Shown here: piece after piece, positions 1-33,392 of the stretch
Layout of the letters: the number at the start of each line of letters is the position of its first letter
How positions within the stretch are numbered: the first letter of the stretch is position 1
Origin: Bacillota bacterium
GTDB taxonomy: Bacteria; Bacillota; Bacilli; Alicyclobacillales; SLC66
Length of the DNA: 33,392 bases
Assembly: GCA_021805735.1 (NCBI GenBank)
Contig: JAJZEE010000036.1
Location: forward strand, 1-33,392
Direction: 5' to 3'
Notes under the pieces: model-generated
Database searches by the model: none
What the model saw: only the letters and a program-made list of their open reading frames with translations
Told to the model about the DNA's origin: nothing
Made by a program: the position numbers and the translations under genes

Positions 1-228
1 AATGCTGATAACCGCACGGGCGAGGTCGAGGAGTTCCTTCGCACAGCTACCGCCGATCAAGTCGTGAGGTTGCATGACGAGGTTGAGCGACTCGTGCGGT
101 TGCATGACGAGTTGGACGACCGCGAAAATCTCGTCATGATCAAGGAATTGCTGTGGGGGTTGATCGAGGAAAAAAGGAAACTCGAAGCCTCGGAATCGGA
201 AGCATCTCTTGACGAGGCGATGGGTTAG
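1..228 (+). CDS. C-terminal end of a coiled-coil protein (truncated by window edge)
   Basis: An open frame enters from the left edge and stops with TAG at 226-228, leaving 75 codons. The peptide is rich in Glu, Asp, Arg and Leu. It contains an imperfect internal duplication, RLHDEVERLV followed by RLHDELDDRE, encoded by a repeated GTGAGGTTGCATGACGAG-like stretch near positions 66-115. The heptad-like spacing suggests a coiled coil. There is no recognisable catalytic motif in the visible part. It lies on the plus strand like the integrase further right, so it probably belongs to the same integrative element, but that is inference. Family unknown. Confidence 0.6.
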   Translation, partial: NADNRTGEVEEFLRTATADQVVRLHDEVERLVRLHDELDDRENLVMIKELLWGLIEEKRKLEASESEASLDEAMG

Positions 229-937
229 GCCACGGTTTGATGCGTCTCCCCGCCCTTCGGCCCACGCTGGAGGGTTTCTTTATGCCGTCTCCCCAAACTT
301 GGAGGGTATCCCACTTTGGGAAGACCTACGGTGCCGAAGGGCAATGGGCGGTAAGCTGACTCTCCAACGGTTGCCGATTTGTGCCACCGGCCGGACATGC
401 TCTGACGTCTCCACGAATTGGTGGATACACGATTTCTCCCACCGGTGCGATGTTTTCAGATAACGCCATCTTGCAAGATGGTGCTGAACAAAAGCTCCAA
501 AAAGCTGCCCTTGAAATTTCAAGTTGATACGCGCGAGTACACGAATCGGCTAGTCTTCACTCACAAAGCGATTTGTACCGCAGAACGATTATTAACCGGT
601 TGATAAAGCCGCTTCGCCTTCGGGACCCTTCGCTCGTTGCAGGGGTGTAAGTTTAACTGACACCCTTCCCCGCCGTTCCTCGTTGTCGGAATCGAAGGGC
701 GGACAGGCAGTGAGGGGTCTCGCCAAAGTTGGAGACTCCTCACGTTCCCCGAGAATGAGGTGCGCTCAATTTTGGACCCCTAAAGCCAGTGGTTAGGACT
801 TGAGTTCTAACCCTTTCGCGACGACGACTCACCAACTTCGGAGAGCCTCCGCTCCCCGCAAATCGCATATTCCGCAGGGCAAAATATGGAGCAAAAAGCT
901 CAGGTTAACCGCCCTGATTGGTGCTAAGGATGCACCC
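229..937. repeat. Gene-free stretch with repeated CCAA/TTGG hairpins
   Basis: No convincing gene is seen in about 700 bases. Several units share the pattern GTCTC-(N)-CCAA-NN-TTGG-GAG: near 287-306 (CTCCCCAAACTTGGAG), 406-426 (CTCCACGAATTGGTGGA), 717-737 (TCTCGCCAAAGTTGGAGA) and 827-846 (CTCACCAACTTCGGAGAG). A looser one lies near 243-274. Each can form a short hairpin. A perfect 16-bp palindrome sits at 466-481, and a GGGTGT/ACACCC hairpin at 643-665 could be a terminator. Small open frames here have no supporting start signals. The function of the repeats is unknown. Confidence 0.45.
466..481. promoter_or_regulatory. Perfect 16-bp palindrome
   Basis: CCATCTTGCAAGATGG reads identically on both strands and is flanked by G and T/GC that do not extend it. 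It lies in the gene-free part of the tRNA-Pro element. A dimeric repressor or other symmetric protein could bind it, but no regulator gene is visible next to it. It could also be the tip of a transcript hairpin. Confidence 0.35.
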
Positions 938-1093
938 TCATTCTTCGTGGGGCCTCTCTTTTTGGTCGTCCGGATGCTTGTCCGCATCGGACCGCTTTGG
1001 CAAGCCGAATTCGCGGTAGAGTCCGAAAATCAATTCCTTGTTCGGTTTGCCGATGACCTCGACCGTAACCTCTATGCCGGATTTTCGTGCCAT
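938..1093 (-). CDS. Small orphan protein, 51 residues
   Basis: The start ATG at 1091-1093 follows an AGGAGG ribosome binding site with normal spacing; the longer frame starting at 1126 lacks one. The product begins MARKSGIEVTVEVIGKPN and ends in a charged tail (KHPDDQKERPHEE). The order beta-strand (IEVTVEVIG), helix (NKELIFGLYREFG), charged tail is suggested by the composition. No family is recognised. It lies 107 bases downstream of the 122-residue gene on the same strand and could be cotranscribed. Being inside the tRNA-Pro element, it is likely an accessory gene of that element. Confidence 0.65.
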   Translation of the reverse strand: MARKSGIEVTVEVIGKPNKELIFGLYREFGLPKRSDADKHPDDQKERPHEE

Positions 1094-1200
1094 ACGGCAC
1101 CTCCTCATGCGATCCTTGGACGCCACGCATAGACAAGTATAGCATCACCTGCAGCAGTTTTTCCGGCGACAGACATCTTTGTGATGCACGCACCCTTGCT

Positions 1201-1569
1201 TCAAATGAGGACACGCACATCGACTGTCGGTATGTCCACCGTCACGGTCGGCACCTGATGGTCCAGCGTTAGCGTGCCATTGGCATACACGAACGTCAGC
1301 GCTTCGGCTGTCAGCGTCACCTCTACGGGCGCAGGGAGAGCGCCGAGAAGATCATACAAAAGCGTCACAGGCACGTTGACCGTATGGCGACCATCCGCGA
1401 TGGTGACAAGCGCATAGCGGATGGTGCGCGCATGGATCTTGCCGCGTTCATCGACGCGCCTCCGGACAATTCCATGCGACTTCGGCAGTCCGCGATAAGG
1501 CTTCAGAAGACCGACGAGCGCAGGAGCAGAGATGGTGTAGGCGAGATCCCGTTCGGCCACGACTTGCAT
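1201..1569 (-). CDS. Hypothetical beta-rich protein, 122 residues
   Basis: The start chosen is the ATG at 1567-1569, preceded by GGGGGAGGGG eight bases upstream. The ATG 18 bases further upstream overlaps that binding site and is unlikely. The protein is beta-rich with many Val, Thr and Leu residues and no membrane segment. The stretch LLYDLLGALPAPVEVTLTAE faintly recalls a DNA clamp subunit pattern (helix, then two strands), but it is much too short for a full clamp and this is only a resemblance. The neighbour downstream on the same strand is the 51-residue gene. Function unknown. Confidence 0.6.
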   Translation of the reverse strand: MQVVAERDLAYTISAPALVGLLKPYRGLPKSHGIVRRRVDERGKIHARTIRYALVTIADGRHTVNVPVTLLYDLLGALPAPVEVTLTAEALTFVYANGTLTLDHQVPTVTVDIPTVDVRVLI

Positions 1570-1812
1570 GACGATCCCCTCCCCCATATTTCAGGCAATC
1601 AGACACGCATTCTCTGATTGTATCCCTTTTCCCCGAAACCAGGGAGACCATCATCAGAGTCCGGCAACTTGACGATCATACAATACCGCCACTCTGTGCG
1701 AATTTCCGTGCCGCGTGAAATTCTATCTGCGTCATGCTCAGGAGCGAAGGTGGGAGACGTGGCGCCATAGCGCTGACTTTCCTCGTCCTATGCAAAGGAA
1801 AACTGAAGCCCG

Positions 1813-1831
1813 ATGGAGTTATTTCGTACTT
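1813..1831 (+). repeat. Box A, left copy
   Basis: ATGGAGTTATTTCGTACTT (19 bases) is identical to 2826-2844. Both copies are followed by a TT(T)GCGCAA or TTCGCAA element. It contains the TTTCGTA core that recurs in box B. It lies about 50 bases to the left of box B in this copy. Confidence 0.75.
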
Positions 1832-1878
1832 CTTTGCGCAATATGTATGTCCGGGAACCCGCACCACGAAAGGGCTGA

Positions 1879-1913
1879 GGAGTTATTTCGTTTCATTCGT
1901 TTCTTTCGTATAG
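1879..1913 (+). repeat. Box B, left copy: three TTCGT iterons
   Basis: GGAGTTATTTCGTTTCATTC continues as GTTTCTTTCGTATAG. It holds three TTCGT elements spaced nine to ten bases apart. The right counterpart is 2917-2949. The regular spacing of about one helical turn suggests a protein that binds in phase on one face of the DNA. Confidence 0.7.
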
Positions 1914-2237
1914 CCCCTTGCTGAAACGGACTCCGTTGTGCCGCAAAGCGAAATACATAGTATTCCGATTATAGTACTGTAAATTAGAAAATCGTCGATA
2001 GAATGAGAAAACGAGCGATAAGACAAGATAAACCCCTCCAGATCACCTCGCTCAATAGTCGAATTTCGGCTAGAGCGGGTTTGAGCAATGCACTCGATGC
2101 GTGTTACGGTGATGTCGAGCAATTCAAGCGATTCCACTGCATGGCACCCACTGCGCGCGCATCTCCCTGGGGACTTTGGACAAGCAGTCGCAATCGGTTG
2201 ACTCGCCGACAACTACATCTCTCAGGGAGGATTTCAT

Positions 2238-2426
2238 ATGGGCGCAAAAGAGTGCGAATCAGCAATCGACGTGGAAGTACAGGAACTAATGAAGGCGCTA
2301 TGTCGTGCTGCGGCACAACCCAGCGATCCGCAGGCGCGAATCGAGTTTGACAAGTCGCTTGACCAAGCGGTGCCGAACGCCTATCGCTGGATCAAGATCA
2401 TCTTGAACCGAAACATCAGATCGTAG
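2238..2426 (+). CDS. Small hypothetical protein, 62 residues
   Basis: The ATG at 2238 follows a strong GGGAGG site seven to eight bases upstream, and the frame closes with TAG at 2424-2426. The product (MGAKECESAIDVEVQELMKA..., ending in LNRNIRS) is probably all-helical. No domain is recognised. It is followed after about 30 bases by a strong hairpin (2457-2497). It sits between the two copies of box A/box B, on the same strand as the integrase. It may be a small regulator or directionality factor of the element, but nothing in the sequence proves that. Confidence 0.65.
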   Translation: MGAKECESAIDVEVQELMKALCRAAAQPSDPQARIEFDKSLDQAVPNAYRWIKIILNRNIRS

Positions 2427-2456
2427 GAAGTCGGATTCGGGTCAAGACGAGTTAGA

Positions 2457-2497
2457 GAAAGCCGGGCACGCACAACTCTCATGTGTTCCCGGCTTTC
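2457..2497 (+). terminator. Hairpin downstream of the 62-residue gene
   Basis: GAAAGCCGGG (2457-2466) pairs perfectly with CCCGGCTTTC (2488-2497). The 10-bp stem closes a 21-base loop that contains a CAC/GTG pairing. A second pairing, GAGAAAGC with GCTTTCTC a few bases further on, is mutually exclusive. The T run after the stem is poor, so termination efficiency is uncertain. Confidence 0.6.
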
Positions 2498-2552
2498 AAT
2501 GCTTTCTCTCTGGGAATCGGAAGCGGAACAATGTGGATGTGTAGAGAGGCAA

Positions 2553-2800
2553 GTGTCGGTTAGTGTCAGTAACTTTTGCCGATCCGCGAAGCAGGACCGT
2601 CAAGCCGTGCTAGCTCACAAGGGTTTTTCGAGAAGTGTCAGTGCTGTCAGTGGTATCAGTTATAGAAGGCGTGTAGAGAAGTGGCACTTGTGGCACCTCG
2701 TGGCACTGACTTTCATCATTTCACATGACGGCCCTCTAAAGCCGCGCTGGACAAGGGTTGCGTGACTCGCGGCACCTCATGGCACTCGTGGCACTTATAG
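2553..2800 (+). repeat. TGTCAG and TGGCAC iteron cluster
   Basis: TGTCAG-type elements lie near 2553-2570 and 2635-2660. They are followed by two triplets of GGCAC: 2683, 2692, 2702 and then 2771, 2781, 2790. Within each triplet the spacing is 9-10 bases, about one helical turn. Further TGTCAGT copies occur near 3038-3065. No gene is supported between 2498 and 3216. Candidates are a replication origin, an integrase or excisionase arm region, or an operator array. Confidence 0.6.
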
Positions 2801-2825
2801 AACCTGTCTGGCGCGTGCATTCGCA

Positions 2826-2844
2826 ATGGAGTTATTTCGTACTT
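2826..2844 (+). repeat. Box A, right copy
   Basis: A 19-base exact copy of 1813-1831. Its last six bases form the left arm of the inverted repeat at 2838-2873, so in this copy box A has been built into a palindrome. Confidence 0.75.
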
Positions 2845-2873
2845 AATTCGCAAGGTGTGCGAAATTAAGTACG
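2838..2873. promoter_or_regulatory. Inverted repeat within box A
   Basis: GTACTTAATTCGC (2839-2851) and GCGAAATTAAGTAC (2859-2872) are near-perfect inverted arms around a seven-base centre. This is a plausible dimer operator or a cruciform in the iteron-rich DNA upstream of the integrase. Confidence 0.55.
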
Positions 2874-2916
2874 CCCCACAAACCCTTATGCCGCGCGGCT
2901 TCGCAGGCTCTATAGG

Positions 2917-2949
2917 GGGGTTATTTCGTTAATTCGTTTATTTCGTACC
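2917..2949 (+). repeat. Box B, right copy
   Basis: GGGGTTATTTCGTTAATTCG continues as TTTATTTCGTACC. It matches 1879-1913 in the three TTCGT elements and their spacing, with differences in the bases between them. This pattern is expected when the repeated elements are under selection and the spacers are not. Confidence 0.7.
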
Positions 2950-3164
2950 ATAGACAGAATAGAGCCGCAGTCCGCTACTCGTCAGTGTGCTTACCGGATA
3001 GCCACCGTACCGCGCGGGACGTGGGTTAAACGCTTCTTGTCAGTACTTGTCGTACCTGTCAGTAGGTATGTGCGTAGCAATCTCTTGCTTAACCACTGTT
3101 AGTCGGAGTATTGTGCGTATGCCCCCTGCTTATAAAGCAGAGGGCCGTGCATTTAGCCTTGGTA

Positions 3165-3177
3165 TATCAACGTTTTT
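3165..3177 (+). repeat. 13-bp direct repeat, copy 1 (left of integrase)
   Basis: TATCAACGTTTTT occurs here and again at 4530-4542, directly against the tRNA-Pro 3' end. The pair flanks the integrase gene and may be integrase binding sites. Confidence 0.6.
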
Positions 3178-3185
3178 AAGTCTAT

Positions 3186-3204
3186 GGTCTAGTCTTGGTC
3201 TAGT
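3186..3204 (-). promoter_or_regulatory. Two GGTCTAGT sites upstream of the integrase
   Basis: GGTCTAGT occurs at 3186-3193 and 3197-3204, 11 bases apart. The reverse complement, ACTAGACC, occurs twice downstream of the integrase at 4454-4461 and 4466-4473. Paired, oppositely oriented sites flanking the integrase resemble arm-type binding sites, and the upstream pair could also let the integrase repress itself. Confidence 0.55.
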
Positions 3205-3270
3205 ATTTATGCTACTATGGACACAAGAGACAAAGCAACATACATGCACACACAAAGGAGCGACCTGCTC

Positions 3271-4419
3271 ATGGCGACCATCGCGCACCGGGGAACAGAC
3301 AGCGACGGCAAGGAAATCTGGCGAATCCGTGTCTTTGTCGACGGCAAGCAAAAGAGCATTACATACCACGGTAGTGAGCGCGGCGCACAGCGAACGGCGG
3401 CAGCTGCAGAGAACCGGCGAGAACAAGGGGAAACGGTCGCGCCTACAAAGATGAAGGTGGGCGACTACCTGAGCGAGTGGCTGGAGACGTATCAGAAACA
3501 GGAAGTGGCCAAGATCACCTATGTGGAAGACACGGGGCGACTGCGCAGGAACATCCTGCCGGAGATCGGAGAAAAACGCATGGCAACGCTCACGACGATG
3601 GATTGCCAGCGCACCGTGAACCGTCTGACCCAGCAAGGCAAGGCGCGCTCCGCCGTGATGGTTTTTAACTTGCTCAAGAAGTCATTACGCAAAGCGGTCG
3701 AACTCGGATACTTGGTCAAGAATCCGATGGATGCGGTCACGAAGCCGAAAGACCGTGCACAGGAACGTCCAGCACTCACCGACGAACAGGCGGTCGCATT
3801 TTTGGAGGCGGCCAAAGGAGACACCCTGTGCGCATTCTTTGCCTTTCTACTGCATACGGGTGCACGTCCAGAAGAAGCGCAAGGACTACTCTGGATCGAC
3901 GTGGACTTTGAAAAGCGTGTGATTTGTTTTCGCAGGGCTATGAAACGTCTGCCTGGCGGCGGGTGGGAATTCGCGGAGATGAAAACGACCTCAAGCGTCA
4001 ACGACTTCCCGATGAACGAAGAACTCATAGGCATCTTGAGAGCGCACAAGAAAGAGCAGGCCCGTTTACGTCTGGCAATGGGGACGGACTGGGCAGACAA
4101 CGGACTGGCATTCACCAATCAGGCAGGCAATCCGGTGGATGTCAGCAAGGCACGCAAACATTTGAAAGCCATTTTGACATCCTCGGGACTTCCCACGATC
4201 CGGCTGTATGATCTGCGACATACGTTTGGTTCGACCACACTGCAGGATGGAACGGACATTAAGACGGTCAGCCGGTTGATGCGCCACGCGAGTATCACAA
4301 CGACGGCCCGTTACATGCACGGCAACGCAGAGACAGACCGTGCAGCCGTGGAGCGGCGTGGCAAAAGGCTGAAGCGGAACGGTGACGCGAGAAATGATCA
4401 CAATGCGACAGGTGAATAG
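3271..4419 (+). CDS. int: Tyrosine recombinase / phage-type integrase
   Basis: A site-specific recombinase that would insert and excise the element at tRNA-Pro. The start is placed at ATG 3271, ten bases after AAAGGAG; the longer frame from 3217 lacks a binding site. The 382 residues show the usual three parts. Residues 1-55 are an Arg-rich AP2-like arm-binding segment (GKEIWRIRVFVDGKQKSI). A SAM-like core-binding domain covers about 60-155. The catalytic domain covers about 165-350, with Arg199 (HTGARPEEA), the box II motif LYDLRHT with Arg316, His339 (MRHAS) and the nucleophile Tyr348 (ARYMH). All key residues are present, so the enzyme is probably active. A bidirectional terminator follows at 4480-4522. 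The sites flanking the gene are listed separately. Confidence 0.93.
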   Translation: MATIAHRGTDSDGKEIWRIRVFVDGKQKSITYHGSERGAQRTAAAAENRREQGETVAPTKMKVGDYLSEWLETYQKQEVAKITYVEDTGRLRRNILPEIGEKRMATLTTMDCQRTVNRLTQQGKARSAVMVFNLLKKSLRKAVELGYLVKNPMDAVTKPKDRAQERPALTDEQAVAFLEAAKGDTLCAFFAFLLHTGARPEEAQGLLWIDVDFEKRVICFRRAMKRLPGGGWEFAEMKTTSSVNDFPMNEELIGILRAHKKEQARLRLAMGTDWADNGLAFTNQAGNPVDVSKARKHLKAILTSSGLPTIRLYDLRHTFGSTTLQDGTDIKTVSRLMRHASITTTARYMHGNAETDRAAVERRGKRLKRNGDARNDHNATGE

Positions 4420-4453
4420 CGGCTCAGGTGTTCAGTAGGCCGGAACGGGATAG

Positions 4454-4473
4454 ACTAGACCGAAAACTAGACC
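4454..4473 (+). promoter_or_regulatory. Two ACTAGACC sites downstream of the integrase
   Basis: ACTAGACC at 4454-4461 and 4466-4473, 12 bases apart, is the inverse of the pair at 3186-3204. Location between integrase and attachment site fits arm-type integrase sites. Confidence 0.55.
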
Positions 4474-4479
4474 AAACGC

Positions 4480-4522
4480 AAATTCGGATGGCCGCCATTT
4501 ACAGGCGACCATCCGATTTTCC
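4480..4522. terminator. Strong bidirectional terminator
   Basis: TCGGATGGCCGCC (4484-4496) pairs with GGCGACCATCCGA (4505-4517) around ATTTACA, with one mismatch. A T run follows on the plus strand, and A residues precede the stem. It can end both the integrase message and the minus-strand tRNA operon. Confidence 0.8.
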
Positions 4523-4529
4523 TTGCTGT

Positions 4530-4542
4530 ATCAACGTTTTTC
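4530..4542 (+). repeat. 13-bp direct repeat, copy 2 (next to tRNA-Pro)
   Basis: TATCAACGTTTTT, identical to 3165-3177, ends three bases before the encoded CCA of tRNA-Pro. It is therefore inside the attachment region, on the element side. Confidence 0.6.
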
Positions 4543-4544
4543 AT

Positions 4545-4620
4545 GGTCGGAGTTACAGGATTTGAACCTGTGACCTCCTGCTCCCAAGGCAGGCGCGCTA
4601 CCAAGCTGCGCTAAACTCCG
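4545..4620 (-). tRNA. tRNA-Pro (anticodon UGG)
   Basis: A standard cloverleaf with acceptor CGGAGTT/AACTCCG, anticodon stem CCTGC/GCAGG and loop CTTGGGA, T-arm ACAGG-TTCAAAT-CCTGT, and an encoded CCA. Its 3' half is the inferred attachment site of the integrase element to the left. It is the last gene of the minus-strand tRNA operon. Confidence 0.95.
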
Positions 4621-4703
4621 ATAAAGGTACTCTCATCCAACCTTGCAAGATGAACTTACGTCGCTGAATCACTCAACCTGCATCATCAAGTTCCGAAGGG
4701 TTA

Positions 4704-4786
4704 TGGTGCGGGTGAAGGGACTCGAACCCCCACGGTTACCCGCCAGATCCTAAGTCTGGTGCGTCTGCCAATTCCGCCACACCCGC
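4704..4786 (-). tRNA. tRNA-Leu (anticodon UAG)
   Basis: A class II tRNA with acceptor GCGGGTG/CACCCGC, anticodon stem CCAGA/TCTGG and loop CTTAGGA, a long variable arm, T-loop TTCGAGT and an encoded CCA. It lies between tRNA-Pro and the displaced tRNA-Lys half, in the same orientation. Confidence 0.95.
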
Positions 4787-4797
4787 AGGCAAATCAA

Positions 4798-4842
4798 TGG
4801 TGAGCCATGCTGGACTCGAACCAGCGACACCCTGATTAAAAG
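4798..4842 (-). repeat. Displaced 3' half of tRNA-Lys (inferred attachment site)
   Basis: Read on the minus strand, this is the tRNA-Lys sequence from the anticodon loop (CTTTTAATC) to the encoded CCA. It matches 10895-10939 at 43 of 45 positions. The two differences (4810 and 4824) are the two members of one T-stem base pair, C-G here and A-T in the intact gene, so pairing is kept. The remaining 5' half is absent: the bases upstream (GCGGC) cannot pair with TCAGG, so no functional tRNA forms. This is what integration at the 3' half of a tRNA gene leaves behind. Confidence 0.85.
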
Positions 4843-5371
4843 GCCGCGATCACCACTATACAAGACGCAGCACTGGGTTGTCAAGAAATCGATTCGTGAA
4901 AAGAGGGCTGCGCACGCCAAACGCTGGCTGCGTCCGGCTGGAGGAAAATGGCCGGACAGATTGCCTACGCGCAACGGCTCGCGAACTGAATCTCCGCTGC
5001 TCAGTCATGTTCCAGTCGCCGGAAGCCCAACTGTTTGCCTCGACCGTACAAATGGTTGGAATTTAGACGGCAATTCTGGTGGCGTTCACATTTCAGGTCC
5101 AACGGTGGGGCTGGGGTGGTCACCGATTGCAGACATATCTAACACACCTCGCCCTTAAACGAGAGTGTTCGTCTATGAACGATCCGCTGTCACCCGCTGT
5201 TCGATAGCGTTACGTATGGACTCCGGGAAGGGATTACTTTATGCGCTGTTCGGTCGAAAAGGACTCCCAGCAGTTCGCACGAGGCGACAACGAATCAATA
5301 ACCCCTTGGTACGTGACCTGCCCCAGCGGCCATCGCATTGCGTTGTCCATCGCTTAAACCCGCCTTTCTGA
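4843..5371. other. Gene-free stretch at the left end of the island
   Basis: About 530 bases with no supported gene. The short frames present lack start signals. The stretch around 5065-5160 looks like decayed coding DNA, but the translation was not recognised. If an integrase once accompanied the island, this end or the 10.2-10.5 kb stretch would be the place to look for traces. Confidence 0.4.
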
Positions 5372-5401
5372 CTGAGCGTCACCAACAACGCTGACGCTCA
5401 G
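5372..5401 (-). terminator. Hairpin after the MFS gene
   Basis: CTGAGCGTCA (5372-5381) pairs with TGACGCTCAG (5392-5401) across a 10-base loop. It lies 16 bases beyond the stop of the minus-strand transporter. There is no good T run, so it may be a weak or factor-assisted terminator. Confidence 0.45.
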
Positions 5402-5417
5402 ACTTTCCTGCGGTTGC

Positions 5418-6569
5418 CTACCCAGAACATGCGATGCCTGCACAAATCAAGATGCTGACAAAAAGCACGATCCCCGGCCACCCGGAGTATGTCCAGAAGA
5501 CGCCGCCCACCGTACCCGCTATACTCGATCCTACATAATAAAATAAAAGATAAAGTGAAGAAGCCTGCTCCATTCCCGACTGAGCCCGCTCTCCGACCCA
5601 GCCGCTGGCGACGGACTGGCCGGCGAAAAATCCAAATGTACATAACGCAAGCCCAAATAATCTCGCAACGAGCGGCGTTGAGAGCGTGATGAGGACGCCT
5701 GTGAGCATGATGATTGCACCGAGGCGAAACGTCCAAACGCGCCCTTTCACATCGGCGATGCGCCCCATCCAGATCGATGCCACGGTTCCCAACAGATACA
5801 TCAGAAATATCCATCCAACCTGAGTCTGGCTGAGATGATAGGGCGATCCAACCAGCAAATAGCTGATGTAATTATACATTGTCACAAATCCGCCCATCAG
5901 GAAAAAGCCGATGAAGTAGAGCGGCAAGAGTGACCGATCTGCAATTTTTTCCCGCAGTCCGCTGAAAAATGCCAACTGTGAAGCCCGCTTTGACCGGGTG
6001 TCTGGATGCTCGCCGGGAAGCGCCCACGAGAAGATGGCGCTGAGCAATAGACACGCGCCGCCTATGGCCAGAAACCCCATACGCCACGACAGCGAGTCTG
6101 TGAGTGCGCCCATGGCGATTCTTCCGGTCATGCCGCCAACCGTCGTTCCGCCCACGTAAATTCCCATCATCGCCCCGATGACTTTTGTGGGAAATTCATC
6201 GCGCACGTAAGCCATCGCCAATGAGGGCACGCCCGCGAGCGTGACGCCCATCAGCGCACGCAGCCCAATCAGCTCTGAAAAAAGGCTGCATGCAGCCATC
6301 AGCACGGTGAGTAAACTCGATATCAGCAATGACCCGACCATGACGCGCTTGCGTCCGATTCGCGCCGAAACACTCCCCGCAAAAAGCATGGAGACGGAAA
6401 GGGTCAATGTTGTGATTGACAATGACAAGCTGGAATCCACAGGCTGAACGTGAAACTCTTGTGTGAAGACAGGCAACAACGGTTGCGTTGTATAGAGAAG
6501 GGCAAAGGTGACGAGTCCGGCGATAAGAAGCGCGAGTGTGGCTCGCAGGGATAGTGCAGAGCGTACCAT
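5418..6569 (-). CDS. Major facilitator superfamily transporter, YnfM-like
   Basis: A membrane exporter of 383 residues with about twelve hydrophobic helices, close to the usual 390-410. Between helices 2 and 3 it has the MFS motif A-like stretch SARIGRKRVMVG, and after helix 4 the AYVRDEFP loop typical of the YnfM/YybF group. Substrate is unknown; members are usually drug or metabolite exporters. The start ATG at 6567-6569 has GAGGTG eleven bases upstream. A truncated LysR gene begins only 27 bases beyond the start and occupies the place where the divergent promoter and regulator N-terminus should be. Expression may therefore have changed or been lost. Confidence 0.88.
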   Translation of the reverse strand: MVRSALSLRATLALLIAGLVTFALLYTTQPLLPVFTQEFHVQPVDSSLSLSITTLTLSVSMLFAGSVSARIGRKRVMVGSLLISSLLTVLMAACSLFSELIGLRALMGVTLAGVPSLAMAYVRDEFPTKVIGAMMGIYVGGTTVGGMTGRIAMGALTDSLSWRMGFLAIGGACLLLSAIFSWALPGEHPDTRSKRASQLAFFSGLREKIADRSLLPLYFIGFFLMGGFVTMYNYISYLLVGSPYHLSQTQVGWIFLMYLLGTVASIWMGRIADVKGRVWTFRLGAIIMLTGVLITLSTPLVARLFGLALCTFGFFAGQSVASGWVGERAQSGMEQASSLYLLFYYVGSSIAGTVGGVFWTYSGWPGIVLFVSILICAGIACSG

Positions 6570-6596
6570 CCGCCAGTTTCACCTCAGTTTCCTTCG

Positions 6597-6959
6597 CATC
6601 CCCTGTCGAAGAGAACCGAGGTCGATTTGACCGAATTGCGGGGCGAAGAGTTCATCGGGTTGAAACCGCAGTCCGGTTTGCGTCAATTGACAGACGAATT
6701 TTGCCGACAAGCCGGATTCACGGCGAACATCCGTTTCGAGGCGGAAGAAGTCGCAACCGTGCTCGGTCTCGTCAACGCGGGGCTCGGCGTGGCTGTGCTG
6801 CCGAAGCAGGCGGGTCTGGATTACTCGCATGTTTCCGCATTGTCGATTCTACCCGTTCGGTATAGCCGAAAAATTTATGCATCGTGGCGAAAATCAGGAT
6901 ACATGTCTCAAGCTGTAGTGCAATTCAAAGAATTTGTCCTGACTGAATTCACAAATTAG
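6597..6959 (+). pseudogene. LysR-family regulator, C-terminal fragment
   Basis: The frame reads HPLSKRTEVDLTELRGEEFIG and goes on to AEEVATVLGLVNAGLGVAVLP, ending at TAG 6957-6959. This is the second half of a LysR substrate-binding domain. The helix-turn-helix and the first half of the effector domain, about 180 residues, are absent. The fragment starts right against the start codon of the divergent MFS gene. LysR regulators are often encoded divergently from such exporters, so it was probably the transporter's own regulator, beheaded by a deletion. Confidence 0.85.
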
Positions 6960-7062
6960 CTCTTGTTTCTCCCAATTGGTTCTCTTGGTTCTCCCAGAAA
7001 AGCGCCACACTCCAATCCTTTCGTCAGTTTCCCAACGGCCGAATGCTCATGCTTCGGTGAGT

Positions 7063-7792
7063 TCATCTGATGGAACCGCCGCTCGCTTGTCTTTTATGGT
7101 TCGGCGTCTGTGCAGACATGGTCTGTTTGATAAAACTCTGCCACAGATAGAAGGTGGCATAACTGCGCCAGGGCGCCCAATCGTGAGCCATTTCTCTCAT
7201 CTGCGTTTCATTCGGTCGCCTGGCCAGGTTATAGAGATGCTTGACGGCATTTTACACGCCAATGTCTGCAGCCGGGAATACATCCGATCTCCCCATGCCA
7301 AAAAGGAGAAAGCACTCCACAGTCCGCCGTCCAATCCCCCGCAGTTTGATCAACGATCCCATCACTCCATCGTCCGCCAGACGCCAAAGACCATCCATTT
7401 CAATGGTTTCGCCCCTAACTCAAGAAGCCTCTCAAGCAACGCAGCAACAAATTGAACGGTCAACTGCTGACCGATGATGACCTTCACCATCGATTCAAAC
7501 AAACTCGCATCCTGAATGGAACGCAGACCGTAAAACCGCGCTGTGAGCAGACTCCAGACCGGGTCATGTGCGGATCGTTGCACAAATCCCGAAAGATCCT
7601 GATCCTCTCACAGGGTGCTTCGCACAATCTGCAGACACTCCTGACGCTCGTCAGCCTTCAGATCTGTGGGCAGATGAACGTCAGGAACCGGATTGTCAGC
7701 GGAGCCCGACTATAATCCGCACCGGGATCGTACTCGTACGCAGGCGTATTGCACGGGTTAAGGACTCTTGCACAGGGTCGATCATCTGTCAT
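7063..7792 (-). pseudogene. alkA: AlkA-type DNA-3-methyladenine glycosylase, broken
   Basis: The minus strand shows successive pieces of an HhH-GPD glycosylase in different frames. A start with AAGGAG before ATG 7792 gives MTDDRPCARVLNP. A middle piece reads DPVWSLLTARFYGLRSIQDA and SLFESMVKVIIGQQLTVQ. The helix-hairpin-helix reads LIKLRGIGRRTVECFLL, and the active-site segment VFPAADIGV, with the catalytic Asp, is followed at once by TAA. The C-terminal part reads NETQMREMAHDWAPWRSYA. At least two frameshifts and one nonsense codon destroy it. The intact enzyme would remove alkylated purines from DNA. Confidence 0.88.
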
Positions 7793-8007
7793 TCTCCTTA
7801 TGGATTGGCGACTGTTGTCGACAGCACCAGGGCCACTCACCGCATTAGTCTTTCCGTTCTTTATATCACAAAGCTACACGACTGTCTGTCGATTTCTTGC
7901 TGTCCGATTTCCCGACCTTCACAAAGCCCACTATCCGCCATCATGCCAAAACTATCCCAAGAAACGGTGTAGTCATCTGATCCGCATTCAGGATATAATA
8001 GACTGAA

Positions 8008-8187
8008 TTTCATGGATTCGGGGAGTCAGAGACGAAGAAATCCGCGATCCGAAGCGCGCCATTCCGATTGCGATAGAAACTGCCGTGTTCTTGACCGGCA
8101 TATTCTATATGGATCGTGATCGGCGTCGTGATTGTCCTCGCGAACCCGGACCTGGTGCGCAGCATCGCGGCATCGCGGCAGGTTTGA
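8008..8187 (+). pseudogene. APC-family amino acid permease, internal fragment
   Basis: The frame EEIRDPKRAIPIAIETAVFL followed by TGIFYM matches the loop and helix typical of APC permeases (xEIRDPKRxIPxAI). A preceding GFGESET in another frame and a following IVIGVVIVLANPDLVRSIA in a third frame show at least two frameshifts. Only about 60 codons remain, just upstream of the acetamidase gene. An amide or amino acid uptake gene would make sense beside an amidase, but that link is inference. Confidence 0.7.
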
Positions 8188-8224
8188 CCAGGGAACATGA
8201 CACCGAATAGTTGGGGGGAGACGT

Positions 8225-9124
8225 ATGACCATTCAAGTGCCAAATGATCAGTTGATCTACACGATGTCCAAGGATCACCGTTCCGTTCTCACGGTTCCAG
8301 ACGGGGCGCAACTGGTGTTTCACACGTGCGATTGTTTCGAGGATCAGATTCAAAGCGATTCACAGGACTTCGGGGAACTCGACTGGAACCGCATCAATCC
8401 AGCTACGGGCCCGGTTTTCGTGGAGGGAGCGGAACCCGGCGATTTGTTGGTGGTGCGTATCGTACGGATCGAATTGGCCGATCACGGTGTTATGACCACG
8501 GGCCCCAAGCTGGGCGTGCTCGGCGATGAACTGACGCATAATGTTATACGGATGATCCCCATTCGTGATGGGAAAGCCATATTCTCTCCCCTGCTGGAGA
8601 TACCGCTAAACCCTATGATTGGGGTCATTGGAACAGCGCCGGCGGGAGCGGCCGTGTCCTGCGGAACACCGGGCGCACACGGTGGGAACATGGACTGCAA
8701 GCTCATCACGGAAGGGGCGCAACTGATTCTGCCCGTAAGCGTGCCAGGCGCCCTGTTCGCTCTCGGGGACCTGCACGCCGCGATGGCCGATGGCGAAGTC
8801 GCGGTCTGCGGAGTCGAGATCGCGGGAAGTGTGACCGTCCAGTTACAGGTGCTGAAAGGAAAGCGCTGGCCGGCTCCCATGATCGTGAATGACGACGCGG
8901 TGATAACCATCGCCTCTGAAAAACAGCTCGACGATGCAGCCGTGAGAGCCGTAAAAAACATGGTGCGATGGCTCGAAGCAGAGTGCGGCATGGATACGGC
9001 GGAGGCAACCTTTCTGCTCAGCATCGCCGGGGATCTGCGCGTCTGCCAGGTGGTCGATCCGCTCAAAACCGCGCGGGTGGAGTTGCCGCGGTGGATTGCC
9101 GAAAAGCAGGGATTTCGTTTCTAG
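8225..9124 (+). CDS. Acetamidase/formamidase family protein
   Basis: A cytosolic amidase-family protein of 299 residues, the usual length for the short FmdA/AmdA type, expected to hydrolyse a small amide to the acid and ammonia. The ATG at 8225 has GGGGGGAG eight bases upstream. Family features visible are NPATGPVFVEGAEPGDLLVV near residues 57-76, the Gly-rich GTPGAHGGNMDCK near 147-159 with conserved Cys/His/Asp, and GALFALGDLHAAMADGEVAV near 175-194. The reading frame is intact although its neighbours are decayed. Substrate cannot be told from sequence. It faces the convergent panE-like gene with a 19-base gap. Confidence 0.92.
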   Translation: MTIQVPNDQLIYTMSKDHRSVLTVPDGAQLVFHTCDCFEDQIQSDSQDFGELDWNRINPATGPVFVEGAEPGDLLVVRIVRIELADHGVMTTGPKLGVLGDELTHNVIRMIPIRDGKAIFSPLLEIPLNPMIGVIGTAPAGAAVSCGTPGAHGGNMDCKLITEGAQLILPVSVPGALFALGDLHAAMADGEVAVCGVEIAGSVTVQLQVLKGKRWPAPMIVNDDAVITIASEKQLDDAAVRAVKNMVRWLEAECGMDTAEATFLLSIAGDLRVCQVVDPLKTARVELPRWIAEKQGFRF

Positions 9125-9143
9125 TGCGGCAAGGCTCGATCGT

Positions 9144-10079
9144 TCAGCCCGCTATTTCGCTTGTGCCCACATCATGTTGCAGACTTTGATTCAGTGCTCT
9201 GAGAAGAGCCAGCACTGCTCGATTCAGTGGGGCCGCAATGCCGTGTCGCTCGGACAAACGCACGACTGCGCCAGTGATATGCTCGTGTTCGAGCGGTCGA
9301 CCAGCGAGACGGTCATAGAGCATGGAAGTTCCGCCGTCGTCGCTGAACCGCGTGTAGAGATCGAGAGTTGCCTGAACGTCATCTGGTCCAATGTGGGCGC
9401 CTGCGGCGCGAGCGACAGTAACAGCCTCGGAGAGCAGGCCGCGGGCAAGATCCTGAATGTCGGTATCGCGCATGACGCCCATCCGCTGGAGGGTGAGCGC
9501 GGTGATCGGATTGGCCGCCAAGTTGCTAAGCAGCTTCCGCCAGGCCGCCGTGAGAAAGTCCGGGTCCTGAAACACCTTGATATCGGTTCCAGACAGCAGT
9601 TGCTTGAATTTCTCCCCATTTACCCCAACAGGAACAACAATTTGCTGTCCATTGCGATGAACGATCTGGCCTGCGGCGATGCGCTCAACCGCGATATAGA
9701 CCAGCGCCGGCAGAATGGAAACTCCCGGAATGAGTTGTGCAATCCGCTCCTGATGGTCGATTCCGTTCTGCAGCGCGACCACCACCGTCGTAGGGGCGGT
9801 CAAGTGCATGAGCCACGAAGCGGCCCCCGGAGTGTCATGCGCCTTGGTTGCAAGCAGCACAAAGTCCACGGCCGTCTGACTCTTCGGGTCCGCACTGATG
9901 GTTACCGGCGCCTCAAAAACACTGCCGGCGGACTCTACGATGAGGCGTTCAACAGGAGTGCGGACGCATAAAGTGACCGCGTGCCCTGCAGCGTGCGCCT
10001 GAGCGGCCATGTAGCAACCAATCGCTCCACCGCCCACCACGGCCACACGGCGCTGCACAGGCGCAGACGAAGTTTCCAA
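9144..10079 (-). CDS. panE: 2-dehydropantoate 2-reductase family protein (PanE/ApbA)
   Basis: An NADPH-dependent reductase of 311 residues. In pantothenate synthesis the family reduces 2-dehydropantoate to pantoate. The N-terminal Rossmann fold shows AVVGGGAIGCYMAAQAHAAG, with LLATKAHDT carrying the catalytic Lys and LQNGIDHQE after it. The C-terminal helical domain includes AWRKLLSNLAANPITAL and the family's LLSEAVTVARAAG. The start is TTG at 10077-10079, preceded by AGGAGG nine bases upstream. A TATAAT box inside a palindrome (10163-10181) lies upstream. It may be a paralogue with another 2-keto acid substrate, since it sits in an island and not with panB or panC. Confidence 0.88.
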   Translation of the reverse strand: METSSAPVQRRVAVVGGGAIGCYMAAQAHAAGHAVTLCVRTPVERLIVESAGSVFEAPVTISADPKSQTAVDFVLLATKAHDTPGAASWLMHLTAPTTVVVALQNGIDHQERIAQLIPGVSILPALVYIAVERIAAGQIVHRNGQQIVVPVGVNGEKFKQLLSGTDIKVFQDPDFLTAAWRKLLSNLAANPITALTLQRMGVMRDTDIQDLARGLLSEAVTVARAAGAHIGPDDVQATLDLYTRFSDDGGTSMLYDRLAGRPLEHEHITGAVVRLSERHGIAAPLNRAVLALLRALNQSLQHDVGTSEIAG

Positions 10080-10162
10080 TGCCGATCCCCTCCTGTTTCA
10101 AAAATGTGCCTGCTCGGCCGGGGTCGTGTGCTGTGCCCCTGCTCAGACACGGCAATTTGTAT

Positions 10163-10181
10163 ATGTTAAGTATTATAACAT
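10163..10181 (-). promoter_or_regulatory. Promoter -10 inside a palindrome, upstream of panE
   Basis: ATGTTA (10163-10168) and TAACAT (10176-10181) are inverted arms around AGTATTA. The minus-strand hexamer TATAAT (10172-10177) overlaps the right arm. No strong -35 is at 17 bases. A dimeric regulator bound here would block the promoter. Confidence 0.45.
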
Positions 10182-10470
10182 GGTGACGGCATCAAGCACC
10201 GACTGGGTTTTGTTCCCGGTCATACATTGTCAGCAGCAGAAAAGCGAGTCTTATCTCTCCTCCAGCACATGGGCCACCCCAGAGTCCGCCATCCAGCGTT
10301 CGAAGGCAGCCTGTCCCACTTGGCCGATCATGACATGTCCAAACACATCATGTCGAATGTATTCCTACCCGCTTCCTACGGGTGGTTGCTGCGCCATTAT
10401 GCTGACGATAAGTGAATAGCCCGACTGTGGGATCGGCATCACATCAAGCCCGTGATCGATATTCGACAGA
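10182..10470. other. Decayed coding DNA, unidentified
   Basis: Both strands look protein-like but broken. The minus strand reads GLDVMPIPQSGYSLIVSIMA, then after a TAG HDVFGHVMIGQVGQAAFERW up to TAA at 10251-10253. The plus strand has an uninterrupted 62-codon frame with no ribosome binding site. The minus reading looks more like a real C-terminus, but the family was not recognised. Confidence 0.3.
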
Positions 10471-10750
10471 TGTGGAGGCGTGCAGCCCGAACATCTTCAA
10501 GACAGTTGGAGAGAACGGTGCTCTCCCTCGTATCGTTCGGCTTAGGAGTCGCATTCCTTCACGATTCGGCCCGGCATCAGAGGAACGATCGGCCACCGTC
10601 GAATTCAAACCGATAATGAGTTCATGGTCGCGTTCGCACGAAAGAAACCCCAGCCCCCAGCCGTGTTCAGAAATTTTGTGGACGCCATCGTTCCCTTGTT
10701 CTCGCGAGGATATACGGATGCACAGAGGGCAAAACGTCCAAAGCTGTTGG
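10470..10750 (+). pseudogene. Second LysR-family regulator remnant (C-terminal)
   Basis: Frame pieces read GVQPEHLQD, then QLERTVLSLVSFGLGVAFLH and, after another shift, FMVAFARKKPQPPAVFRNFV followed by DAIVPLF. These are the last third of a LysR effector-binding domain in three frames. No N-terminal DNA-binding domain remains. It is a different gene from the fragment at 6597-6959. Confidence 0.7.
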
Positions 10751-10862
10751 CCGCCTCTGAGAACCTCCACACAAATCAAATCGACTCAACTCCGCACTTT
10801 GTGAACTCCCCTCTTCAGTGGCACCAAAACGCCCTCCGCCCTTGCCCCATCCCTATCCACAG

Positions 10863-10894
10863 CAAAAAAACCGCGCCGTTGCGCGGTTTTCTTA
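10863..10894 (-). terminator. Terminator of the tRNA cluster
   Basis: On the minus strand AACCGCGC-AACG-GCGCGGTT is followed by a run of seven T. This is a textbook intrinsic terminator immediately after tRNA-Lys. Its presence means the operon now ends before tRNA-Leu and tRNA-Pro, which need another promoter. Confidence 0.9.
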
Positions 10895-10939
10895 TGGTGA
10901 GCCATGATGGACTCGAACCATCGACACCCTGATTAAAAG
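10895..10939 (-). repeat. Right attachment core (3' half of tRNA-Lys)
   Basis: This is the direct-repeat partner of 4798-4842. Similarity stops exactly after the base following the anticodon-loop TTAAAA, a common crossover boundary for tRNA-specific integrases. Confidence 0.75.
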
Positions 10940-10970
10940 TCAGGTGCTCTACCAACTGAGCTAATGGCTC
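10895..10970 (-). tRNA. tRNA-Lys (anticodon UUU), intact
   Basis: A complete cloverleaf with acceptor GAGCCAT/ATGGCTC, anticodon stem CCTGA/TCAGG and loop CTTTTAA, T-arm GATGG-TTCGAGT-CCATC, and an encoded CCA. Its first 45 plus-strand bases (10895-10939) are the inferred right attachment core of the island. Confidence 0.96.
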
Positions 10971-10974
10971 AAAG

Positions 10975-11049
10975 TGGCTGGGGAGGTAGGGATCGAACCT
11001 ACGAATGACGGAGTCAAAGTCCGTTGCCTTACCACTTGGCGACTCCCCA
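10975..11049 (-). tRNA. tRNA-Gln (anticodon UUG)
   Basis: Acceptor TGGGGAG/CTCCCCA, anticodon stem ACGGA/TCCGT with loop CTTTGAC, T-loop TTCGATC, discriminator G and encoded CCA. It lies four bases upstream of tRNA-Lys in the transcript. Confidence 0.95.
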
Positions 11050-11053
11050 ACTA

Positions 11054-11130
11054 TGGGGTGAGCGATGGGGTTCGAACCCACGAGTGCCGGAGCCACAATC
11101 CGGTGCGTTAACCACTTCGCCACGCCCACC
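11054..11130 (-). tRNA. tRNA-His (anticodon GUG)
   Basis: Acceptor GTGGGCG with the additional 5' G typical of tRNA-His, pairing with the discriminator C. Anticodon stem CCGGA/TCCGG, loop TTGTGGC. CCA is encoded. Confidence 0.95.
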
Positions 11131-11155
11131 ATGACAATCATAAAAATAAAAAACC

Positions 11156-11231
11156 TGGCAGGGGTGGCAGGATTCGAACCCACGACATGCGGTTTTGGAG
11201 ACCGCCGTTCTACCAGCTGAACTACACCCCT
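11156..11231 (-). tRNA. tRNA-Trp (anticodon CCA)
   Basis: Acceptor AGGGGTG/CACCCCT, anticodon stem GCGGT/ACCGC with loop CTCCAAA, T-loop TTCGAAT, discriminator G and encoded CCA. It is the first gene of the cluster. Confidence 0.95.
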
Positions 11232-11268
11232 ATGTGCTGCTTCTGAACGTCAGAAACAGCGCTCTATG

Positions 11269-11298
11269 AGTATACATTGGCGTTTGCGCCAAAGTCAA
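11269..11298 (-). promoter_or_regulatory. Promoter of the tRNA-Trp-His-Gln-Lys cluster
   Basis: On the minus strand TTGACT (11293-11298), an 18-base spacer and TATACT (11269-11274), about 37 bases before the tRNA-Trp 5' end. The spacer holds a GGCG/CGCC symmetry. Confidence 0.8.
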
Positions 11299-11407
11299 GC
11301 AAGACTCCCGCGTTTATGGCTGGACACGCCATGGTAAAGTCATCCACACGGCATTCTAGATCACTGGAATACCAAGCTGTATCACAGATGTTACATAAAT
11401 GAAATGA

Positions 11408-11437
11408 TTGACGTTGTCCGTAGAATCTTTCTATAAT
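11408..11437 (+). promoter_or_regulatory. Promoter of the TagO/WecA-like gene
   Basis: TTGACG (11408-11413), 18-base spacer, TATAAT (11432-11437). The expected start of transcription near 11444 leaves a short leader before the TTG start at 11485, and it rules out the longer reading frame that would begin inside the -10 box. Confidence 0.85.
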
Positions 11438-11484
11438 TGGTATGGTTAAATATCGTTCCAGTACCAAATCGGGGGGGCGCACTT

Positions 11485-12462
11485 TTGCTTGTTGATCTCG
11501 TCACCTTAGTCCTGTCATTCCTTATTGTATACGCGCTCGTGCCCCTGATGCGAAGAGTCGCGTTGCGCACGGGATTCGTCGATCTGCCGACCGATCGCAA
11601 AGCGCACAAGGCTCCACTTCCGATGCTTGGCGGCGCTGCCATGATGGTTGGGTTCATACTGGTTACAGTGACAATCCGCCACTTTGTGATTGGTACTTCT
11701 CTGAAACCGGACAAGCCTTTTCTGGGCCTGATTATCGGTTCCATTCTGATGTTTGTCGTAGGAATGATCGACGACTACGCCAAAACCCGTAAACAAGAAT
11801 TTCCAGCGTGGCCGAAGTTTATTGCTCAAATGGTCGCCGCCGCCATTCTCATTTACTGCGGAGCGACAATCAAGGGCGTTCAGGATCCCATCCACCCAGT
11901 GTACTACGTCACATTCGCTTCCTGGGTCTCTGATCTCCTGACGATTTTATGGGTAGTCGGTATTGTTAATGTATTCAATTTCCTGGATGGATTGGACGGA
12001 TTGGCAGGTGGCATCGCTGCGATGTCAGCCACTACCCTGCTTATCATCTCCACCTTGAAGGGAGATTGGTCGTCCGCCGTCTTGGCTGCTGCCCTGATCG
12101 GCGTGACGCTCGCCTTTCTGCGGTTCAACTTCTACCCGGCGCGCATCATAATGGGCGACGCAGGATCTACCTTCCTCGGTTTTGTGCTCGCCGGCATCGC
12201 ACTCACTGGCGCCTTCAAATCGGCGACGGTGATTTCTATTTTTGTTCCAGTGCTGGCGCTCGGCGTTCCCATATTTGACGCCATTTACGTCGTATGGAAG
12301 CGCATGAAGGAGAAACGGCCCGTTTACAAGGCCGATCGCAGCCATGGTCATTACCGACTGATGGCAGCGGGGCTCACACAGATTCAAACGGTCAGTGTCA
12401 TGTACCTGGTAGCGCTGGGTTTTTCCATCATCTCCATCGCAATCGTGGTCTGGAATCATTAA
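11485..12462 (+). CDS. tagO: Undecaprenyl-phosphate N-acetylglucosamine 1-phosphate transferase (TagO/WecA family)
   Basis: A polytopic membrane enzyme of 325 residues that moves a sugar 1-phosphate from UDP-GlcNAc to undecaprenyl phosphate, the first step of teichoic acid or other envelope polymer synthesis. About ten hydrophobic helices are visible. Catalytic motifs are GMIDDYAK, NVFNFLDGLDGLAGG and IIMGDAGSTFLGF. The loop that is usually SHIHHRL in WecA reads SHGHYRLMAAG, retaining one of the central histidines. The NFLDGLDG form separates it from MraY. TTG 11485 is chosen for the GGGGGGG site seven bases before it and the promoter position. It diverges from the tRNA cluster and appears monocistronic. 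Confidence 0.9.
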   Translation: MLVDLVTLVLSFLIVYALVPLMRRVALRTGFVDLPTDRKAHKAPLPMLGGAAMMVGFILVTVTIRHFVIGTSLKPDKPFLGLIIGSILMFVVGMIDDYAKTRKQEFPAWPKFIAQMVAAAILIYCGATIKGVQDPIHPVYYVTFASWVSDLLTILWVVGIVNVFNFLDGLDGLAGGIAAMSATTLLIISTLKGDWSSAVLAAALIGVTLAFLRFNFYPARIIMGDAGSTFLGFVLAGIALTGAFKSATVISIFVPVLALGVPIFDAIYVVWKRMKEKRPVYKADRSHGHYRLMAAGLTQIQTVSVMYLVALGFSIISIAIVVWNH

Positions 12463-12589
12463 ATCGGCGATAACTCGACAACTTCACAGCAAATGAGCCT
12501 GCTACCGGGAAACCTCACCCTGCACGCACGCTCGTTTGCTGTTACCATTATTCCCTGCGACTGGATCAGGCACTTAAAGTGTTCGGAGT

Positions 12590-12673
12590 TGGTGGAGGGG
12601 GTAGGATTCGAACCTACGAAGCTTTCGCAACGGATTTACAGTCCGCCCCAGTTGGCCACTTTGGTACCCCTCC
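12590..12673 (-). tRNA. tRNA-Tyr (anticodon GUA)
   Basis: A class II tRNA with acceptor GGAGGGG/CCCCTCC, anticodon stem GCGGA/TCCGT and loop CTGTAAA, a long variable arm (GCGAAAGCTTC), T-loop TTCGAAT and an encoded CCA. It lies between the end of tagO and the unknown membrane-anchored gene. Confidence 0.95.
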
Positions 12674-12734
12674 GTATGAAGTTGGCGGTGTGAATCGAAA
12701 CTCCGACCGTGCCATCACGCGCTCAACATCGTGC

Positions 12735-12764
12735 ATTTTACCGTGTTTGCGCATGTTGTGTCAA
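12735..12764 (-). promoter_or_regulatory. Promoter of tRNA-Tyr
   Basis: On the minus strand TTGACA (12759-12764), 18-base spacer, TAAAAT (12735-12740), with about 60 bases to the tRNA. Confidence 0.75.
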
Positions 12765-12866
12765 GGGTCTTGAAGGAACATTGAGGGAGCAAGTTGGAGA
12801 ATTGGCTGACAAAACCATTTATGAAGGACGGGTATTGTTAGGCCAAGGAAGGAGAACCCTATTATC

Positions 12867-14012
12867 ATGACACGAAGGCTCCGAGTGGGCGGAACCATTT
12901 TGGCACTTATTTTAGTTGTCATTTTGCTGGAAGTTGGGATGCACGGCGATCTACGTACCTTATTGACACCGTTTCAGGCGCAGACGATCGGCTATGTGGC
13001 GGAAACCAAGGCGCCCTGGAATGTGCGCCAAGTCACCCTGCCAACCATTTTGACCAAAGAACCGACGCAGAGCACCGTATTTGGACTCAAGGCGATTCGA
13101 CTGAAAACACCGACGCCAGATGGCTATCCTGCTGGAACGACGCAAATCGGGTTGCTGTGGACACGTCATGCAAGTATCCTCTTGCAACCTTGGCAAGGTG
13201 AACCGCAGGTACTCGTGCGCGCGGGGCCTACAAGCGATCACACACTGGCAATCGCGGCGTCGCCAGGTTCTCAGGGCACGATCATTCTACTTGACGCCAT
13301 GCTGCACAGCGGCGCCAAACAACAGTTTTATTGGTGGAACCTTTCCACCGGTGAACATAAGGCGCTCAACGCAAAAGCACCTTGGCCACTTCGTGCGTTT
13401 CACACACCGACTGCCTGGATCGTCACGGGTGGCGCGGATGCGGGCGTCTATTCCCTTGGTATTCTGCCAATTCGAGTGCTGTCTCTGCCACATGATTTGA
13501 CAGGAGCTGCGGTTTTTGGTCATCACATCTTCGGATCGTGGCATGACAACGCTGTCACATACGATTGGCAAACGAAAACGTTTATCAAGAGTACCGTGCA
13601 AGCTGTGCATCACGTATCTTTGGCACAAACCCCTGGCCCGGTTGCACTGCTCGGATCGTGGGGTCCAACTTTCGTTCTGTATCCCCAGGCGCACTCGGCG
13701 TGGCCCAACCATTCGCTGATGCTGGCGGCGGCAAGTGGTCTCCATCAATATCAGGAGTCACTCTCTGGGTCAGAAGGGCAGACCTATACGATCGTCGCAG
13801 GGAGCGATTATATAGTGAAGTCGGACCCATCGACGACGCAGTTTTGGATCGGATGGATGACAAACCAAGGACGGTTTCTGTGGCACTATGGCGGCCATTA
13901 CTCAAGCGGTCCGTTCCATCTTTTGTTGGGCCCAACGGTGCTTTTGCACCATGTCGTATGGGTTGATGGACGGTACACGTATGTCTGGAGAGCGCCCCAT
14001 CTGGCGTCGTAA
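12867..14012 (+). CDS. Membrane-anchored extracellular protein of unknown function
   Basis: 381 residues. Residues 1-25 (MTRRLRVGG, then a run of Ile, Leu and Val) form an uncleaved signal or single membrane anchor, so the rest is probably outside the cell. The body is rich in Gly, Thr, His and Trp, with repeated strand-rich segments such as TTQIGLLWTRHASILL, TIILLDAMLHSGAKQQFYWW and TQFWIGWMTNQGRFLWHYGG, which suggest a beta-propeller, though no catalytic motif is seen. AAGGAGAA lies twelve bases before the ATG, a rather long spacing. It has no obvious operon partners. I do not recognise the family. Confidence 0.75.
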   Translation: MTRRLRVGGTILALILVVILLEVGMHGDLRTLLTPFQAQTIGYVAETKAPWNVRQVTLPTILTKEPTQSTVFGLKAIRLKTPTPDGYPAGTTQIGLLWTRHASILLQPWQGEPQVLVRAGPTSDHTLAIAASPGSQGTIILLDAMLHSGAKQQFYWWNLSTGEHKALNAKAPWPLRAFHTPTAWIVTGGADAGVYSLGILPIRVLSLPHDLTGAAVFGHHIFGSWHDNAVTYDWQTKTFIKSTVQAVHHVSLAQTPGPVALLGSWGPTFVLYPQAHSAWPNHSLMLAAASGLHQYQESLSGSEGQTYTIVAGSDYIVKSDPSTTQFWIGWMTNQGRFLWHYGGHYSSGPFHLLLGPTVLLHHVVWVDGRYTYVWRAPHLAS

Positions 14013-14371
14013 ATACTGCGGTTGCTTCTACATAAGGAGAACGCCATCTCCACCCGACAAACAGCAGTGACCCCAAACTCCAAATGGTTACTAGGTTGTG
14101 ATTCGCAGAATCACTACACGAGCGGAAACCGTGGTTCGTCCTCCCCTGCCTGCGATCGAAAAGATCCCCACAGACTACTTGATCTCTTTCTATTGCAAGA
14201 CATCCGCCAGCGGGGAACTGAGCCCAGATCGGGCGGACAGAATTCGCCTTATAGGGCTGTTTCCACGGTTTTACTGAGTTGACTCAGACTTAAAAAACCG
14301 CGATAAATCAAGGAAAGTGGCGGCTTATTTACGGCTGCATTGTGTATTTTCCCCGTGGTGTACACTGAATT
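14013..14371. other. Gene-free stretch; possible left boundary zone of the third element
   Basis: No supported gene. It may contain the junction between ordinary chromosome (the gene ending at 14012) and the element whose integrase remnant lies at 21925-22241. I searched by eye for a copy of the tRNA-Thr 3' half here and did not find one. Confidence 0.35.
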
Positions 14372-14384
14372 TACGAAGTTCGTA
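14372..14384. promoter_or_regulatory. Palindrome upstream of the 173-residue gene
   Basis: TACGAAGTTCGTA is a perfect inverted repeat around a central G, 42 bases before the ATG. It is followed by GTACACGATCGGCACACAAAAA, whose GCACACAAAAA also occurs at 22304-22314 beside the broken integrase. Operator or integrase arm site. Confidence 0.4.
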
Positions 14385-14426
14385 CACGATCGGCACACAA
14401 AAAGTTGCCCGTAGGGGGCTTGCCTC

Positions 14427-14948
14427 ATGCTAGAAGAATTGCTCCTCACCCCATGGAGTCTGTTTGAGGTGCCCCTATCTCTTGAGTTTCCGGAGCCGGA
14501 GAGAAGGCTAATTCAGGGAGACGACCAGGTCGATATCCAGATAGTGCGCGATCCATGGCGTCTCAGCCCTGAATTCCGCCCGTCTATTCTACAAGCCAAC
14601 TTCCTAAACCAAATGAAGGTACCGCATGATACGACGTTGGACAATCTTCTGGACGCGCTCTATACATACCTAAGCAACGCGGCAACGATGGTGGGAGACA
14701 GGGTGAGTGCGGATGACCGGGCACAATTGCAAAGCCTCGGGTATGCAAGGGATTTTGCATACCCTTTCATCACGCACATCGGATACCCTATCAGCTTTGA
14801 CCCGCTTCGTGAAGTGCTTTTAACCGGATACCCACTCGCCGCCAAAGCCGTTCCTCGTCCGGAAGTTGTTGACGCTTTTTTGAAGCTGGATTTTTCATAC
14901 AGCTACACGGCAAACCACTCCGACCGAGCGGATGTAAAGGAACATTAA
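14427..14948 (+). CDS. Hypothetical protein, 173 residues
   Basis: The ATG at 14427 has GGGGG about nine bases upstream. The protein is acidic and soluble, with no membrane segment or known motif. Visible stretches include LTPWSLFEVPLSLEFPEPER at the N-terminus and TTLDNLLDALYTYLSNAATM in the middle. It lies at the left of a region with a toxin-antitoxin pair and phage remnants, so an accessory role is likely. I do not recognise the family. A second frame without a start codon follows directly (14926-15094). Confidence 0.6.
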   Translation: MLEELLLTPWSLFEVPLSLEFPEPERRLIQGDDQVDIQIVRDPWRLSPEFRPSILQANFLNQMKVPHDTTLDNLLDALYTYLSNAATMVGDRVSADDRAQLQSLGYARDFAYPFITHIGYPISFDPLREVLLTGYPLAAKAVPRPEVVDAFLKLDFSYSYTANHSDRADVKEH

Positions 14949-15094
14949 CGACTGGCCATGATAAGTACCGAATAGGGAAAGAACGCGATGATGAGTGGAA
15001 ATATTGCTCATTTGGTGAAAACCGCCAAGGGAAAGCGGCATTTCGCGCCATATGTAAGCGACATCTAGAACATGCGGAGGCCGCCGCGGGTTGA
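14926..15094 (+). pseudogene. Reading frame without a start codon, possible gene remnant
   Basis: The frame reads TTGHDKYRIGKERDDEWKYC and goes on SFGENRQGKAAFRAICKRHL up to TGA at 15092-15094. The composition, including two Cys and a His, is protein-like. No ATG, GTG or TTG start is available in this frame, which overlaps the end of the 173-residue gene. It may be the original C-terminus of that gene separated by a frameshift, or a remnant of another gene. Confidence 0.4.
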
Positions 15095-15145
15095 ACAAAA
15101 TCAGGTAGACGGAGAGGATTCGACCCAAAAAAAATCAAGCGTTCA

Positions 15146-15373
15146 TCATCGATTCAGCAACCGTAGCAAATCCTCAACGTTTAAACCGGCGTCGTGGAGA
15201 ATTCCTTTGAGCGTTCCCTTATCCAGTTCGTCATGAAGTGGAACGGAGACAGTCAGCATGCGCCCTTGTTGGGTCAGAATCACATGGCTTCCCTTTTGCC
15301 GCCTTTTCGACCATCCGGCCTGTTCCAATGCCTGGATCACCTGCAAGCCTGACACAACCGGCAATCGCGGCAT
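15146..15373 (-). CDS. hicA: HicA-family toxin (mRNA interferase)
   Basis: 75 residues, the usual size for HicA. The double-stranded-RNA-binding-like fold is evident: SGLQVIQALEQAGW, then RRQKGSHVILTQQGR with the catalytic His30, and VPLHDELDKGTLKGILHDAG. The family cleaves mRNA and stops translation until bound by HicB. It starts three bases after the stop of hicB, with GGAG inside the end of hicB as its binding site. Antitoxin-first order suits titration of the toxin. It is convergent with the plus-strand genes to its left. Confidence 0.93.
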   Translation of the reverse strand: MPRLPVVSGLQVIQALEQAGWSKRRQKGSHVILTQQGRMLTVSVPLHDELDKGTLKGILHDAGLNVEDLLRLLNR

Positions 15374-15376
15374 TTC

Positions 15377-15634
15377 CTATAACTCCAGTTCAATCACATC
15401 GGCGCGCGGGTCAATCGGCGTGCGCGGCTGTTCAAAGAGCGGCCATCCTTCTTCACGGCGAATGTCTAGGCATAACTCCGCCGCCTCCCGGATGTTTGTG
15501 ATGGCTTCTGCTCGCGTCTTTCCCTGCGAGCGGCACCCCGGAATATCTGGGCACTCCGCTAGGATATAACCATCTTCTCCGTCTTTCAAAATCACTTTGA
15601 CTCGATCCAAGGGCTTCAACATCCCCATGCTCAT
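15377..15634 (-). CDS. hicB: HicB-family antitoxin
   Basis: 85 residues of the short HicB type. The partial RNase H-like fold is seen in DGYILAECPDIPGCRSQGKT followed by RAEAITNIREAAELCLDIRR. There is no C-terminal helix-turn-helix or ribbon-helix-helix, so autoregulation would have to differ from that of long HicB proteins. ATG 15632-15634 has GGAGGTGA six bases upstream. First gene of the hicBA operon. It neutralises HicA by direct binding. Confidence 0.92.
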   Translation of the reverse strand: MSMGMLKPLDRVKVILKDGEDGYILAECPDIPGCRSQGKTRAEAITNIREAAELCLDIRREEGWPLFEQPRTPIDPRADVIELEL

Positions 15635-15831
15635 CCGCCATCACCTCCATAGGATGCACAAATGCATGAAATCAGAACCGTTCAACGTCTTCACATGCAC
15701 TCAGTATAACTCGAAAGGACAAAATTCCGCCAGTATCCGCCAGTAAATCAAAGTACACCGTGATTGAGCCTGTAGCATACAGCCAGTAAGCCGATTCCCT
15801 TTAATTCCCTTGGAGAAAGGCGGTAAAACAG

Positions 15832-16082
15832 ATGATCGAGGCTGTTATGCTGACGCCGCATGAGGCGACCGACCTACTGCGCGTGTCGCCGCAACATGTG
15901 TACAGCCCGGCGGCGCAAGGGCTTATCCTGAGCGTCCGGGCCGTGCCGTGCGGATCGAACGCGCCGCGCTTCAAGAATTCATCCGTACCGGCGGAAGGGC
16001 CTATCCGGGTGGATGGAGGCGAGAATCTGCTCCGACGATCGTCAAAGCGTTAGGACGGACCAAGAGGAGAATGAAGGCATGA
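15832..16082 (+). pseudogene. Excisionase-like helix-turn-helix protein, frameshifted
   Basis: A good ribosome binding site (GGAGAAAGGCGG) precedes ATG 15832. The first frame reads MLTPHEATDLLRVSPQHVY, a MerR/excisionase-type winged helix start, and continues AAQGLILSVR. Near 15930-15945 a single missing base shifts the reading; the expected continuation GRAVRIERAALQEFIRTGGR is found in the next frame and runs to TGA 16080-16082. Its stop overlaps the start of the next gene as ATGA. A programmed frameshift is possible but no slippery run is seen. Confidence 0.8.
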
Positions 16083-16994
16083 CAGACAGAAATGCCGCGC
16101 CTGACCGCGCAGTGTGCTCTTGTATCAGGACGAGGCAGCAGGATTTGTGACCTCGTTCAGTCAGTACAAGTCCGGACGTGGTAATGATCGTCAACGCGCC
16201 CTAAGCCTTTGGAGCGGCGCGCCGATTACGATAAACCGTAAGAATCCAAAATTGCATATCCCCAAGCCCTTTGTATGCTTCTTGGGCGGTATGCAGCCTG
16301 CCGTACTGATTGACCTGCGAGGCGAGATGTCGGAACGCGACGGATTCATTCATCGCTTTCTCTATGCCTATATCCTGATCCGCTACCCTTGCGCCGCACG
16401 AACGATGAGTTATCCAGCGGAATGCGAATGGCATGGGGCACGACCTGTCAGGCATTGATGGCCTTTACCCCGTGCGAGGATGGCACCCCGCCGCATGGTC
16501 GATTTTACAAAGGACGGCCTGGCTGCGTGGCATGACTGGCTGGATACTCACTACGGCGAGCAGAACGCGGATGACTTCTAGTATTATCTGCACGGGCCAT
16601 GGGCGGAATTACAGAGTTACGCGCTGCGGTTGTGCCTCGTCCTGCATATGCTGCGCGTTGTATGCGGTGAGGTTGAAAGCGGTCTAATATTGATACAGAA
16701 ACGATGGCGCGCGCGGAGGCGCTGATGAGGTACCTGAAGTCACATGCGCGCCGCGTCTACTCAGACCTTCGGGAACGCCGAATGATGCAGGTGGCGCAAT
16801 GGCTGGCACCCAAGGGGGGCAGCGCAAGCGACCAAGACATTCTCCAGGCACTGGTAGGAGGATTACGGACAGCCGACGACACGCGCCGCCTGCATGGAAC
16901 GATGGCCGAGCATGGACATGTGACATTGACACCTGACCGGGCCGCGCGCAAGAAATCTATGGTGACTGTGGTCACGGATCAAATCGGCGGATAA
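16079..16994 (+). pseudogene. DUF3987 primase-like protein, multiply broken
   Basis: The original start ATG 16079 (MTDRNAAPDRAV) overlaps the excisionase stop. The reading then jumps directly into the DUF3987 core LLYQDEAAGFVTSFSQYKSG and GAPITINRKNPKLHIPKPFV, so several hundred residues are missing. Downstream pieces appear in different frames: GMRMAWDDLSGIDG, VDFTKDGLAAWHDWLDTHYG with a TAG soon after, then HGPWAELQSYALRLCLVLHM and ARAEALMRYLKSHARRVYSD to TAA 16992-16994. Members of this family are replication-associated proteins of phages and integrative elements. Confidence 0.85.
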
Positions 16995-17237
16995 CCACAT
17001 TATCGGAAACCCCGGCAAATGGCGGTCAGGCCATGCTACAAAAGGACTTTCCAAGCATGGAACAACCCGGAAAACTACCCGGAGGAACCCGGTAAATATC
17101 CCCGCGAACGATTGAGTCTCCGGGTGTTACCGAGTGCAAGTATGCTGGACAAACCGCGCCATTCTGCCACTTTCATGCGTTTTCCGGGTTTCCGGGGTTG
17201 CCGGATGGTGTACCTGACGACTGATCAAAATTCAGAG
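16995..17237. repeat. ACCCGG iterons after the DUF3987 remnant
   Basis: ACCCGG occurs at 17065, 17077 and 17087, with 10-12 base spacing. CCGGGT copies in the other orientation lie near 17119 and 17185, with GCCGG nearby. No gene is seen in this stretch. The layout (three short repeats one helical turn apart in non-coding DNA of an element) parallels the GGCAC triplets at 2683-2794 of the tRNA-Pro element. Confidence 0.5.
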
Positions 17238-18104
17238 TTACAGGATACCATTTCCATTTTCCTCGAAACTCTTCAGCACCTGCCCGCTTTCTGTTCTCCA
17301 CTCGGTTCGACCATTTGCACTGCGACCCAAAACAATAGATGCCGCCTGCGAAGGACTGGAAAATAGATAATTCTTGATAAATCGATGGCCAAACTCGCTT
17401 TCTTGCACAATGCCTTGATCCATGATACTCTTGCGCAAATTGGCGATGCCCTGAGGAATGGATGGTGCCTCTCCATTTGCCATCGTGGAATCTTTCAGCA
17501 CGACAAAGCCCTCTGAAGTTATGATCCCCCGCGCGTTTGCCCCTCGTGCTGCCTGAATGGCGAATACGGGGCTTTCTGAGTGTCCCTCTGGCAGGATCTC
17601 GTCAAGCCCTTTATAACCCAGCGTGCTGATTAGCAGGACAGCATTCTCGATAAACTCTTCCATCTCTGCTGCATCGGGTTCTGAAATAGTCGGTCTAACA
17701 GGCATGTCGGCATTATCAAGCGAGGCCTTGCCCGCCTTAACTGCCATCTCCACAAGGCGATACTCCAAGTATCTAACGTGAGCCTTATTCAAAGTCTGAT
17801 CCTTGCTCACAATAGCAAATGCCTCTTGCCAAAACTCTTTTCTGTCCAAGTGCTGTCTGAGACGCTTCGCGATACCCTCCGTCTCCCCACCGTATAGAAT
17901 ATCCCTCGTAGGATTGGCAATGTCTTTGCCGACTAGAAGATATGACCCCGCCCCGCGAAGATCCATCCTGTCAGACGCGCTGGAGACTAAAATTCTAGGA
18001 ACACGATATACCTTGCCCGTCCAGTTTGATAGTTCTGCCTGAATCATTCCCGAGGTCGAACCATCAATTAAAAAGAGTCTAATCGTCTTATTATACTGAG
18101 CCAT
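17238..18104 (-). CDS. GIY-YIG nuclease-family protein with DUF4357 domain
   Basis: 288 residues from ATG 18102-18104, ten bases after GGAGG; the longer frame lacks a good site. The GIY-YIG core covers about residues 50-130: AGSYLLVG for the GIY strand, DILYGGETEGIAKRLRQHL for the YIG strand with the conserved Arg, and YLEYRLVEMA with a candidate metal-binding Glu. The C-terminal DUF4357 spans about 185-285 and ends SPSQAASIVLGRSANGRTEW. It is last in an operon after the nuclease-methylase fusion and the specificity gene, 42 bases after the latter. GIY-YIG/DUF4357 proteins often accompany restriction systems; their exact role is not established. Confidence 0.85.
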   Translation of the reverse strand: MAQYNKTIRLFLIDGSTSGMIQAELSNWTGKVYRVPRILVSSASDRMDLRGAGSYLLVGKDIANPTRDILYGGETEGIAKRLRQHLDRKEFWQEAFAIVSKDQTLNKAHVRYLEYRLVEMAVKAGKASLDNADMPVRPTISEPDAAEMEEFIENAVLLISTLGYKGLDEILPEGHSESPVFAIQAARGANARGIITSEGFVVLKDSTMANGEAPSIPQGIANLRKSIMDQGIVQESEFGHRFIKNYLFSSPSQAASIVLGRSANGRTEWRTESGQVLKSFEENGNGIL

Positions 18105-18146
18105 GTCATAGCCTGCCTCCGATTCCAAATGACACAAATGAATACG

Positions 18147-19457
18147 TTATAGCAAGCCCGCGCTCCCTTCAGCCCCTACAATAGCCGTTTCAATCGCATC
18201 CACTGTTCGCGCTTTCAATTCCTCGACTTCTTGTCTTTTCGATAGTGCCTCTTGGCGGGCCTCCAAGACGATGTGAATCATATTTCTTTGGATTTCCAAC
18301 GGAGGTATCGGAATTTTAAGACCCCGAAGTTCCTCGCTGTTAATATTGTGCTGCATAATTTTCCGGCTAATCGCGTCAATTTGGTGGCGCCCAACCGCGG
18401 AATTGAGAATATACGCCACAAAATCTGGACTTGCCAAAGTTGAATTGATACATGCTCTGATCAGATACGAGGCAAATACGTATTCTCCGGACGCATGAAA
18501 GACGCCGCACGTCCCGACTAACTCTTTGCTTCCATTCGTACGGATTATTAAAATATCTCCATTCGAAAGGCGCAATGAGCAAATTGCTTCCTCGGAAAGT
18601 TCGAGGTGCTTTAAATCTTTGAGCTCCAGCATACCGTCCTTGATGTTGTTCATCCGAAGAACCGGCACACCTTTGCCCTCAGTGTTCGCCTTCTCACTTG
18701 TGCCGTATTGTATCCGAGTCACTATATCGCCTAGCTGTACTACGGGATATATGCCACTCTCTAAGTTCATACTGGACAAGCGTTTAAAATTGGTATCAAC
18801 TCCCCAGCGATCAAAATCGCTCCACCGAAGCGCCATTGTCTTTTTGTATATAGTTGCAGTTGGAGTTGACAATCCCAGTCGCTTCAAAAACGCATTAGCC
18901 GCTCCCAGCTCCAATTCGTCGGCAAGCCTATTTAGACGCTCAATCTCCGCCAACAAATCCTCCCACTTCTGCACAATGGCCCGCTGGACTTCGAGGGGAG
19001 GGAGGGGCATATGCATGTTGAGAAATTCCTCTTCCTTAAAGCGATTGCGACTGACCGCCGCTGACCCCACAGAAGCATGATTAACAGCCGAAATCATTTT
19101 CTTACTCATACAAAAGAGGTAAAGATACTCAGCAAGTACACTACCTTGATCGGGAATGAACTGCGGGAATTCACTCGAAACGTATTGATCGCCTATGCCC
19201 ACTGGCACGACGGCAAATGACCCTTTCCATGCAAACAGGCGGTTATAGATGAATGCCGCTGGCACAAGCGGATATACATAATTTGCACTCATTTCACCAC
19301 CCTTGACAACCTCCCTAACGAAGAGGCCCTCTCCGTACCATTTCACGCCGGTCATGCTGTACTCCTGATTCGTTTGAACGCGAACCTTTTCAGTCGCCTG
19401 CTGAACGACATCGCCAATTCGCACCAGTTTCCATCCCTGTGGGACGACCGCAAACAA
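18147..19457 (-). CDS. hsdS: Type I-like specificity subunit (HsdS)
   Basis: 436 residues with two target-recognition domains. The first runs from about 1 to 150 and the second from about 210 to 375. Each is followed by the conserved helical repeat MPLPPLEVQRAIVQKWEDLL or IPIPPLEIQRNMIHIVLEAR. It should choose the DNA sequence methylated by the partner encoded just upstream. The start is uncertain: TTG 19455-19457 is the only start codon in this frame after the methylase stop, and it has no clear binding site. An ATG at 19530-19532 is in another frame, so a frameshift near the GCGCGG at 19461-19468 is possible. Base composition is visibly more AT-rich than the methylase gene. Confidence 0.88.
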   Translation of the reverse strand: MFAVVPQGWKLVRIGDVVQQATEKVRVQTNQEYSMTGVKWYGEGLFVREVVKGGEMSANYVYPLVPAAFIYNRLFAWKGSFAVVPVGIGDQYVSSEFPQFIPDQGSVLAEYLYLFCMSKKMISAVNHASVGSAAVSRNRFKEEEFLNMHMPLPPLEVQRAIVQKWEDLLAEIERLNRLADELELGAANAFLKRLGLSTPTATIYKKTMALRWSDFDRWGVDTNFKRLSSMNLESGIYPVVQLGDIVTRIQYGTSEKANTEGKGVPVLRMNNIKDGMLELKDLKHLELSEEAICSLRLSNGDILIIRTNGSKELVGTCGVFHASGEYVFASYLIRACINSTLASPDFVAYILNSAVGRHQIDAISRKIMQHNINSEELRGLKIPIPPLEIQRNMIHIVLEARQEALSKRQEVEELKARTVDAIETAIVGAEGSAGLL

Positions 19458-19540
19458 TTGCCCGCGCTCTCGTGTCCAATGACGTAGCGTGGAGAACCAT
19501 TGAGCCTTGCCCCTCGTGTCGCCATTCTCACCCGAGGGGC

Positions 19541-21742
19541 CTAGACGAAAAAAGATGCCGGGTTCTTCTTAAACTCCCGATACAACTCCAGTGCTGTCTT
19601 GTCTACGTCAGCAGGCACACGCGGATTCGGGTACAATTCATTATCGTCAGTATCGGCCGTCGCCGTGATTCCGACATGCTCCGCTTCGTACATGAACACA
19701 GGATAATCAAATCGCTCCTTGAGCAAGGCCCTGACTTCAAGCCTGATCCGTTCATTCATCGCCTTCTGAAAAGCGGTCAATTCCTTTTGCGAGGCCATCC
19801 GCGCCTCCGTGTCCCGGGTCTTCTTCGCCTCAGAAATGGCAACCTCCAGAAGGGCGCGCTCGGTCGCTATCTCTTGAGCGTACTTTGCTTCCGTCTCCAC
19901 TTGTGCTGTTGCCCTCTTGGCATCGAAATCCGCCCGCTCCTGCTCATCAAACTTTCGCAAAAACAGTAAAGACGCCTTCACAGATGCCCCGCTAGACATG
20001 AACGTCTCTTGAGGTAGACTCACCACGGCAAGAATCTTGGCCCGATCCTCCACGAATTCCCGGACGTAGGCCAATGAAGGATTATTGAAGATGCCTTCAG
20101 GCAGCACGATACCGAGACGACCGCCCGGCTTCAAAAGATCAAGGCATCGCTCGATAAACAGAATCTCGGTCTTGACCTTGGATACCTTACCGCTGTTCCT
20201 CTTCGGCAACTCAAAGAGGGAAGCAATAGGTTGTCCTTTTGCTGCATTCACACGGGCGCGCGCGGCTCCATAACGGTCGCCGTAGCGTTCCTCATAGAGA
20301 CGTTCCACGTCCGGCGAAACCTGTATATCCACATCCAGCACTAGGTCTGTAGGTTCCACATTCGCCCCAAAGGGAGGATTCGTCAGGATCATGTCGAACC
20401 GTTCTTCAAAGATGCCGTTCACGTTCAGAAAGCCATTGTGATGATGTACACCGCCGTGACCATCTCCGTGCATAATCATGTTCATCTTGGATGTGCGCGC
20501 CATGCGGTCATTAGCATCCGTGCCATAGATGCACCGATTCGACAGCGCCCACATACGGGACCCCTCTACGGAAGGATCAAGGGATTTCTGGATTTCCGAA
20601 AACTTATCAGACAGAAGACGCGCCCGCTCCGCATCTGTCAGACTCGCATCGACCTCCATTTGCTCTCTGTACGTCTGGTATTCGCGGTCTGCATCCGCCA
20701 TGATCTGCTGGCGCACCATCTCGAAAAAGCGAATCAGGAAGCCTCCTGACCCGCTGGCCGGGTCACAGACAATATCGCCTTCACCGGGGTTCAGCATGCG
20801 TACCATGAATTCGACGATGGGACGCGGCGTGAAGAACTGACCGATTTCGCCCCGAAACGTCCGGCCCAAGAAGCGTTCAAACGCGATGCCCTTGATGTCT
20901 TCCGACGTGTCAGACAAGTTGTAACGCTCCAGTTCCTTTACGATGGCGATCACGGTTGCATATTTGAGGTTTATTTTCTCGTCGTTCTGGAAGATGAAAT
21001 CCGCCCGATACTCCGCTTTAGTTTCCCTAAACAGCGTATCCACCGGGTCAGTATAGAAGGCCCTTTGTTCCTCTACGAATTCCGAAGAAAATAAGTTCCT
21101 CCTCGTATTCCCTTGTCGCAAGCGCCGTTCCATCCCCGTCTTCACGAATAGAATCTTTGCGATCTCATCAAATGCCGCTGCCGGGTCCAAATGTTCCCGG
21201 TTGCGGATGATGTCATGACACCGCCCCAGCAAATCCGCAAACTCATCCTCCTTGAACGTCTTGAGACGCGCAATGAGTGCGCCAATCTCTCTATCGGTCG
21301 CGTCCGTATGAGGAATGTCCTCGATCTCATCGAAGTTCGGGGCCATGCGCGCATGATCGACCTTGAAATACTTCGTCTCACGGTGATTATGCGTGACAAA
21401 GAACCGGGCGCCCGTGTACTGCGCGTAGTTGGAGCCTTGCGTGTATGCAGTCTGATCGATAGTCACATTGTCGGCCTTACATTCGACCACAATCAAGGGC
21501 TTCAGTCCGCTCGCCCTGTCTTGTGCGCTTCGCCATATAAGAAAGTCCGCGCGGGCTTTGCTCGACCCGCGTTCGACGACCGCCATTTCTTCTGCGATCT
21601 GCCCTAACGTATAGCCGTACTCGTTCACAAGAGCGCACAGGTATTCTTGCCGGACCCGCTCTTCCGGCGTTTCGTGCAGCCATGTCTGTCTAACGTGGCT
21701 CCATATACGGCCCTTGTCATCTCGTTTCACTTCTATGCTCAT
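19541..21742 (-). CDS. Nuclease-methylase fusion (HsdR N-terminal-like domain plus N6-adenine methylase)
   Basis: 733 residues. Residues about 20-110 form a PD-(D/E)XK nuclease domain of the HsdR N-terminal type, with EERVRQEYL, Asp66 in KARADFLIW and VVECKAD with Glu87 and Lys89. The HsdM-type methylase follows: GQFFTPRPIVEFMVRML near 301-317, SAM-binding CDPASGSGGF near 326-335 and catalytic NPPF near 455-458. No helicase motifs or separate HsdR gene are present. The nuclease-methylase plus separate specificity subunit layout resembles type IIB enzymes such as BcgI. ATG 21740-21742 is preferred because GGGGA lies eight bases upstream. It heads the operon with hsdS and the GIY-YIG gene. Confidence 0.9.
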   Translation of the reverse strand: MSIEVKRDDKGRIWSHVRQTWLHETPEERVRQEYLCALVNEYGYTLGQIAEEMAVVERGSSKARADFLIWRSAQDRASGLKPLIVVECKADNVTIDQTAYTQGSNYAQYTGARFFVTHNHRETKYFKVDHARMAPNFDEIEDIPHTDATDREIGALIARLKTFKEDEFADLLGRCHDIIRNREHLDPAAAFDEIAKILFVKTGMERRLRQGNTRRNLFSSEFVEEQRAFYTDPVDTLFRETKAEYRADFIFQNDEKINLKYATVIAIVKELERYNLSDTSEDIKGIAFERFLGRTFRGEIGQFFTPRPIVEFMVRMLNPGEGDIVCDPASGSGGFLIRFFEMVRQQIMADADREYQTYREQMEVDASLTDAERARLLSDKFSEIQKSLDPSVEGSRMWALSNRCIYGTDANDRMARTSKMNMIMHGDGHGGVHHHNGFLNVNGIFEERFDMILTNPPFGANVEPTDLVLDVDIQVSPDVERLYEERYGDRYGAARARVNAAKGQPIASLFELPKRNSGKVSKVKTEILFIERCLDLLKPGGRLGIVLPEGIFNNPSLAYVREFVEDRAKILAVVSLPQETFMSSGASVKASLLFLRKFDEQERADFDAKRATAQVETEAKYAQEIATERALLEVAISEAKKTRDTEARMASQKELTAFQKAMNERIRLEVRALLKERFDYPVFMYEAEHVGITATADTDDNELYPNPRVPADVDKTALELYREFKKNPASFFV

Positions 21743-21765
21743 CGTATCTGTCCCCATTTACGCAT

Positions 21766-21793
21766 TCTATACTCGCCATACAGTCTAGTTGAA
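21766..21793 (-). promoter_or_regulatory. Possible promoter of the modification operon
   Basis: On the minus strand TTCAAC (21788-21793), 16-base spacer, TATAGA (21766-21771), about 24 bases before the chosen ATG. It is imperfect but well placed. Confidence 0.4.
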
Positions 21794-21924
21794 TACTACC
21801 ACAGATGAAGCCTAGCGATTCGCCAGTGCCAATGAATTAGCGAACCATTATGATAAACTTGCCTTATGATTTCGGTGAATATTTCCGGGAAGGGATGCCG
21901 ATTGGGCGGCTTTGGTTCCGGTCC

Positions 21925-22241
21925 GTACGGATGGCTCGCCACCGAACCGCGCAGTACATTCACACGATTCTGAAAATGGGCATGAAGAAGGCCGTGGAGA
22001 CGCGCAAGATCGAACGCAACCCTTTGGAGTTCGTTCAACGGCCAAAGGCCCAGAAGAAGCAAGAAGGCCGTTCCCTCGAGTCGCACGAGATCCGCGTCTT
22101 TCTCTCAGCGGCAAAGTCACTCAGCTACTCAAAGCAGGCGTCAATCCGAAGATCGTTTCGGAGCGTCTCGGTTATACCGACATTGTGCTCACACTCTCCA
22201 CCTACTCACACGTTCTGCCGTCTATGCAAGAGGTGCCGTGA
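21925..22241 (+). pseudogene. Tyrosine integrase remnant with an internal deletion
   Basis: The N-terminal part reads ARHRTAQYIHTILKMGMKKA, then KIERNPLEFVQRPKAQKKQE, which is the core-binding domain and linker. At about 22110 the sequence jumps to VTQLLKAGVNPKIVSERLGY and VLTLSTYSHVLPSMQEVP, the last 45 residues with the catalytic Tyr. The arm-binding N-terminus and about 150 residues of the catalytic domain, including the box I Arg and the box II motif, are missing. The GCACACAA copies at 22294-22310 just after the stop resemble arm-type integrase sites. Confidence 0.87.
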
Positions 22242-22309
22242 GCGCCATGACGGGGTGTTTCAGGAACGCACACCCCGCCCACAATTTCAGCCCGCACACA
22301 ATCAGCACA

Positions 22310-22348
22310 CAAAAACAAAAATCGGCCCTCTTGATTTCAGGGCTGATT
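22310..22348 (-). terminator. Terminator of tRNA-Thr
   Basis: On the minus strand AATCAGCCCT pairs with AGGGCCGATT around a nine-base loop and is followed by TTTTTGTTTTT. It lies about 33 bases beyond the tRNA. Confidence 0.75.
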
Positions 22349-22380
22349 CCCGAAAAACCTTGATTTACCGGGCTTCTTTT

Positions 22381-22456
<76 letters not shown>

Positions 22457-22766
22457 GCGAAATCGCAACGGATATAAAATTAACACATCCTCATCACCAC
22501 TGTCAACGTGAAAAAAATTGCTCGCGTTATATCCGGCAACAGCCCCTGACTATGCCTGACACTACCGTTCCCCTACTAAGCGGGAAATATCTCCGTACGC
22601 CACGACGCCTTGATGCGGTGAACCCCTGCGGTTCCCTTTCCATAGCCCTACAGGCCTTCAGCCCCAACGCATGCGCACTTCCCCAACCCTCCATCGGAAC
22701 CGTTCCGAGCAGGATGGCGATGCCATTGTCACCATCCTGTGCCCGCCATGATCCTCCTGTACAGGG
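22457..22766. other. Gene-free stretch downstream of hfq, with hairpins
   Basis: No supported gene in about 310 bases. On the minus strand, just after hfq, are a CCTGTACAGG palindrome, then CAGGATGG/CCATCCTG (22710-22717 with 22732-22739) and a GGAACGGTTCC hairpin. One of these may end the hfq message, though none has a T run. A six-codon frame after AGGAGG on the minus strand near 22750 is too short to call. No spoVK-like gene is seen. Confidence 0.4.
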
Positions 22767-23009
22767 TTACTGTTGCGGAACTTCCATGTCGAAACGGACG
22801 TTTCGGCTTGGTGTAAACGTAGAAACCGCATGCTTGTAGATCAGTTGCTGCTTTCCCTCCGATTCGATCACGACGGTAAAGTTGTCAAACCCCTTAACCA
22901 ATCCACGGATTTGGAATCCGTTGATCAGGTACACGACTACCGGGATGTTGTCCTTGCGAATCTGATTCAGGAAATTATCCTGAATATTGATCGTTTTGCC
23001 TGTGGTCAC
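22767..23009 (-). CDS. hfq: RNA chaperone Hfq
   Basis: An Sm-like ring-forming RNA chaperone that helps small RNAs meet their targets. The Sm1 motif [20 protein letters not shown] and the Sm2 motif [10 protein letters not shown] are both present, with [14 protein letters not shown] between them. GTG 23007-23009 is chosen because GGGGGG lies seven bases upstream and it gives the family's usual N-terminus ([13 protein letters not shown]); the TTG 18 bases further upstream has no good site. 80 residues, within the normal range. It follows miaA on the same strand, an order known from many bacteria. Confidence 0.95.
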
Positions 23010-23099
23010 TCGTTTGCCCCCCGCCAAAATCCCATCTTTATACCTCTACAGCATATGCTCGGCGGCAGAGTGCTGTCCGCGTCGAACAGTTTCCACTCC

Positions 23100-24056
23100 C
23101 TAGCTTGTCATATGGCCAAGCCGGTCGCTGATATGTAAAACGAGATCCGATGACGACAACATCATATCATCTTCTTGAATCGCGTACCACTCAATCCGAC
23201 GATCCGCCCTAAACCATGACAATTGCCTCTTCGCGTAACGTCGACTTGCCTGCTTGATCCTGCTGACCGCATCCTCCCGACTGCACTCGCCGCGCACATA
23301 AGACACCAGTTCCTTATAACCGATTGCCTGCATGGAAGTGTGCTCCGACGTGCATCCCATGTTCAGCAGCGCGCGCACCTCGCCCTCCAATCCCTGCTCC
23401 ATCATCGCATCCACTCTTTGATTGATGCGTTCATATAAGTCCGTTCGCGGGGCGTCCAATCCAACTATCACAGGCGTAATCTGGACATCGGATTCATTTT
23501 GTGGTCGGTGGTTCTCCCGCACAGGTTGCCCCGAGCCAAGGACGATCTCCAATGCGCGGATGATTCGCCTGGCGTCATTCGGATGAATTTTCCCCGCGGC
23601 GTCCGGGTCAAGCGCACCCAGGCGATCATGCAAACGAGGGCTGCCGTACGCTGCGCTCTCCGCCTCCAGCTCCGTTCTCAGAGCGTTGTTCCGACTGGTT
23701 GCCGTAAAATCATAGCCATCCACCAGCGCCCGTACGTAAAGACCCGTACCCCCCACCACGACGGGCGTCTTGCCTCGCCCGGCTATTTCCGCCACAGCCG
23801 CTCTGGCCCCGATCGCATAGTCATGCACGGTGAACAGTTCCCATGGTTCCGCGACGTCCAGCATGTGGTGAACAATGCCGCGCCGCGCGTGCGATGGAAG
23901 TTTCGCCGTGCCTATATTCATGTACCGATACACCTGCATGGAGTCCGCCGACACGATCTCGCTCCCGAGATACTCCGCAACCTGCAGGCTAAGTTCTGTT
24001 TTTCCGACGGCAGTGGGTCCGACAATACAAACGACCGGCGTACATTTCGCGTTCAT
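23100..24056 (-). CDS. miaA: tRNA dimethylallyltransferase MiaA
   Basis: Adds the isopentenyl group to A37 of tRNAs that read codons beginning with U, the first step of the modification that MiaB completes. 318 residues, normal length. P-loop IVGPTAVGKTELS is near residues 11-23, followed by EIVSADSMQVYRYMNIGTAK, the substrate-binding VGGTGLYVRALVDG near 101-114, and RRYAKRQLSWFR near the C-terminus. A weak site (AAGGAAAG) is 17 bases before ATG 24056, longer than usual. It lies 54 bases after mutL and is probably cotranscribed. Confidence 0.97.
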   Translation of the reverse strand: MNAKCTPVVCIVGPTAVGKTELSLQVAEYLGSEIVSADSMQVYRYMNIGTAKLPSHARRGIVHHMLDVAEPWELFTVHDYAIGARAAVAEIAGRGKTPVVVGGTGLYVRALVDGYDFTATSRNNALRTELEAESAAYGSPRLHDRLGALDPDAAGKIHPNDARRIIRALEIVLGSGQPVRENHRPQNESDVQITPVIVGLDAPRTDLYERINQRVDAMMEQGLEGEVRALLNMGCTSEHTSMQAIGYKELVSYVRGECSREDAVSRIKQASRRYAKRQLSWFRADRRIEWYAIQEDDMMLSSSDLVLHISDRLGHMTS

Positions 24057-24110
24057 GTGTTTTTCGCACGCACTTTCCTTGGTTTGCTGCGCCTTATTTG
24101 CACAGGCATC

Positions 24111-26021
24111 TCATAGCGTCCGCCTAAACTCGCGCTCCAACTGTTCCCGAGTAATGCGAACGGCCGTCGGCCTGCCATGCGGACAGGTAAACGGATTGTC
24201 CAAGGTGGACAGGGCGTCGAGCAACGCGTCCATCTCCGGTGGACTAAGGGTCTGATTGGCCTTCACGGCCGCTTTACAGGCCTTCATGATCACTTTGTCC
24301 TCAATTTGTTCACGCACCGAAGAGGAACGTCCTTCGAGCAAATCAGACAGCAGATCACGCGACAGCCCCTCGGTATCCAGACCCTCCCAAATCGCCGGCG
24401 CGCTCGTGATTTTCAACGCGTCTTCGCCAAATGGTTCAAATGCCAGGCCAACCGCTTGCGCGTCGGACACGCGTGTCATCAACTCCTGCAACTGGTGTGG
24501 ACGCAGGCCAATGGTGATCGGCACCAATAATTCCTCCGCGCGCACGCGATCCTCATTCATGCGTTTGCGAAACTTTTCATAAAGCACGCGCTCGTGTGCT
24601 GCGTGCTGGTCAATGAGATACAGATCGCGACCATCTTCCGCTACGATCACCAACTTGAGCGCCTGGGCTACTGCGCGCAGCGCCGGCTTCCCGTCAAGCG
24701 GCTGTCGCGCCTCGTTTAGCGCGTCGCCGTCAGTCACGGCGTCGCGAGTTGCCGGTCTGTGCAGATCGAGCGCCATCTGCCGTTGCTCCGCCTGATCGGC
24801 ATCCGGCCTGCGTACCCGCAGCGCTTGTCCACCGCGCCAGCGACTGGCCGCGTCGCGTTCCTGGAACCCCCCGGCGCCCTCATGAGCCGCTGCGGTTTCC
24901 CTTACCGCCGCCCCATCTTGCATCATTAGCAGTCCGTCGCGCGCTTCTGCACCCCCGTCTGACGCGCCACCGTCCACCACGCTCTGTGCATGCGCCCGCG
25001 GATCGTTCCATGAAGTGATAGTGGGGGTTCCCATATTGGCATGCATCGCCTGCCGAACACTCTCTGTCACCACTCGCATGACATCGCGTTCCTCACTGAA
25101 ACGCACTTCGAGCTTTCCGGGATGGACATTGACATCAACCAAACCCGCATCCATGCTGAGATGAAGAAAGCAGACCGGGAATCTGCCCTTTGGCAGGAGA
25201 GTATGATATCCGTCAATTACGGCCCCACCCAGAGGCAGACTGCGAATTGGGCGACCATTCACGGCGAACCACATCCCGGTTCGCGATGAACGCGCGTGTT
25301 CCGGCGCCGCGATCAGCCCCGCCACACTATAATCCGCTGAACCTGCGATTGCAGCATATGACTGTTTGGCCATCTCAACACCATAGATCGCCGTATAGGC
25401 CGACACGACAAGACCATCGCCCGGTGTTGAGAGCGCCAGACGGTCATCGATGTGCAGACGAAACGCAATATCGGGCCTCGCCATCGCTGCGCGGCTCACC
25501 ACATCCGCGATGTGCGAGTTTTCCGTTGCCAGTGAGCGCACGAACTTCAGTCTTGCCGGTGTATTGTAAAATAGGTCCCGCACCATAATGCGCGTTCCCT
25601 GGGGGCACCCAACCGGTTGCCTTTCACGTAACACGCCGGCCTCCAACCGCGCCTCCACGCCCGCCTCGTCTTGCGCCGTGCGAGTGCGCAGTATCAACCG
25701 ACTCACCGCCGCTATCGAAGGCAACGCCTCTCCACGAAATCCCAACTGTGAAAGGCGAGTCAAATCAGCAAGAGAGCGCAGTTTGCTTGTCGCGTGACGC
25801 AGGAAAGCAGGCTCAATATCGTCCTGCAAGATGCCCTGACCGTTGTCTTGAACATCAATGAGGGCCAAACCGCCCTCCCTTGTCTGCACGCGAATTGCGG
25901 TGGCTCCTGCGTCAATTGCATTTTCAATCAATTCTTTCACGGCCGCGGCCGGACGTTCCACTACTTCCCCTGCGGCGATTTGATTTGCGACAAGATTGTC
26001 CAGAACCCGAATCATTCCCAT
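24111..26021 (-). CDS. mutL: DNA mismatch repair protein MutL
   Basis: ATPase and endonuclease that links mismatch recognition by MutS to strand removal. 636 residues. GHKL ATPase motifs: ELIENAIDAGAT near residues 31-42, DNGQGI near 58-63, FRGEALPSIAAV near 94-105 and GTRIMVRDLFYNTPARLKF near 141-159. The C-terminal domain carries LIDQHAAHERVLYEKF, the DQHA(X)2E(X)4E metal-binding motif of nicking MutL proteins, and ends CPHGRPTAVRI. The endonuclease type is expected where MutH is absent. ATG 26019-26021 lies three bases after the mutS stop, with GAAGGG inside mutS. The region between residues 350 and 440 is a low-complexity linker. Confidence 0.97.
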   Translation of the reverse strand: MGMIRVLDNLVANQIAAGEVVERPAAAVKELIENAIDAGATAIRVQTREGGLALIDVQDNGQGILQDDIEPAFLRHATSKLRSLADLTRLSQLGFRGEALPSIAAVSRLILRTRTAQDEAGVEARLEAGVLRERQPVGCPQGTRIMVRDLFYNTPARLKFVRSLATENSHIADVVSRAAMARPDIAFRLHIDDRLALSTPGDGLVVSAYTAIYGVEMAKQSYAAIAGSADYSVAGLIAAPEHARSSRTGMWFAVNGRPIRSLPLGGAVIDGYHTLLPKGRFPVCFLHLSMDAGLVDVNVHPGKLEVRFSEERDVMRVVTESVRQAMHANMGTPTITSWNDPRAHAQSVVDGGASDGGAEARDGLLMMQDGAAVRETAAAHEGAGGFQERDAASRWRGGQALRVRRPDADQAEQRQMALDLHRPATRDAVTDGDALNEARQPLDGKPALRAVAQALKLVIVAEDGRDLYLIDQHAAHERVLYEKFRKRMNEDRVRAEELLVPITIGLRPHQLQELMTRVSDAQAVGLAFEPFGEDALKITSAPAIWEGLDTEGLSRDLLSDLLEGRSSSVREQIEDKVIMKACKAAVKANQTLSPPEMDALLDALSTLDNPFTCPHGRPTAVRITREQLEREFRRTL

Positions 26022-26024
26022 ACA

Positions 26025-28553
26025 TTACGTCCCTTCTACGCTGCGCGCCTTCAACTCATACAGGTAGGCAAGCGCTTCCCGCGGCGTCCACTCATCAAGC
26101 GGCAGACTCGCCAGTTCCGTCCGCAGCGCCTCGCCGTCTTGCGCCGACGGTTCTTCAAAGGCGGCCGCGATCTGCTCCGTATGCGCGAATGACGCAGGTC
26201 CTCCAGTTTCAAGGAGCCGCAAAATGTGTTTCGCGCGCACAATAACGGATGCGGGGAGCCCTGCGAGTTGGGCCACCTGAATGCCATAGGATCGATCCGC
26301 AGGACGCATCACGATGCGATGCAGGAAGATGATGTCGTCACCCCGCTCCGCGACGGCGACGGAGAGATTGAATACACGCGGCAAACGCACCGGTAAATTG
26401 GTCAACTCGTGATAGTGGGTGGCAAATAGGGTTCTCGCGCCCACGCTCTCATGGATGTATTCGATGATGGATTCAGCGATGCTCATGCCATCGTACGTTG
26501 CTGTGCCGCGACCGATCTCATCCAGTACAAGCAGACTGCGCCGCGTGGCTCCTTGCAGAATTTCCGCCGCCTCGTTCATCTCCACCATGAACGTGCTAAG
26601 CCCCGCAGACACATCGTCCGAGGCGCCGATTCGCGTATACAACCTGTCCACGATACCCACGCGCGCAGAGTCGGCGGGTACATAACTCCCCATCTGCGCC
26701 ATCAGCACAATCAGCGCCACCTGACGCATGTACGTGCTCTTGCCAGCCATGTTGGGGCCGGTGATCAGGGCAATTTGCCGGTCTGCGCACGACAGCTCAG
26801 CATCATTGGGCACAAAATCGCCGCCCACATGCCGTTCGACGACAGGATGCCGTCCGCCCGTAATGGCGATGTCCAGCGACTCATCCACGTTTGGCCGCAC
26901 ATACCTGTACTGACTGGCCGCCGACGACAGGCTGAGCAACGCGTCAAGCTCGCCCACCGCCTCAGCGCACGCCTGAAGCCCACGGATGCACAGTTCCGCT
27001 TTCTGCACCAACTGCGAAAATATGCTCCATTCAAGTTCCTTCAGCTGTTCGTCCGCATGAGCGATCTCCTCTTCCCGTTGCCGCAATTCACCCGTCACAT
27101 AGCGTTCCGCGCCAGCCAAAGTCTGCTTTCGCTCATAATCAGGGGGAACAAGATGCGTATTGGCGCTCGAAACTTCGATATAATAGCCAAACACCCGATT
27201 GTAGCCAATTTTCAGGGACTTGATTCCCGTGCGCGCACGCTCAGCCTGTTCAAGCGCCACAATATGCGACCGCCCGCCTTGCACGATGTCGCGCAGGCGG
27301 TCAACCGCCTCGTTCACACCCGGGCGCAACAGCATTCCGTCTCGCGGATTGACGGAAACATCGTCCTGGAGAGTTCCGCCAATCTCATTGGCCAACTCGG
27401 GAAATCTGTCCAATCGCGCAACGATGTCGCGTAACCGTCCGGCCAGCGCCGAAGTGCTGAGAATGGCCTCGATTCTTCCGATTGCCTGTAGCGAGTGAGC
27501 CAACTGCAGTAGGTCGCGCGGCGTTACAGAGCCAAATGAGATCCGTGACACAATACGTTCCATGTCATGCACATGTTTCAATTCCGCCTGCGTTTGCGCA
27601 GACTCCCGCGGCAGGGATAACAGGCGAGCGATCGCCTCCTGACGGTCGTAAATGGCGGCAAGATCCGTCAACGGCCTTTCAATGATCGTCCTCAGGCATC
27701 GTTTTCCCAAGCTGCTGCGGGTGAAATCCAGCGCCTCCAACAGCGTTGCGCCCTTTCTCTCCGCCGTGATTGGTCTCAACAGTTCCAGACTGGACAGCGC
27801 GCTTGGCGTCAGCGCCACATAGGAGTCCTCACGCAAGGACACCGGCTCTTTCATGTGGCCGAGCGCGCGCTTCCCCGTATACTCCAGATAGCGGACAAGC
27901 AGCGCCTGACCAGACAATGCGAACGTTCCGTCAGACTGGACAGCCGCGGCTGGATCGTCCGCAAATAGCGAGAACACGATCTTTGTACGCTCAGCATACA
28001 TCCTGATCATCGCAACCACTTCCGCGTCTGCCAGTCGACTGGCCACGACTTCTGCCACACCCGACTGTGTCAACCATCCGCATAACGCCTCGAACGACTC
28101 GTTGCGCAACCAAATATCTCCAGTTAAGGCGTCGGCAACGGCGGCCCCCCACTCATTCCCTGAGAGGGAGAATGCCGCCACAAGAGGTCGACTCTGCCCG
28201 TCGCGAACAAAATCATACGCCGTACCCGGCGTGATGACACGCGTCACATCGCGCCTGACCAATCCCCTGGCCGCTCGCGGATCTTCCACCTGATCGCAAA
28301 CCGCCACCTTATGGCCCGCTGCAACGAGCCTGCCAATATAGCCGTCAGCAGCGTGATAAGGAACGCCGCACATGGGCATACGCTGTTCACCCGCGCCGCG
28401 GCCGGTAAGAGTGAGTTCGAGGAGTTCACTGGCAACCTCAGCGTCGCGAAAAAACAGTTCGTAAAAATCTCCCAAACGAAAGAAAAGCAGCGCATCTTCA
28501 TACGACTGCTTGATGGCCAGATATTGCTCCATCATTGGGGTGCGCTTTGCCAA
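26025..28553 (-). CDS. mutS: DNA mismatch repair protein MutS
   Basis: Recognises mismatches and small loops and recruits MutL. 842 residues. The N-terminal mismatch-binding domain has FFRLGDFYELFFRDAE, including the Phe-X-Glu wedge. A clamp and lever region follows, then the ABC ATPase with ITGPNMAGKSTYMRQ (Walker A), DEIGRGTATYDGMSIA (Walker B; Ala replaces the usual Ser of GRGTSTYDG) and ATHYHEL. TTG 28551-28553 is taken as start because it gives the conserved MAKRTPMMEQYLAIK; a GAGAGG site lies near. It starts 18 bases after miaB. Confidence 0.97.
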   Translation of the reverse strand: MAKRTPMMEQYLAIKQSYEDALLFFRLGDFYELFFRDAEVASELLELTLTGRGAGEQRMPMCGVPYHAADGYIGRLVAAGHKVAVCDQVEDPRAARGLVRRDVTRVITPGTAYDFVRDGQSRPLVAAFSLSGNEWGAAVADALTGDIWLRNESFEALCGWLTQSGVAEVVASRLADAEVVAMIRMYAERTKIVFSLFADDPAAAVQSDGTFALSGQALLVRYLEYTGKRALGHMKEPVSLREDSYVALTPSALSSLELLRPITAERKGATLLEALDFTRSSLGKRCLRTIIERPLTDLAAIYDRQEAIARLLSLPRESAQTQAELKHVHDMERIVSRISFGSVTPRDLLQLAHSLQAIGRIEAILSTSALAGRLRDIVARLDRFPELANEIGGTLQDDVSVNPRDGMLLRPGVNEAVDRLRDIVQGGRSHIVALEQAERARTGIKSLKIGYNRVFGYYIEVSSANTHLVPPDYERKQTLAGAERYVTGELRQREEEIAHADEQLKELEWSIFSQLVQKAELCIRGLQACAEAVGELDALLSLSSAASQYRYVRPNVDESLDIAITGGRHPVVERHVGGDFVPNDAELSCADRQIALITGPNMAGKSTYMRQVALIVLMAQMGSYVPADSARVGIVDRLYTRIGASDDVSAGLSTFMVEMNEAAEILQGATRRSLLVLDEIGRGTATYDGMSIAESIIEYIHESVGARTLFATHYHELTNLPVRLPRVFNLSVAVAERGDDIIFLHRIVMRPADRSYGIQVAQLAGLPASVIVRAKHILRLLETGGPASFAHTEQIAAAFEEPSAQDGEALRTELASLPLDEWTPREALAYLYELKARSVEGT

Positions 28554-28571
28554 AACGAAGCCGCCTCTCTT

Positions 28572-30047
28572 CTATGCCGTGACCTCTGCCGACACCCCGG
28601 CGGGGCTGGAAGACACCTGTCCACGCAGGGTCCAGGTCTGCGCCGACTCAATAGTCACAGAGACAGTCTGATGGACAATCGTTTTTGGCGCCTTGAGCAA
28701 CACAATTTTGTTCGTCCGGGTTCGACCGGCGAGTACATTCTCGTTGGTCCTGCTGACACCTTCGACCAGTACTTCGACTGTCTGTCCGACAAGGCGCTCG
28801 TTGTACGTCCGCGAAATACCGTTTTGCAGATCCATGAGTCGATTCAGTCGGTCCTTTTTCTGCTCTGGCGTGATCGGGTCCTCAAAGCGTGCTGCCGGAG
28901 TTCCCTGTCTGGGTGAATAAATAAACGTATAGGCGACGTCAAACTGCGCGTCGCGAACCAATTCAAGTGTATCCGCAAAGTCTCTCTCCGTCTCTGTCGG
29001 AAACCCTACGATGATATCCGTACTCAAGGCTACGCCCGGAATTGCCGCGCGAATTTTTTGTACGAGTTGCCAGTAGTACGCTTTCGTATATCCACGATTC
29101 ATTCTGCGCAGCACCGCGTCACTGCCCGACTGAACAGGTAAATGGATGTGTTCGCAGACCGTCGGCGTCTCGGCAATGGCTGCGATCACACGATCTGTAA
29201 AGTTCCACGGATTGGACGTCATAAACCGCACCCGCTCGATACCATCCACACGGCCCACAGCGCGCAACAAATCAGCAAAGTCCGGACCGCCAAGATCAAT
29301 GCCATAATCGTTGACGTTCTGTCCAAGCACAGTAACTTCCCTGAACCCTGTCTGACCCAGCGCCCTGACTTCCTCCAGGATGCTGGAAAGTGTCCGGCTG
29401 CGTTCCCGCCCCCGCGTGTAGGGCACCACACAGTACGTACAAAATTTGTTGCATCCATACTGAATATTCACCCATGCGCGCACACCCTCTTTGCGCGCCT
29501 TCGGCAAATCGTCGATCAGATATTGCGCCTTGTCCCACACTTCCATCACTGTGTCCTGACTCGCCCGCGCCATGTCGATCAGTTCAGGAAGGCGGTGTAG
29601 ATTATGCGTGCCAAACACCAGGTCAATCCAGGGGTACGTCTTCGCTACCTTAGCCTGAACCGCCTTTTCCTGAGCCATGCAACCACACAGTCCTATCAAC
29701 AGTTCCGGATTGCGGTGTTTTAACGGACGCACGCGGCCAACTTCCCCAAACACCTTGTTTTCCGCGTTTTCGCGAATGGCGCACGTGTTAAAGAGAATCA
29801 GGTCGGCGTCCATCTCATCGTGCGCAGGAGAATACCCCATCACCTGCAACAGCCCCGCCATCACTTCCGTATCATGTTCGTTCATTTGACATCCGTACGT
29901 GCGGATGAGGTAACGTTTGCCCGCAAAGGCGCCGACAAGGTCATCCCTCACGGACGAGGCTATGGCGAATGGGTCACTTTTCTCTATCAGCGGTCGCCCG
30001 ACGGCAAGGGCGCTCACTTCGACTGTTCCAACACCTTCACTCATCAT
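28572..30047 (-). CDS. miaB: tRNA-2-methylthio-N6-dimethylallyladenosine synthase MiaB
   Basis: A radical SAM enzyme that adds a methylthio group to the A37 already modified by MiaA. 491 residues. The N-terminal MTTase domain has the three Cys of an auxiliary cluster (RTYGCQMNEHD, FNTCAIRENAE, GLCGCMAQ). The radical SAM cluster is YGCNKFCTYCVVPYTRGRER, and a TRAM RNA-binding domain lies at the C-terminus (about 415-480). A 43-residue N-terminal extension is like that in other Bacillales. ATG 30047 has GAGAGGG upstream. It is first in the miaB-mutS-mutL-miaA-hfq unit, behind a good promoter. Confidence 0.97.
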   Translation of the reverse strand: MMSEGVGTVEVSALAVGRPLIEKSDPFAIASSVRDDLVGAFAGKRYLIRTYGCQMNEHDTEVMAGLLQVMGYSPAHDEMDADLILFNTCAIRENAENKVFGEVGRVRPLKHRNPELLIGLCGCMAQEKAVQAKVAKTYPWIDLVFGTHNLHRLPELIDMARASQDTVMEVWDKAQYLIDDLPKARKEGVRAWVNIQYGCNKFCTYCVVPYTRGRERSRTLSSILEEVRALGQTGFREVTVLGQNVNDYGIDLGGPDFADLLRAVGRVDGIERVRFMTSNPWNFTDRVIAAIAETPTVCEHIHLPVQSGSDAVLRRMNRGYTKAYYWQLVQKIRAAIPGVALSTDIIVGFPTETERDFADTLELVRDAQFDVAYTFIYSPRQGTPAARFEDPITPEQKKDRLNRLMDLQNGISRTYNERLVGQTVEVLVEGVSRTNENVLAGRTRTNKIVLLKAPKTIVHQTVSVTIESAQTWTLRGQVSSSPAGVSAEVTA

Positions 30048-30085
30048 GACTACCCTCTCTTCAACGGCCGGGTTGCTTGCTTTCT

Positions 30086-30114
30086 ATTGTACACAAAGGG
30101 CGGCGAAGCGGCAA
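30086..30114 (-). promoter_or_regulatory. Promoter of the miaB cluster
   Basis: On the minus strand TTGCCG (30109-30114), 17-base spacer, TACAAT (30086-30091), 39 bases before the miaB start. Confidence 0.75.
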
Positions 30115-30167
30115 TTTACAGACTGGCCGTATACGCCGCCACACGCCAACTGCGCTCTGCGGCGCAT

Positions 30168-30195
30168 AAATAGAGGGAGCTGCGCTCCCTCCATG
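30168..30195 (-). terminator. Terminator of the candidate small RNA
   Basis: GAGGGAGC (30173-30180) and GCTCCCTC (30184-30191) form a perfect 8-bp stem with a TGC loop. On the minus strand TATTTAT follows. It separates the small RNA from the miaB promoter. Confidence 0.75.
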
Positions 30196-30413
30196 ATAAA
30201 TCGTATCACGCCTCACGGGTTTATACACTGGAATCACCCGCATGTGCCGTAAGGAACGCGTGTTTTCGAACCCGCTCTCGCAGGTGGGCGACTCCGCGTT
30301 TCGATCTTTGACGTCCCTTCGTTTGCGAGGGCTTGCCAGCACGAAACGGATATCTGTCACCCTTAACACACATACGGTTCAAAACAAATGTCCGCATACG
30401 AGCACTGCAGGTG
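30170..30413 (-). ncRNA. Candidate structured small RNA, 6S-like
   Basis: A complete transcription unit without a credible reading frame. A promoter lies at 30420-30448 and a terminator at 30168-30195, giving about 240 nt. Positions 30361-30377 pair with 30238-30254 at 15 of 17 positions (two wobble pairs, one 2x2 internal loop), closing 106 bases. Inside, 30342-30348 pairs with 30297-30303 (CGTTTCG/CGAAACG), capped by a CCCTC/GAAGGG-type hairpin. The 3' side of the interior can form a small TCGC/GCGA hairpin. An outer TCGTAT/ATACGA pairing is possible. Long closing helix, central bubble and terminal stem recall 6S RNA, which sequesters RNA polymerase. The identification is tentative. Confidence 0.55.
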
Positions 30414-30419
30414 AAGACT

Positions 30420-30448
30420 ATGATAGCAGGAGAGCCATTCGGTTGCAA
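30420..30448 (-). promoter_or_regulatory. Promoter of the candidate small RNA
   Basis: On the minus strand TTGCAA (30443-30448), 17-base spacer, TATCAT (30420-30425). The predicted transcription start is near 30413, well upstream of the first helix. Confidence 0.7.
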
Positions 30449-30514
30449 CAGGCAATCTGCGACTCTTCCCTGTGCGACGGTCGTTCCTCATACTTTGCCC
30501 TACTTTGCGACCGC

Positions 30515-31591
30515 TTAACCGCGAGTATCGGCCAGCGCGAGCAGAGCACCCGTTAACCGTCGCTTTGCTTCCCTCTCGATCAGGGATTCGTCAAATTTCA
30601 TCGGCTTTGCATTGGTCTCAAACAGACACGGCTCTCCACTCGGCAAGAGCCCCATATCGACAGACAGTTCCGTCCATGTACCCGGACTGCGAGCGATCGC
30701 ATTCGCTGCCAGGACCGCTGTTCCCCGCGCCTGCTCCGCGACCGCGTCGGCGGACTTCCCGAAAACTTCCTCAAGCACGCGATGAGCATCGACGATTTGG
30801 CCGCCGTTTGGCACATGAGTGGTTATACCCGCAAGAGGGGCGAGTCGCGCACCCATGCCTGTAAGGGTAAATGAATCGGGCACAGTGCGGTGCAGGAGCA
30901 GGCGAAGATCAAAACGGCGATTGCGATACAGAGCCGTATCCGCTTCTTGCTGCAACAGGTAGCGCGCGCAGACGTTCCTGCGTCGCAGATAGTTCTGGAG
31001 TTCCGGCCAGGACAGCCGATCAAGACGCACTACATGACCCTTTCTCTGTTCCCGCACGGTATAGGAATTGTTCCCACGCTCCACCCGCAAAATGCCGACT
31101 CCCGCCTTGCCGTCGATGGGCTTGACATAGAAGCGTGGATATCGCGCGGCAAATGCCCTGACCTGATCGACAGTTCGCAATTCTTCCGTGTTCAACAACC
31201 AGGGGCGAAGCGCTTCCTGCCCACTCCAGCGCTTGTGAATCTCGAGTTTAGACAAAAATCCAGGATTCGTGATCACAACGCCCGTGCGCTCCCACTCGCG
31301 AAACAGGCGCCGTACATGCGCCTGACGCTCAAGAGTTCGCAGCGGGATGCGATTGTAGAGGACGCCTGGCACATCAGACAGACGTACAGCCTGAAACCCG
31401 CGTCTTCCGTCCGCTTCATGGTAACTGACCGCGCCGTCCGGCTCAATATTGACAACCACACAACCTGCTCCGCGTTCACGGGCAGCTCTGGCGATTCGCT
31501 GGAAGTTCGCCTGATTGCCGCCAATGCGGTCACGATGGACACTCGTGGTCAAAATCCCGATAGGCCAATCCGTGGCAACATGCGTCGTCAC
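30515..31591 (-). CDS. YheC/YheD-family ATP-grasp protein (second copy)
   Basis: 358 residues of the family known from Bacillus YheC/YheD, spore-coat-associated proteins with an ATP-grasp fold. The N-terminal segment WPIGILTTSVHRD leads to VLYNRIPLRT. The ATP-grasp part shows FYVKPIDGKAGVGILRV, RRFDLRLLLHRT and LSVDMGLLPSGEPCLFETNAKPM, the metal- and nucleotide-binding positions. Such enzymes join a carboxylate to an amine, but the substrate is unknown. GTG 31589-31591 overlaps the upstream gene's stop as GTGA, indicating translational coupling. It is the last gene of the operon and ends near the small RNA promoter. Confidence 0.9.
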   Translation of the reverse strand: MTTHVATDWPIGILTTSVHRDRIGGNQANFQRIARAARERGAGCVVVNIEPDGAVSYHEADGRRGFQAVRLSDVPGVLYNRIPLRTLERQAHVRRLFREWERTGVVITNPGFLSKLEIHKRWSGQEALRPWLLNTEELRTVDQVRAFAARYPRFYVKPIDGKAGVGILRVERGNNSYTVREQRKGHVVRLDRLSWPELQNYLRRRNVCARYLLQQEADTALYRNRRFDLRLLLHRTVPDSFTLTGMGARLAPLAGITTHVPNGGQIVDAHRVLEEVFGKSADAVAEQARGTAVLAANAIARSPGTWTELSVDMGLLPSGEPCLFETNAKPMKFDESLIEREAKRRLTGALLALADTRG

Positions 31592-32685
31592 CGGGCAACA
31601 CCTGCCATCGAGTAATGGTCAACCAGAAACCGCGCATACTCAATAACCCTCAGTCTGGACAGCAGGCCCGCCCGGCGTAGAGTCTGATGCGCAAATATGG
31701 CGCGCCCTGGTTTCGCGTTCGCTTCAAACAACACCACGCGTCCGTCAGTCGATATCCCCATATCGAGACCGAGTTCACCCAGGTTTTCATCGAGACGCCG
31801 AACCAGCACGCGACAGACGGTGACCGCTGCCGCTTCCAGTTCGTCTCGGACGGCAGGGGCGGTGCGACCGTACCAGTTGGTCAATACCCGCTGAGCTTCC
31901 TCCACTCTCCCACCGCTGTGGACATGAGTCGTGATGCCGTCACGGCTGCCGACCTTGGCTCCGATCGCCACAACTTCCCAGTCGTCATGCGCTGTACGAT
32001 GGAGATGCACGCGAAAGTCGGTCTTACAACCCTCGTGGACCGCGAGTGAGATTTCCTCCTGAACAATGGACTGCGCTCCACCAAGATGTGACTTGCAAGC
32101 CAAAACGCAATCCCTGGCCCGCGAGTAGAAATAACTTCGCACATCAGCGCCCTGACGCGTATCCAGCCGATATCTCGTTCCATCTTTGGACGCTCGGCAG
32201 ATACCCTCCCCAAAGCTGCCTGCAATCGGTTTGACAAACAGAGCTCCATACTCTTCCAGCCATTGTTCTACCTTCTGCTGATTCCATTCGGTCATCGTCA
32301 TCGGTAAAAATGCCTGCGTTTCACGTTCATCGCGCAGTACTTTGTCGACCTCGCGCTTATTGAAAAAACGCTCATTGAAATAGGGAACGCCCCGATCGCG
32401 CAATTGTTGTTTGACCGCTGCGGTCACAGGCAGCATTTCTTCGCGGCGCGTTGGAATGCGATTGTAGACAACCGTTGGCATCGGTTGCATCCGGTACCCA
32501 AAGGTGGCCGCCAGCCCATATCCGAGGACCGCGTTACTGTCAGGATTGCGCAGTGCCTGACTTGTCACGCTGTAGGCGACCACACCTCTTTCTTCGGCTG
32601 TTCGCAATAATGAGCGGACATAGGGAGAGCGCTCGTTTTGTTCGCCGACCAAAATTCCGATGACGCAATCGGTGTCTCGTTTCAT
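31588..32685 (-). CDS. YheC/YheD-family ATP-grasp protein (first copy)
   Basis: 365 residues, same family as its downstream neighbour but clearly diverged. Features: VIGILVGEQNERSPYVRSLL at the N-terminus, VVYNRIPTRREEM near 72-84, ALFVKPIAGSFGEGICRA near 148-165, DFRVHLHR, and LGLDMGISTDGRVVLFEANA near the C-terminus. All expected ATP-grasp anchor residues seem present. ATG 32683-32685 has AAGGAGG placed over the last codons of the preceding gene. Presence suggests a spore former. Confidence 0.9.
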   Translation of the reverse strand: MKRDTDCVIGILVGEQNERSPYVRSLLRTAEERGVVAYSVTSQALRNPDSNAVLGYGLAATFGYRMQPMPTVVYNRIPTRREEMLPVTAAVKQQLRDRGVPYFNERFFNKREVDKVLRDERETQAFLPMTMTEWNQQKVEQWLEEYGALFVKPIAGSFGEGICRASKDGTRYRLDTRQGADVRSYFYSRARDCVLACKSHLGGAQSIVQEEISLAVHEGCKTDFRVHLHRTAHDDWEVVAIGAKVGSRDGITTHVHSGGRVEEAQRVLTNWYGRTAPAVRDELEAAAVTVCRVLVRRLDENLGELGLDMGISTDGRVVLFEANAKPGRAIFAHQTLRRAGLLSRLRVIEYARFLVDHYSMAGVAR

Positions 32686-32686
32686 G

Positions 32687-33392
32687 TCATCGCCTCCTTA
32701 TGGCCTGTTCAAAGTAACCCGCCTGGCCGCCGCGCCCCTTTGCAGAAGACGCGCGCGTACTGGTCACCGGAATTTGCCATGCAGCTCGAAGATCGACCGT
32801 TTCATCCCATACCTCGTCGCTCCGGATCATCGAGAATAGCAGATCAATCGCCGATTTGTAATCTTCGTAGGTGCGGGTGGCCTTTACGTGAGCATACACT
32901 TCCTCTGACAGAGGCAGTAAATAGTCACGATCACTCTTGTAGAACGCTCGCACACGATCGGAACTGTGTAAGGGCAAATATGGCAGGGTCTCATGATGCT
33001 GCGCCACGATGTACGCCAGTGCCAAAGCGCCCAGCGCGATCGTGGGGTCGAGCACAAAACTGGCTGGCGTTCTATACTCAAATCCACCGTACGATTTGTG
33101 CCGGACATCGCCCAGAAATCCATACTTGGGACGCCTGCGCGCCGCTGTCAACGGATCTTCGATCAGCATCAGAGGCAACCCCACGTACACGTCAAGCAGA
33201 CTCACAATTCTCCCGGTAAACGGAACACCGCTAAAATGGATGTGCCCTCCGATAGGAAAGCGTTCAAACGGAGCGCTTCCTGCTACCCACTTGGGGTTCA
33301 TTCGTTTCGCCAACTGACCGGCTTCCCGCAAAGTCACTTTAATGTTGGCGCACAGTTGTTCCGGGGTGAGCGCCGGTTTCGGCCGAAGTTCC
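32687..33392 (-). CDS. COOH.NH2 ligase type 2-like protein, N-terminus outside the window
   Basis: At least 235 residues; the frame enters from the right edge. The segment NPKWVAGSAPFERFPIGGHI, HFSGVPFTGRIVSLLDVYVG and GFLGDVRHKSYGGFEYRTPA matches the conserved core of the glutamine-synthetase-like COOH.NH2 ligases, first described in phage phiEco32-type genomes and found beside YheC/YheD in Bacillales. The GGHIHFSG and GGFEYRT motifs hold the metal and substrate residues. The family is predicted to form amide or peptide-like bonds. Its stop lies one base from the start of the next gene. Three predicted amide-bond-forming enzymes in a row suggest one pathway. Confidence 0.85.
   Translation of the reverse strand, partial: ELRPKPALTPEQLCANIKVTLREAGQLAKRMNPKWVAGSAPFERFPIGGHIHFSGVPFTGRIVSLLDVYVGLPLMLIEDPLTAARRRPKYGFLGDVRHKSYGGFEYRTPASFVLDPTIALGALALAYIVAQHHETLPYLPLHSSDRVRAFYKSDRDYLLPLSEEVYAHVKATRTYEDYKSAIDLLFSMIRSDEVWDETVDLRAAWQIPVTSTRASSAKGRGGQAGYFEQAIRRR

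Follow-up and report, generated by a model that had tools for sequence, protein, structure and literature searches.

Identity of the RNA

The question raised by this locus is what is encoded on the minus strand between the YheC gene and miaB in the 33,392-nucleotide stretch of DNA analysed here, which is referred to as the window. The first-pass annotation had described an independent small RNA with an overall shape compatible with that of 6S RNA and had proposed an Rfam covariance search as a check. When this search was run, the 6S/SsrS RNA model RF00013 matched positions 30416–30231 (−) over its full length (model positions 1–187). The score was 82.6 bits (E-value of 4.8e-15 for the whole window), which is far above the curated gathering score of 46.4. 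The matched region is almost certainly a 6S RNA gene (ssrS) of the bsrA type, with its own sigma-A promoter, a hairpin terminator before miaB, and a capacity to hold and release polymerase that is attributed to it by homology. The identity, promoter, fold, and conservation of the gene were established computationally, and the gene is probably an ordinary and functional one.

6S RNA, a small RNA present in almost all bacteria, mimics an open promoter and holds RNA polymerase when growth stops. The present gene is new only as a further instance of this textbook RNA, the kind being already known, and the only question that it adds concerns a minor variation in how the pRNA starts. Its identification adds to the window a gene that reading frames would not reveal. 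No similar phage record was found, and no paper in the literature searched named both “6S RNA” and “Alicyclobacillus”.

Promoter, transcript start, and terminator

The promoter and terminator scans alone were at chance level, and the case for a 6S gene rests on homology. Specifically, the promoter scan gave two hits in the region, compared with 1.3 expected. The promoter at 30448–30420 (−) consists of a −35 element, TTGCAA (30448–30443), a 17-bp spacer, and an extended −10 element, TGC-TATCAT (30428–30420), both identified by the promoter scan together with the family comparison. All 15 copies from the family of the window have a −35/−10 pair with exactly the same spacing, in which the −35 element begins with TTG[CT] and the −10-like element is an extended TA..AT (TTGGTAAGAT in L113). 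The promoter with 17-bp spacing reported in the first-pass annotation is thus present, and its spacing is kept throughout the family. Judging from the distance to the −10 element, the transcript probably starts near 30413–30412.

A terminator-like hairpin of 11 pairs is located at 30193–30171 (−), with the core GAGGGAGC-GCA-GCUCCCUC and a weak U-tract (UAUUUAUG) reaching 30165. The hairpin was not listed by the terminator scan. Of the terminator described earlier, the hairpin is present, but the U-tract amounts to a weak tail. A clear hairpin with a T-rich tail lies within approximately 100 bases downstream of the 6S RNA in 11 of the 15 family copies. In the window and in its nearest relative, the hairpin is present but its tail is weak, and in L115 and L034 no terminator is evident between the 6S RNA and miaB.

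A block resembling an extended −10 element (TGATACGAT; 30208–30200 (−)) was also observed after the 6S body and ahead of the terminator hairpin. The nearest relative has an identical block, and several Alicyclobacillus-type 6S copies are preceded by a similar one; a −35 element was not seen at the usual spacing.

Distribution and gene neighbourhood

The source of the window is a relative of Alicyclobacillus and Ferroacidibacillus. In the search of relatives, 57 of 61 genomes, including that of the window, had a 6S RNA match. The four genomes without an Rfam match were G013, G010, G015, and G002. The 6S gene of G013, missed by the stricter Rfam pass, was recovered by a covariance model of the family. 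G010 and G015 are incomplete assemblies, and G002 was still negative when the family model was used. The nearest named MAG locus, L031, which is possibly from G002, starts 124 bases before miaB, and the negative result for G002 could plausibly be due to a contig break.

The 6S gene adjoins YheC in all 13 Rfam-positive family relatives that were mapped, and miaB follows it in 11. In L034, the 6S gene is located just upstream of miaB, and the YheC-6S-miaB arrangement is shared by a named relative, Ferroacidibacillus organovorans (L036; Bacilli, Alicyclobacillaceae). No 6S RNA was detected in the retrieved flanks of seven Alicyclobacillus miaB loci (L038–L044), and genomes of the same order as Alicyclobacillus carry 6S RNA at other places. 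The position of the gene indicates a family-level trait among the relatives of Alicyclobacillus.

Most family members have the stretch immediately before miaB and in the same orientation, so that it could be regarded as a 5′ leader (cis-regulatory element) of miaB and not as a separate small RNA, and the two copies that lack an evident terminator would fit such a leader. This explanation is nevertheless very unlikely. As the first-pass annotation had stated, miaB has its own promoter further on (TTGCCG-17-TACAAT, 30114–30086 (−)), and we found it to be identical in the nearest relative. Moreover, a terminator-like hairpin separates the 6S RNA from miaB in most copies, Alicyclobacillus keeps the RNA elsewhere, away from miaB, and in L112 and L123 the sequence read beyond the RNA yielded no miaB. 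The 6S match also spans the whole length of the RNA.

Several other features of the neighbourhood were recorded. In L112 (G003), a 142-aa open reading frame follows the 6S gene at 2781–3209, and no miaB was found in the 3.4 kb read downstream. The window also encodes, at 32687–33337 (−), a COOH.NH2 ligase-type 2 protein (PF14395, phage phiEco32-like). Two YheC/YheD-like ATP-grasp proteins are encoded directly downstream of it, and this order is conserved across the family. Four clustered tRNA genes are located at 10898–11231 (−). Hfq is encoded in the same cluster, as pointed out previously (hfq, 22767–23027), and is merely part of the usual mutS-mutL-miaA-hfq cluster, with no bearing on the identity of the RNA; 6S RNA acts on RNA polymerase.

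Predicted pRNA template and proposed mechanism

In the proposed mechanism, the 6S RNA folds into an elongated rod whose central bubble resembles an open promoter, and in this form it would sequester sigma-A RNA polymerase once growth ceases. When nucleotides return, the polymerase would use the 5′ strand of the bubble as the template for a pRNA of approximately 14 nt, and this synthesis would melt helix P2. The strands of the bubble would then re-pair, forming a collapse helix and the 3′ bubble hairpin, and the polymerase would be freed. The binding of polymerase, the synthesis of pRNA, and the subsequent release are proposed here by homology to the 6S-1 RNA of Bacillus subtilis (PMC8876501, PMC12005410).

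The predicted pRNA template comprises the 5′ central bubble and a strand of P2 at 30385–30372 (−). It was located via a published pRNA motif, in which GG stands at pRNA positions 4/5 or 5/6 and a highly conserved adenine directly precedes the pRNA start (PMC8414754), and its start nucleotide is predicted to within one base. The predicted product, which has the sequence of the plus strand, is 5′-AUACGGUUCAAAAC, with GG at positions 5/6. All 15 family copies have G, not adenine, at the base directly before the pRNA start. Eight of them have CCUUAC as the template, which corresponds to a pRNA of GUAAGG. Across the family, the bases at pRNA positions +1 and +4 co-vary in two states (A..C or G..A), the template at 30372–30375 (−) being GTAT or TTAC. 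This co-change may reflect simple phylogeny. It is conceivable, but rather unlikely, that the pRNA start has changed in this family such that ATP would be the first nucleotide in about half of the copies and GTP in the other half, which might alter the nucleotide pool that triggers release.

In folding predictions, blocking the template raised the expected count of collapse-helix pairs from 3.4 to 6.8. Predicted collapse-helix pairing increased in every family copy under this condition, strongly in about half of them. The collapse helix of the window is predicted in a shifted register and not in the register of its relatives, among which its strength varies.

The loss of the adenine before the pRNA start and the weak terminator tail might suggest a decayed or non-functional 6S copy. 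Such decay is highly improbable here, as this is the only 6S copy found in the genome (3.76 Mb), and both the promoter and the bubble sequence are kept in all family members.

Fold and covariation

The 6S unit was predicted to fold at −99.6 kcal/mol (z = −4.55), and none of 200 shuffled sequences was equally stable. The Rfam alignment and covariation place the closing helix P1 at 30415–30398 and 30250–30233 (−) and the terminal (inner) arm at 30362–30286 (−). The closing helix of the first-pass annotation is therefore present, with 16 of 17 pairs being standard in the Rfam alignment and not 15 as had been counted, and the inner helix and the small 3′-side hairpin noted there are both present as well. 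The 3′ strand of P2 (30272–30262 (−)) pairs with 30385–30376. It has bases in common with the 3′ central-bubble hairpin, ACCUGC-GAGA-GCGGGU (30285–30270 (−)).

Compensatory changes back the long closing stem, the central bubble, and the terminal arm. The alignment of 42 homologues used for this analysis was fitted to the closing stem and terminal arm and leans towards them. Within these two elements, 262 pair cells were doubly changed, compared with 99.4 in shuffles, and 24 of 40 pairs were changed on both sides in some sequence. The covariation score was 0.378 (0.142 when shuffled), and 84.0% of cells were paired, as against 69.5% in shuffles and 39–47% when the partners were slid by 1–3 columns. 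Compensatory change in P2, which lies outside the model, was still above that in shuffles. The 3′ bubble hairpin was paired in 98.0% of cells and is nearly invariant, so covariation is silent on it. The lack of a covariance match and of compensatory changes had been named in advance as evidence against the small RNA; compensatory change in relatives proved to be extensive.

The family covariance model, built from 14 family copies only and with no pairs set inside the central bubble, recovered all 27 of the more distant copies searched, plus L034. Alicyclobacillus and outgroup copies scored 45–78 bits with this family-only model. A minus-strand match of this model on L115 (24.6 bits), which represents the same stem read in antisense, was excluded from the covariation count.

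The first-pass statement that the region has no reading frame is not literally correct, as the 6S region is crossed by mechanical open reading frames on the minus strand (75 and 102 aa) and on the plus strand (104 aa). The statement does hold for conserved frames, since no frame remains open throughout the relatives. Comparison of frames across relatives makes a small protein encoded by these frames extremely unlikely: the crossing frames have no Pfam match, the copies of relatives (183–187 nt) have their frames broken by stops, and substitutions preserve pairing.

Comparison with known systems

The 6S RNA of the window resembles B. subtilis 6S-1 RNA (bsrA, RF00013) in being a rod with a central bubble and a 3′ bubble hairpin, with a P2 helix that is predicted to be copied as pRNA and a predicted collapse helix (PMC8876501, PMC8414754). 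GG at pRNA positions 5/6 is likewise shared with 6S-1 and with the pRNAs of lactic acid bacteria (PMC8414754). In contrast to 6S-1, the gene is located between YheC and miaB, the predicted pRNA starts with A and is preceded by G instead of A, and the template is one base longer. In addition, one copy was found here, while B. subtilis has two.

The Alicyclobacillus-type 6S RNAs, which belong to the same order, were found by the same models and have the same helices. They differ in their genomic places and in their pRNA template (GAGCCAAC or GTTCCAAC), and their genomes sometimes contain two 6S copies each, unlike that of the window. As in lactic acid bacteria, the neighbourhood of the 6S gene is conserved at the family level with one copy per genome (PMC8414754), although the gene adjoins rarA/uspA in lactic acid bacteria (PMC8414754) and lies between YheC and miaB here.
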